64,000 nucleotides of DNA from the NCBI GenBank assembly GCA_035578155.1, contig JAPWDM010000001.1:10577543-10641542 (forward strand), given 5' to 3'. Source of the DNA: Brachynemurus nebulosus. Lineage: Eukaryota > Arthropoda > Insecta > Neuroptera > Myrmeleontidae. A model generated the notes under the pieces. The model saw only the letters and a program-made list of their open reading frames with translations, searched no databases and was not told the DNA's origin. A program made the translations under genes and the position numbers. Below, piece after piece: positions 1 to 64,000 of this stretch (position 1 is the first letter of the stretch; each line of letters begins with the position of its first letter).

Positions 1-825
1 TTTGGCCGTACTAAAAAAGATAACTCTCGAATTATTCACCCCATGTATCTCCTCCACTACTAAATCATATTTAAACCATGTTTGTTTGTGAAAAATTCCC
101 TTTATAAACAAAGTTAAAAACCCTACACGTACGTATTTTTTATTGTAAATGGTATGTTTCAAAGGCTGCAAGTTTGTACAAAAAAAAAGAAAAAACAACA
201 ATAGTGCTTTTGTGTATATGCGTCTGTGCACTTTTTTAACATTATACAAAGCTTGTTATGTGCTGCCTCCTGTCAAACACGGTTTATTTGTTTTATATAA
301 AAAGCATCTACTCATCTGTGTTTGACTTAATGTAAAAAAACAAACATGTCTACAACAATTCCGCACATAAATGTACATGTGTATGGAACAATATGTAGCA
401 TGTACATGAAAAGATTGATAAGGTCAATAGGTTGTTTGAAAAAAAAAAAGAACACGTGGAAATACAGAGCTAGGAAAAAAACAAAATCGATACAGTACAA
501 GCCCTTCTTAATAATAACGTTTTGAATCACATTATAAGACTCATATTAGTTCGGCGGACTTTTCAATTAATTTTACAAGTATCCGTCAAAAATATGGTTG
601 TTCAGCGGCCGGCGAATATTGTGTATCGATGGCAACAGTTCCCCCGTTCAAATTAAATTTATTTCACAAATAAATAAGCTTGTAACGTTAACGGATAAGC
701 GAAATTTCGTACGATAAGTACGCAATCTTATAGTAGTGATAGATGAAAATATTTATATAGGTAATTTAAATTTCACAAGTAATACTTTGCAGTATAATTT
801 TAGTAACTAATTAATTCTACTTAAT
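1..825. other. AT-rich stretch, nothing recognised
   Basis: I see only A-runs and AT-rich sequence. A slightly GC-richer patch near 550-650 has no convincing open frame or repeat partner in this window. Confidence 0.5.
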
Positions 826-1330
826 ATAGTATATTATTCAACAAGCTGGTAATGATAGCTATTACTCGCGAAAGTGAAATTGCGACACGAGCCGAGTTTA
901 CGAGGCGAGTATCGTAATGCATCTAAGTGAGTAATAACAACTACAAGCGAGTTGAATCCGATATTTTTTCTACGACTTTTTTCCTTTTTGATTTAAATAA
1001 AATTGAATATAAATTTTAAATTAAAAGAATACAATTTTTAATCTATCTCTAATTTCATTAATAGTTTATATATGTACAAACGATGAAAACCAAATACAAA
1101 CTACTTTGTTTACTTTGACGTTACTACGCTACATATATGAAATTAAAATTTGATACATATATTATACACAAAACAAATGCCGGCCCATTGAATAATGGTT
1201 AATACGGTGATTTCATTGGTCGATAGATATTTAGTAATAGTCATTCTTCCACAACCTTTGAATAATTCCTAACTTTCTCAACAATTTACGGATATGTAAT
1301 GAGTGTGTTCTTCAACAAGAGTAGGAAAAA
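826..1330 (-). repeat. Dispersed repeat family A, copy 1 (reverse orientation)
   Basis: This copy runs from a TATATTATTCAAC end, through a GC-richer block around GACACGAGCCGAGTTTACGA, to GTTCTTCAACAAGAGTAG. The same order occurs in reverse at 3590-5140, 8095-8612 and 33935-35165. It has no coding capacity and I see no TIRs. The terminal TAGTATATTAT is shared with family B, which suggests the two families are related. I cannot assign a superfamily; a non-autonomous DNA element is the simplest reading. Confidence 0.75.
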
Positions 1331-1335
1331 TCTAT

Positions 1336-1470
1336 TACACTGACTGACAGACAACGTTTTTGTCTCGCAGCCTAAACGGTTAGGTTTAGAAGGATGAAAT
1401 TTTGCACAGGAGTTCCCTATGTAACGTAGGTGAGCACTAAAAAAGGATTCTTGAAAATTTATACCTCTAA
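1336..1470. repeat. Short repeat, partner at 2050-2190
   Basis: A block beginning CACTGACTG and containing GGTTTAGAAGGATGAAATTT is repeated in direct orientation at 2050-2190 (GGTTTAGAAGGACGAAATTT). The two copies flank the family B repeat. There is no open frame. It may be a subregion of a larger non-autonomous element. Confidence 0.65.
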
Positions 1471-1554
1471 GTGGATTAAACCGAGGATAAAAATTTGTAT
1501 GGAAATTCGTCATTTTTGAAGTTAGAGATATATAAAAATTTGTTATTGTGGCTA

Positions 1555-2010
1555 TTAATAGTATATTATACAATAAGTGCGGGAAATTGTCGATTGTCCA
1601 CGAGAGCAAAGTTGAGCGCACGATCGTAGTGAGTGCGCTTATTCACTTGAGTGGGCAATCAACAATCCTGCGCGAGTTGCATATACTATTTTTAATTACA
1701 AATTTCACATAATTTTTTCCGTTATTATTACTATTTTTTAGTCCTATAATATTATTGAGTGCTTGTGTTTTTTTGAATTAAATATTGTTTAAATTATTTG
1801 TTGGTGGTTTCTATAGAAATAATTATGAAATATTTATTAAATGAAAAATCAAGAGACGGCTTATCGTGTTTTATTATCAATTTGCGTGTGGAAAATGTAC
1901 TTTCCACACGCAAAAAGTATGTGGGAGAGTACAGTGGGCAAACAGCTATTCTGCGTATAAAAATGTGTGCGCCAAGTTAGTACTTCCCGCGCATGAGCAA
2001 TTAAAAAATA
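1555..2010 (+). repeat. Dispersed repeat family B, copy 1
   Basis: It starts near AGTATATTATACAATAAGTG and runs through GAGCGCACGATCGTAGTGAG, an inner hairpin (GTGTGGAAAATGTACTTTCCACAC, positions about 1887-1910) and GCGCCAAGTTAGTACTTCCC. A diverged reverse copy lies at 20565-21000. The short open frame inside it is not protein-like. Superfamily unknown. Confidence 0.7.
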
Positions 2011-2049
2011 AATAGTACCTTATAATAACTATTTTAATAAATCTTTAAC

Positions 2050-2190
2050 ACTGACTGGCAGAACAACGCACAGCCGAAACTGTTGGGTTTAGAAGGACGA
2101 AATTTTGTACAGAAGTTCTCTATGCAACATAGGTAAGCACTAAGGAAGGATTTTTGAAGATTCGTCTCCTAAATGGGTTAAATAGCTAGT
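2050..2190. repeat. Short repeat, partner of 1336-1470
   Basis: Diverged direct copy of the block at 1336-1470, starting CACTGACTGGCAG. It is non-coding. Confidence 0.6.
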
Positions 2191-2487
2191 AACAATATAT
2201 ATGATAAAAATAAAAAAAAGTTAAGAAAATTACATACGTCAAATTTAAATGAAATGACTTTTCAAGTACGGCAATAATCAGCACTATTGTACGCAGCAGG
2301 TTATTTACTTACCTATCTAAGTGCAAAAAGGAACCGTCACTGGTAAAACAGGTAATAAATTTAAATACAATTTGAGTGAACATAGGGTGGTATTTGTTGT
2401 GAGCAATAAAATAATTTAACTTTTTGAAAGTTAATGATCACTAATAACACCGTCTCAAAAAGTCATCTCAAAAATTGTTGGATAAAA

Positions 2488-2709
2488 AAGGGTTGGCCAA
2501 CCCGCGGCCCGCCTAGAACTTTTTTTTGCCCGCGAGATTCATCACACTTATACAAAATATATTTATTTTATAATGACCAAGGTAGTGAAAACCAATTAAT
2601 TAAAAAAATAGATAATAATATATGGGAGCATATAATTTTATAGGCGGCCCGCGGAGTTATGATGGGCTTCCAAAGTGGCCCGCAAGATCATTTGAGTTGG
2701 CCACCCCTG
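2488..2709. mobile_element. hAT-type MITE, 222 bp
   Basis: The ends are AAGGGTTGGCCAACCC and, read inward from the right, CAGGGGTGGCCAACTC, a classic hAT-style TIR. The flanks are GGATAAAA (2480-2487) and GGATAAGG (2710-2717), an 8 bp TSD with two mismatches. Both ends carry GGCCCGC blocks that stand out from the AT-rich surroundings. It has no coding capacity. TIR and TSD together make the hAT call fairly safe. Confidence 0.8.
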
Positions 2710-2717
2710 GGATAAGG

Positions 2718-3590
2718 TATACCTCACTATACAATCATATGTTCGTACGCATATGTTACTCTAACCGCTGACCATAGAGATACATAGAGAGACAACTTAA
2801 AAAATCGTTTAAAAAGTATATAGTCATTAAAGAAAAAGATGACAGCAGTCATTTGTATTTGTATACTATATTTTGTCTTTATCTAATTAATGGCAAGATA
2901 TATTTGTTAAGGGAATGCTAACTTTGAGTCAGGAATAAACAAAGATACACTAAACATTTAATGTCTTGTTGTCACACTCTTATCAATTGTTTATGTTGGA
3001 GTTTTTGTTGTCATAGATCACAGTTGTGTACGAGTACATCACTACCTGTATTTTTGTCTAAACTCTAAATAGAAATATTTTCTATGTTTTTGAGAGGTGA
3101 ACCTTAATATTGTAGATTTTTTGTATCGTTGTGATGCTCTGCTATGGTAAACGAAATTCGATCGAAATCGGCGAAGAGCATATCTGGACGCCTTCTTGTA
3201 AATTAAAAGACGAATCAATCAAGTTCTGTATGTAGGTGCTAAACAACATAAATTTTCTTTTTAATCGCTGACTAGCAGATTACAGTTCGTTCGTGAATTT
3301 TATTACCCCCCTGGATAAATCTGACATTATCAAGAGCTTTTACTGTAAGCGAATGGAAATACGAAACAGTAATACGAAAAAGTTTATGGGTACATCAACC
3401 CAGTGATGTTAGATTGTTTGTTTCATTCTGTTAGAGAGTTAGTGAATAAAAACTATAGTTTGGGATATACACAAAATCGGCCCGTGGGCGGTATAAACGG
3501 TGCACCGTACTAAACCCCGCGCCACTGACTTTTACTGATTTTGTAAAATTAAAAATTTAAATGTGCTTTGAAAGACGATACTGATTTATT
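2718..3590. other. Nothing recognised
   Basis: AT-rich DNA without an open frame, TIR pair or tandem repeat that I can see. Confidence 0.45.
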
Positions 3591-5140
3591 TAATGAAATC
3601 AAAGGTGTGGAGGAATGATCATTACTCAATACTTTTCGACCAATGAAATCGCCGCATTAACCATTATTCAATGGGCTAGCATTTGTTTTGTGTATATTTG
3701 TATACCTCATTTCAAATACAATTGATCATGAGTTTCCTTTAAAAAACTAAATAATTCTTATATTCAAAACAAATCAGTCTGCTATTCTTTTCTAAAAACA
3801 AACTGCAAACTTAAAATTTACGTAAATGTAATAATGATAGAGATAAAGCCAAGAAAACGGAAATTATTTAAATTAAAAGTGACGAAGTATGGTTAAATTT
3901 AACTGAAATGGACCATATCAAATTTTAATTTAATATATGTGGCCTGGTAACGTGCAAGTAAACAAAGTAGTTTATATTTTGTCTTAATCGTATCCATAAT
4001 TATGTCTGATATATGATCGTGGTCTATATTATACAAACATTTAATAAAATTAGAGATGAATTAAGGGAGGAGTTCAAATAAAAAAGCAACTTTTTTATTT
4101 ATGATTATTTTGCTTGTTGAAATTTTTTCAAATTAGGGATGGTTTCAAATAGAAAATTTTGTTTTTGAAACATTCATTACTCTTCCCTGTAGGGGGAGGG
4201 GGCCCTTTTTCACAAGTTTTTAAGCGTTTACAAGGAACGCCATATCTCAAAAAGTAATGAATATTTCTTAAATATTTTTTCATTATTTTATTCCTAAAGG
4301 ACCTGTCCATAAAGCTGAGTATGGGTTTCAGGTAATTTTAAATATTAACTATAAAATTGTAATCCCAAAGTTCTAAAAATTATAAAACCCAATTTTTTAT
4401 TAAAAAAAATGTTTAAAAATAGTTACAATTATTCAAATGGAAAAAGCATACTCCACTTTATGCGCAATATGCTTATGAACAAAATAAAAAAAAAATTAAG
4501 TCTCTATCTTTTCTAGAACTTGAGATATGATTTTCCTTGTCGGGAAAAACATAAGCTTCGAGAAACGGTAAAAAACAAAAATAATAACAAAAGAAGCGGT
4601 TTACTCACTGTTTATTAAAACGTCTACAAAGGCATACAAACAAAAGAACATTATCTCAGTGCATACTATAAATCGTGTACACACCAAAACTAAATATTAC
4701 TGATCAATTCGCGTGGAGGGGGGGGGGGGGTGAGCGTTATTTGCAAAGGAGCAGCAACTTGGCTGTGCAGTGCCTCACAAATAAATATTTTTCTACTTAA
4801 AAAAAGAATCTTTTGGCCATGTTTTATATATCACCGTGTTTGTAAAGAACCACAGAACGGAATAAAAACAAAAAACGAAATTCTAAAAAAATTAGTTTAT
4901 TAGCCGTTTATGGCGTGAACTCCTCCCTTAAAAATTTTATTCTTTTGATTTAAAATTTATATTCAATTTTATTTAAATCAAAAAGGAAAAAATTGGTAGA
5001 AAAAATATCGTATTCGACTCGCTTGCAATGGCTATTACTCACTCAGATGCATTGCGAAATTCGCCTCATAAACTCGGCTCGTATCGCAATTTCATCTTCG
5101 TGAGTAATAGCTATCGTTACCAGCTCGTTGAATAATATAC
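3590..5140 (+). repeat. Dispersed repeat family A, copy 2 (interrupted)
   Basis: Starts near AAAGGTGTGGAGGAATGATC and ends at CCAGCTCGTTGAATAATATAC, in the orientation of copies 3 and 4. Two interruptions are visible. About 200 bp at roughly 3708-3915 are absent from copy 3 and have no clear TIR. A TTAA-flanked MITE occupies 4065-4927. No coding capacity. Confidence 0.75.
4065..4927. mobile_element. TTAA-flanked MITE, 863 bp (Kolobok- or piggyBac-like)
   Basis: Both ends read GGGAGGAGTTCA inward and are flanked by TTAA (4061-4064 and 4928-4931). Removing the element and one TTAA restores the continuity of family A copy 2. The TIR begins GGG rather than the CCC typical of piggyBac, so a Kolobok-like origin is as likely. 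It contains a G-run of about 14 bases near 4717-4730 and no transposase frame. Confidence 0.8.
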
Positions 5141-5242
5141 TATTTCAAGAATGAAAATAATAAAATATTACTGCGACCCTGTCATTATAGTCAAGATCGA
5201 TCTACCACTTCATTAATTTTATCCATCAAATTTCTATATCAT

Positions 5243-5686
5243 CTGTGTAAGGTTACAACAGTTTTATAACAAAAGTAGTAAGGTTACAACGATTCTGTAA
5301 CAAGAGTTGCAAGATCACAGCTGTTCTGCAACAAAAGTAGAAAGGTCACAGTGGTTCTGTATAACAAGTAGTAAGGTTACAGCGGTTCTGTACCAAAAGT
5401 AGTAAGGTCATAGCAATTCTATACCAAAAGTAGTAAGGTTACAGTGATTTTGTACCAAAAGTAGTAATGTTACAATGGATTTGTACCAAAAGTAGTAAGG
5501 TTACAGCGGTTCTGTACCAAAAGTAGTCAGATTAGAGCAGTTCTGTAAAAAAATGTAGTAAGGTTACATCGGTTCTGTAGCAAAAGTAGTAAAGTCATAG
5601 CAATTCTAAACCAAAAGTTGTAAGGTTACAGTGATTTTGTACCAAAAGTAGTAAGGTTACAGTGGTTCTATACCAAAATGTGTACG
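5243..5686. repeat. 31 bp minisatellite, about 14 units
   Basis: Tandem units of about 31 bp with core GTAAGGTTACAGCGGTTCTG followed by TACCAAAAGTA. Units differ by point changes, for example GGTCATAGCAATTCT in every few units. There is no flanking TIR. The open frame running out of its right edge is low-complexity and I do not regard it as a gene. Confidence 0.9.
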
Positions 5687-5689
5687 AAA

Positions 5690-6636
5690 ACGAAATAAAA
5701 ATCACATATATAATATGCGTTTTTTCATTACCATTGAAACTTTATAATATGAAAAACGAGAACAATCATGCATTTAGTCCAAAGAGTGTATTTTCAATGA
5801 AATTTTGTATATGTCAAAAGCGTTATATGCCAGTAACTTTGTTGAACAACCACAGTCCCTTAATGATCTACCATTTGTTCAGAATTGTCAAATCGTTTCC
5901 TGTGCCTGACTGTACAAATTTGTGCAATGTACCCCACAAGTAAACTTTGTACCAAGCCCCACTTTCGGCTAGACCGGTTCTGGATATATCCGTACCTGCA
6001 CTTATACCTTTTTTTAGTCAAAGTACAAAATAACAAATAAATAACTATGTAGCCTCAAAATTATTAGTAATTGTTTTTCAAAAGTTTTTAAAATGAAAAT
6101 TAATACCAAACAAAAAACAGTACAACAAAGCGTCTATTGAAATTGATCTTTTGAACTTTTTATAAAATTATTTCTATAAAACTTGTTAAGGTTTCTCGCA
6201 ACTTTATTTTCATTAATATTGTCTGCCATTGCTACAGCTTAGCATTGAAATTACTATTAATGTTTATATATAATTTATATTTATAATATATAAAACCTGT
6301 TATACATACGTTTATGCAAAGAAAAAACTTGTCAAGTGTGTGTAAGACACACACAAAGCGAGGGTTCCTCAGTGGCTGGAGATTATCATATCACAATAAG
6401 CTTTGCAATAAGCTTCGCGAGTTTAGGTACGTATAACTCGCCCATTAGTAGGAAACGTATGAGAAGTTCAGAGCCTGAAAAACCTCACTATTATTCTAGA
6501 AAATAGGGTACGTGAAATTATTTCTAAGATTAGTTATGAAAAACGAATACTTTGTCCATTTTTCAGCATTTCCTTTGATTATTTGGACTTAAATTTTTGG
6601 AGGATATTTTCTAATACTTATTTTTTATTTATTTAT
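5690..6636. other. Nothing recognised
   Basis: Non-coding, AT-rich. A small CACACA-rich patch near 6340-6360 is the only distinct feature. Confidence 0.4.
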
Positions 6637-6640
6637 TTAA

Positions 6641-7104
6641 CCCTAAAATTATATGTTGGTCTACGAGATACATCGGCGTCATTTTGACGAATGGACTTTT
6701 TACGAAGAGTTTTAGAGTTTATAAAAAAAAAAATTTCTTTTACATAACAATACTACAAAGGCGAATAAAATATTTAAAAAAATTGGATTTGGAAAAATTT
6801 CTTAATATAAATATTTATTAATTTTGTTATCATTTTATCAAAGCATATTTTCATTATAAAAATTAATTTCATTAATTTTTTTTAATTAATTCACAATAAA
6901 AATTAAAAAATAGATAAATACATCAATTGTATCATAAAACATGTCTTTCAAATAATTAATTTATGAACTATTATGAGTCAGTGGACATGTGTGACTTTAC
7001 AGAATGTGTACTTTCTCAGTCATTCTCAGGCAACGACAAGTTGTAGTATTGGAGCAGGTAGAGAAGTTCGTTCGTCATTTTGACGTGTACGTATGATTCT
7101 AGGG
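6641..7104. mobile_element. piggyBac-type MITE, 464 bp
   Basis: The ends are CCCTAAAATTATA and, inward from the right, CCCTAGAATCATA, flanked by TTAA on both sides (6637-6640 and 7105-7108). CCCTA plus TTAA is the piggyBac signature. Both subterminal regions carry CGTCATTTTGACG, a short palindrome that could be a transposase contact site. No open frame. Confidence 0.85.
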
Positions 7105-7108
7105 TTAA

Positions 7109-8090
7109 TAATTGACATGAAATATTTACAAAGCAAATTCTGTACAAGTTTCGTGTATACAGAATTTATTTTCTACTTCTGAAATATATTTCGACGCAAA
7201 ATTTCATTTAATAGAGATAATTTACTCTACTGCAAGTTGTTTTTTGAATTTTAGAAAATTTTAACTTAGTCTTAGAAAAGACGACTTAGTCGAAATAACT
7301 TTAATCGAATGTTTTAGCAAGTGTTAGTAGGTATTTGTAATTTTTTTAGATTTTTTTAGATTGGGAATTACTGGAAGACGGACAAGTTATTCGCCACTTT
7401 GAGACGGCTGTTAAAAATACCTTTGCAAGTGTATAAAATAGTAAAAGGAACCTCAATTCTAATACAGGCAAGTATCGCAAAAGATTAAGATAAAATTTTA
7501 TTACGAATTAATTGATGTATCTACCTGTAGCATATAGATGCAAAATTTAATGCTCATGCAGGATGGAAGACGTAGGGATTACGGGTTCCGAAACGCTTCT
7601 TCGGAACCCTAAAAAACGATTCATTGTTTCCCTGAAGGTGGATAGACGAAATCAGGTTGAAAATAGTTCAACAACGAGATATTCAACTAACTTTTGTATA
7701 ATATCTTAAAGAAACATTACCTACACAAAAGATTTCACAATATTAATATAAAGGCTGCTGCTGCACAGCTCAACAATAGAAACAAGTTATTAATTTATAC
7801 AAGACATGACCATACGTATAATCCTTTCCTTGCTGCTTATTATATTACCATACCTGCGAGTATGGTATAGAACTGAGCACAATGTATTAACATCAAACGC
7901 ACGTGTTACCAAACAATAAACTTTCATTATTATAGGTGCTAGAAATTATTATATTCAATTAACAGTAACTGGGACGAGCAACGTTGATTTAGAAATTGTT
8001 TGTTTGCACACGCCACAACGCAACGTGCCAAATACGCGTTCTGAGATGTAATGAAAAATGTTCACCGGTTAAAACCGTTGTATCCATATT
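7109..8090. other. Nothing recognised apart from a small inverted repeat
   Basis: A short inverted pair around GGTTCCGAAACGCTTC and TTCGGAACC lies at about 7585-7612. The rest is AT-rich, without frames or TIRs. Confidence 0.4.
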
Positions 8091-8094
8091 TTAA

Positions 8095-8612
8095 ATTTAT
8101 TTTTCTACTCCTGTTGAAGAACACTCATTACATATCTGTTAATTGTTGAGAAAGTTAGGCATTATTCAAAAGTGTGGAGGGATGACCATTACTCAATACC
8201 TTTCGACCAATGAAATCACCGTATTAACAACCATTATTCAATGGGTTTGCGATTGTTTTGTGAATATTATATCATTTCAATTTTTAATTTCATATATGTT
8301 GCGTAGTAACGTATAAGTAAACAAAACAATTTGATTTTTATTTTGATCGTTTCCATAGATGCATACACAAACATTTAATGAAATTAGAGATATATTAAAA
8401 GTCATATTCTTTTATTTTAAGATTTATATTGAATTTTATTTATATTAAAATGGAAGAAAGTCGTAAAAAAATTATAGTATTCTACTCGCTTGCAATGGCT
8501 ATTACTCACTCAGATGCATTACGACACTCACCTCGTAAACTCGGCTCGTGTCGCAATTTCATCTTCGCGAGTAATAGCTATCATTACCAGCTCTTTGAAT
8601 AATATACAATTG
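8095..8612 (+). repeat. Dispersed repeat family A, copy 3 (uninterrupted)
   Basis: This is the most intact copy in the window. It runs from TTCTACTCCTGTTGAAGAAC to CCAGCTCTTTGAATAATATA without a large insertion, so it serves as the reference for the interruptions in copies 2 and 4. Confidence 0.8.
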
Positions 8613-8657
8613 CTAAACATTTTCTTAGGCCATTTGAGAGCAACTTGTAAAGGTAAC

Positions 8658-9273
8658 TACACACGCCGGCATAACTAGCGGAACATACAAAATATCTCTA
8701 AAAATCAAACAAACCATTTAATTTTAAGAAACTATTAGTCTCATTTAATTATTCACTTAAAATTACATGTTCACAAGTCGATATACCTTTATTTTCGTTA
8801 GCAAAAGCAACTGACCATATGAGATGCCAAATTTTTGGAATCTTATGTCGTTTAAGAAACATTTGAGTTAAAGATTATTTAACAAATAGGAAATAAAACA
8901 CAGCGTTTTAATACCGCGTACTTCCTCTCGTGCTCTTGTCAAAGCTTCCATTCGTCTTGCTATACTCAGAATGATGTTATCTACAGTCTCCTGAGGCATT
9001 CTTTGCCCTTCTTTAATTACGGCAGTCTGAAGCCCGACAACATTGAGAAGAAGCGGCATTTTAGTTCGAAAGTGACATTTTAGAGTGGCATTTTAAAGTG
9101 AAAGTCTTAAAAAGATTTGCATCAATAATAAATAAGAGCAATTCTATGAAAAGTCAATTGATTCATTACTTCAATATTATTTTAAGTGAAAATAAAAAAA
9201 AAAACAGCCAACTTTGTTTAATAAATAGATTTTTATATTTTCTTATGTTCCGCTAATTATGCCGGTGTGTGTA
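8658..9273. mobile_element. TIR element, 616 bp, superfamily unassigned
   Basis: Nearly matching TIRs of about 30 bp start TACACACGCCGGCATAACTA on the left and TACACACACCGGCATAATTA inward from the right. I cannot define a convincing TSD. A minus-strand frame of 63 codons at 8868-9059 (with the motif RMEALTRAREEV) has protein-like composition and may be a fragment of an element protein, but I do not recognise it. Confidence 0.75.
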
Positions 9274-9747
9274 TTAAGAAAACTGATAGTAAATTATCCA
9301 CATAAGAGTAAAAACTTTGAACAACTTTTTTTTCCGAATAAACTGCCCAACGGTGCTCTCAAAACCGTATCAACTTGCAAGAAGTCCGATTTTGATTAAG
9401 ACTATTAAGAGAGGTTAGTGTAATTTTCAGGGCCCCGAAAAAATCAATAATGAATTTAAGGAAAAAAATGTATTGCTTTTTATATGTTAATATACAAAGA
9501 AGCAGTTTGGGAGTAATTTAGCCATACCAAAAAAAAACAAAACGATTTTTCAACTTACGGCACCAACTTTTTACCAGTCCTTTAGAGCCTTCAAAACGTG
9601 AAAATATGTCAAAACTGGGATTTTCGTAAATCGAGCCCATTACCATAACTTCGTACTAAATAGTTAATTAAAATTGAAATGAATGCACAACTTGTTAAAG
9701 GATCTATAAATAAGTAACTTTCAGTTATATCAGTTATTACATTGTAA
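9274..9747. other. Nothing recognised
   Basis: AT-rich, with no supported feature. Confidence 0.4.
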
Positions 9748-9894
9748 TATTAGATGTCCAACTAAGTTCTACCCCTTTTCAAAAGATGGCGTTATCTCAC
9801 AGTCGGTTATAAGTTAATTATTAATACACATATATACATTACATACACAGCTGTTTGTACTCTGTAAATTCATCACGCTCTTAATATATTACTC

Positions 9895-9897
<3 letters not shown>

Positions 9898-9971
<74 letters not shown>

Positions 9972-9991
9972 AATATATATATATATACGTG

Positions 9992-10035
<44 letters not shown>
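9898..10035. repeat. (TA)n microsatellite inside the mariner
   Basis: Nearly pure TA dinucleotides with two short interruptions, lying between the left TIR and the transposase start codon. Confidence 0.95.
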
Positions 10036-10039
<4 letters not shown>

Positions 10040-10069
10040 ATGTATATATTTTTTTTTATAGAGTTGAAA

Positions 10070-10403
10070 ATGGAAGTAAATATTGTGCATATCCGCCATT
10101 GTCTTCTATACGAATTTCACCAAGGAAAAAGTGCTGCTGAAGCTCAAAGAATAATCTGTGCAACTTATGGTGACAGTGCTATTGATGACAGTACGTGTCG
10201 AAGATGGTTTCGGAAATTTAAAAATGGAGATTTCAATGGAGCGTGGATGATAAACCACGCTCTTGAGCCTCCAGCAATCAGTGACGGGGAATTGCAAGAA
10301 TTACTGGACCAAGATTCTGCGCAAACAACTTGCAGGAAAGTTAAACCTCACTCAAGAAGCTGTTTTTAAAAGATTACATTCTTTATTTGGAAAAAACGGG
10401 TAG
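10070..10403 (+). pseudogene. Mariner transposase remnant (N-terminal DNA-binding part)
   Basis: The start codon at 10070 opens a frame whose first 55 or so residues match the mariner/SETMAR N-terminal helix-turn-helix, including the motifs [16 protein letters not shown] and CRRWFRKFKNGDF. After the DSAQTT motif the frame slips. The other frame continues with AGKLNLTQEAVFKRLHSLFG, the expected second DNA-binding helix region, and then stops at 10401. The DD34D catalytic domain is absent. Such a product could bind TIRs but could not catalyse transposition. Confidence 0.9.
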
Positions 10404-10424
10404 AACTTAGTTGTACACCTAATA

Positions 10425-11024
10425 TATTTAATTGTCACTTTAATATGTAAGAGAAACACGTATCCAGAAATAAATGATGCTTTATTTCTAAGAATTACTG
10501 TTATTAAATTTTATATACAATCTGCGCAATATGTAAGTACTAATTAATTTTCTACCTGTAGTTTTGTTTCTAGGAAAATAACAATGCCTCAAGGAGTACT
10601 TCAGCCTTTTCTGTGTCCTATAAATAGATAATATAATTAGCATGAAAACTAATTAAAAATTGATAATGAAAATAACTGAAAAAGTAGAATTTTTAATAAT
10701 CACTTTATTTGTTTTTGTTCATTTCTTAAAAAATGTTAAAGAATCAGAACAAAGGAAAAGGTTGCTCGAAAAAGAAGTAATATAATCTTACCAATTGTAT
10801 ACTTTTTCTCTTAAATACGATTTTTATCATAACAGACAAGTATTGTCCTTTGAGTTGATTGTTTTAATAATTCAATTTTCTGTTAATACTTTTATCCATT
10901 TTGTTATAATAATACAATACCTCTATCATTCAACGAATGTCCATAGATTTAATTTTAAGCCAATAACTTTCTGTCATCAAACACAGATATTCGAATAAAA
11001 AATTAATCCAATGTTTCGGACACC
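10425..11024. other. Nothing recognised
   Basis: AT-rich. A 67-codon frame at 10795-10998 has a low-complexity, hydrophobic composition and no recognisable domain. Confidence 0.4.
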
Positions 11025-11229
11025 TACAGTTCGGTCTCATAATATAGCCTCACTAAGAATTTTTATATTTCACTTACAATATTTTAGAAAAACAGGTTAG
11101 CCAGTAACATGTTAGTCGTATATTTCGAAAATATATTATTGTGTAAATAAAAATATTTAGTATTTGTTATTTATGTAAATTGTGATATACTGGGCCGTCA
11201 AGATTAAATTTTTCTTATGCCATTCCGTT

Positions 11230-11487
11230 GGCCAGCCCTTATACTGACGTGCAAAATTCAAACGGTTAAGTTTATGTTGATAAACACAAACTTTTCGGAG
11301 TCGGAGAGAAATGGATGATGGATCAATAATGTTTTGGGGGCGATTTATGATCAATGAAGTTATCGATCTTGTTACTTTAAAAGGACGCCAGGATTCGAAA
11401 AAATACGCAGGCTCTCTTTTTCAACAAGAAATAAAAACAAAGCAGGTTTGACAGGGCGGAGAGTGGATATTTCAGCAGGATAATGTC
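11230..11487 (+). pseudogene. Tc1-type transposase fragment
   Basis: A frame from 11311 reads MDDGSIMFWGRF and then LVTLKGRQDSKKYAGSL, matching the middle of the Tc1 DDE domain. After a stop and a frameshift, GEWIFQQDNV corresponds to the WIFQQDNA motif that holds the second catalytic aspartate. The first aspartate region and the final glutamate region are missing. Non-functional relic. Confidence 0.85.
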
Positions 11488-11652
11488 TTATAACTTTTGT
11501 GATTTGTTTGTGCGTTTATTTTATTAAAACAAATACTCCATATTTTTATTTACACAATAATATATTTTCGAAATATACAACTAACGTATTACTAGCTAAC
11601 CTGTTTCTCTAAAATATTTATGTGAAATATAAAAATTCTTAGTGAGGCTATA

Positions 11653-12562
11653 CACGTGTGCTTCATAATAAGATTCCTTCACAAATTGAATACAGAGAAA
11701 GAGATGGAACGTTATTTGTTTAACTTATCACAAGTTTTTTTTGCTAAAATGTAGTGTATACAGTATGTTCCTTTAGATATTTTAATTCAAAATTATTACT
11801 TACAAAAATGATATCATTATAATGCAACTTTTTAAATAAAAGAAATACGTACATAATTTATGTATCCTCATGTAAGATATGTCATATGTATATTCTGTTT
11901 TATTTAAACATTAATACATAGACTTTTAGTCACATATGTACATATTATTTTCACATCTTCAAATTGTCATATGTTTATGTATTTTTTATGCAAAATAATA
12001 AATTAATATAACGTAAAAGCCCCCATTATAGAACGGTATCTAATACTGGAACAGTTTTGACATTTACATATTTATTTCTTTAATTAAGTAAGGAAACATT
12101 AAATTAAATTATTATTAATAATAATTTCTGTTATCAGACGTTTCTTTCAGAAATAACTTCATTAATATGTAAATATCAAAACTGTTCCAGTATTAGATAC
12201 CGTTCCATAATGGAGGCTTTTATGTTATATTAGATAATTAAATACATATTTAGTTTTGAACAGAATATGTGCACACTTCACGATGTTTTTTCTCAGAAAC
12301 GATATCATAACATAAATATTTAAAAATATTTTTAACTCTAAAAAAATGATCTTGTTACATGTGCATTTATTATTACGGATTTGGTATGTACAAAACTATT
12401 TTTATTTTATTTTTTATTTTTATCACACTTACGTTACCTTTATTGCCTTTATACGTATATCCTATATATGTGTACATTTTGAACACCCTACATACGCTTC
12501 ACTTATAGTAACACAGGAAAAGACAAATCTTTCTTGGTGTTACGTTTTGTGAAGTATTAGTG
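11653..12562. mobile_element. 910 bp TA-flanked insertion in the Tc1 right TIR
   Basis: Removing 11653-12562 plus one TA rejoins the Tc1 TIR exactly. The ends CACGTGTGCTTCA and, inward from the right, CACTAATACTTCA form a weak TIR. There is no coding capacity apart from a hydrophobic 68-codon frame at 12346-12552 that I do not trust. It carries its own nested MITE at 12007-12229. Confidence 0.7.
12007..12229. mobile_element. Foldback MITE, 223 bp, nested two levels deep
   Basis: The inverted arms are about 65 bp long: TATAACGTAAAAGCCCCCAT at the left and TATAACATAAAAGCCTCCAT inward from the right. Both contain the palindrome-like GTATCTAATACTGGAACAG. A related end is visible in reverse at about 46371-46400. 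No frame. TA is the likely TSD. Confidence 0.82.
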
Positions 12563-12581
12563 TATTATGAGACGGACTGTA

Positions 12582-13293
12582 TAAAGTCCTAACTATTTAA
12601 TAATGTTTCAGTACAAAATTGGCACAATTCATGCATTTTTTAGTTATCACAAGCAAATTTGAATAAAATTTTGATATACATAAGTTATAAAGGAAAAAAT
12701 TTCATTTGGTCTATTGACTGCTCACTATACGGAACCCTAATTATGTAAACTCTAGTCACTGTTGACCGATTTTCACACCTTAGGCGGGCCTAAGGTGTGA
12801 TTCTTACCTTCTTGACGTTTCTGTCAAGATGGTAAGAATCTTGATTCTGATTCTTATGAGACGTTGACGTTTTTCAATTTGTCACCGATTCTAGAGGTCT
12901 GTAGGCACCATTTTAGGAATCACTTGCCCCAAAAATTTTAAAATCGACTTGAATACATTAATAATTGCCGTCTTAATTTAGTTTCTGTCTTACAATATTG
13001 ATACCGAGCTAAGAATCTGTTTACTGTTAAAATTGGTTTTTCTTATTGGATAATATTAAATTAAAAATCATAATACGAGGTACGATAATGTTTTCAAACT
13101 TTTTAAAATTTTCCGGGATAATTAGTTGATGAAGAAATTTTGGTAAATTGAAAACTTCATTAAAAATAAATAATTAATTAAAACTGATTCGTACGGTTTC
13201 AGTATTTACTTTTATAGCTTGTTATTCAACAAAAAATTGATAATAAGCAGGTATCGGACTTCTTTCGGATCAGACAGTATCGTGTTCAGTATA
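12582..13293. other. Two adjacent short hairpins, otherwise nothing
   Basis: At 12773-12800 TCACACCTTAGGC meets its reverse complement almost without a loop. Directly next to it, 12800-12839 forms a second stem of 17 bp (ATTCTTACCTTCTTGAC with one mismatch). Function unknown. The rest of the stretch is AT-rich and featureless. Confidence 0.55.
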
Positions 13294-13295
13294 TA

Positions 13296-13656
13296 CAGGG
13301 CTTTCATTATATATCGAGCCCCAAGTGATCAAATTTGTTTATCGCGCTTGGTAATTTGTTTACTGTATGTTGGTGGCATTGTAGTGAAGTTAGTTGCTAG
13401 CTGAAAACACTAAAAATAAATAACCGAAATCATTCGTATTTTTCAGTACTGCAATTATTACATTAAATATTTAGTTGTAAATTTCATAAATACATAATCT
13501 TAAATTTAGTTCTTATTATATAAAACAATATTGTTATATAACAGATTTTTAAATAACACCGCATTTAGGGTATTTTTTCTTAATAATTACCATACACACA
13601 AATATGGCAGAAATTATATTTGGTCATGTGGGTCTCGATATATAATGAAAGCCCCG
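13296..13656. mobile_element. Tc1/mariner-type MITE, 361 bp
   Basis: The TIRs read CAGGGCTTTCATTATATATC on the left and CGGGGCTTTCATTATATATC inward from the right, with a TA TSD at 13294-13295 and 13657-13658. The inner sequence is non-coding. Confidence 0.85.
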
Positions 13657-13658
13657 TA

Positions 13659-15225
13659 CTGGTATACATATTGCACTCAATGTGATTAAAAGTTGAAAAT
13701 ATTTTTATAAAATAAGCGTACACAAGTTACACAACACACACATACATATATGTATAAAAATATTATTTATACGTATTTTATATAAACATCCTTTTTAATT
13801 CTTTTATTTGTTACCTGTACAACTGAAAAGTGCAATTGAAATTTTAATTGACTATCAAAAGTATTTTTGATTATATTATGTTTGTGATTTATGTGATATG
13901 CCATTTAAATTAAATAAATTCATCTTTTTTTATTGTTTTCAATTTTGAGAGATAGAAGTATAGTAGCTTATTAAAAATTTGTTTTTCATTAATAAAAAAT
14001 CTTAGTAAATATGTACGTGTTAGGTGTTACAGTGGACCGTCTAAATATTCAACAAATTTTCAATAAATTTTACAAAAATTTTTTCCGATTTTTTGAATTT
14101 TTTTACTTTCGTCAAATAAAAAATGCCGTTAGTGTTCTAAATGGTGAAAAATGTAATTGTTGACCAATTACATACATTCATTCAAATGTGCACAATTTCA
14201 TGTAATTTAGTCGCAAAATTTTATTGCAATAAGTACGGTCCTGACCTGTCCGAAAAAGCTCGCTACCTGATAAGTTTGTTTTTAATAAAATAAATAACTC
14301 GATTCAATTTTTCCATTCGCATATCTGTTCTTTTTGAGTCTGTTCCGGACACCCATATAAACACACCCACACGTAAATAAAATAAATATGGAAAGATATG
14401 AAGTTGACAGTTTTCGCAAATAAACAAAATATTAAACGCATTAAATGCACGGAAGAGAGCCATAACTGTACCTGATAACGTTGTAATAACAATAAAATTT
14501 CCTGTTTGTCAGTCGTATTCACTCTTAAACCTCTTTTCAAAAGTATCAGGTACATATTATACAATAAAATAGCAAACAAAAACACATAATATACAATATT
14601 ATAATCTTTAATATAAAATAGCATTTTTAGCATCTTCTATTTTAAATAATTTCGGTCAAACCATTTTTCATTTTACATTTAAAATGGAAATATATGCCTA
14701 TCCAAGTTTATTATGTGCTTTATGATCAACATTAAAAATGGAACTAAAGTTGTGCTCAACTCGAGCGACTTGAGTTAATTCACTCGAGTCGATTCACTCG
14801 AGATTCAATATCACTGGAGTCAAATTTAATAACATGAATTGCATTTTCTATCGAGGGACTTATTTCGCTTTAATTTGTAAAATTTCGTTTGTCGATAAGA
14901 CACTTTAACATTTAGAGTGTAGATGATTTTTATAACATGTAGTCCAGGTTGAATTTTGTATTAAATAGAAATGTTAATAAATAGAAAAAATTCTGATTTT
15001 GAAACATGAAAATTTTAAGGCTACGAAGACTTTCTCAATAAATTGCTATTTCTTAGTTGCAATAAATTTGATATGTTAGTAACTCTTTTCTATTAATGTA
15101 TATTTTATAAACATCTATTATCATTAATTTTTTAAAAAAAATTAATAAATAATAAATTCAAATTTTTTCTGTTTCTTATTTTCTATTTTAAAAGATTATA
15201 TGAACCATTGTGTACAGCCCTAATC
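13659..15225. other. Nothing recognised
   Basis: AT-rich non-coding DNA. A CTCGAG-rich patch at about 14758-14800 contains several short CACTCGAG repeats. Overlapping minus-strand frames at 14263-14633 are low-complexity and not convincing. Confidence 0.4.
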
Positions 15226-15226
15226 C

Positions 15227-15650
15227 TACTGCGATATATATATGCTGATCCAATTGAGAGAAAGAAAAATGTGAATGTATTGGACACACGGATATAAAAA
15301 AAAAACATTAGGAATTTTTTGAGTAAACAAATCATTATATATGTATACAGGGTGGAATTTTGATAACTCTTATACCTTTTGGTATATTTCGATAAAATTT
15401 TACGATGATTTAGAACAGAATTTGTTGGAAACAACATAGCTATGTTTTAAGCTATATTGTTTCCAACAAGTTCCGTTCTAAATCATCGTAAAATTTTATG
15501 GAAATTCACCAAAAGTATAAGAGTTATTAAAATTCCACCCTGTATACATATACAATGATTTGTTTACACAAAAAATTCCGAATTTTTTTTTTTAATATCT
15601 GTGTGACCAATGCATACACATTTTTCTTTCTCTCAATCAGATCAGCAGTG
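15227..15650. mobile_element. Long-hairpin MITE family F, copy 1
   Basis: Almost the whole element is one inverted repeat. The left arm starts GCTGATCCAATTGAGAGAAA and the right arm, read inward, starts CACTGCTGATCTGATTGAGA. The centre holds AACAACATAGCTATGTT. The left terminus is disturbed by a short TA run after CTACTGC. A second copy sits inside the large transposon at 62416-62922. Confidence 0.85.
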
Positions 15651-15896
15651 TATATAAGTCAATGCGCATTTAATACGGCTGAACTTGGTGAAATCTCAGA
15701 CTTCATCAAATGATTTAGACTTTAGAGCATCAAGATCTGGTTTGAGCACATGTTTTACATCAAAAGATACATATAATAATACGGGAGGTAGCGTTGTATT
15801 TACATTGGTGATTTTAGGCCGAATGAATTCTACTTTAAATATTAGATTAGTACCTAATAATCATCAAAACAGGCGTCAACCGTCGCACCCGCAGTG

Positions 15897-16192
15897 GACC
15901 TAAAAGAGACAGCGGGTTAATTTTAAGCTACTTTTTGACATTTAAAATTGTCAAATATTGTCCACTGATTTTACATTACAAAAAAATTGTTATTATAATT
16001 TTTAATTTCCATAGTTATGTTTGATTAGAGATTTATTTAACTTGTTATGATTGAAATTAATTTTAAAAAAATTAATTAAAGAAATAATTTTTTTAGCTAT
16101 ATTTTTTTTGTAATGTAAAATCAGTGGACAATATTTGACAATTCTAAATGTCAAAAAGTAGCTTAAAATTAACGCGCTGCCTCTTTTAGGTC
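15897..16192. mobile_element. Foldback MITE, 296 bp
   Basis: Inverted arms of about 95 bp begin GACCTAAAAGAGACAGCGGG on the left and GACCTAAAAGAGGCAGCGCG inward from the right, and include TAATTTTAAGCTACTTTTTG and CAATATTGTCCACTGA-type blocks. No clear TSD and no coding capacity. Confidence 0.82.
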
Positions 16193-16199
16193 TTTTGGA

Positions 16200-16550
16200 A
16201 ATCACAAAGTTAAGTAAACAATTCTTGTTTGGAATTCATCAAGTTAAGTAAATAATTCTTGTTTGGAATTCATAAAGTGAAGTAAGGAATTCTAGTTAGA
16301 AATTCATAAAAGTAAAGAAGCTTCCTAAAAGTTTAATATTAATAAAATTTAAAACAAAATGTATTTAAATAATAAAATATAAATAACATTAATAAAACAA
16401 TTCTGTTTTGGAATTTAAAAAGTTAAGAAGTCGTTTTATTGTTTTTCCGAATTTTAAAAATAAAATATGTAAAAGTTTAAAGTTAATAAAACTTAAAACA
16501 AAATGTATTTAAATAAGGAAATATAAATGTCTTAATAAAATAATATTACT
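16200..16550. repeat. Short tandem and direct repeats
   Basis: Three units of roughly 40 bp contain AAGTTAAGTAAACAATTCTT and GTTTGGAATTCAT (about 16205-16310). A second direct repeat of about 75 bp containing TTTAAAACAAAATGTATTTA occurs at about 16330-16400 and 16470-16545. It looks like a decayed satellite next to the foldback MITE. Confidence 0.7.
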
Positions 16551-18302
16551 TAAAATAATAGAAATTACTTATATTAAAATATTAAACTTAAAACTAAACT
16601 AAAGGATGTACTAAATGAACAAGATAACGTCGAATTTCGACTAAAATCGTTTATAAAAATTTATACGTGTTAAAATGTTTGGAAGCGGTTTTCTTTTACA
16701 TTTAATAAAAATATTATTATCTTTATGAACAAGTGTTTATTTTCAACAATCGAACCTACTACCTTTTGGAAAAGATATCCAATTAATAAGTTTTGACCAT
16801 AAAATATTACGGGAACAAATTTTACAAATAATGAACTTTGGACTACATTAAAGGATTAAAACAACAAATACTTCATCATAATTCGGGTCGGTGACCCTCA
16901 CCACTTCATTAGCCTGGTACCTCTTTATATCCTGGCAAACCGTTACAGCTTCACCGGCAAACCGTTACCGCTTCAATGGGAACCTCAAAATTTTGACTAA
17001 CATGGTACATCATTACAATATATTTTGCAAGATTTTACCATGTTACACTTTTACAATGAACAAACCGTTTCCTTTCTTCTCGTAACACAATAATAGCAAA
17101 ATGAAAGCAAAATATACGTATTCGTACGACAAAAAGAAAAAGAACTGCTATTTCCATCTTTACACAAAAGGTAAAACTCATTTATATATAGAAAAATACT
17201 AAGAAATGAGAAAAAAATAATACCCACAAATACTATTTAAACGATTAAACTGTAACGACAAATTTATTTGCTAACATTCCCCATCAAAAAATAATATCAA
17301 TCTCTAAATTGGTTTGTTAATCACCCAGTCTATTAGCTGAATGTTAAAGAATGGCTTTCTTTAGTCTTATATAGGTAAATTTACAGTAGAAACACCAAAT
17401 TTGACCACAGTTTTCGATTCAGAGAGTTAAATTATGAGTCAAAAATAAATAAAAACAGTTATAGTTTATGATATGAACGAATCCATAACTTTACCCTACA
17501 TGTTTTTTATTGAAATATGAAAGGTATTAAAAAATTTTTAAATATACCGTTATTGTTCACATTTTGTTGTTAATTTCAAAATATCCAAAAATAAATTAAA
17601 AATATATTTTTTAATTCTCCTCGAAAACTAGTTTACATTGGACAAACGTTCAAAAATCTATCTTATGTGATTTTTCCACTCTATCTAAAAAAATTTCAAA
17701 AAAATTTGTCGAAAACGGTCCAAAATACCCGATTCCGCATATCCGATGGGTGGAATCATTTAACGGTTCGGAACATCACCCAATTTTGTAAAAGTTGAAT
17801 ATTTCGTTCGACAGAAACTGTGCTTTACATCAAAAAGCACAATAGCACATTTTTAGGTCGATAAATGAGACTGAGCTAACCAAACTATTAACTTTATGCT
17901 TATTTACTATAATTTTCTTCCATTGTATGACTACTTAATTATGTGCCACAGTTCAAAGTATGTATTTAAAAATAAATTGTCAAAATTAAAGAGACAAATA
18001 ATATACGCAACTAAAACAATAATTACAAAACAATTTATTTATCAAATATAGATTATTTTATTTTTAATTGCATAATAATATATATAATTATTTTTAATTG
18101 AAACATAATTTGTATTACTACGTACATAGTACACATTCCAATGTACGGCCGTACAACTCACTTCTGCTATAATATGCGCACTGCTTTTTAATTACATTTT
18201 TTGTAGCAGTAGTTAAATAAAAATTCATTCATTCGCTCCAGCTCTCCCTACACATGAAAATTAAATAAAATATATACATATATCAGTTTTCTGAGCAACA
18301 CA
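16551..18302. other. Nothing recognised
   Basis: About 1.75 kb of AT-rich DNA. A CCGTTAC-containing short repeat (CTGGCAAACCGTTACAGCTT, CCGGCAAACCGTTACCGCTT) lies at about 16930-16975. No other structure seen. Confidence 0.4.
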
Positions 18303-18884
18303 TAGGGTAGACCGGGGCAAGTTTGATACAGGGGTAAGTTTACACAATCCTTATAGCTCACAAACCGTTGATCGGAGCGCAGCACTTGTCAGGCCAAACA
18401 AGTTACTGAGACTGACATTTGTAAGTACGTCAGTTTGCAACCAGTACTATTAGTAACAAACAAGGTAGAGTAGAATTTGTGATTTTTTTTGAAATGAGTA
18501 AATTTTTACACCACTATGTTAGTGTGAATAGTAATTATACTAAGTATTAGATCTTTACAATTCATCATGGATTATCTTGTTAGGCCGTTCTTTTACGGTT
18601 ATTTTAAGATAGTTTGTTAAATGTTAATCTCATTAAAAAAATTTGTAGGTTATGTTTTGTTGAAAATATGCCAAAGGGGCAAGTTTACACAAGCCACATG
18701 GGGTATGTTTACACATTCTTTAAATCGTGTTTTATTTGTGAATTTCTTTCTTTCAAAACGCTTTCTTCCAAATGTGCTCCGTCTACTTCCGCAACACTTT
18801 CGACTTCTTTTGCATACTGACCAATCGGTTTCTAGTTCTACACGTGTGTACTATCTAGCCTTCTAGGTAACCCATCGCTGAAAC

Positions 18885-19190
18885 ATTTGGTATCAGGATT
18901 TTTTCAACGCCAGAAGATGTGTGACCATTTAAGAAAGGAGATTCAAGAAAAAGAACTGATAAAAGCAGGAAGAAACGATAAAAAAATTTACAAGAATAAG
19001 AAAAAAACAGAAAAAACTTTCCTTGTTTTGCTCTGAAAAGACAAAAACACAAAAAAAAAGTAAAAATTACAAAAACAAAAGATGATGGTTCATATGAATC
19101 CGATAATGAAAATGACGATGAAAACTGTGCTTATATATACTGCTTGAAACAATTCAGAAATTCTAAACCTGCTGCATACTGGATACAATG
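18885..19190 (+). pseudogene. Jerky/pogo transposase C-terminal remnant
   Basis: Read in one frame with stops, the segment contains STPEDV followed by PFKKG and a basic stretch, as in the STPEDIRPFPKA region after the DDE domain of jerky-like transposases. An acidic block (DDGSYESDNENDDENC) leads into CLKQFRNSKPAAYWIQC, resembling their zinc-binding tail. The frame is cut by the MITE at 19232; a Cys-containing CVNCESNSEC stretch past the MITE (about 19722-19752) looks like its continuation. The catalytic domain is missing. Relic. Confidence 0.78.
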
Positions 19191-19231
19191 CATATTATAG
19201 TGTAAGCTGTAAGAGATAAGATACATGATAA

Positions 19232-19692
19232 GGCCGGGCGCACATTGAGACGCAGGCAGAGCAGCGCAGTTTCTGTGATTCGTGTTGTAGAACGGGACAC
19301 CGCGAATTGAAACGCAGAACAAAACAGAGCAGCACTGCGTCGCACGAGACCGATGTGACACTCATGAATGTGACACAGAAACTGCACGATGCTGCCCGAC
19401 ATTGTAACACGTTCTCGAGTTTTAGTTAGTTTTATTTCGCCGAAATGAAAAGAATTGAAGAAATTGAAGAAAAACAGTGCTGCTCTGCTCTGCTTTGCTT
19501 TTAAATTCGTACTATCTCGTTCTACTACCAGAGTCACAGAAACTGCGCTGCCCTGCTTGCGTTAACTGCGTCTCAATGTGCGCCCGGCTACACAGTTTAT
19601 TTCTTGCGCTTTCCTGCCCTGTCCTGCTCTGCTCTGCTCTACCCTGCCCTGCGTTTACTACGTGACGCAGCTCAACGTGCGCCTGGTCTGAC
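19232..19692. mobile_element. MITE inserted in the pogo/jerky element
   Basis: The TIRs start GGCCGGGCGCACATTGAGAC on the left and GACCAGGCGCACGTTGAGCT inward from the right. An internal reverse copy of the same end lies near 19567-19590, so it may be two overlapping copies. The GC-rich GCAGAGCAGCGCAG repeats contrast with the host DNA. TIR style suggests PIF/Harbinger, but I cannot show a 3 bp TSD. Confidence 0.72.
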
Positions 19693-20206
19693 TGTATCTA
19701 ACTGATTAAATTTTTCTTGCATGCGTGAACTGTGAAAGCAATTCTGAATGTGCCATTCTAGCCGATGTGTAAACCCTGCCCATTATTTCATACTAATTTG
19801 TATATTAATTGTCAATTTTTCGTTATTTGATGCTTTTTAGCATTTGAAATTTTATATTTTATTATTATTATTATTATTATTTTGTTACTAAAACCGATTC
19901 ACACATTTATTTGTGTTTTTTACAGTTATTACCCTTAAATTTTTTCATTTTAGAAATGTTTAAACTTAACCCAGATACTGTGTAAACATGCCCCCTAAAG
20001 GGGGCATGTTTAGACAGGTGACATCATTCAAAAAAAAAAGCTGAGTATCTAAAAAAGTATAATAGTAGGAAGCTCTTCGCAGACGTCAAAATGAAGCTTA
20101 ACAATCAACTTATAATTGAGTATAAAAAATGTATAAATAGCTGTACTACAAAAAATTAGAATAACCAAAAACTAAAAACTGTGTAAATATGCCCCGGTCT
20201 ACCCTA

Positions 20207-20560
20207 CTATATAATTATGTATATACAGATTATACCGGCGGGGTTACAGTCTGTAAGCAAACTGTACAGTCATTTACTATTAAAATTTTAGTCATTTGTT
20301 ACTCCAATAATCTTATACTATTAAACGAACAATCTTTGTATATAGGTATATGTATGTATGTATGTATTTCCTTTTTTTCTTGGAAATGGCTCTAACGATT
20401 TTGATGAAATTTGCTATGGAGGAGCTTTTCGGGCTTAGAAAGTGATTTAGCTAGGTATCAACTCGCTAAAAATTCGTTTAGAATCTCCTGAGTTTGTTTT
20501 CATTAAGCGAATATCAGTTTCTCATTTGTTACTAACTAAATGCATTTTACAATATTAGTA
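20207..20560. other. Short TATG run and unassigned repeat-like sequence
   Basis: Contains GTATGTATGTATGTATT near 20350 and then a stretch around TTTTGATGAAATTTGCTATG that resembles common insect non-coding repeats. No partner seen in this window. Confidence 0.4.
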
Positions 20561-20564
20561 AATA

Positions 20565-21000
20565 TTTCTACAGATACCATGAATAATAATAATAATATTT
20601 TTTTTATTACCCTTGCGGGAGAAGTACTAACTTGGCGCACACATTTTTGTACGCAAAATAGCTGTTTGCCCACTGTACTCTTCCCACATACTTTTTTGCG
20701 TGCGGAACGTACACCTTCCACACGCAAAATTTAATCAAAACACGCAAAGCCGCCTCTTGATTTTTCATTTAATAAATATTTCATAATTATTTCTATAGAA
20801 ACCATCAACAAAATAATTTAAACAATATTTAATTTAAGAAAAAGACAAACACTCAAAAATATTATTTTAAAAAGGAATAAAAAATAGTAATAATAATGGA
20901 AAAAAGTATGTGAAACTCGTAATAAAAAATAGTATGTGCAACTCGGGCCGGATTGTCGATTGCCCGCACTTATTGCATAATATACTATTACCGACGACTA
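20565..21000 (-). repeat. Dispersed repeat family B, copy 2 (reverse)
   Basis: Diverged reverse copy of 1555-2010. It contains ACTTGGCGCACACATTTTTG and GCCCACTGTACTCTTCCCAC and ends at GCATAATATACTATTA. The ORF-like stretches on both strands are shadows of its inner inverted repeat. Confidence 0.7.
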
Positions 21001-22338
21001 TTATGAAATTACTTATTTGCTGTACAAAATGTTCTCCTCAACAAATTCCATTCAAATGGAATTTCCACTGAGCTGGGCTCGGTCAGCCTGCTATTATACT
21101 CCTTATACGTCAAATTCTATTTTAACGAAAATGAATAGTATGCGTCTATAAGTAATGTTTTCAAAGATAAATCCATTTACTAATTGCCTATAGGAAGATA
21201 AGTAAACTTTTTTGACCTGTGATTTATTATAATTATAATAACCAGAAAGCAGAATGATAAATGGTGCTTCTACGTCAAGTTACCTGCTATGTAAACGTAA
21301 ACTTACGATATCAAGTAGTTAAAAAAATATATAATTATTACTGTGAATTACAGTCATCTGGGGTATCGTAAAACCAGACAACTTTACCATACCACATTTT
21401 ACTTTAAGCTGTAAATTAAAATTTCATGGCTCATGTCCATATCTACGGCATTTTCTTTTAACGACTAAAATATTTTTATTGTATGCAGACACAGTTAAGA
21501 CAATCGACGCAGCTGAGGTGTGGGAAAAATGTGAAATTTCTAATGATATTATGACGTCAATACGGTGTTTATGGACATTTGAAAAAAAAATTGACAATTC
21601 AAAAATATTTTGCTTTGTTTTATATATATTATCCTCTTCCTGGTATGAAAATGAGATATGTGGGAAATGTTCGTTTTAATTAAAGAAATTTGAAGCAACG
21701 CTCTTCAAAAATTATAAATCCTGCTATCCTATAAAATTTATAGAAAAATTCGATTATGTACTGTTACTATAGGTTAGGTAGAGTTGGTTAAAACACGGAG
21801 AGAAAAATCCTATAATTTTTGTAGAGAAAATTTCAGAAAAATTACCATGCTCTCTTATAATCCGTGCGCGATCGACGACCAAAGTAAAAAATATATTATA
21901 GCATGGTAAAATTTAATGTGCTAACACACAACTTCTATCACACTCTTATGCATATATGTTATAGTTTAATTCTTGTTGTCGTACTCTTCCATTTGCGCAA
22001 CTGACACGCAACCTTATGTTGCTTAGGCTGTACCTGTAAAAACTTCCAAGATGCCCGATCTTTTCCGACCTTCGATTGATGCATACAAAAATGATCGGCA
22101 ACAATATATTGTAATGCTGAATTGAGAAAATGATGAATTAAACGATGACCATCCGTCCTGTGAGGCATTCTATTGAACACTGCTTCGACAGTTCGACACT
22201 ACAGAACATCACACCAGCTAGCTAGCTGGTGCGGTGGTAACACCACCAGGTCTGGCTATGTGACCTTCCATATATGATTGTGTTGTTACCTTTTGCAGCT
22301 TGCCTCGCTATGTGATGCCTTCTCCTTCTTTCTTTCTA
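21001..22338. other. Mostly featureless; one unrecognised minus-strand frame
   Basis: A block at about 21795-21815 (ACACGGAGAGAAAAATCC) matches the terminus of MITE family D. A 73-codon minus-strand frame at 21959-22180 (with RMPHRTDGHRLIHHFL) has ordinary amino-acid composition and could be a gene fragment, but I do not recognise it. The rest is AT-rich. Confidence 0.4.
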
Positions 22339-22341
22339 CTA

Positions 22342-22550
22342 CCGTCGTCCCTCAACTTATTGACAATTTAACTTATTGACAATGATCGTAGTTTACCTTA
22401 AGTTATAGACAAATCATCTGTATGTACGCATTGCCACACTACGACACAGCACGTATGACCTTGGGTACATACATATGGTTTGTCTATAACTTAAGGTAAA
22501 CTACGATCATCGTCAATAACTTAAATTGTCAATAAGTTGAGGGACGACTG
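22342..22550. mobile_element. pogo/Tc1-type foldback MITE, 209 bp
   Basis: Nearly perfect arms of about 75 bp start CCGTCGTCCCTCAACTTATT on the left and CAGTCGTCCCTCAACTTATT inward from the right, with a TA TSD at 22340-22341 and 22551-22552. The arms include CAATGATCGTAGTTTACCTT. Only a short loop separates them. Confidence 0.88.
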
Positions 22551-22612
22551 TATTAGATTCTTTTCTTCTTTTCTACATTTCTTCTATTTTAAGACAGAAT
22601 GGTAATTTTTAT

Positions 22613-22660
22613 AAACAAAAAAAAAAAAAAAAAAAACAAAAAACAAAAAACAAAAAATAT
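22613..22660. repeat. A-rich (AAAAAAC)n microsatellite
   Basis: A long A-run followed by several CAAAAAA units. No SINE body is recognisable beside it. Confidence 0.85.
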
Positions 22661-22754
22661 TTTTCTGTCGGCAATGGAACTTTTTATTGTGCTGTTTTAC
22701 AAATTTTATGGAGCTAATATTACGGAAAGAACATTCTATCCTTTAAATTTTCTA

Positions 22755-22871
22755 TGATTAATTATAATTTTTATATTTTTACCGTACAAAATTGAATATG
22801 TTCGCCTTGTACACGTCGATTGTAGTGCTGAGCACAGTAATTTTTATATGAATTTTTTTCCGTGAAGTTAG
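22755..22871. repeat. Half copy of palindromic MITE family D
   Basis: Contains ACCGTACAAAATTGAATATG and ACACGTCGATTGTAGTGCTG, matching one arm of the family D hairpins at 47728 and 49606. The opposite arm is absent, so this is a one-armed remnant. Confidence 0.75.
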
Positions 22872-23132
22872 TGACAATTCTGTCAAATCCTCAAAATAGT
22901 CGTCGTATATACCTACATATTTGGGTTTAATTTCCATATTTTCAAAAAAAAAACTAATATGAGAAAAAACGATACGCTTAATACGGTACCGCTAAAATTT
23001 ACAAGCTTTTTAAAAATTTAATAAATTAAATCTTAATCTCAGATGTCTTCAGTTGGAGTAGGTTCGACGCGATGACATATTTTTAAACAATAAATGATTT
23101 ATCTACCGCAGTAGTAAGTGATTCTGATCTCC

Positions 23133-23223
23133 TATATATCGCACCTCGGCAATAACACAGCCACATCTATACACACAATTCCATAAGAGATGTGGCTGTG
23201 TTATTGCCGAGGTGCGATATATA
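23133..23223. repeat. Perfect 36 bp hairpin
   Basis: Arms 23133-23168 and 23188-23223 are exact reverse complements (core CGCACCTCGGCAATAACACA), with a 19 nt loop. No decay is visible, so it is either young or maintained. No TSD is evident. It is probably a minimal foldback element. Confidence 0.85.
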
Positions 23224-26200
23224 TTTTTGTTTACAGACTGTATAACAATAGAGAGTACTTACGCGTATATACTCACTAATATCCAATGAAACAAATAACC
23301 ATTCAAATGTTGCAGCGATATTGTCAAAAATGTTTTAAATTGTATAGTAACTTTAGCCAGAAAAATAAACTAAATAAATATATGAAAATAGAAAAAATAA
23401 ACACATTATTATCCAGTGATGACTGGTGATGGAAAAGATCGGCCATTTTTCGCTTAAGGTAACTGTGAAAATTAAAATTTCTTACTCAAGCAATTATTAT
23501 GTATCTAGTTAAGGATCAAGTCCTTAACATGTACATAGTATTTATCTTAAAATTATTATAGAAAATTATATGAACGATTCCTCAAATATAGCATGTCTGT
23601 TGACTTTTCGCCATTTCCGACACACTTTTTAACTGTATGCGAATGGGGCTGTATGCGAATGTTGACTGTATCCGAATGGGGCGCCACAAGAACCACGATA
23701 TTCCTTTTTTCCTCGAATAGTTGTCACTATATCACCAAACATACTTGTCAATAAATATCTAGGTATTTATTTTAGTTCAATGAGTACATCAAAATGATAC
23801 AAAATAAAATAGTTTGCATGTAAAGTTATAATATCTGAAAGGTCTCATGCATATTCAGATGTGTCTAAACTTGCATCATAAACATTTAAGAAAAACTAGG
23901 ATCAGAGGGATGACCTGACGAGCGAAAAATGATTAATCGTTACTCACCTCCTTTCTTACAATCTTGCAATCTTGTAATTAAAGTCCATGAATCAGGTTTA
24001 TCATCACAGTACAGCTGATACACTGACTTAGTAATAGTTCAAAAAACATTTCAAAATTCACAATTTCTCTAAAAATATCAACTTCGGTATTGAATGTCTA
24101 CAAGCGAAATGTGATTGAAAGTCTACAAGCGATTTGTCATTTTGGTGGTTTCAAAACTGATGATGAGTATCCGGCTGATCGGGGCTTTAAAGAAAAGGTT
24201 TTAGGTTTTTAAGGGCTGAAGCTCAGTAGATTTCAATTTTGTGCCGATAGCAGTTAGCAGGAAAAAAGCCAACACAATTCGTACAAGGGCATTACTACCC
24301 ATGCTTATCCGCCAATTGCCTTTGTGTTTTATTTTTAAGTATTAAAAAAGGAACTTAAATAGTAAACTGGAAGGCCTTTATAAAGATATTTTTTCTTTCC
24401 AAAAAAATCCAAAATTTCTATTTTATAAATAAAAATCAAAAATTCCTACTTTAGAAATAAACAGTGACTTTAATAACATTTTTAAATTACTTAATATTTA
24501 TGTATTGCATTTGTTATAAAAGAAAATTTATTTTTTTAAAATTTTTGAAACTACTATTCCCCTACTTCTCTTATAGTATAAATATAAAGCATTTTAAACA
24601 TATTTAACAATACCATTGAATTCCGATGTAAAAATGGGAGAAGTGGGAAGAAAAGTAATGTGGAATCCCTAAAAGGCACTAGCTGGATACTAACTGAATA
24701 CACAAATTATTCAGATGGCAAATTATGTGTAGAAAAATGTTCCCAAAGTGATTTTGCTGAAAGTAATTTAAAGAAAATATTATTGCACATTAACCGAATC
24801 CAGTTTTCTGTAAAAAAAACAAAAATAAAATAAAATAAATTCAAAAAATGTAGTTCACGTTTCGAGTACTAAATATAAAATTTTGCTAATAGGCGTCTTT
24901 ATATATATGTTATAACATCTCGAAACTACGTTTTTGGAACTGGTGGACACGATAACTCAAAAGCTATCCGATGAATCCTTATCTTTTTTTGTTTTTTTTA
25001 AAGATAATTCAATTCTCCGGTACCTATACCTAAGTCCGATACACTTTCAATATATATTTTTTTTTTACTATAAAAAGCGAAAAATAAGCCAAAAATCTTA
25101 ATCAAAAGTTCACACGTCCGCCATTTTTTTCAACGATTTAATGATATTATAAGTATAGGTGCTGGTACTGTTCATATATTTTATAAACTAATTTTTGTTT
25201 TTTGATTTCACTGGTTTATTACCGGCGCTATGATGTCCACCAACAGGGCATCGAATTTTCGGATCGTCACACTGCGCTATCTATAAAATGGAGAATTTTT
25301 TATATTTTTCCTTGAAAAATTCTTTTTGTATAGTTTAATACTTAATAAATATGTGTTCAAAATTTGAAATTGATATTTGCTTCCGACTTTGAGAAAAAAA
25401 TTCTAGAAAAATACATAATTTTTAAGGACTCTCAACTAAACTTCTCTTTAATTCTACTCAATATATTTATTAATAAATTGAAATAAAAAACAAATTCTAG
25501 AAATATTATTTATTATTTAAAAAAAAATATGCGCCTGATGTACTAAAAAAAGTATGTATTATCAAAATACAAAATGAATAAGTCAAATGTTATCACAAAT
25601 GCTGTAGTAAAAGAACTGTCTATTCCACGAATATCGATAATTTAATATTGAGAAATTGGTAATGAACTGTATAAAAATCCAGTCTGAAATAACTACATTC
25701 CTACATAATATACGTTCAAATGTAAACAAATTCAAACTTTTTTTAAATTTCCCTATACTTTACCTGCATACATCACTACCAAGTTATCTACATCATTTTA
25801 AAACAGTGAAGGCTATAAATATTTGAGTAGTAATTGAACCGATGACCTACTCAAGTGCTGTGCAAATTATAAATAATATGATATTATCACAGATGAAATA
25901 CACTTTTCATATATGTAATTCACCATTTTAACACTTAACAATTCTGTTTAAAACACAACGCATTTTAATATGTCTTCATAAATTGACCAAAAACCTCTGC
26001 CATACAAAGTTTTTCTCAGAATTAAAATTTTTAAGAACAAAGTTTATTTGATATTTTAATATAGATGGATATATTCCCCTTTAATCATATGAGCCCTTGA
26101 ATCTTGGAATTTTATCAGTAAATATAAGATTAACCTAGTTTTTACAATTACTTAAAAAAATTTATATTTTTTATAAATATTTATTAAGTATAGTACGAAA

Positions 26201-26675
26201 CTGTACGGTTGTTTTTTGACTCCAGACGAAAAAATCTCGGAGCAGTTATAATTTCGTCACGTCTTTCTCCCACAATGTCTACATTTTCGGCCTGTATGAA
26301 CATGGAATTTTATATACATATTCGCCAGATCAACTAAAAATGATATGACATATAAGACCTTAAGTTACTGTAATTACTCCGTGTTGAAATTATTTCAGCC
26401 AAATTGTGCTAATAACTTTCAAAAATATAGGTAATCGGATTTTCGTCAGTCAGATATTGGAAAATGAAATGAAAAAGTGGTCCCCAATAAATGCAATTTT
26501 GCTTGGAGGTGTATTGTGATACTAGAAATGATCCCTTAAAAAATCAAATCTAGATCATTAACGTAAATGTTGAAAAATGAATCAAATTTTCCTTTTTAAC
26601 TGTTGAATTTTTCCGAATATACGTTTTATGTATTTTTCAACGCTTTAGTATCAACGATTAATTTTACCTACTTTT
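23224..26675. other. 3.4 kb with nothing recognised
   Basis: AT-rich, without frames longer than chance, TIR pairs or arrays that I can see. CTGTATGCGAATGGGG and CTGTATCCGAATGGGG near 23632-23682 are a small direct repeat. Confidence 0.4.
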
Positions 26676-26685
26676 CGCTAAACTG

Positions 26686-27620
26686 CAACGGTTTCCAAAC
26701 TTTGTGCACTAACGCCCCCCTATAAAAAATTTTACCCCTACCGCCCCCCTCTTGAAATATTTTATAAACAATTCGTAAATTATTTTTTTACTGAAAAAAC
26801 TCATATTCATGACGGACGACGGTTCTATACAACACCTGAGAGGAAACTGTTGATCAGACGCATATTCGATACTTACGCGCTAACATCACTCTGACCGTTT
26901 GAGAATTGTTATTGTTAAAATATGACGTACAGTAGCGAGCAGAAAAATCAGGGTTACATGGCTTTTTTTTAGCAAAAAAACCTAATTTATTCCAACTTTT
27001 GGCAATTTTTTTCTATTAGTAAATGCTTATGGCTTGTACTTGAACCAAGGAATTTAAAAAAAATGAAATTTCAACTTCGACAGTGGTTTATACAAAGTAT
27101 TTTGATTTTTGGTAAAAATTTTCGTGTTTTTCGTTGACTTTCTACTTGTAAAATGAGATGTAATGAACGGAAACAGTAATTTTTCACTCAAGTACAAGCC
27201 ATAAGCATCTACTAATAGAAAGAATATTTTTTTTATATTAGGTAAGAATTTCACGAGTTACTCTGCCTACGGCTAAAGATCATCGATTTTCGACAACTAG
27301 CTGCCAATGGCGTAATTTTTTTTTTCATAAAAATATTTTTACAGCGTCTCAAAATAATATACTACAATATGCCAAAAGTTGAAATAAATTATATTTTCTT
27401 ATACTGTAAAAAAAAATCGGAAAAATAGTGTTTCTTTGCTAAAAAAGATCCATGTAACTACTTAATATAAAATTCCATTATTCGGTAATTATATTTGAGC
27501 GCTAATTCTAAAAACCATGATTTTATCAAAACGACAACGATATTTAGGTACAATTAATCTGCGCCTCCCTGGTGAACCCTGCGCGCCTCCCTGCGGGGGG
27601 GGGGAGTTTGGAAACCGCTG
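26686..27620. mobile_element. hAT-type non-autonomous element, 935 bp, with nested inverted repeats
   Basis: The ends CAACGGTTTCCAAACTTTG and, inward from the right, CAGCGGTTTCCAAACTCC are typical hAT TIRs. CGCTAAAC (26676-26683) and CGCTAAAG (27621-27628) form an 8 bp TSD with one mismatch, allowing two extra bases at the left edge. Inside, GTTACATGG...CCAACTTTTGG arms (about 26952-27002 and 27369-27455) form a second inverted repeat. ATGCTTATGGCTTGTACTTG (27023) with its reverse near 27190-27209 forms a third. Confidence 0.8.
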
Positions 27621-27831
27621 CGCTAAAGTATCAGTGAAAATTTCACAAATATCTACGAATTTTCACAATGTAAACTTATCTTCAGTTCAATGTACTAAAA
27701 ATGATGCTGTATAGTTACTTTATTCTCCAACTGTCTACTTCGTTAGATATTTACCTTAGAACAAAACGATAAAACATCTTGCAAAATAGAGCATGAAATT
27801 TAAAAAAGAAATAAATATATATTATTTTATA

Positions 27832-28368
27832 CCGTAAAACCGTCTAGACCCGGACACTTTTTTACATTTTTTGGTATAATTTTATGTTTATACATGTTTC
27901 CTTCATAGATATCACCAATAAAAGTATTACCATTAGAAAGAGCGTATATTATTTGTTATATCTCAGACCCATTTGTTTCATTATAAGTAAAAATAAAAAC
28001 AATAAAAAATAATTAGTAAGTGTCCGGGTCTACACCCCAAATCCGTCTTGACCCGGACACTTACTTAAATAATGTAATAACATGCAAACTAACCTCGCCC
28101 GTCGGGTTTAGGACAGTGTTTTATATCGTCTGATGTCTTTGAACCTGTCAAAGACTTCAAAATATTTTGCGGAAGGGAGAGGGGGCACTGCATAGTATGT
28201 CTCTCTATAAAGTAAACATACGATATGACACCAGAAGGAGACATAAACCGCGTAATTCTGGGGGGAATATTAACGTATGGACAGTGGGAGTTACAACTGG
28301 AGCGAATCGCGGCCATAGTGTAATAAACTGATGTGTCCGGATCTAAACGGATATACATATATAGCATG

Positions 28369-28442
<74 letters not shown>

Positions 28443-28773
28443 ATATAACTTCAAACATCATTAAATGATGTGCGATAAAATTCTGAACACATACATGTCA
28501 AAACTAAAACAATATAACAATTATGACGAAAATTACATGTCTAATTGTAAGTTAGACCCACATTTTATTTCTTTGAAAAACTGGAGAATAGTAATGGCCT
28601 GTAAAATGAAATAGTAAAAGTTGAAATCCGTAGTTTTTATTGGTAGAGCTGTTTAGAGGATGTTTTTCTCTCTCTAATGACGTCAAGAACAAATGTTTAT
28701 TGTAGCAGGTTAATGTAGAAACTACTTACTTTGAAGATTGGTGCAAAGTGTCCGGGTCTAGGCGGTTTTACGG
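27832..28773. mobile_element. TA-flanked TIR element, 942 bp (Tc1/pogo type)
   Basis: The TIRs are CCGTAAAACCGTCTAGACCC and, inward from the right, CCGTAAAACCGCCTAGACCC, continuing GGACACTTT. A TA TSD lies at 27830-27831 and 28774-28775. GACCCGGACACTT and AGTGTCCGGGTCT are repeated inside near 28018-28065. A 92-codon minus-strand frame at 28089-28367 is not recognisable. A TA microsatellite occupies 28376-28439. Confidence 0.85.
28376..28439. repeat. (TA)n microsatellite
   Basis: Pure TA dinucleotide run inside the TA-flanked element. Confidence 0.95.
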
Positions 28774-28843
28774 TACATGGGAAACAATGAATGTCTGAAT
28801 GAAGAAGGTAAATTTACATACATCTATTACATAACACATATTT

Positions 28844-28849
<6 letters not shown>

Positions 28850-28911
<62 letters not shown>
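28850..28911. repeat. (TA)n microsatellite
   Basis: Pure TA run just outside the TA-flanked element. Confidence 0.95.
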
Positions 28912-28916
<5 letters not shown>

Positions 28917-29041
28917 GGAAACAGTTTTATCGGACATAGGGCAAATACAATGGAAAATTTTGGACTAAGCGGCACTAACTATTCCGTGGCGGTTTTTTTT
29001 CGCCAAAACAGCAAAAAGTTACATTTTTTGATGCTCTGTTG

Positions 29042-30184
29042 TAGAGATGTGCTCGTGAGTACATTTTTACTCACGATCACGCACAGTCACGAATTAGGTT
29101 TTGTACGATCGCGAAATCACGAACGAGAAAATTTATTTCTTTTCACACTCACGCACAATCACGAAGAAAAAAATTTAATGCTTTCACACTCACGCACGCT
29201 TTTGAATTAAACATAAAAAGTTTTAAATCTACTCGTTGGAATTTTGAATGAAAATCACTATCGTTTTAACAGTCAGTTAAAATTATGTCCTCACGATAAA
29301 ATCAGAAATACGGTTAGTACGGTTCAGTGAAATGAATACTGATGCAAGTTACATACTATTTAATTTTTTTCTGAAAAGTGGGAAAATTTTCAAAATTTTC
29401 CATCTGGTGATTTATTTTTTAATTTTTGTTCTTATTGTACTGTATTTGTATATAAATATGATATTTTGCACAACCAAACCAAATATATATATGTAGTTTT
29501 TTAACAAAATTGTGGCAAAATATTTTTTTAGTACCTACAAATACATACATAAATAATAAAATTGAAAAAAAAAATAATAATGACAATAAACAACTTAAAA
29601 TGTTGAAAAAGATAATATTTCCTTAAAATTAACCCATATGTTCTTTATATTATTCCTTCATAGAATGATAGATCATACTATTCAAAACTGTATAACTGAC
29701 CTTGTAATATTTTCAACTATACCCATTGACTGAGACCGAATATACACACATCGTGAGAGACAGGCCAATTTTAGAAATTTGTTAAAAATTTAAGGAATTA
29801 TTTAAAAACGGAAGAAATAATCAGAACAACATCATAAACACTGTTGGATATTTCTAAATTGTAAATCATTTTGTATACACTCCAAGTATCTCGGTAAAAA
29901 ACTGAAATTTGTTAGTACAAAGGGTTATTGGATTTCTACCTACTTGTACCTACTCATAAAAAGTACCTAATATAAAAGTTTTTTTTTTGTAGTTAAAAAA
30001 TCAAATTGGTTTAGTTAATATTCTCTAAAACTGAAAAAAATTATTTTTCAATTATTTTTATTCATGGTCTTTAACTTTTCGTGACTCACGAAATATTCAC
30101 GGCAAGAAATTAAATGTCACGATCACGCCCACTCACGCACGATCATAAAAAATTGTTCACAATCACGAGTTTCGCACATCTCTA
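29042..30184. mobile_element. hAT-type non-autonomous element, 1.14 kb
   Basis: The TIRs are TAGAGATGTGCTCGTGAG and, inward from the right, TAGAGATGTGCGAAACTCGT. The flanking octamers CTCTGTTG and CTATGTTC match at 6 of 8 positions. Many copies of TCACGCACGATCACGA-like units crowd both subterminal regions (29060-29205 and 30080-30165), as expected of hAT transposase binding sites. No transposase frame. Confidence 0.78.
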
Positions 30185-30192
30185 CTATGTTC

Positions 30193-31728
30193 CTGTAACT
30201 TGTTATAGACGCCCCTACGGAGTGCAACACGAGATTTTTAAATTTAATAAAAATAAAATTGTAAATAAAATAAAATTTAAATAAAATTGTTATAAAATAA
30301 AGTTTGACGATCATTATCTCTTGATTTAGTCGACCAAAACCTTGATTTTGATATCGTTTTCTTCAAAAAAACATCAATTAGAATGCATCAAAAGCTTTTT
30401 GATACTTTTTTTGTCATATCAAAACGTATATTGATATGACAGATTAGACCCTACCATGTAAGGTAAAAAAACAATTTCTTTTATTAATTGTATCTAATTT
30501 ATTAATAAAATTACAAAATATAAAGAAACATGAATTGTTGACACAAATACGACAGCATATGATGTAAATTACAGCTTTACAACATGACATGACTTATTAT
30601 TTCATGTGTTATGTGAATTGTTTGTACAACCTTCTGGAGACTTTTACAAAGGACTGCAGCGAATCTTGACTTAATAACATTTACATTTGCCTCTACCATG
30701 AGACCAAATAACAACAATTAAATAGCAATGAACATCCATGACATGCGTCTCTGGAAGATCAATTCAGTAGGATACCCATTCTTTGGTTCTGTCATTCCAT
30801 TCTCAAACCCATTTACTGTAATCAGGGATTGCAGACGATTTAGACAGATTACAGATTTGGTATAGATTCAGGAGACTTCAGTACAAATCCAGCGTCCGTC
30901 ATTATAATTTACGATAAATAAATTATAAATAAACGTTTAAAGAAAATAATAAAAAGAAAAAATAGAGAAACTTCAAGCACAATTAAAACAATCAGTACAC
31001 ACAATAATTAATTAATTCACATTTACAAGTAAACAACGAAACGAAGTTTTTTTTCTGTTTCCGTGGTTACTCTTAAATGGGCATTTCCATGCCGAGTTAC
31101 GTCATGGCTGGTTCAATTTCGTTTAAAATTCATTTAAAATATTATGTTTTAAAATTTTTTTTTATTACAATTTACAAATTAAAAGATTTTTTACTGTCAC
31201 CATTAATTTTCCATATTCGACTAGAATATAAAAAAAAAAAAAATTTTAAATTTATCCAGCCTATATGCATATTTCCTATTTAAAAAGTGAAAACAGTGAA
31301 AATTTTTACATTATTTTTTCAAATTCTTTAATACAGATATGGTTAATTATGCTTCAATTTTAATTTTAAAGTCTAAAGTATATTAGAAAGAGAAGTATAT
31401 ATTGGTAATTTACATGCTATTTATAATACTTGTCTCTTTTTAACGTTTACCTAATATCTTTCATACGTAATATAAATTGCAGGTCCTTTCATACTATAAT
31501 ATTTATTACGTCTTTGGTAAGAACTAAAAAAAAAAAATTTGGAAAATTCCAATGACTTTCTATAGAGCACAATTTTTTCTTTCAGTAATCCTAATCAGAG
31601 CGCATTTTCTCTTCCGCAGTTTAATTAGGTAGTTGCATAATTTGTTTTCTTTGCGATGATGGATTTTTCTAATCAACATTAAATTTCAACAGAATTTTTT
31701 TTATTCTAAAGTTTATCCGATTTTATTA
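30193..31728. other. Nothing firmly recognised
   Basis: About 1.5 kb. The region 30330-30435 is rich in ATCAAAA/TTTTGAT words and can fold on itself. Otherwise AT-rich and non-coding. Confidence 0.4.
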
Positions 31729-31736
31729 GTTTCAAC

Positions 31737-33257
31737 TAGGGATGTTGATATTACATCGATATATCGAATATTCGATTTTTTTTTTAAAATATCGATATTT
31801 TCAATCGATATTTTTCAATCCGATATATCGATAGTTCGATATTGAAATGTCACTATCGACATCGATATATTTTCCAAGAATAAATCAACTTTGTAACAAT
31901 TTACTTAACGAAGTGTCTAGTCGTCCACTAACCGGACGAATAAAATAACTTAGCCGTCCGCTAAACGGATGAATAAATTGACTTAGTCGTCCGTAAAGTA
32001 TTGACTTTTCGCGTAAGTATTTATTTTTAAATGAAAGTAATTTAGAATCATATTTAAAAAATTGAATTGAAAAACTAGGTGGTGAGGTTGGTTTTGGTTA
32101 GTTTAGTTTAGTTTAGTTTAGTTAGTTTTGACAATATACCTCGATTTTTGATATAAGAACTAGGTGATGAGGTTGGTTTTGGTTAGGTTAGTTTAGTTAG
32201 TTTTGACAATATACTTCGATTTTTGATATGAAAACTAGGTGGTGAGGTCAGTTAAGGCTACCCTTTGCCCGAAAGTTAGGCTAGTTTGACAATATACTTC
32301 GTTTTTTGATATAAAAACTAGGTAGTGAGGTTAGTTAAGGTTACCCTTTGCCCGAAGGTTAGGTTAGTTTTGACAATATACTTGGATTTTTGATATAAAA
32401 ACTAGGTAGTGAGGTTAGTTAAGGTTACCTTTTGCCCAAAGGTTAGGTTAGTTTTGACAATATACTTCGACTTTGATATAAAAACTAGGTAGTGAAGTTA
32501 GTTAAGGTTACTCTTTGCCCGAAGGTTAGGTTAGTTTTGAGAATATGCTTCGACTTGGATATAAAAACTAGGTGGTAAGAATAGTTAAGGTTAGGTTAGT
32601 TTAGTCATTTTCGACAATATGCTTCGACTTTGCTGAAAAAAACTAGGTGGTGAGGTTAGTTAAGGTTACTCTTTGTCCGAATACCCTAACCTAACCAAAA
32701 GCAACCTCACCACCTAGTTTTTATATCAAAAATCGAGGTATATCGTCAAATCTAACTAAACTAACCTAACCGAAACCAACCTCACCACCTAGTTTTTCAA
32801 TTCGAGTTTTTAAATATGATTCTAAATTACTTTCATTTATTTAAGAACTAATAACATTATTAAAAATTAATACTTACGTGAAAAGTCAATACTTTACGGA
32901 CGACTAAGTTATTTTATTCGTCCGTTTAGCGGACGACTAGCAACAGCCTTTACTTAATCGGCTATGACTAGAAAGTATGTATCATATAAGTATAAGTATA
33001 ATGCTATCTAACTATTTAAGCTTCCTTTGGTTGTGAACATTGCTTCTCGATAATTGTAGAAAATTGATGAGGTTGATAGGAGAACGCATAAGAAAAAAAG
33101 TTTTTCTAAAAATTGTCCTAGAAAAATACTAGTTTAATTAATTTTTGCCAATTTTCTCACTAATAAACGTAATTACAAGGAGTAGATTATGTTTCGATAA
33201 TGTAATAAAAATTAAAAAAAATATATATCGATATTTTTAAAAATATCAGCATCCCTA
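31737..33257. mobile_element. hAT-type element, 1.5 kb, with exact 8 bp TSD
   Basis: The termini are TAGGGATGTTGATATTA and, inward from the right, TAGGGATGCTGATATTT. The TSD GTTTCAAC is perfect (31729-31736 and 33258-33265). ATCGATAT repeats fill the left subterminal region. GTCCGCTAAACGGA-type blocks form a deeper inverted pair (about 31915-32010 and 32880-32945). The middle is a tandem array. No transposase gene, so non-autonomous. Confidence 0.9.
32065..32810. repeat. Tandem array inside the hAT element
   Basis: Seven or so units of about 75-95 bp contain AACTAGGTGGTGAGGTTAGT, GGTTACCCTTTGCCCGAAGG and TTTTGACAATATACTTCGA. From about 32685 the units continue in reverse orientation, so the array itself is part of an inverted repeat. 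Confidence 0.85.
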
Positions 33258-33265
33258 GTTTCAAC

Positions 33266-33930
33266 TGATTTTGATCCTAGAGACTGAAAGGCTTTATAAA
33301 TGAAATATTGTTGATCAGAAAATATCAAATTCCCATTTCATTTGTCATAAACCTGTTTCCATCCTGTATATACTATCAGCCTGTAAATGTATCTACATAT
33401 ATAGAGTAAAAGAAAAATGCAAAAAAAAAAAAACATTGATGATAGTTACATGTATTGAGTCCCATATATATAGACATAAATATCGATTACTTCGATATAA
33501 TATTGACGCGTTACGATTTTCACTTCCTATTTGCCTAGATAATTCTCAAATAAATGTATGTTATGGATGATGCATTTAAATGTATTTTTTGTTTATATGT
33601 ATAGCATGACATTTATTTATCTGTCAGTTTTATTTTTATTTTTAATATAACTTTAATATATGAAAAGATGTATATGTATTAAGTTTGTTTAAAATTTTTT
33701 ATTTCCACTCTATTTATTTATGTATATTTTACATTTATTTGCACGTATTGTTTTTATTGAACGACAAAACTCGAATACGAACGATAATGCTCTAACTAGA
33801 CGAGAAAAACACTAAAACATTTTACTACACAGTAAATACGTCGATCTCGTTTTAATGCTCTAGAATTGAAAGTCAAAAATAATAATTACTCAGTTATCGT
33901 CTTAATGGTAGGTTTGATAAAAATGTTGTA
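33266..33930. other. Nothing recognised
   Basis: AT-rich non-coding DNA. Confidence 0.4.
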
Positions 33931-34066
33931 AATATATTTTTCTACTCCTGTTGAAGAACACACTCATTAAATATCCGTTAATTGTTGAGAAAGTTAGACA
34001 TTATTCAAAGGTGTGGAGGAATGATCATTACTTAATATCTTTTGATCAATTAAATCACCGTATTAA

Positions 34067-34425
34067 CCACAGAATAACACAGAACGAGCGGTAATATTTC
34101 TATACTACTGAAATCAGTGTAACGCTAAAGGATAAAAGATCCACCACCACTACGTTATATATGTGCACGCGGAGTTGTGTGTTGTAGTGCGCTAAATGGT
34201 TATGTGTATGCGTGTCTTGTATACGCATATGTTAAAAAAATATGATGTATGCGCTACGTAGATGTACGTATACACGGTAACACAACACCAACAATATGAC
34301 AACAATTGAAACTCACCCATTGCTAGCTTGTAAGTCAATGACAACATAGTTCTGTAAAATGCACATACTTGCACATAAGTGATTGCAGAAAAGAGATAGT
34401 TATATTCGTTCTATTTGTTCTGTGG
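34067..34425. mobile_element. 359 bp insertion with TATTAA target duplication
   Basis: The ends CCACAGAATAACACAGAACG and, inward from the right, CCACAGAACAAATAGAACGA form a TIR. TATTAA occurs at 34061-34066 and 34426-34431 and is single in copy 3. Counting CC as part of the target would make the TSD 8 bp, so hAT cannot be excluded. No gene. Confidence 0.75.
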
Positions 34426-34699
34426 TATTAACCATTATTTAATGGGTTTGCCATTGTTTTGTCAATAATATATCTATAAGTTTTAATTCTATATATGTTG
34501 CGTAGTAACGTGTAAGTAAACAAAACAATTTGAACTTTATTTTAATCATTTTCATAGATACATATACGAACATTTAATGAAATTAGAGATAGTTTAAAAA
34601 TTTTATTATTTTAATTTAAAATTTGTATTCAGTTTTATATAAATCAAAAAAAAAAGTCGTAGAAAAAACAGTATTCTACTCGCTTGAAATGGCTATTAC

Positions 34700-35056
34700 C
34701 AGTGTTGCCAACTTGGTGGTTTTACCACTAAAACTAGTGGTTTTGAACTTTCCACAATGGGGAAAATTTTTTTCTAGTGGTTTGTGTATTTCAGTGTTGC
34801 CGTCTTAGTGGTTTTACCACTAAAACTGCTGATTATTTTATTATTAATTTGTATAATATTTTTCTATTTTGTTATGATTAAATCATAAAAATTAAATTAT
34901 AAAAATTTTTATTCTATGTGATTAAAAATTTTTTTGTTGTCGAAAAGCGGAAAGCGTTTTTTTTTTGCTTGTCGATGAAGAGCTGGTGGTTTTTAGTGGT
35001 TTTTTAACGGTTTCAAAACCGAATCTAGTGTTCTCTGTAAAAAAAAGGTAACACTA
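34700..35056. mobile_element. hAT MITE, 357 bp, perfect 8 bp TSD
   Basis: The left end is CAGTGTTGCCAACTTGGTGG and the right end inward is TAGTGTTACCTTTTTT. GCTATTAC is duplicated exactly (34692-34699 and 35057-35064). A second CAGTGTTGCC followed by TTAGTGGTTTTACCAC lies inside at 34792, a direct duplication of the left end. Confidence 0.88.
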
Positions 35057-35169
35057 GCTATTACTCACTCAGATGCATTACGACACCCGCCTCGTAAACT
35101 CGGCTCGTGTCGCAATTTCATTTTCGTGAGTAATAGCTGTCATTACCAGCTCGTTGAATATAACATACT

Positions 35170-36640
35170 ATTTTTATAGAAAATTTATGTATATTTAGTC
35201 CCATAAAAATATTGTTATAAACGTTAGGACAGATTTTTTCAACGAAAAAAGAAAAGGAAGCGATAGTTGCTTAGTCTTTTCAGTACTGGTATCGAGTTGT
35301 AGTTTTGCCTTTAACTAATCCGTCGTAATTCCAAACATTTTAATCCAAAGAAAATCATTAAAATCGGACCATTTGAGCCGTGCTTCAACATGATTACCAC
35401 AAAAATATTAATTATGTACAAAATCCTAATTGTACGAGCCACACTCGCTCTTGGTCGATTTTTTAAAGCTTGAAAATACAATTTTAAAAATAAAATATTA
35501 TACTTTCTGTTACCCACATATATAAACATTTTTCAGATATCAAAAATTTAAATTCAAATCTCTTCGTAAAAGAGAAAATAATTACAAGAATCATTTAAAT
35601 TGTTGTTGATATGAAAAAATTGTTGAAGTATAAAAAACATGGTGCTTTATTTCTGTACCAATTATTCCCGGTTACATTTATAGAAAAACTCAGAAAATAT
35701 TGATATTGTGATACCCATTATATTTTATACAATTTTATAACAAAGAGTAAGGGTTTGTTAAGGCTTGTATTTCGTACTACGTAATTGTATACAGTGAGAC
35801 ACACTCGTATTCATTCAGCAGCAAATTTTTCAATTCATAATATTGTAATATACTACTGCAAAAAATTAAGGGAGCAAAAAAAAATTGTTAATTTTTTAAT
35901 GATTTTTGAAGAGCTGTATTTGCATGAAAAATGGTCGTATCGAGATGATAAAAAAAGCATTTTGAAGCTCCAAGATTCTAGTTTTGAGATCTTTTGTCCA
36001 AAATTTTTTAGGAGGGACAGTTATCGAGCAATTCTAAGGAATAACAAAACAATTTTTTGCAAATTTTTTGTTGTTTTTTTCTTGGTGTACGAGCTTGAAA
36101 AAATGTTTTGCAGTAAAACCATGGTATTGACTTGAGAGCCGGTTTATTCAGCTACAATTTCCTTTTTCAAAATTTTTCTCTACATTAATTTGTTACGGAG
36201 ATATTCGACTTTGAATGCAAAAGGATCCTTTTTGATTTAACCATCGATATCTCAGCAACCAGTGATCGGACAGAGAACTGAAGGGCAGTTTCAGAATCTG
36301 AAAAAAAAATTCCCTGCAAGGCTATTTACTTAGGGTACTTTAAGGGTACTTTAGGAAAACAATTTTTTTCATCCTTAATTTTAACTTGAAAAATGTGAGA
36401 AAAACGGACTTTTTTCCTTGTTGCGACAAATTGTCACTATCCTTGCGAATATTGATGGGGAATCTAATGTTTGTACGAATTTTTATACCTCAGTGTACCC
36501 CCAATAACCCTGCAAATCGACAGATCGATCTATCGAATGGTTTTCCTAAACCGTTTGTTCAAAATTTCAGAAAAAAATTAGAGGAGCTAAGATGTACGAG
36601 TTTTTAAGGTTGAAAATAAAGTAATCCATTTTTGTAACAG
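35170..36640. other. Repeat-like non-coding DNA
   Basis: ACTAATCCGTCGTAATTCCA at about 35313 recurs, diverged, at about 45380, so this part is a dispersed repeat. The rest includes long T/A runs and frames of 73-116 codons (35785-36135, 36386-36607) with skewed composition that I do not accept as genes. Confidence 0.45.
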
Positions 36641-36647
36641 ATAAAAA

Positions 36648-36950
36648 CATAGAACACTAGAAGCCAACTAATATCAAAAAAGTGTAGCTCGCTTGGTGTC
36701 ATTTGTTGGTCAGTCACAGCTTAAGGCAAGTAGTCAGTCGGTGTCAGTCACTGAACGCACAATGCATTGTAATGTATTGTTAAACATTGTTACTTGAATT
36801 GGACAGGTTGGTCTGTTCCATAATAGGTGTTTTGTAGTAGTGTGTGTGAATACGCACACAGAAGCAAACACCAAACCAACACCATTGCAAATAGTGTGTA
36901 CCTACACAACATAGTGGGGAGATTTTACGTCACAAACTGGCGACAAATGG
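36648..36950 (+). repeat. Dispersed repeat family P, copy 1
   Basis: About 300 bp from GAACACTAGAAGCCAACTAA to GGGGAGATTTTACGTCAC. It matches the reverse strand of 51648-51944 over its whole length, with scattered differences and one indel near 36785-36815. It is non-coding: frames in the two copies do not agree. Confidence 0.8.
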
Positions 36951-37930
36951 AACAGTTTGATAGACATTCGAGTTTGGTCTCTTGGATAAAAATATTTATC
37001 AAATTTTAGGGTGTACGTATAACGAATGTAATGCTGACATGTTGACACAAATATAATTATGTATAATTGTTTTTTTTTTTTTTTAAATTATTGAGATTTT
37101 TTAACTGATACAGAAAGTAGAAGATTTGAATAGTTATAAAGGAAAAAGTTCTTTGTGGGAAATTTTGGGAATACGTTTAATTTAAATTTTGTCATATGAG
37201 TAAATAATATGCTGCTGTATGAATACAAGTGTGGCTCACTGTACATAGGTGAAACTAACTAAATACAAAGAATTTTCTCTTTTCAGTTATTAAGTTTCCA
37301 GCCTCATTCAAACGTATGAAGTATCCTCATTATGTCAATATTTTATTTTTTTTTTTAAAAAAAGCAGTAATTTGTAACATGAAAAGAAGCTGAATAACAA
37401 ATATCTTGCCTTTAACAAAAAAAAATTTTACGATAATAGGTAATACAACAAGTGAAAAATTTTCATTATATTATGGGTATCATCTACATACATACCTAAA
37501 AGAAATTGAACAAAAGGTGAAAATAAATTTAGGTGACATTCTCTCACGTTAGAGGAGACACTTAAAACATCTTGTATTTTGCTCGAAGCGACAAGTTACA
37601 ATGAAACAATAAACCAAGTCGTTCGACAGTGACAAGAAATTACTGTTATTCTGAATAATGATAAAAAAAAATTAAAAATAATAGTAAAATTAATTAGCTG
37701 GATAATAACAACGGTAATTTTAATTATTTGCCTATTATCTTGTAGATTAGACGTAATTTTTAATTTGATGGCAGACAATCTATAAAGTAAGAATCGTCAG
37801 AGAAGTTAAGTGGGTTAAAATACCACACTATTCTATTTTAATAATACACCGTCATATTTCGAAATTTTTCTGTCTCAACCGTTCGGATCTCGTTTTTACA
37901 ATATTTAAACGTATTTAAGCTTAGGTTAGT
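36951..37930. other. Nothing recognised
   Basis: AT-rich, with short A/T runs. Confidence 0.4.
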
Positions 37931-37938
37931 ACTCATAT

Positions 37939-38344
37939 TAGGGATGTTATGGATATCCGTAACCGTAACCGAAACTACCGGATATCCGAAATAATTATAT
38001 ATCCGAAACTGAAACCGTATCTGAAAATAAAAGTTTCAGATTTGTTTCGGATAATAACAGACAACTACCGTTGGAAAACTGAATTTAAATCGAAGCAAGT
38101 TTTTGCTGCATATGTTTCTCTTGATCGATTTCCGTTGATTCGTTTTCGACGTTCACTTTTTAAGTTAAGACTTTTCCCTTTTTTTCTAAAAAATATGTTC
38201 ACTGAAAGCAATTATCCGTAACCGTAATCGTATCCGAAACATTATCCGATATTTTTACATATCCGAAACCGAAACCCAAAAAAAATGTTTTTAAATATCC
38301 GTATCCGTATCCGTATCCGAAATTTCATATCCATAACATCCCTA
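37939..38344. mobile_element. hAT-type MITE, 406 bp
   Basis: The TIRs are TAGGGATGTTATGGATATCC and, inward from the right, TAGGGATGTTATGGATATGA. The flanking octamers ACTCATAT and ATTCATAT differ at one position. Both ends carry arrays of ATCCGTAACCGAAAC-type units, a likely transposase-binding array. The 90-codon frame inside is an artefact of these repeats. Confidence 0.87.
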
Positions 38345-38428
38345 ATTCATATATTCACTTAATGTTTAGCTAAACCGTAACTTGAACACTGGATTTCCTT
38401 TGATATGTATGACCAAATCATTATGTTA

Positions 38429-38873
38429 ATTAAAAATCACATAGTGACTGGAAAATTATCAAACTGGGTCGACTGGGACTCGAATTCAGATGAAAAGGTA
38501 ACAAACTCTTGGTAACTAACCAAGCGCCTTACCTCCTAGGCCACCGTTCCTTGCTCGAAGATGGTAACCTTCCTGTTTCGAGTTCCTGTGTTCGAGTCAC
38601 AGCCGATCCAGTAAACAAAAGTTCGCCATACTTATTGTTAGTAATGTTTCAAAAGCACTCGATAATATTTGAAATTAAAATAACTGCTGCTCGTAGTAAA
38701 GAGAGCAATATATATGATTGAATGATTGTCAAACTGGAGTGACTCTCGAGTAAGGAACTGTAGCCTAGGGAGTAAAACGCTTAGCTAGTCACCAAGAGTT
38801 GCTGAGTTCGAGTCCCAGCTGATCCAGTTTGACAATTCTTCAATCACTATGTAATTTTTAATCAAAGAAGTTT
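38429..38873. repeat. Inverted tRNA-like SINE cassettes
   Basis: The minus-strand arm (about 38429-38551) and the plus-strand arm (about 38755-38873) match over about 120 bp. Each contains an A-box-like GTAGCCTAGGGAGTA or GTGGCCTAGGAGGTA and a B-box-like GAGTTCGAGTCCCAG or GAATTCGAGTCCCAG. A third B-box-like block, GTGTTCGAGTCACAG, lies between them at about 38589. The acceptor stem pairs poorly, so these are not functional tRNA genes. Confidence 0.68.
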
Positions 38874-38879
38874 TAAAAC

Positions 38880-41800
38880 GCACGGCGAAAAATTTCTAAC
38901 AAGTTCAAAATAAAAATTTTTGAAATTCCATATTCCGAATTCCGTTATAATTTAGAATAAGTTGTGTAACTACAAATTTTGTGTCCTGCAGTGATTTGAA
39001 GCCGAGCACCTTTTAGAGAAGCGCTCCACTCTTTCCCTCGAAAAATAAAAGTGACGAACAAAAAATAATAACCTCATCAGTCTCTCTTTGCCTCCCGTTT
39101 CCCAGAAAGTGACCTGACAACCAAAAAAAAAAAAAAACATCTCATCATACTTCTCTCTAATTTCAAAGTTTGCTTTAATTTCTCACTTTCTGCGTATTTT
39201 TTGAAAATAACTAAAGACAAATAACAACTAATTAATAACAGAAAAGTATTATTAAAAAATGAATATTAAAAAGAAAAAAAACGAATAATATTACTAAATA
39301 AACACACACAACAACCCTCTAGCTACAGTAGCGCCGCCATTATTTACGCCTTTCTACGAACACTTTTTGATACAGAGATTGTCCTCCTTACATCTACCCT
39401 CCATCTACCCAACAGCTACCTACTCAAAAATCACCACAAACGTAAACGAAATAGACGAAAGATGGCGATAAAATGATCAATTTTTAAATATTTTTTTTCA
39501 AATTCCACAAAATTTGAAAATAACCGGAAATAGAAACTGTATACCATAAATAATACCCCCTCTGTATTAGTAATCAGTTTCGTCTCATGATCACAATAAT
39601 GTATACGTACCAACTTACAAAAATATATTTCGTTCGGTTCTATTCTCAGCTATTTCATTTCACTTCACTTCACTTTTCAAGAATCGCTACCCTGAAGTGG
39701 GTGCTCCACCTGCTCCACTATAGTTAGGTACGCCTCTTGTGCAATGTAACACACCCCGGACGAAAATTAGCCTATTCTAAATTCTAATGGAATTCCATGA
39801 ATTTTTATTTGAATTTTTTTAGAGATTTTTCGTCGTGGGTTTTTTAAAACTTTTCTATTGCTATTCGGAACATCCCTACTAAATAGTATATGGTGTATAT
39901 GGTATAAAAGAAGACATGTATGTTGACTTGAACATTCTGCAGTTCTATAAATATAGATAGATACACATATACATACTTATATTTAGAACGTATTTTCAAT
40001 TAGTGCAATGAACGAACTAATGAAAAACATCACGGCTACAAAACACATGATACCATACAATCTACCGGATTACTAACCTCGTCCCGTACTAACGTTAATT
40101 GATTATTTAGTTGTGTGTTTCAAAACGCTAGAGTAAGGAAAATTATTGTAAAAGTTCTTCATCGCACGTTGTGTAGTATGAATCAACATACATATAAACG
40201 CTTACTGATGTAAGAAACAAACCCCATTATTAAATCAATAATATAAAATAATAAACGTCTTGAATCATTATTGAATTTACTACGGCACTGTTTGAATAGC
40301 ATCCTGTGTTAAGGCTATATAAATACTAGTTAGTTTCTTATATTATTTTTAGTGTTCCGTATCAAAAATTGGCAAAACGGAACACTTATGGAATTAATTC
40401 GGTGTCTGTATATCATAAACAAATTTCGTTGAAACTATTTGATGTAAAAAATAGCAAGTTACCACAGAAGTAGCTTGTGGTTGCCCAGTTATTAACGAGA
40501 AGTATAAAAAGGTAAATTTTGATTTTCTAAGAAATAAAAAAAATTTCATAGACAAAAGGCATTTAATTTTGAAAGTTAATTAGCGTTAAGTGGATATTCT
40601 AGTCTTAGAGAGCGATTTTTTAGGGCTTAATAAAAGAAAACTGCAGCATTTTTAGCATCCGCTTTTTCAGCATCTATTAATTATTGACATTTTAAAAACA
40701 TAAAAAAATGAAAATTCATGGACTTATAGCGATTTAAATATGGCCATGAAAAAAAAGGTGATGTGCTAAGTGATATGACTTTGGGGTTTGGGTTCATCTG
40801 AAACAAAAAAAGGTTCTGCTTTAGAAAGGTTGTCAAACTTTTTCCAAAGTTTTTTTTATCTTTCAAAAATAGTAAAAATTAAAGAGTCTCGCCGGGTAAG
40901 CATATGCGGGATTTCAGCCCAGAGGCTTTTTCGGCTATTCTTTTTCATGAATGCTGCTTATGGTGAGTAATGTTTGAAAATATAGATATTAGACCTCTAC
41001 CCCCTATATTGTCAGAGATATGGGGGTAACAATCCCTAACTTTAAAATTATTTTTCTTCAAAACTATTGAAGATAACTAGATGAAATAAACAGAGGATAT
41101 TGATATATAAAAGCTTTATATTATACAATTTTTTTACATTCGTATGACGTCATTTACTACATTAAAATAATAATTGAATTTTTGAGGATGCGTGTTTTAG
41201 ACCAACTCCTTGAGTGACACCTACCAAAAAAATGTATGTTATTTGGCTTTAACATAGTTATCGTGTGTAGAAATTTCAGCAAGGTCAGATTGGTGGAAGG
41301 TGTCTTCAATAAATATAAATTCAGGTTAAGTAACAATAAGATATCCCCATGAAAAAAACCAAGGTCGTGATCTGGATGACTGACTATGGTATTTATAGGT
41401 ATGCATTTTTCGACACTGAGTACGAATCTGGGGTCAAAAAAATTCTTATACCCCTTAAATTTTTCTATAGAGCTACAAATATTTGAAATATCCGTAATTT
41501 TTACCATAAAACAACATGTACTGAAGGTAGATGCCAAATTTGAAGTCGATTGGATAAACAGAACTCGAGATATCATGTTGACAAAATATCAAAAAACCTA
41601 ACATATTAAAATGAAAATAATTGTGTAAACTTTTAAAATTTTAAAATTTCCATTTAGAAGTACATTTTTAAAGATCTATATTTTTAGAAAATAAAACAAA
41701 AAAAAAATCGAATTTTTCAAAATTCTAGACTAGAATACTATACATGGTACCATGGAATATTTAATGCTATTTTGAAAAATGAAGATATGTGGCATTAAGA

Positions 41801-42480
41801 AAGGAAAATGTTGGAAAAAAATTCTAAAACAGTAAAGCACTATATTTTTAAATTAAAAAAAAATTCTAAAATTAATTTTCAAATATTGAAGTTGAACTGA
41901 TAATTTTAATTTTGCTTCGATGCTGCTAATGATTGATACACATAGGTAGGTAAGTATTCGTTATTGCTACAAATACATACGAGTATATCTGTGATCTTAT
42001 AAACTTTCTTTTTAAGTGGACGTTTTTATTGAAAGTACAGTGTAAAGAAGAAGCAATTAAAATAATTATTTTCTCTTATTTTGCCTTTCTCACAAACTTT
42101 GTAAAATCTTTTATGCATCCAAGCATCAATTTTCTTTATATTTCTGTGCTCGTTTTACTTTATTTTACCAGGTACTTATAAAATTTTTTGTTGTAGGTAT
42201 TGATTGTTAAGAGAGCCTAAGCTTTTTACTTTTCTGATATACATATCAACAAAAATTGATTGGGAATTAAGTAGCTTGATTTTCGGAAATATAAAGAAAA
42301 TTACACATTTTTTATAACAAGAAAACTTCTTAAATTAGCTAAACCAATCTTCTTGCTGTGGAAAAAACGCCTCACTTCCTCAAATTTCGATAAATAAAAA
42401 ATTTTCACAGTCCACCGAATTTTTTCTCTATACCCCATGACGACACAGAATTTACTGTTTTTTTTTTTTTTTTTGAAAAT
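38880..42480. other. 3.6 kb without supported features
   Basis: Items seen: TTTCACTTCACTTCACTT near 39657; a short inverted pair GTGTTCCGTATC and AACGGAACAC at 40352-40390; a 139-codon minus-strand frame at 41157-41576 opposite a plus-strand frame, neither protein-like. The sequence around AAATTTGAAGTCGATTGGAT (41537) reads like element 3' untranslated DNA. Confidence 0.4.
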
Positions 42481-42482
42481 CC

Positions 42483-42640
42483 AGATATGTACACAGGACC
42501 GTGGAGAGAAATGGCGGGTGAAAATTGCGGAAAAAATAAGTAACGAGCAAAGAAAAAAAGTTTTTACTTTCTCCCGGGCCCCGGGGCTACAACCCCAGCT
42601 ACCCTACCCTCTAGTCGGGCCTGTATGTACATATAAGCAA
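42483..42640. repeat. GC-rich repeat family C, copy 1
   Basis: A block with AGGACCGTGGAGAGAAATGG and TTTCTCCCGGGCCCCGGGGC, followed by CCCTACCCTCTAGTCGGGCC. A diverged copy lies at 50875-51065. Origin unknown. Confidence 0.6.
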
Positions 42641-43039
42641 CCTAAGAACTTTTATGGATGTAAGCAGTGTAAGAAGAGACGCAAGGAGCATAGAACTTTA
42701 ATACATCTCTAATATAATATATCTATGACGCACAGTTTTGTCGAGTCGTTATAACCAACTGAAATGTCAGTCTCAGTTACTCTCCTCAAAAAGTCCGTTT
42801 GAGATACCGGTCTCATTTTCGGCAGAAAACGTCGAGATTATCGGTTAAAAATTCAATAACACTGGGCAACAAAAAAAAATTTTGTCCCAAAGGGTTTAAT
42901 GCCTGATATTTGCAGTATTTTATACGCTGAATCAAAAAATGAAAACAGTTTTTCCCCATCACGCAAGGTTTTCTTGTGACAATCCAATAAATATATTACA
43001 ATTAATACAATTTTACTCCAATATAGATCCAAGCTTGGT

Positions 43040-43540
43040 ACATTAAAAGATAGTTGTAAAAGATTTTTTTGAATATTTTGCTTCTGGTACATCTCTTTTA
43101 CGGGTTCAACAATAGTTAGTCAGAATCCTTGCATTCCATTTTCCCTAGTACCTTTTTTCCATGACTGAAATAACTGAATGGAACCGTTCTCCATGTTGAC
43201 TACTTATATACCCTAGATTCTATGGAAACGAAGGAACTGGATTTTGAGTGACAATGTTGCAACCCAAATCACTGGATGCTTTCAGTACATAGTCCACATA
43301 TTTCTTGTAGTTTTCGGGTCCATGTCGTCCTAATAGAAATTTAACCACATTTTTTAAACAGATCCAGGCGTTTTTTTCTAAGTCATTACGTCTTCTTTCG
43401 AAATTAACATATTTTATCAATTCTTTTATCTGTGGACCTAAAAAGATACCTTCTTTGATTTTAGCATCACCAAGTTTGGGTAACTTCCTTCCCTTTTAAA
43501 TATAAAAACGTTGTCCATTATTGTTCATAGCTTTCATTCT
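43040..43540 (-). pseudogene. Broken copy of the GERFHQDI multi-copy family
   Basis: Read on the minus strand, one frame runs through KAMNNNGQRFYI, a stop, KLPKLGDAKIKEGIFLGPQI, EKNAWICLKNVVKFLLG, ASSDLGCN, NLGYISSQHGERFHSVISVM and RDVPEAKYSKKS, with at least four internal stops. The order is the same as in the open copy at 44157-44644 (EAKLQEGVFISPG, KDAWIAFKEVVNKFLGN, NLGAVSEEQGERFHQDI). The segment before NLG is shortened. I know the family from memory as an uncharacterised, highly multi-copy protein of arthropods and cnidarians, probably transposon-borne. This copy is dead. Confidence 0.82.
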
Positions 43541-43564
43541 TGTCCGAAATGAGTAGCTCCTATA

Positions 43565-43910
43565 TACCAGCGGAGTGGCTAAGTGTGCTTAGGCACTGGC
43601 ACGCCGACTGATAGGCCAAGGGTTCAAATTTCGCGGCCGGCTATGTTTGTGAAGGTTTTCTGCAGTTTCCCGTCACCACTCCAGGTGAATACCGGCATAG
43701 CTCCTTAAAAAAAAGGCTACAGAGGTATACCTGCCAAATCCTAGTCCCGTCACTACTTCCCACATTCTCCACCCACATGATAATGCTAGGTAATTGTAAT
43801 GTGTAAAAATAAAGTACAAAAATAATGATGTGGGTGGCGTCTGTTATAGATAAGAATGTCTGAAGAACAGACATTAGACCTCCATTATTATTATTATTAT
43901 TGTTATTATT
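43565..43910 (+). mobile_element. tRNA-derived SINE, 346 bp, with perfect 14 bp TSD
   Basis: The target GAGTAGCTCCTATA is duplicated exactly at 43551-43564 and 43911-43924. The head carries an A-box-like AGCGGAGTGGCTAAGTG and a B-box-like AAGGGTTCAAATTTCGC about 50 bp later. The 3' end is an (ATT)n tail. The tRNA-like head, simple-repeat tail and long TSD mark target-primed reverse transcription by a LINE partner. I cannot name the parent tRNA with confidence; a class II tRNA such as Leu or Ser is possible. Confidence 0.9.
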
Positions 43911-44156
43911 GAGTAGCTCCTATAAGAAATACTTTACACTGATGGGACAATAAAATTCAGAGGCCAACGACTAAAAAACTTTTTTAATACTTTAACCATA
44001 TTTTTATGGATTTTAGTGTGCTGAATCTGAAAATAACAATAAAATTGCTGTATCACCCACCATTTCCCTACATTTTACATCATAAACCTTTATATTCAAA
44101 AAAATAGTTCAGAAAATTAATGCAATCAATATAATACTAAATATTTACGCATTTAT

Positions 44157-44644
44157 CAGAAGCAAAGTTACAAGAGGGCGTCTTCATTAGCCCTGGTATA
44201 AGAAAAATGATGTTTGACTCTGAGTTTAAATTACATATAACAGTGAAAGAGAAAGACGCTTGGATTGCTTTCAAGGAAGTTGTTAACAAGTTTTTGGGTA
44301 ACAAAAAAGACCCACACTATAATATAACCATTGTATCTAATATGCTTAATCACTTCAAGAATTTGGGATGTTTAACGAGCTTAAAGGTTCATTTGTTAAA
44401 CAGCCAGCTAGACTACTTTCTGGACAATTTAGGAGCTGTCAGTGAAGAACAAGGAGAACGTTTCCACCAGGATATTAAGATAATGAAGGGATCCCGCTAT
44501 CAGGGACGTTGGAACACCAGGATGATGGGAAATTATTGTTGGTCCTTTCACCAAGAAAGTCAGCAAGCGGCACACAGAAGAAAAAGCCACATCCGAAGCT
44601 TCAAAGAAAAGAGAGAAAGAAAATATAAGCTCATGGACTCTTAA
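44157..44644 (+). CDS. Open exon of the GERFHQDI multi-copy family
   Basis: The exon is open to a stop at 44642-44644; a methionine at 44207 is internal rather than the likely start. Residues upstream of it (SEAKLQEGVFISPG) still match the family and begin just after TTTATCAG, a possible splice acceptor. Conserved blocks in order are KDAWIAFKEVVNKFLGN, NMLNHFKNLGC, LDYFLDNLGAVSEEQGERFHQDI, RYQGRWN, MMGNYCWSF and a basic tail with HRRKS. This is the C-terminal third of a longer family protein; I find no matching upstream exons in the window. The function of the family is unknown to me. A broken copy lies opposite at 43040-43540, so the two are head to head. Confidence 0.75.
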
Positions 44645-44649
44645 AACCT

Positions 44650-46314
44650 TCATAAAACTTAGTATTAGGAATAAAAATATATTTTATGTGTTAAAATAAA
44701 GTTCTGTTTGTCTTGTACAAGTTATTTTTTTCCACTTCTATAGAATATTAGTATATTTCATTAAATATGACATAGCCAAAATGTGACAACTCTGTGGGTG
44801 ATACAAAATAATGAAATTCAAATTTGGATTTAGTACCCAAAGAAATATAAAGGTCACCTATTAATATTAAAAAAGTTTTTTTATGACCTTAATTTTGCAG
44901 GCCTGTGTTGTGATTAAAAATGTGGATTCTCTATAAAAATACGTAGGAATATGTGTAAATATTACATGGGACAAAACATGTGTTGTCCAGTGTAATTATA
45001 CAAAAGTACAGCTTCACCTATTTTTGACTAGGTAAAAAACAAAAAAAAGGGTGCAATTTTAAAGTTTCATTTTTATGATTTTGATAATACTACCATCAAA
45101 TGATTCGAACATTTTGCTAAATTTGAAAAAAATCAATTTTTTAAAAATTAGTGTATCATAAATTGGAATTAGGTACGATATTTGGGATCGCCGCGCCGAC
45201 ACGCGATACGTGTCTAGACGGGAGTTCCCGCCTCCCAACGGACGCCATTACTCGAGTTATATTATGTTAGGATAGAATAAAATCAGGAGAGTTTAGTTTA
45301 AAAATTTGAGAAAGCTTTTCTATTTGTCCTAGAGTTTCCTATCTCTTTGGCTGGTTGTAATTCAACCTCAAATACTTTGTAACTAATCCGTCATAATGCC
45401 GAACATTTTTTTAAACCATTAAAATCAGGCCAATAGTTTTTTATTTATAGCCAAAAATAGATGGAGCCGTACTTTTGTATAATTACACAAAATTCTCGTC
45501 ATCATAACATTTTTCCTTATATTGAATGTTATTCAAAAATATCATTTCATTTTTTCCTTTCTATAAATATAAATTTGGTTATTGGCAGAACTTTCCCTCT
45601 CGTCTTTCGAAAACGAATGTTTTTTTCTTGTTGTATCTAACTGTAATAAAATAAGTTTCACGAATTGAATTTATTTGAATAAAAACACGAACTTATTTGT
45701 TCTCATTGTCAGCAAGCAAAACTTTTAAAACTTTTACTTTACCATTGTAAAATATCTACATATGTAAATAGGCTTATATACCAGAAAAATAAAAGTTTTG
45801 TAATAAAATAAAGTTTTCTTCTTTTTTTTTTCGTGAGCAAAAAATATATTATGTATTTCAGTCTTAAGTATAACTTAATAAGTTATTACATTAGTAATCA
45901 TTTGTGAAGTTTGGTAAAGACTTTTTCTTCGATTCGTTCACGATTGAATTGCTTTTCTCTAACAAAATACCGAACACCTGTTTTACGGCAGATTATTTTG
46001 CTTTGGAAAATTTAAAACCTTTTATGTGCAATTTTCACGTCGCAATTTATAATACTGTATTTAAACTAAAAAATTTTTCTTTTTTGTTATTAAAACCCAA
46101 AAATTGCTAAGTTTATTAATGAAATACGACATCAAATAAATTTATTTAGTTACCATAACTAAAAGATAATCGATCTTGATTACAAAAATTGTTGGAGTAA
46201 AGAAAAATTTAACTATCATCATATAATTACAAAAATAAAATAATTTTAGTAAACTCGAATGGTTATAGTTATAGTAAACTCGTTTAATATTTTATATATT
46301 AATGAAGTTATTTC
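44650..46314. other. Non-coding, one GC-rich patch
   Basis: GATCGCCGCGCCGACACGCG and its neighbours at 45186-45250 stand out as GC-rich. A diverged copy of a repeat also present at about 35313 lies near 45380. Otherwise AT-rich. Confidence 0.4.
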
Positions 46315-46341
46315 TAAAAAAAAAAAAAAAAAAAAAAAAAA
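46315..46341. repeat. Poly(A) run
   Basis: About 24 uninterrupted A residues, followed within 30 bp by an end resembling the 12007-12229 MITE (GGGGCTTTTACGTTA at 46371-46385). It may be a retroelement tail or microsatellite. Confidence 0.7.
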
Positions 46342-46559
46342 CATTCTGGTACTGAACGCGTTCCTGTATAGGGGCTTTTACGTTACCTAATATTATTGTT
46401 ACAAACATTGAATAAAAATGTAAAAATAACAACTTTATTCTATTATTAATGTAATCAGAGTGTTAACTAAACATTATCAAGTCCTCTTGTTGCAATATCT
46501 AAAATAAAAGGTTAGCAATAATCGGTTTCCAAGGCTGGCAGACAATCCCTCAGTCCAAA

Positions 46560-46745
46560 ATTAATACTATATTTCTATATTTTTTTCGTTTTAACGTATT
46601 TATTTATTTCCCTTCTAAATACATACTTAATGTATACTTATGTATTTAAAATTAAATTGGTTGTGGAAAGTCAACGATTCGAACCGGCAACATCTGTGTT
46701 ATTTTCATTAAACATTATTCTACCCGTTATGCTACAGGACTATCA
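46560..46745 (-). mobile_element. Probable tRNA-derived SINE head (minus strand)
   Basis: On the minus strand, CCTGTAGCATAACGGGTAGA resembles an A box and GCCGGTTCGAATCGTTGAC a B box, with spacing suitable for an internal pol III promoter. The arms are too poorly paired for a working tRNA. No TSD or tail could be fixed. Confidence 0.5.
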
Positions 46746-46749
46746 GTAC

Positions 46750-47720
46750 TCTTTATTTTTATTTATTAAATCTAATATAATTACTTGTGAAAAATAAACT
46801 GATTATGTCTCTGTTTTCTTCCAGAGTGGATAGAATAATTTCTTGTTGGTTTTATTAAATAAAAACTAGCATAGATAAGTTGAAAAACTGCTAAAATCAT
46901 CAGTTTGATAAACAGAGAAAAATTAAATGTTTTAAGAAAAAAATCATTGGTTGAACACTATGGAATGCAATGATTATTTTCAACCTCCTACAACAAGGAG
47001 CCAAATTACTATATAATAGTTAGCAACCCGGCTGACGCCAGAATTTTACGTCATCAAACTTGGATAGGAGCACCCCACTTTCTATGGTTATATACATATT
47101 TAGAGTTTGTTTGTATGTGTAGTATAGTGGATGTTAGTATGTGTGATATTCGGTGCGTATGTAGTGCGAGGTGCAAGGTGGGAGTGGATACATACACTCG
47201 AACAACCGTATGTATGTATCTGCTACTAATGATGTAACAATCAACAGCCACCACTTTGGCCACCACTTAACAATGGTTGTGTACTCTTGTAGAGCCGATG
47301 GACGACTAGTCAGTAAGCAGTGTAAAGTTACAACTTTCGGACCATACTTTTTTATATGTAGGCTTCATCTGTCTCATCTGTGTCGTACAATCTCATCCCT
47401 AAAAATGGTTTTAACACAGCTAAGAAACAAAAATTTTGTCAATTATTTTTTTAATGCTCTGTAGTTTATATTTATGTATGTAATATGTTATTTCAAGTGA
47501 ATACTTATGACACGTTTTGTGCGAAAAAGAGACATTCTTTGAGAAAATAAAATAAAAATGATGTTTTGCGACAAATTTAAGACGTACTTACCCAATTTTT
47601 TCTAGATAAAGTAGAAACTAAAGAAAACTTACGAAAGATCAGTAGAAGTGCGCAAAACCAATATCTATTTGATTTTTGTTGTTAGAAATTATGATGAGTA
47701 GGAAGGGGAGCGACTGAAGA
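46750..47720. other. Nothing recognised
   Basis: AT-rich. The sequence CTGACGCCAGAATTTTACGT at 47032 partly resembles the right edge of family P. Overlapping frames at 47054-47464 on both strands are not convincing. Confidence 0.4.
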
Positions 47721-47727
47721 TGCACTA

Positions 47728-48055
47728 TACACGGGAAAATTCCTATAAAAATTAGTGTGCTCATACTACAATCGACGTGTAACAGGCGAACATATCCAAT
47801 TTTTGTACGGTAAAATTATAAAAATTACAATAATATAACTATAATTTTTATAATTTTACCGTACAAAAATTGGATATGTTCGCCTGTTACACGTCGATTG
47901 TAGTATGAGCACACTAATTTTTATAGGAATTATCTCTCCATGTAGGTTGCCTGAATTTAGGGGCAAGTAAAGCTTGCATATTATGTTGAAATGGATGAAC
48001 TGGTCACCTGGTGTACTATCGACTTGTTAACTGGTTTCAACAGGCTCTTAACTTG
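47728..48055. mobile_element. Palindromic MITE family D, copy 1
   Basis: Arms of about 90 bp (roughly 47740-47828 and 47842-47932) are exact or nearly exact reverse complements, with a core of ACAATCGACGTGTAACAGGC and AGGCGAACATATCC. The 3' part from TCTCTCCATGTAGGTTGCCT to GGCTCTTAACTTG is identical to copy 2. The right terminus is missing after 48055. Confidence 0.87.
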
Positions 48056-48580
48056 TACTAATCGAGGTAATAACCAGTATTAACCAGAACAGTAACTGGT
48101 ATTAACCAAAGCAGTAACCGGTATTAAACAGGTTACTACATACGTACAAAGTAAGTAAAAATTATTTTTTTGCAGCAAAGTTGCCATATTTGTCTACAAA
48201 TTTTACAACACTACAAAGTGTCGTAATGTTTTCTTTTTTAAATTCATATGTGATTTTTATATGTATAATTTTAACAATAATAATAACAAATAAATAATAG
48301 TTTATAATAACAAATACAGAAAAATTTTTAATTCAACTTTGTTTAACCACCATATTTGTCTACAAATTAGTCACTAGTTTTTTCCATCATTTGCACGTTG
48401 TATATAAATCTGTGATCGCTCTATTATTACATCAATGTTTGCGATTGACAGGGAAAGGATTATATATGGACAATACATACATTCTCTCTCAGCCCCGTCT
48501 GTATTGTTTATGCGAGCTATTCATGGATATTTAAACAAACATGTTGACATAGATGTTATTGAATCTATACCAGCTGTCCC
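48056..48580. other. AACCAGTATTAACC-type short repeats
   Basis: TAACCAGTATTAACCAGAAC, TAACTGGTATTAACCAAAGC and TAACCGGTATTAAACAGG occur in tandem at about 48072-48135. Beyond that, nothing recognised. Confidence 0.5.
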
Positions 48581-48582
48581 AT

Positions 48583-49043
48583 TTGGATGTATACATACAA
48601 TTTGCATGTTAATTTTTAACATTGGATTCCCATAAGGAAAAAGTTACGTCACAAGAGTGCTTTGAACAAACTAATAATACTAATTTAATATTATAACTAC
48701 TGTTACTATAGCTTTAACAATAATAATGCAGTAAAATAAAGAAATGAATGTCGCAATTTTCAAGCAATTCACATTTCTACATAATAAATATTTGTGTCAT
48801 CTGCTGTAAATTCAAAAAGGCATTTATTTATTTTCTTGAAAATAAATATTAAAATAATAAAAATACCAAATAAATATTCTGTTGAAGAAATAGTGCAGAT
48901 AATTTGGTGGAAAAAAATTATTTTATAAAAGAAAATTACCAAAAATAGGAATATATTTATCCAAAGCACTCTTGTGACATAACTTTTTCCTTATGGGAAT
49001 CCAATGTTAAAAATATTAACATGTAAATTGTATGTATACATCC
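48583..49043. mobile_element. Foldback element with 82-88 bp arms
   Basis: The left arm 48583-48670 (TTTGGATGTATACATACAAT, AACATTGGATTCCCATAAGG, GTCACAAGAGTGCTTTG) is repeated in reverse at 48962-49043 with few changes. The 290 bp interior is AT-rich and non-coding. Superfamily unknown; the outer limits are set only by where the arms stop matching. Confidence 0.8.
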
Positions 49044-49605
49044 GGCCGGGACGCCCAGTATACGTGACGTGGATGTTGTATGTAATAATTTCCAATCAAA
49101 AATTAAACGCATCCAAACAAATTTATTTGAAAACAATGAAAATTAAAAAAAATTATTCTTGACAATAAATTTGCGTGGGTACCTACATATCATATAGGTA
49201 AGTATTATGCTTAATATTTATATTGTCGGAGTATCTATGGTTTCGTATACAGAAAAACAAATTAGTTTTAAAACAACAATAGCAACAGCAAGTCCGGAAA
49301 GTAGTGTTTTACCAAACGACAGTTCCGTACTCAAGAACGTTACGATACAGTAAAACATTGTACACATTATTTTGCTTCCGAGACTATTAAAGTAGCAGAA
49401 GCATTGTGATCACTTTTGAAAGATGAAATTAATTTCCTTCCGTGAAAATGAAAATTTTCACGCATTAGGTCGAATTAGCGAGGTTTTACTGTATCTTTTA
49501 TCTTCTTTTTAGAGCAGAAAATGTACTAAAAAATTTATTTTTTAAAATTTTTAATTCATGTTGTAAGGAATCCACCTATAATATTTAGCTATATAATGGA
49601 GTCTC
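49044..49605. other. Nothing recognised
   Basis: AT-rich. GGCCGGGACGCCCAGTATAC just after the right foldback arm is a local GC-rich patch. Confidence 0.4.
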
Positions 49606-49990
49606 TACACGGAGAGAAAATTCCTATAAAAATTACTGTGCTCAACAGTCAACACTACAATCGACGTGTAACAGGCGAACATATTCAATTTTGTACGGAA
49701 AAAATTATAAAAATTATAATTATAAAATATTATTTGTACGGAAAAAACTATAAAAATTATAATTTTTTCCGTACAAAATTGAATATGTTCGCCTGTTACA
49801 CGTCGATTGTAGTGTTGAGCACACTAATTTTTATAGGAATTATCTCTCCATGTAGGTTGCCTGAATTTAGGGGCAAGTAAAGCTTGCATATTATGTTGAA
49901 ATGGATGAACTGGTCACCTGGTGTACTATCGACTTGTTAACTGGTTTCAACAGGCTCTTAACTTGGTTCTAGGAATTTTCTCTCCATGTA
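49606..49990. mobile_element. Palindromic MITE family D, copy 2 (complete)
   Basis: The outer TIRs are TACACGGAGAGAAAATTCCT and, inward from the right, TACATGGAGAGAAAATTCCT. Inside lies the family hairpin (GACGTGTAACAGGCGAACAT and its reverse) and then the 110 bp tail shared with copy 1. It defines the full element, 385 bp. The 94-codon frame across it is an artefact of the palindrome. Confidence 0.87.
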
Positions 49991-50252
49991 CTAGTAAAGA
50001 AAACATACGCTATATGTATATAAAACCAAAACTGGACGAAAATAACAGTCTCTTTTTTATAAATTTCCAGAATTGTTAACTATATTTTGAATTTTTAATC
50101 AATCAGTCTGGAGAAAGTCTGTTAAAAATTACAATGTTTAACCAATTATAGTTACCCAAATCCAATTACCAATTTTCCTTTTACTTTTAACCTCATCTAT
50201 TTTAACAGATAAACTTAATCACTTAAAAAGATCCCTATTTTTGAGTATTTAA

Positions 50253-50833
50253 CCCTTAACTGGTTTACTCACTTTTTGAAACATAAGTACTCCACTGGGG
50301 TACAAAAGTTATTTTCTTAAATTATTGGTTAATCTACTTTGAAAATAGAAAAATATATTATTCAAAAAATACTAAAATATTTTCCTGAGATCATAGCATA
50401 TTTTATTTAATCGTTTTCACAAATATTGTTCGTGGTAATATCTAGGCATATGAAATTAGAATTTAAATACAAAAAAAAAAAAATAGAATTGAAACATTAA
50501 CCTAAAAATAAAATTGTATTTTTTCATATTTCAGAAAATTAAGTTAGCTAAATCTGTTTACATATAAATTAAATTTAATAAATTTATTAATTACCTTTAA
50601 TTTGGTTAATTATTTTAAATAAAATTATCAATCTACTGGGGTACAAAAAAACTAAATCGTTAATAATCGAAATTAAAAGTTTGTAAAGAGAAAGTAACCT
50701 CACATCAAATGGAAGTACTTAATCTCATTTGGGAATACATGGTGGTTACAGTTCAGTAATAGCGATTATAAAAAAATTATTTTGAAAAAAATAAAATAAA
50801 ATTGGATTTGTACCCCAGTAGACCAATTAAGGG
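50253..50833. mobile_element. piggyBac-type MITE, 581 bp
   Basis: The ends CCCTTAACTGGTTTACT and, inward from the right, CCCTTAATTGGTCTACTGGG are flanked by TTAA at 50249-50252 and 50834-50837. CTGGGGTACAAA is repeated near both ends. No gene. Confidence 0.87.
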
Positions 50834-50874
50834 TTAAGTATTGTTGAAATATACTATACGGCGCGACGTAATAC

Positions 50875-51065
50875 TCAGGACCGGCGAGAAAAATGACGCG
50901 GCTCCCCCCGACACAACAAAAAATTTTTGAACATTTTTCTCCAAAAATATAAATGACGAGCAAAACAAAAAAAAAACCTTTCTGACTTTCTCCGGGCCCC
51001 TAATCGAGGCTGCGGGCCCCCGGGCAATTGCTCCATATGCCCTACCCTCTCGCCAGCCGTGGTAA
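50875..51065. repeat. GC-rich repeat family C, copy 2
   Basis: AGGACCGGCGAGAAAAATGA, TTTCTCCGGGCCCCTAATCG and CCCTACCCTCTCGCCAGCCG follow the order of 42483-42640. Non-coding. Confidence 0.6.
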
Positions 51066-51640
51066 TACCTATGTAAAATACACTAACAGTTACACACACA
51101 ATATGAAGTATCGTACTAAAATTGTTAACGTATAATATTTTTATACACTTATTTTCGCAGTAGGACACAATGAAGGAATTCAATATTAAATTTTTTATTT
51201 ACACAATCTATACAGAATGAGAGAAAAAAATGGCAATGTTCTACATATAATATACGCGACATTAGATATTTCAATAATTCAACCGTGAAGTAAAAGTCTG
51301 ATAAAAAAAGGAACACTAAAGTGATGTTGAACAAATAAAATTTACATAAAAATTTTATATTTATCCATTATCGATGACGGTGGCGCATTAAAACGGAAAT
51401 ATTAACAATAATACGGCATATAGCGCAAATAAAGGTACCTACTATACTTTATCTGTATATAAGTTGCGCAATCATATGTATATTAGTGTTGAGTCACACA
51501 TATGGGAGTTACTCGAAAAGAGCGACTCTTTCAACTCTGCTCTGTTCATGATGACTCCACTCGTGGTACACACCATCAGCACCAAAGGGCCCAACTAAAA
51601 TATAATAGGTAGGATAGGTAGTATTCCAATTGTAGCCGTC
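51066..51640. other. Nothing recognised
   Basis: AT-rich, without supported features. Confidence 0.4.
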
Positions 51641-51647
51641 AAGTGAC

Positions 51648-51944
51648 GTAAAATCATCCCCACTTCGCATTACTATGTTGTGTAGGTACATACTGTTTGC
51701 AGTGGTGTTGGTTTGATGTTTGCTTCTGTGTGCGTATTAACACACACAACTACAAAACACCTATTATGAGACAGAGCAACGTGTGCAGTTCCAGTAACAA
51801 CATCTAACAATACATTACAATGCATTGTGCGTTCGGTGACTGACACCGACTGACTATATGCCTTAAGCTGTGACTGACCAACAAATGACACCAAGCGAGC
51901 TACACTTTTTTGATATTAGTTGGCTTCTAGTGTTCTATGATCAG
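51648..51944 (-). repeat. Dispersed repeat family P, copy 2 (reverse)
   Basis: Matches the complement of 36648-36950 throughout, with the shared word GACACCAAGCGAGCTACACT. The frames on its minus strand are not conserved between copies. Confidence 0.8.
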
Positions 51945-52254
51945 CACTAATCGGTGTATTCTTTTATTAATCAGATTCTTGATTTATAAATGACTTGAAA
52001 AATCGAATGACCTAACATATGATTGCGTATACACATATAAAATTCAAATGTTTCGCCACTTTCGTATTTTATATCAATGAAGTTGGGACTAACATTTAAG
52101 AAGAACACTCATACAAAAATATACAATAACAATACATACAACTGGTCATATTATCCTTTATGTTTTTTAATGCGCAGTCATTCCTTATTAATGTGCACTG
52201 TATTTGACTGTATATTGTAGATGCAATACACATATGATGAAATCACCTTTATGC

Positions 52255-52445
52255 GGTCCATATACGGTTCAACTTGTTGTACAACTTGGTTGAGTTGTAC
52301 AACATGTTGAATCGTGTGTGGGGCAGTTGATCAACTATTTTGATGGTTGCATAAACGGTTGAAGTAAAATCAAAATATTTTGATTTTACATGGGCGGAGC
52401 AAATGGTCTATGAACATGTTGTACTGTGTGTGGGGTAGTGGAACA
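52255..52445. repeat. Direct repeats at the 3' edge of the Harbinger relic
   Basis: ACAACATGTTGAATCGTGTGTGGGG-like and GAACATGTTGTACTGTGTGTGGGG-like blocks about 115 bp apart, plus GTTGTACAAC palindromes, look like the subterminal end of a PIF/Harbinger element. Confidence 0.6.
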
Positions 52446-52848
52446 ACAAAACCAGTACATATTTGCTGTAAAGAGTGTAATCAACAAAATATTTACAGCG
52501 GTAACAATTGGAAAGTTTAAATATTTGATTTTGTTTGTTATTTCCAATAGCTTGCGGTGATACCGAATTTGAAAATTTTAAAATTTTGAAAGAATTTCCC
52601 GTTGCAAGAAACCTTAATGTAATTTCCAAGTGTGTTTTTGCAGAAATTGCATTACGCATAAAAGTATCTTCTTTGCTTCTTAAAGGTGTTATTTTTACTA
52701 AAATATCATTAAAAATTTCTTCGTTCATTCGCATATAATTTTTGTAATCGCCTGGTTCACATTCACTAATTTCTTTAAATAGTTTTTCATTAGAAAATTT
52801 TTTTCCCAACCACTCTTTGCTCTATTTTCTTTTTTTTCGTTTACTCAT
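52408..52848 (-). pseudogene. PIF/Harbinger transposase N-terminal relic
   Basis: Minus-strand start near 52848 (MSKRKKRK, then a stop, then SKEWLGKKFSNEKLF). The recognisable Harbinger segment is DYKNYMRMNEEIFNDILVKI, TPLRSKEDTFMRNAISA and LRFLATGNSFKILKFSNSVS, followed by PQAIG. This is the helical region before the DDE nuclease. After PQAIG the frame runs into element-end sequence, so the whole catalytic domain is deleted. Dead copy. Confidence 0.85.
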
Positions 52849-52929
52849 ATGAGTCTCTATGGTGTTATATGCATAATTTTGTCCCTTATCTCATACGCAC
52901 GAAAGTCAACAACAAATACATAATTGATA

Positions 52930-53655
52930 CATAGTAGAGCTACATATAAAGTTTCCTCTATATCACATCATTTACTGTATTTGAATTCTATAATTCGAAT
53001 TATTTCCGTAATCGAATATTACCGTTTATTTAAAAAAAAAAAAACAAAAAAATAGGATTATCAGTTATTCCAGAAGTCGGCGAGAAGAACAATAAAAATC
53101 AATTTTTTTTTTTTAATTTTGGGTTATTCTATTTTCGTATAGGTAAAACTTACCCCGCATTTTTATATACGTATTAATAAATTAGGATAAAAACGACAAG
53201 CTTGTTGACTATAATATAGTACAATATAATTGACTTCACGGGAAAAAGGGTGAATGTCAGTAACTTTGGCTGGAAGAGTAATGAGAGTTTGTCATTGTCT
53301 CATTATCAACTTCATTGTATTATGATAATAAATTTATTTATTTATGAAAATAAACAAATAAATGAAGTTAATAAATAACAAAGAAGTACGAAAGAGAAAA
53401 ATTGATACTAGTTATAAGGAGGATGCTCGCTAACACACAATAATATTGACAAACTTACCGGATAATTCGCAAACAGACAATAGTGCTGTATTCAATAAAA
53501 GAATCACTTGCTCTATGCGGTAACGCATAGAACATTGTGCTACTCCAGAAGAGTCATTCGCTCTGTGTGGAGTCATGTCTGTTCGAACACTTAAAAGACT
53601 CACTTCGATCCAACACTAATACACATATGTAACATCCCTACAGGCTACAGCCATA
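52930..53655. other. Nothing recognised
   Basis: AT-rich. Short complementary words TAATAAATTTATTTATTTAT near 53326 are low-complexity. Confidence 0.4.
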
Positions 53656-53660
53656 ATATA

Positions 53661-54825
53661 TGAGCCATTTATTTTGAAAGTGGGGCAAGTCCATTTTAAA
53701 AAAAATGAAGATTATGGTAATTATATATAAGACTTAGTATGATCTTTTTATCTGTCAACAATTTATAGTCAAAAAAATTCAGAAGTCTAATATTTGGAAG
53801 ATTGAAGTTTTAGTTCTTAACAATATTGTAAATATGTTTATTTTGATAGTGGTGCAAGTCCATCTTACAAGTCAAGTTCCCGAAACCGGACCTGTCGATG
53901 TTGATGAAACTTAGATATGTTGTAGAACACTAAGAAATAAATAACACGTATTTTTTTACTTGCGGAAAAACGATTTCAAGGGGTGAAATCGTCCTTCAAA
54001 AATTGGGGTGAAAATTTAATTTTTCAAATATCTCGAAAACGGTAAGAAATAGAGTAAAAGCTTAAATTGGCGATATTGCTCTTTCTTAAAAAGCTATCTA
54101 CTGATATGTAATTTGTTCAAATTACACCAATAGGGGTAGTTGAGGGCTAAAATTTGGGGGTTAATTTTGCGAAAAGGGGTAAAAAATAAAATATAATACT
54201 TTTATTTACAGATTTCAAATATACGTAAAAAAATCTAATCGACCTGTTTTTACTCAATTTCCTAATATTAAATTCAGGGGTAGTTAACAACGGGGGTGAC
54301 TGTGTCGACATAATCGTACTATTCGAGTAATTAAAAACTTCTTCAGGGAAAATAGTTTAAAACAATTAGAATAAATTTTCAAAATTCATTTTAAGCAACA
54401 CTGCAGTGGGGTGAGTCGCCCTTTTAAAGTACATACTAATTTTCATACACCCATTTCTACTACTAACGCTCTGGCAGAGGGTAATAATGTCACAGTACGT
54501 GCTTCTGAACTTGAACTGTCGTATGAAAGGTTTTGATTATTTTTAAATGATATAACTGAAAGATTACCTATTTAAATTAACGATTACAATAATTTATTAA
54601 TTTTGAAAGTGAGGCAAGTCCATTTAGTTACAATAAAAACACTATTTTTTTAGCCAGCACCATAAGCATTATTGGATTATAAACTTACATTATCTAATAC
54701 CACAAAATCCAAAAAATGTGTCTATTAATACTTACCAATATTTTTAAATTTATTGAACCGCAAACCCTTAAATATCTCCCAATAACAAAATAAGGACTTG
54801 CCCCACTTTTAAAATAAACGGCTCA
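53661..54825. mobile_element. pogo-like TA-flanked element, 1.17 kb
   Basis: The ends TGAGCCATTTATTTTGAAAG and, inward from the right, TGAGCCGTTTATTTTAAAAG continue into GTGGGGCAAGTCC. A TA TSD is at 53659-53660 and 54826-54827. The AGTGGGGCAAGTCCATTTTA end motif recurs inside at about 53850 and 54605. There is no transposase frame. Confidence 0.82.
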
Positions 54826-54827
54826 TA

Positions 54828-55200
54828 TGCATATATAAAGTGAAAATATGTATCGGAGTACATACATATGTATATGTACAATGTATGTACCGTAACATAC
54901 AATGGATAAAATAAATAAATTTTCCGATACAATTTGAAGCTTATCGGCGGTACACACGGATACTAATACGACAGACAATAGATATTTCAATAAAATTACG
55001 ATTTACCATACATATCGACGACCGACTCAATGGAAATCAATGAAATGTGTACGTACGTAACCTATTTTATTTATAACGTAATAATATAGAAAAAATTTTA
55101 CTAAAAATTTCTGGTATGAATAATTATTTATTATCGTTTCGTTTTGCCCTCAACACTTTTTTTTAGGCTTGTTAACGAACTTCCAAATCGAAAATTCGAC
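54828..55200. other. Nothing recognised
   Basis: AT-rich. Confidence 0.4.
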
Positions 55201-55204
55201 TATT

Positions 55205-55330
55205 GCAGCAAGTGTCATGGGAGACTTGAACCCGTGACTATGATAGAATTCTGTTTCGAGGTTTCTAAAACCCAAAAATGATACTCACTCCTCGACCAAA
55301 GCAATACTCAAACAACAAAGTTTTCGGAAT
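55205..55330 (-). repeat. Possible tRNA-like SINE head (minus strand)
   Basis: Minus-strand TTGGTCGAGGAGTGAG resembles an A box and CACGGGTTCAAGTCTCCC a B box. The spacing is somewhat long. No tail or TSD found, so tentative. Confidence 0.35.
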
Positions 55331-55615
55331 GAGTTCGTTAGTCACACACGTCAAATGTCAGGAGCCTTAAATTTTTGAAAAAAAATTAGTTTTTGTCAAA
55401 ATTTGCACAAAATTTCAAAAGTTTTTTGAAATTCCTTTACACTATATAGCAAAGAGCGGAAAAAACCAAATAAGATACGTTTTAAACCATTATTTTATCT
55501 TTGCAAGCGGATTTTCGAAAAAAGTAATTTTTTAACCGAAAATTCGCTATTTTATGCAGAATACTACGAGAGTACATCGTTTTAAATCAGAAATATACAT
55601 ATTTTCCAGCTTTAA

Positions 55616-55778
55616 CACGTTCATTGTCGATCACGCGATATCGCGTGATGTGGCTACTTTACTATATGGCCAAACACGCGATATTGTGTGACAAATATAA
55701 GAACCTACTTATTTAACATAAAATATTTAGTCATCTCACAGTCACAAAGTCTATATTTTTAGCCTGGCAATGAAAGTG
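55616..55778. mobile_element. TTAA-flanked MITE, 163 bp
   Basis: The ends CACGTTCATTGTCGATC and, inward from the right, CACTTTCATTGCCAGG are flanked by TTAA at 55612-55615 and 55779-55782. ACGCGATATCGCGTG is an internal palindrome. piggyBac-like by target. Confidence 0.8.
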
Positions 55779-55782
55779 TTAA

Positions 55783-56470
55783 GGGAATTGGAGTGATACG
55801 AAAAATAAACGGAAACTAATAAAATCTGGGAGATTTTAAAGATTTTAGAATAAAAAAAATTGTGAGTGTGCTTAAGGCCACACAACTGGGAGTGAAAACT
55901 TCTATAGCCATCGCGTAACCGATTCGAAGTAACATAAACAGTGTCAGACTAACTCCTTCGAAGGTCCTCTAATCTCTTATACAGTAAAAAAAAAGTTTAT
56001 CCAAAACTACAGCTGTCGAATTAAAAAAAAACCCTACCTAAAAACTTTTGAAATTATGACCTTACGGGGCACGAGGCCCTTCTACAGCAAAAAATCAATT
56101 TTCTTATCTAAAAATTCAGTTAAGAAGCTAAAAAAAATGTCTTAACAAGTTTCAATCCGGAGCCCATTATCAGGTCCCGTAATTCTACCACTCTAAAAAC
56201 CTCTATGGGTGAGAAACAAAAACTTGTATAAATGAGAGTCGTTTTTCGCTCATGGATCTTCGTAACTGAGACTGCTAATTGCCTGTACCTCTATAAACGA
56301 CAGTGAAACGTATTTAACATTTGCTATTTGTGACTCATTCTTAAATTTCAAAGAACTTATATTTTATTCGAATGCCTGAATATGCATATGTTCTTGTTTT
56401 CTTATAACTCGAGGAACTTATCTGCTATTCAAATAGCCAAATGTGCATATATACTGACTTATTTGTCAAG
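55783..56470. other. Nothing recognised
   Basis: Non-coding. Words such as ACCTCTATAAACGACAG may belong to the pogo-like end that follows. Confidence 0.4.
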
Positions 56471-56474
56471 TTTT

Positions 56475-56611
56475 CTTCAGTTGAGATCTCTGTAAGTGAG
56501 ATAGACCTCTGCCGTACCTCTGTAAGCTAGAAACTCGGGTTAGTGAGAAACCTCTATAAGAGACAAATAGACCGCGGTCCCTTGAACTCTCCTTTATCCA
56601 GGTTCGACTGT
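56475..56611. repeat. Single pogo-like terminus
   Basis: The right edge GTTCGACTGTA and repeated ACCTCTGTAAG, CCTCTATAAGAGA units resemble a pogo/Tigger end with TA target. I cannot find its left partner. Confidence 0.4.
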
Positions 56612-56929
56612 ATTTATTCAAAATTGTCGAAAACAGTTTTTTTTTGTAAATATTGCAGAAAATACTAACTTTACAAAAATATACATAATTCACACATAAA
56701 AACCAGTTGTAATGAATTTTATTGGTTATCGCAGAATTTAATAAATATAAAATATTTATTAAATCAAAATAAATATAGCACAAATAAAATTCATAAATGT
56801 TCACATGTAATATGTAATAATCATTGAGGTATAAGAATCATTCAATCAAAACGAAACTGGATAGCTATGAAATTAAATTTTATTATCAACAACAATTATA
56901 AAGCAATGAATGAAAATAATAAAATGGAA

Positions 56930-57153
56930 TATCTATATTAATATAAACAATTTAACCCATGTGTATTAAGTCCTATAAGAATATTGTAGTTTTTTTTTCA
57001 CTTTTACCATAAAAAAAGGCAAATTTTTACAGCGAAAAAATAGTAGGAAACATGAATCAGCCATTTCGTTTGTAGGTAAACATGATCAAAATGAATTTTT
57101 TTTTTTTTTTTGGTAAATTTAACTGATTTTAATGCTATAGTACCGAAATATTA
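56930..57153. repeat. Paralogous empty site for the large transposon
   Basis: AACAATTTAACCCATGTGTATTAAG and the following AGTCCTATAAGAATATTGTA align continuously with the two flanks of the 57329-63316 transposon (GACAATTTAACTCATA and TATGTATAAAGTCCCATAAG) once one TA is removed. The sequence is therefore a tandem paralogue of the target site, uninterrupted by the element. Identity is about 80 per cent over about 200 bp. Confidence 0.82.
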
Positions 57154-57175
57154 ACCCTAGAACAACAATGCTATG
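57151..57175. repeat. Possible lone piggyBac terminus
   Basis: TTAACCCTAGAACAACAATG has the TTAA-CCCTAGAA form of the MITE at 6641-7104. No opposite end is found. Confidence 0.35.
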
Positions 57176-57339
57176 TCATGGGACAAATTTAGCAAGTAGG
57201 TGTCGTACACGACACCTATATCTTTTTTTATCTTTTAACTAATTACCGCTATGCCGCTTCCGGTGTCTCAAATCAACATTTAATTGAGTTTGGAAGTAGG
57301 TATATTTTATGTGACAATTTAACTCATACACAGTAAAAA

Positions 57340-57600
57340 ACATTTGTGTTTGTGTACAAAAAACCAGTGGTTAAAATTTTTGTGTTAAATAAGTAACACA
57401 TCCCTGTGTTAATGTAACATTTAGTGTTTGTGTTAAATGAAAATATTAACACAAATTTCGATTTAACAGAATAAAAATGTTAATCTATTTTAAACAACAC
57501 AAGACTGACATATTCTTTATGTAAAAGAAAAAAAATGTTATAAGTACACTTTTTTGTGTATTTTCAACACAAAAATTGTGTCATATATACAAAAAACTAC
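57340..57600. repeat. Left subterminal palindrome array
   Basis: GTGTTAAATAAGTAACAC, GTGTTAATGTAACA, GTGTTAAATGAAAATATTAACAC-type and GTGTATTTTCAACACA units occur close together next to the left TIR. They mirror the right array and are candidate transposase-binding sites. Confidence 0.8.
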
Positions 57601-57722
57601 ATTCGACAAAATGTAAAATTAACCGCGCTTTTAATGTTTCAGTTGAAGTACGTATACCAACTGCTATGAACTATACCAAGCCACGCTTGGCGGTTAGGCG
57701 TTCCGCGTTCTCTTACAACTGT

Positions 57723-57824
57723 TCAGTTATTAATTAGTTGTGCATTCATATTTATTAGTTGTGCAATATTTAAAAAGTTAATTAAATTTATTTTATTTAT
57801 ACAAATATTGAATATTGATTATAG
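57723..57824 (+). promoter_or_regulatory. Putative start region and 5' UTR exon of the transposon gene
   Basis: TTCAGTT at about 57722-57728 fits an insect initiator (TCAGT). The presumed untranslated exon ends at ATAG before a strong donor GTAAGT (57825). The matching acceptor TTTTCAG ends at 58074, just before the start codon at 58100. This is inference from splice signals only. Confidence 0.45.
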
Positions 57825-58099
57825 GTAAGTTACTTAATATATATTTTTTTTAAATTAAAGTACATATTGCATACATTTAAAATGCATTGATATAAACTTA
57901 ACCCTCATAACCTTAAATATAAGTTGTTCATAGTACGCGTTCTTCGTACGGAATTTACAATAATAAATAATTAATTTTAAAGTAGAAAAAAATGATATTT
58001 TTAAAGTAAAATTTGATTATTTTCTACTGTTATCAAAGTAAATTCGTAGTTACATATATCTATTTGATTTTCAGTTGTCACTTGTGATCCTCCTACGCG

Positions 58100-60055
58100 A
58101 TGAGTAATTTTCCGGAAGAAACTATTTCGTGGTTGTTTTTCGTGTTTAAATATGATGATCATAAAATGTGGGTGAAAATACCGGAACTATGTCTGTATGA
58201 AGATTTTGTTAATAAAGGTGTTATAAATTCTTTTTGTGATTTTTACAAATATTATTCGAATTTAATGAAATTGTGGTGATCATTTATTTTAGCTTGTGAA
58301 TTATTTCCGAATCTAAGCGAGAATGAGTTTTTCTTTACGGACGAACGTGATGTAATATTGGATTCGGATATTTTAGCGGATTACGTGCGACTAAACGATC
58401 GAGGCGTTATTGTGAAAATTCATTGTCAAACAATTGTAGAATTTATAGACATTTGTAATAACAAAATTTCTTTTAAATACTGGGTGTATTCGCGTTGTCG
58501 CTACCGTAGCGAGGAGCGACGCTACTTTGCATTCACATATTCGCAACCAATAGATTCCGGTGGTCACGAGAGCCATATTTAAAAATATTTTGATATGACT
58601 AACGCAATATGGCTCCCGTTGACACATAACCGTGCACATAACTTAAAAAAATTTAAATTTTTCAAACTGTTTATGTTTTAATAATTTTTGTATTATGCCA
58701 CGTTAATTTTAATAATTCAAACATTAAATTTTGAATGACATTTGTATGCTACCCGAACAACTATAGCGCGTATCCATGGGAGCAATGCTTATACAACGCG
58801 AACATGCAGAATGCTACGTCGATCTGAAGTGATGCTCACGGAAGCGATGAAAGCCACAACGCGAATACGCCCCATTCGATAAATTTTTTGTTTTTAATAT
58901 CTGACAAAATTACATTTTAATTTCTTATTACAGCAAAATCTCCATCACCTTCATTATTAAGTACACCAACTTCTTCACGAGTGTCAACTCCATTGATAGA
59001 CTGGTATGAGCCGCAGGCTACATTAACTGAACCTGATCCAAAGAGACGCCGTCTTGATGACCCGAGTTCGATTCTTTCTAAAGAAGTAAGTTTTATTATG
59101 AAATTGATATTACTCTTGATGCCAAAGAAAATTCATTGTAGTTTTTACAAATTTAATAAGGTATTATTTATTATATTTGCAATAGTTAACCCATTAGTGA
59201 CCACAATATTACACGTAATACTGTGCGAAAGTCAACTTTAAGGGCATTTTTTTTTAATTGAAGGCATTTAAATATATAAAATAACAATAGGATAACGTTC
59301 TTTGAATTTTTCTCTCTCTTGCCGTGTAAAAGCTACTATTAACAGGCTTCCAGTTGAACTTTTGTATTTAAAAAAGGGTCTGTAACGCGCAGTGCAGATT
59401 GTCACAAATTTTTTACATTGATTTTTAAATATATTAAATTTAAATTTAAAAAACTGTGCCGGAGTGTTAGTAAAATATGTGTTTAAAGCATTAAATATGA
59501 AATAATTGATAAAAATAAATATTAAAATAGAAATTTTCTGCAGAGAACTGACAGATATGTTTTAAAATACGCTAGGTTGTAACGTAATCAAAGAGTAGTA
59601 TCTTGTAGAGATTATTCCACGTATCTTGTTACACTTATTTCGTTGCTAACTTCGTGAATGAGAGATAAGTAGTTGTAAAATATGATAAATAAAGAAGGAA
59701 TGAAGTGCGACTTCGGATTTTGAAGTTTAATAATATGTAAATTCTTTTAGAAATTTTGACAAAGTAAATGGAAGTAGAGAAAAAATATGGGAATATTTCG
59801 GAAAGATTTTGTGTGCAAATTTTCCCGAGCATAATGAAAATTAAATATTCTCAATAAAAATAACATGATATATTAGGGTGACAGATACATTCAATTTTAG
59901 ATAACACGTAACCACTTTTATTTTCCTAGTGTCAGTTTTAAAAAGTCAAGAACAATAAATCAGTTTTAAAGAAAGGATCATTAACCTTTTTTTTTTTAAA
60001 TTTTAACCTTATTTATTTTACTTCTGATAAATTTATTTCATATTTCCCGCCAAAG

Positions 60056-60111
<56 letters not shown>

Positions 60112-61919
60112 ACGACCCACAATATTATATATAATACGGGCCTTTACTCTTATCCTGGGAAGGATACAAGGATCATCTTTGGGGATTTACTTTATATTGC
60201 CATTCTACATCTTTACATGAAATTTCATCAAAATCTGACCGATAGAAACAGGAGCGGGATCTAATGGGTTAATCAAGATTAATTCGTTAATTGGCTCCAA
60301 AGTGATCGTATATTTTTCTTTGCTTACAGAATTTACTTAAATTAATCCAAAAATCATCTTGTGGTGAGGATATACTTACCAATTATAATACTACGAAGCT
60401 ATTATCAACAAAATATCGTAAACTTCTCGTAAACATTGTTGTTCAGTATTTATTAAATCATCAAAAAAAAGTAAACAGACAGTTATTATCTGCTGAAAAG
60501 TGTCAATGCGCTGAAGCAATTATAGACTTATTCCCAAATTTAAGAAATACGAAATCTGATCTGGGTTATGTAAGTTGACAAATTTTTCTTCTCTTTCTAA
60601 AGGGCCCCATACACAATCAGATCTGTATCAAAACCTGGTATCGATATTAGATAGCGATACATGTGTCTGAGATTTGTACCAAGTTTATTTAGCACACACA
60701 CGTTGAAACAGAATCGTGAAACCACCAACTTGATCAAAAATTTTATTAATAAAATTTTATTATTTAACGATACTTGAAACAAGCCCACACACGCTGATAG
60801 AAGGCAATTTTTGTATCAATATCGTGATTCATGTATCTTTGTTGCAGTACAGTGATACCGAGACAATCATCACATATACGACGAGATCTGATACCTGCAA
60901 CATGTAGTGATACAGATCTTATCGTGTATGGGGCCCTTTAAATGATAAATTTCACTGATTCTGCTATAGAATCTATAATTTATCATACTCAAATACTCAG
61001 TACTGGAACACATAGATGAAACGGACATTATCAAAGATGCAATTACCTTTATGAAAAGTGCAACAATAGACCAAAAAGAAGACATTATTGAAAAAATTAA
61101 ATTAACATTCAAATATCGAAGATTCATGTATCTCAATGAGCATTTTCTTGAAGCTTTCCCGAGATTTTTGGACCTCCCAGAATTGGTAAGATATTTTGTT
61201 AATAATTTTTATGCCTAAAATGATTATAATTTTATTTAATATGATATTTGACTAAAAATTAATGTAGATTGATGTGGAGTTTGAGCTATTATTTCCATTG
61301 ACTGACAAGAATAGTTTGATCAGGCTATATCCAGACTATGTCAACGCGATTCTGACCGTCTATGAGAACGAGAGAAAAGATCCAAGTCTACTTGGTTAGC
61401 AATTTTTTCTAAATTATTTATAGAATAAAATAATATATTTTAAAGTCTTATTTATTATGTGTTGTACTTAGAATGGGACCGCATTAGTAATGCTATGATA
61501 GCACTCACTCAGTTACTACCTCCAACAGCCAAGGGCAAGCATTCATCATCTAGAGAAAAAGCCAGGAATATTATAAAAAAGTTGATTGTTTTCAAAGAGG
61601 TATGTTTTTTTCTAGAAGTAGTAAATAACATAATAAATTCTATTCCTTAATTTCATTACTTTTTCAGCGTGGAACACCACTGACAGCTGACGAGGAACAT
61701 CAAAATCAACCTAAATTGATTGCAGTTGGACCAAACAAAGTAGCAATTGATCAATACTTTTTGGAAATTGATAAAAAATTTATACTGCTGCCCACAAAGG
61801 ATATTGTAGAAGCGACGGATTACTTATTTAAAGCTCACTTTGTCTTTCATGTACAGTACGACAACGATCTTCGCAACTTTTGGGTATTCCTACAGCATTA
61901 TATTTATAAAATACCTTAA
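58100..61919 (+). CDS. SAMD3-like uncharacterised protein, transposon gene (multi-exon)
   Basis: Exons read from GT-AG signals: 58100-58217, 58293-58454, 58934-59085, 60330-60569, 61001-61185, 61268-61394, 61472-61599, 61668-61919. Exons 1-4 join in phase and give about 224 residues: start MSNFPEETISWLFFVF, an acidic segment, a Ser/Pro-rich linker with the basic PKRRRLDD (possible nuclear signal), then a helical LLKLIQKSSC...LLVNIVVQYLL block. Exons 5-8 are in phase with one another (about 229 residues): KLTFKYRRFMYLNEHFLEAF, LDLPELIDVEFELLFP, a helical middle, AIDQYFLEIDKKFILL and the strongly conserved FKAHFVFHVQYDNDLRNFW. From memory, these blocks match the SAMD3-like family expanded in fish and arthropods; function unknown. 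Exon 4 ends in phase 0 but exon 5 needs one more base, so an exon is missing or lost. No catalytic triad is evident. Likely role is the transposase or an accessory DNA-binding protein, by context only. Confidence 0.75.
60061..60109. repeat. (TA)n microsatellite in intron 3
   Basis: Pure TA run inside the 1.24 kb third intron of the transposon gene. Confidence 0.95.
60602..60936. mobile_element. MITE inside the transposon gene, 335 bp
   Basis: The TIRs are GGGCCCCATACACAATCAGA and, inward from the right, GGGCCCCATACACGATAAGA. The flanks are TAAA and TTTA, which do not form a clean direct duplication, so the target length is unresolved; TIR style suggests PIF/Harbinger. It sits between exons 4 and 5, where the reading phase does not close and where relatives have an extra conserved block. 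Confidence 0.8.
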
Positions 61920-61985
61920 ATTTATAAAATATACATTAAATTTATAAAATATTAAATGTTAGAGATGATTCATTTATTTATTTAG

Positions 61986-62290
61986 GAAAAAATGTTTACT
62001 TTCGCGGAACAATTTTAATACCAAGCAAATTTATACTTACTTCTCATACGGAAAATTTTCCAACTTTTAGTAAAACTTTATTTTTTTTTGTTGCCAATTC
62101 CACAACATATGCTGTATGTGAAAGCTGGCTTACTTTGAAAGTTTCCCCTACATGCTTAGGTTATGTTGTTCAAAAGAATAATTCAAATTTATTTATTATA
62201 AAGATAAGTGATTTACCTTACACAAAAAGTTGGAATATTTATAAATCTTCTGATGAAGAGCATGTTATTGTAACAGAACACTTTTTGTAA
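61986..62290 (+). CDS. Probable last exon of the transposon gene
   Basis: After the acceptor TTTATTTAG an open frame reads KNVYFRGTILIPSKFILTSH, PTFSKTLFFFVANSTTYAV, CESWLTLKVSPTCLGYVVQK and ends DEEHVIVTEHFL before TAA at 62288-62290. Two AATAAA signals follow at once (62297 and 62311), as expected of a real gene end. The frame needs one extra base from the previous exon, but every GT donor I see in exon 8 leaves phase 0, so either exon 8 carries an indel or this is spliced differently. The composition is protein-like. I do not recognise the domain. Confidence 0.6.
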
Positions 62291-62296
62291 ATTTAG

Positions 62297-62316
62297 AATA
62301 AAAAAGTATGAATAAA
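62297..62316 (+). terminator. Tandem poly(A) signals
   Basis: AATAAA at 62297-62302 and 62311-62316, directly after the stop of the last exon. Confidence 0.6.
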
Positions 62317-62415
62317 AAAAACTATTGAAAAATTATTTTTTACTATTTTCTTTCATTTTTTAATTAAAAACAATGTTAACAATATTAATAACAGTAAAAT
62401 TAGCAATAATAAATT

Positions 62416-62922
62416 CACTGCTGATCCGACTGAGAGAAAGAAAAATGCATATGTATTGGTCACATAGATATAAAAGAAAACGTTAGGAATTTTTTGAGTA
62501 AACAAATCATATATGTATACAGGGTGGAATTTTCATAACTCTTATGCTTTTTAGTAAATTTCGATAAAATTTTACGATGATTTAGAACAGAATTTGTTAG
62601 AAACAACATAGCTATGTTGTTTCCGAAAAATTCCGTTCTAAATCATCGTAAAATTTTATGAAATATAAAATTTTACGATAATTTAGAACAGAATTTGTTG
62701 AAAACAACATAATTTAAAATATAGCTATGTTGTTTCCAACAAATTCCGTTCTAAACCATCGTAAAATTTTATCGAAATTCACCAAAAGTATAAGAGTTAT
62801 TAAAATTCCACCCTGTATACATATATAATGATTTGTTTACATAAAAAATTCTTAATCTTTTTTTTTATATCTGTGTGACCAATACATACGCATTTTTCGT
62901 TCTCTCAATCGGTTCAGCAGTG
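62416..62922. mobile_element. Long-hairpin MITE family F, copy 2
   Basis: The ends CACTGCTGATCCGACTGAGA and, inward from the right, CACTGCTGAACCGATTGAGA match copy 1 at 15227-15650. The centre is longer: the GATTTAGAACAGAATTTGTT hairpin is present twice in tandem (about 62578-62660 and 62672-62765). It is inserted downstream of the poly(A) signals of the transposon gene, so it is younger than the host transposon. Confidence 0.87.
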
Positions 62923-62944
62923 TAAATAAAAAAAAAAAAAATAG

Positions 62945-63305
62945 TAACATAAAAAAAGTGTCAAATTTAACACAATGATGTGTAAAATTAACTGATTTAG
63001 TATGTTGTATAATACTATATGCAACACATTTATTGAGTAAACTTCTACATTCTAATTCAGTTAATTTGACACATCACTGTGTTAAAAATGTACACTAAAT
63101 AATGGTTATTATTAACATATTTATTGTTAAAATTATAACATAACTCATTGTGTAAAATTAACACAAAATGTATGTCCTTTTGTGTGTTAAATCATTGACA
63201 CAAATCTTGTGTATAGATTTGACACATATGCTTTGTGTTAAAATAACACAAAAAATTGAGTGGACCGTTCTGGACATGTGAAATGTGTTAATTTTGACAC
63301 AAATT
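62945..63305. repeat. Right subterminal palindrome array
   Basis: GTGTCAAATTTAACACA, GTGTAAAATTAACACA, TGTGTTAAATCATTGACACA, TTGTGTTAAAATAACACA and ATGTGTTAATTTTGACACA crowd the last 360 bp. Spacing is irregular. It mirrors the left array. Confidence 0.82.
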
Positions 63306-63316
63306 TTTCGACAGTG

Positions 63317-63514
63317 TATGTATAAAGTCCCATAAGAATATTGTAGCTTTTTTTTCACTTTTACCATGGAAAAGAAAGAACAGATTTTTACAGCGAAAAA
63401 AATGTTACAAAACATTTCATTGGTCATTTCATTGTAGATAAACACGGTAAAAACAAAACAAAAATTCGTATTGGTAAATTTAATTGATTTCAGAATCATA
63501 GTAACAATGTATTA
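63317..63514. repeat. Right half of the interrupted target repeat
   Basis: Begins at the TSD and aligns with 56958-57153 (AAGTCCCATAAGAATATTGT; TTTTTACAGCGAAAAAA). With 57290-57328 it makes one copy of the tandem repeat into which the transposon inserted. Confidence 0.8.
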
Positions 63515-63636
63515 AATAATAATATGAATTATACTAATTTATTCAATTCGTTAAATTGTCTTACCGTATTACACTTGAGTTTTATATTTTTTCTGAATAA
63601 ATTTATGTTTTCTTCAACTCAAATTTCTTATCTAAA

Positions 63637-63729
63637 AGCAATTTAACTCGAAGAACTGTCAACTAACAAAAACGCTTCAGCTTCGCTGTCGCGTTTTTGT
63701 TAGTTGACAGTTCTTCTCGTTAAATTGCT
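63637..63729. repeat. Hairpin with 39 bp arms
   Basis: AGCAATTTAACTCGAAGAAC through ACTAACAAAAACGC is mirrored on the right with two mismatches around a loop of about 15 nt (TTCAGCTTCGCTGTC). Probably a minimal foldback element. The last 270 bp of the window hold nothing else I recognise. Confidence 0.78.
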
Positions 63730-64000
63730 AGGCAACAACTTTTCGTTAGACAAACCCAAATTTATTTGAGAATATACAAACCTCTCGTGTAATAATAAGT
63801 GAATCAAATAGTACTATGATAATATATTGTATGAAAATTAAAAATTTGCATAACACAAGAATTATTTACTAAAAATATACGAAAAACTTCAAATGGAAAA
63901 TAAAGGTAGTAAAAAATAAAAAAATAAAAAAACACTTCCCGAGTCACTTAAACTATCGTCGTTACAGGAAAATTCTTCTTCTTGCCTAAAAAGTTCAGTT

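Follow-up and report, generated by a model that had tools for sequence, protein, structure and literature searches.

Introduction

Maize En/Spm, like the transposon described here, carries arrays of subterminal repeats. It encodes two proteins, TNPA and TNPD, which the passages on En/Spm in PMC1636069 describe as both essential for transposition, TNPA being a DNA-binding protein. TNPA and TNPD come from one alternatively spliced transcription unit, whereas the present element has two tandem coding units, and the likeness that we draw to TNPA is one of description rather than of compared sequences. Fungal EnSpm elements have similar CAC..GTG ends, but their target site duplication is 3 bp long as opposed to 2 bp here, and the parts of PMC12730594 that treat EnSpm mention neither a PB1 companion gene nor a BAH-like tail, both of which occur here. 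In animals, CACTA-type elements with 2-bp duplications have been described, in passages of PMC1636069 and PMC4298943. SmTRC1 has 2-bp direct repeats in 7 of 14 copies, according to one such passage (PMC1636069), and the TRC elements (SmTRC1 and those of Tribolium and Aedes), together with Spongebob, are portrayed there as having 2-bp repeats and shorter proteins without a transposase domain, as is seen here (PMC1636069; PMC4298943). TRC ends begin with CCC, whereas those of the present element begin with CACWG.

RAG1/RAG2 and the RAG-like transposons share with this element a core fold, alignable over 467 residues, and the possession of a second gene, although identity between RAG1 and the transposase here is only 12%. 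Their second proteins differ, since RAG2 is of the kelch/PHD type whereas a PB1 protein is found here, where a possible chromatin reader is instead fused to the transposase. A PB1 domain tied to a transposon-derived protein, as here, is also known from the plant MUGB genes. These are portrayed in sections of PMC8616336 as MULE-derived host genes in which PB1, thought to be host-acquired, is fused to the former transposase; here it lies in a gene of its own within an animal CMC element.

In this report we examine a feature of a 64,000-nucleotide stretch of Brachynemurus nebulosus DNA (hereafter the window). We consider it to be, with a probability of about 0.88, a two-gene cut-and-paste transposon of CMC type (CACTA/EnSpm-like), present here as a copy that moved recently, has lost internal sequence, and is non-autonomous. 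Well preserved and belonging to the known CMC group, the element combines a PB1 companion gene with a BAH-like transposase tail, an architecture that we did not find in print in searches of open PMC text. Those searches, which exclude subscription journals and Repbase, gave no paper linking SAMD3 with transposons, the matches listed being irrelevant by title. The sole match for "SAMD3-like" in open PMC text was unrelated by title; among matches listed there, PB1 domains and transposons met only in the plant MULE-derived MUGB (PMC8616336), and no transposon literature with a BAH domain appeared.

Ends and Target Site of the Element

The copy occupies 57329-63316 and is flanked on either side by a TA dinucleotide, the left (57327-57328) and right (63317-63318) target site duplications. 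Its termini, CACAGT... and ...ACAGTG, belong to short and imperfect terminal inverted repeats, CACAGTAAAAAACATTTGTG at 57329-57348 on the forward strand and CACTGTCGAAAAATTTGTGT, read inward on the reverse strand, at 63297-63316. Subterminal arrays of GTGTTA/TAACAC units occupy both margins, with five units in the first 300 bp (57329-57628; mean of dinucleotide shuffles 0.84) and seven in the last 370 bp (62947-63316; mean 1.07), counts that none of 1,000 shuffles reached in either case; the interior holds three (mean 3.42) and is not enriched. The sequence-only reading of this DNA had proposed paired CACWGT terminal repeats and subterminal palindrome arrays, and both proposals hold, the former with both ends found at 15 of 20 further loci. 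Short ends of the form TACACWGT number seven in the 64-kb window against 4.4 expected and are not remarkable by themselves. A scan for this short motif is weak evidence; that for the element lies in its multi-copy structure.

About 200 bp upstream of the element, 56962-57129 on the forward strand is 76% identical to the right flank (63319-63490). Around the insertion point, the alignment has no gaps from approximately 15 bp on its left to approximately 50 bp on its right, and similarity is poor further left. This segment is a related (paralogous) empty site.

Copies in the Genome

When the 960-Mb assembly was searched with 1,072 bp of the left end, 54 matches came back, and ten places, the window among them, match this query over the full length at 99-100%. 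We retrieved 20 further loci and extended 8 of those. Both ends were located at 15 of the 20 (with at most four mismatches in 25 bases), the search at this threshold failing at L022, L024, L026, L027, and L028, and CAC...GTG termini are present in the window copy and at all 15. Two of these loci, L020 and L023, have common flanks, which leaves 15 distinct sites counting the window, and so one of the two looks like a larger duplication that carried the element with it. A matching 2-bp duplication is found at 14 of the 15 sites, window included: TA at nine, CA at two, and TG, AA, and TT at one each, with none at L019. The TA duplication that had been claimed is thus present in the window, but a strict TA target must be rejected, given the other dinucleotides.

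Divergence from the window copy is low, amounting to 3 substitutions in 5,965 for L009, 0.17-0.32% for eight other copies, 2.2-2.5% for five L018-type copies, and 4.1% for L025. The earlier claim of a mobile DNA transposon holds; the family moved recently, and the window copy is recently transposed. The longer copies mostly measure 7.2-7.6 kb. One subfamily (L018, L019, L020, L021, and L023; approximately 6.1-7.3 kb) has kept SAMD3-like exons and shows no transposase match, and short derivatives with a common 271-bp left end also occur (L027, L028).

The protein encoded in the window is one that we take to be SAMD3-like; SAMD3 figures in no name shown for its 21 homologues, which include insects and fish. 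SAMD3-like loci with at least two exon matches number 18 in this genome, and all 18 have a left-end match by coordinates, one of them lying approximately 14 kb downstream of its left end and right ends having been located for not all 18. The transposon explains the copy number of the SAMD3-like gene in this genome, as had been suspected from the sequence.

The SAMD3-Like Gene and Its Product

The multi-exon SAMD3-like gene fills much of the element's interior on the forward strand, and no other coding part of the window copy is as large. Exons 1 (58100-58217) and 2 (58293-58481, given with its ancestral end and a phase read from the sequences) encode the first and second parts of a PB1 domain, a fold predicted in the model of homologue P0002. 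Exon 3 (58934-59085) encodes a linker without a profile match of its own, and exon 4 (60330-60569), which is missing in L030, a helical region. Exon 5 (61001-61185) is a remnant that has lost its 5' part and retains the FPRFLDLPEL block; exons 6 (61268-61394) and 7 (61472-61599) follow, and exon 8 (61668-61919) contains the FKAHFVFHV...NFW block and has lost its true 3' end.

The gene is broken in the window copy. A deletion of 168 bp relative to sister copies, at 60997/60998 (element 3669/3670), takes out a splice acceptor together with a conserved stretch of coding sequence (EHFYDPKTG...RRK), and the reading frame of exon 8 stops at a further deletion junction. A nested short inverted-repeat element of approximately 390 bp (58482-58873; ends GGGTGTATTCGCGTTGT and ACAACGCGAATACGCCC) interrupts the ancestral splice donor of exon 2 (TACT/GTCATT in L025); by alignment it is present in the recent copies, and it is absent from L025 and L026, which show the empty site. 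No GT-AG sites in the window fit the phase between exons 2 and 3, whereas the ancestral donor in L025 and L026 does. At 58455, 27 bp upstream of the ancestral donor, there is another in frame, GTAATA, so that splicing may continue. Other nested insertions were seen: a short inverted-repeat element at 60598-60940 in the intron after exon 4 (55-bp arms, 80% complementary), and a 507-bp palindrome-like element at 62416-62922 (95-bp arms, 88% complementary) with relatives at 15243-15657 in the window (84-90% identity).

The model of P0002 consists of a PB1 domain (beta-grasp fold) and helical and mixed regions. No RNase H-like fold is among its structure matches listed (VIA, Foldseek), lists that are filled by PB1/ubiquitin-like folds and otherwise by low-probability matches, and that barely cover residues 175-552 and are uninformative on them. 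Near-invariant acidic residues in the SAMD3-like family are D60, E257, D261, D356, D405, D479, and D495. Sequence search of the PDB gave no match for P0002 at E ≤ 10, and the SAMD3-like profile returned from it only two chance-level matches (E 6-7). Pfam yielded nothing convincing on the homologues, and a sub-threshold EF-G-binding_N match in the window protein (E 0.02) was judged to be chance. As expected for an animal element, no relatives were confirmed in viral contigs, prokaryote genomes, or phages.

The Transposase Gene

The sequence-only reading saw a single multi-exon gene in the interior. The SAMD3-like gene does fill much of it, but transposase sequence is also encoded, at 61940-62290 on the forward strand, as a C-terminal remnant with most of a BAH-like domain and a stop codon. 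It corresponds, at 97% identity, to the last 116 codons of an 805-codon ORF (residues ~690-805). At its start, the junction of the deletion that took most of the transposase gene holds a 36-bp filler (61916-61951) that resembles the adjoining AT-rich sequence; at this point (element 4587/4624), L010 has 1,266 bp and L011, which is the same place as L030, has 2,335 bp containing the body of the 805-codon ORF from its ATG (L011 4126-6540). The open frame in the window is therefore the tail of a transposase, and the window copy a deletion derivative in which only that tail survives. An intact transposase ORF was found in one copy, L030, which has a clean CA duplication and lacks element positions 2053-3398, including SAMD3-like exon 4. 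The gene is broken or truncated in the other window-type copies, and none of the copies examined has both genes whole.

The transposase is a single ORF, located 3' of the SAMD3-like gene on the same strand, and combines a zinc-finger-like N-terminus, a RAG1-like RNase H core with C(2)C and H(3)H motifs, and a BAH-like C-terminal domain. Its model has a RAG1/Transib-like core fold (match over 467 residues at 12% identity) and a BAH fold at the C-terminus. Among homologues, conservation is complete for D286 (37/37), D378 (39/39), C398xxC401 (39/39), and H611x3H615 (37/37), and stands at 36/37 for E635; the equivalents in the L030 ORF are D275, D367, C387, C390, H601, H605, and E625. Judging from this pattern and the modeled fold, the conserved D, D, and E are probably catalytic. 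With the transposase profile, the best 60 of 133 PDB matches were zinc-finger proteins aligned at the N-terminus. Pfam Transposase_21 (tnp2) matched 4 of 39 homologues weakly (best E 9.5e-4) and did not match the 805-residue L030 ORF at E ≤ 10. The element has the 5'-CA..TG-3' ends, a duplication within the 2-5 bp range, and the RAG1/Transib-like fold of the CMC/CMCT group; as its duplication is 2 bp, not the 3 bp given for fungal EnSpm in PMC12730594, we file it under CMC/CMCT and not EnSpm proper.

Dozens of further CMC-type transposase matches occur in the genome, mostly 29-42% identical to this transposase and many in open frames of 800-900 codons, and this insect harbors a rich CMC population. 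Elsewhere in the window, the open frames at 44141-44644 (167 codons) and 52408-52821 (137 codons) look transposon-derived by eye.

Association of the Two Genes

Transposase sequence lies within 5 kb of 11 of the 18 SAMD3-like loci (one intact, seven fragments, two with the tail only, and one degraded). At the other seven, six of L018 type and C1:136257773, no listed transposase match falls within that distance, from which it follows that copies lacking the transposase have spread. Of three distant loci examined, L037 has only SAMD3-like sequence and L039 only transposase, while L038, matched through profiles only, has a single open frame that runs from the C-terminal part of the SAMD3-like protein into the beginning of the transposase, with further transposase sequence behind it on that strand. 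Counting against the pairing, none of 22 places with a weak single SAMD3-like match has a listed transposase match within 10 kb; the list behind this count is incomplete, because L038 belongs to the 22 and does have a transposase.

In a set of 62 proteins, two gene models join both proteins. One, P0004, comes from Aphidius gifuensis and matches the transposase profile at E 2e-29; the other, P0061 of Aphis glycines, matches the SAMD3-like profile at E 2e-11, and its transposase is 27% identical over 58% of the query. A sequence search with the C-terminal part of P0004 recovered only itself at E ≤ 1e-3, the link to the transposase having come via the profile. Since P0004 and P0061 fuse the two proteins, automatic annotation treats such transposons as single host genes. 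In Microplitis mediator, LOC130672839 (SAMD3-like) and LOC130672830 (transposase) are listed with longest contigs of the same length, 29,344,518 bp, a circumstantial hint that both lie on one contig. Wherever both genes are seen, in the genome copies, in L038, and in the braconid and aphid models, the SAMD3-like gene comes first and the transposase second.

Discussion

The reading of the window feature as a deleted copy of a two-gene CMC-type transposon draws on the structure of the element and its 2-bp duplications, on the number of copies, on a transposase ORF that is intact in one of them, on the deletions seen in the window copy, and on conserved residues and predicted fold. A full element would comprise, in order, a CACWGT end, a GTGTTA array, the PB1 SAMD3-like gene, the transposase ORF, a second array, and an inverted end. 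The RAG1-like transposase would cut the CAC/GTG ends with its D-D-E residues and move the element by cut and paste, while the PB1 protein would assist, its likeliest task being to bind the subterminal repeats or to assemble the complex at the ends, much as TNPA acts with TNPD in maize. The window copy and its sisters would have been mobilized either by proteins provided in trans or at a time when their genes were still unbroken. In all likelihood the SAMD3-like protein is a companion of the RAG1-like transposase and not the enzyme that moves the element; a partner role, which may be an essential one, is the leading, testable idea.

The sequence-only reading had, as its first option, put the SAMD3-like protein forward as the candidate transposase of a new lineage. 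In favor of this are the size of its gene, unmatched by any other coding part of the window copy, and the exon-keeping subfamily (L018-L021 and L023), in which no transposase match was found. It is rejected on present evidence and we regard it as very improbable: the RAG1-like core, with its complete D-D-E set, is encoded by another gene of this element, the SAMD3-like gene of the window copy is itself broken, and the P0002 model, whose listed matches barely cover its non-PB1 part, shows PB1 plus helical and mixed regions with no RNase H among those matches. That reading also named what would count against it, namely a non-autonomous derivative of a known superfamily that had captured the gene once. 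The element is indeed a CMC deletion derivative, but a single capture of the gene is too simple an account, because it precedes the transposase also in the distant family of L038 and in the braconid and aphid gene models.

A serious rival is that the SAMD3-like gene is cargo, useful to the transposon or the host (for example in expression or anti-silencing) and dispensable for transposition. No copy examined has both genes whole, and the nested insertion at the exon-2 donor, common to the recent copies, makes it harder to argue that the latest movements depended on the SAMD3-like protein; the only copy found with an intact transposase, L030, has lost a SAMD3-like exon and yet has a clean duplication, though the loss could postdate insertion. 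There is also precedent in passages of PMC12730594 for TET/JBP cargo genes in fungal EnSpm and Plavaka elements. Against cargo stands the recurrence of the pairing in P0061 and L038, SAMD3-like gene first each time, and we hold it to be possible though doubtful. Window-type and L018-type copies might, alternatively, be ordinary deletion derivatives carried in trans, their SAMD3-like exons functionless leftovers, an explanation that fits whichever of the two roles the protein has in full elements. Short derivatives with the same 271-bp left end exist (L027, L028), the window gene is broken, and the C-terminal exons of L018-type copies show overlapping reading frames that contain stops. It would leave unexplained why the two genes are paired in longer elements and in other insects, and we hold it, too, to be possible though doubtful.

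Taking the companion role further, one may imagine the PB1 SAMD3-like proteins of insects and fish as the obligate partners of a CMC transposase with a RAG1-like core and a BAH tail, in a two-component transposon widespread among animals, with a PB1 oligomer assembling the transposase on the palindromic subterminal arrays and the BAH domain reading chromatin; host SAMD3 would then be a domesticated accessory gene of a transposon, as RAG1/RAG2 are domesticated transposon genes. This is speculative, and more likely wrong than right.

An "uncharacterized" multi-exon protein family of what looked like host genes can be reassigned to transposon genes, in this insect at least and in all probability also in braconids and aphids, which matters for gene counts and for studies of SAMD3-like expansions. 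Animal CMC transposons gain a candidate counterpart to TNPA, the accessory protein of maize, together with a transposase whose predicted fold resembles that of RAG1 closely enough for RAG1-based reasoning and which bears a candidate chromatin-reading tail.
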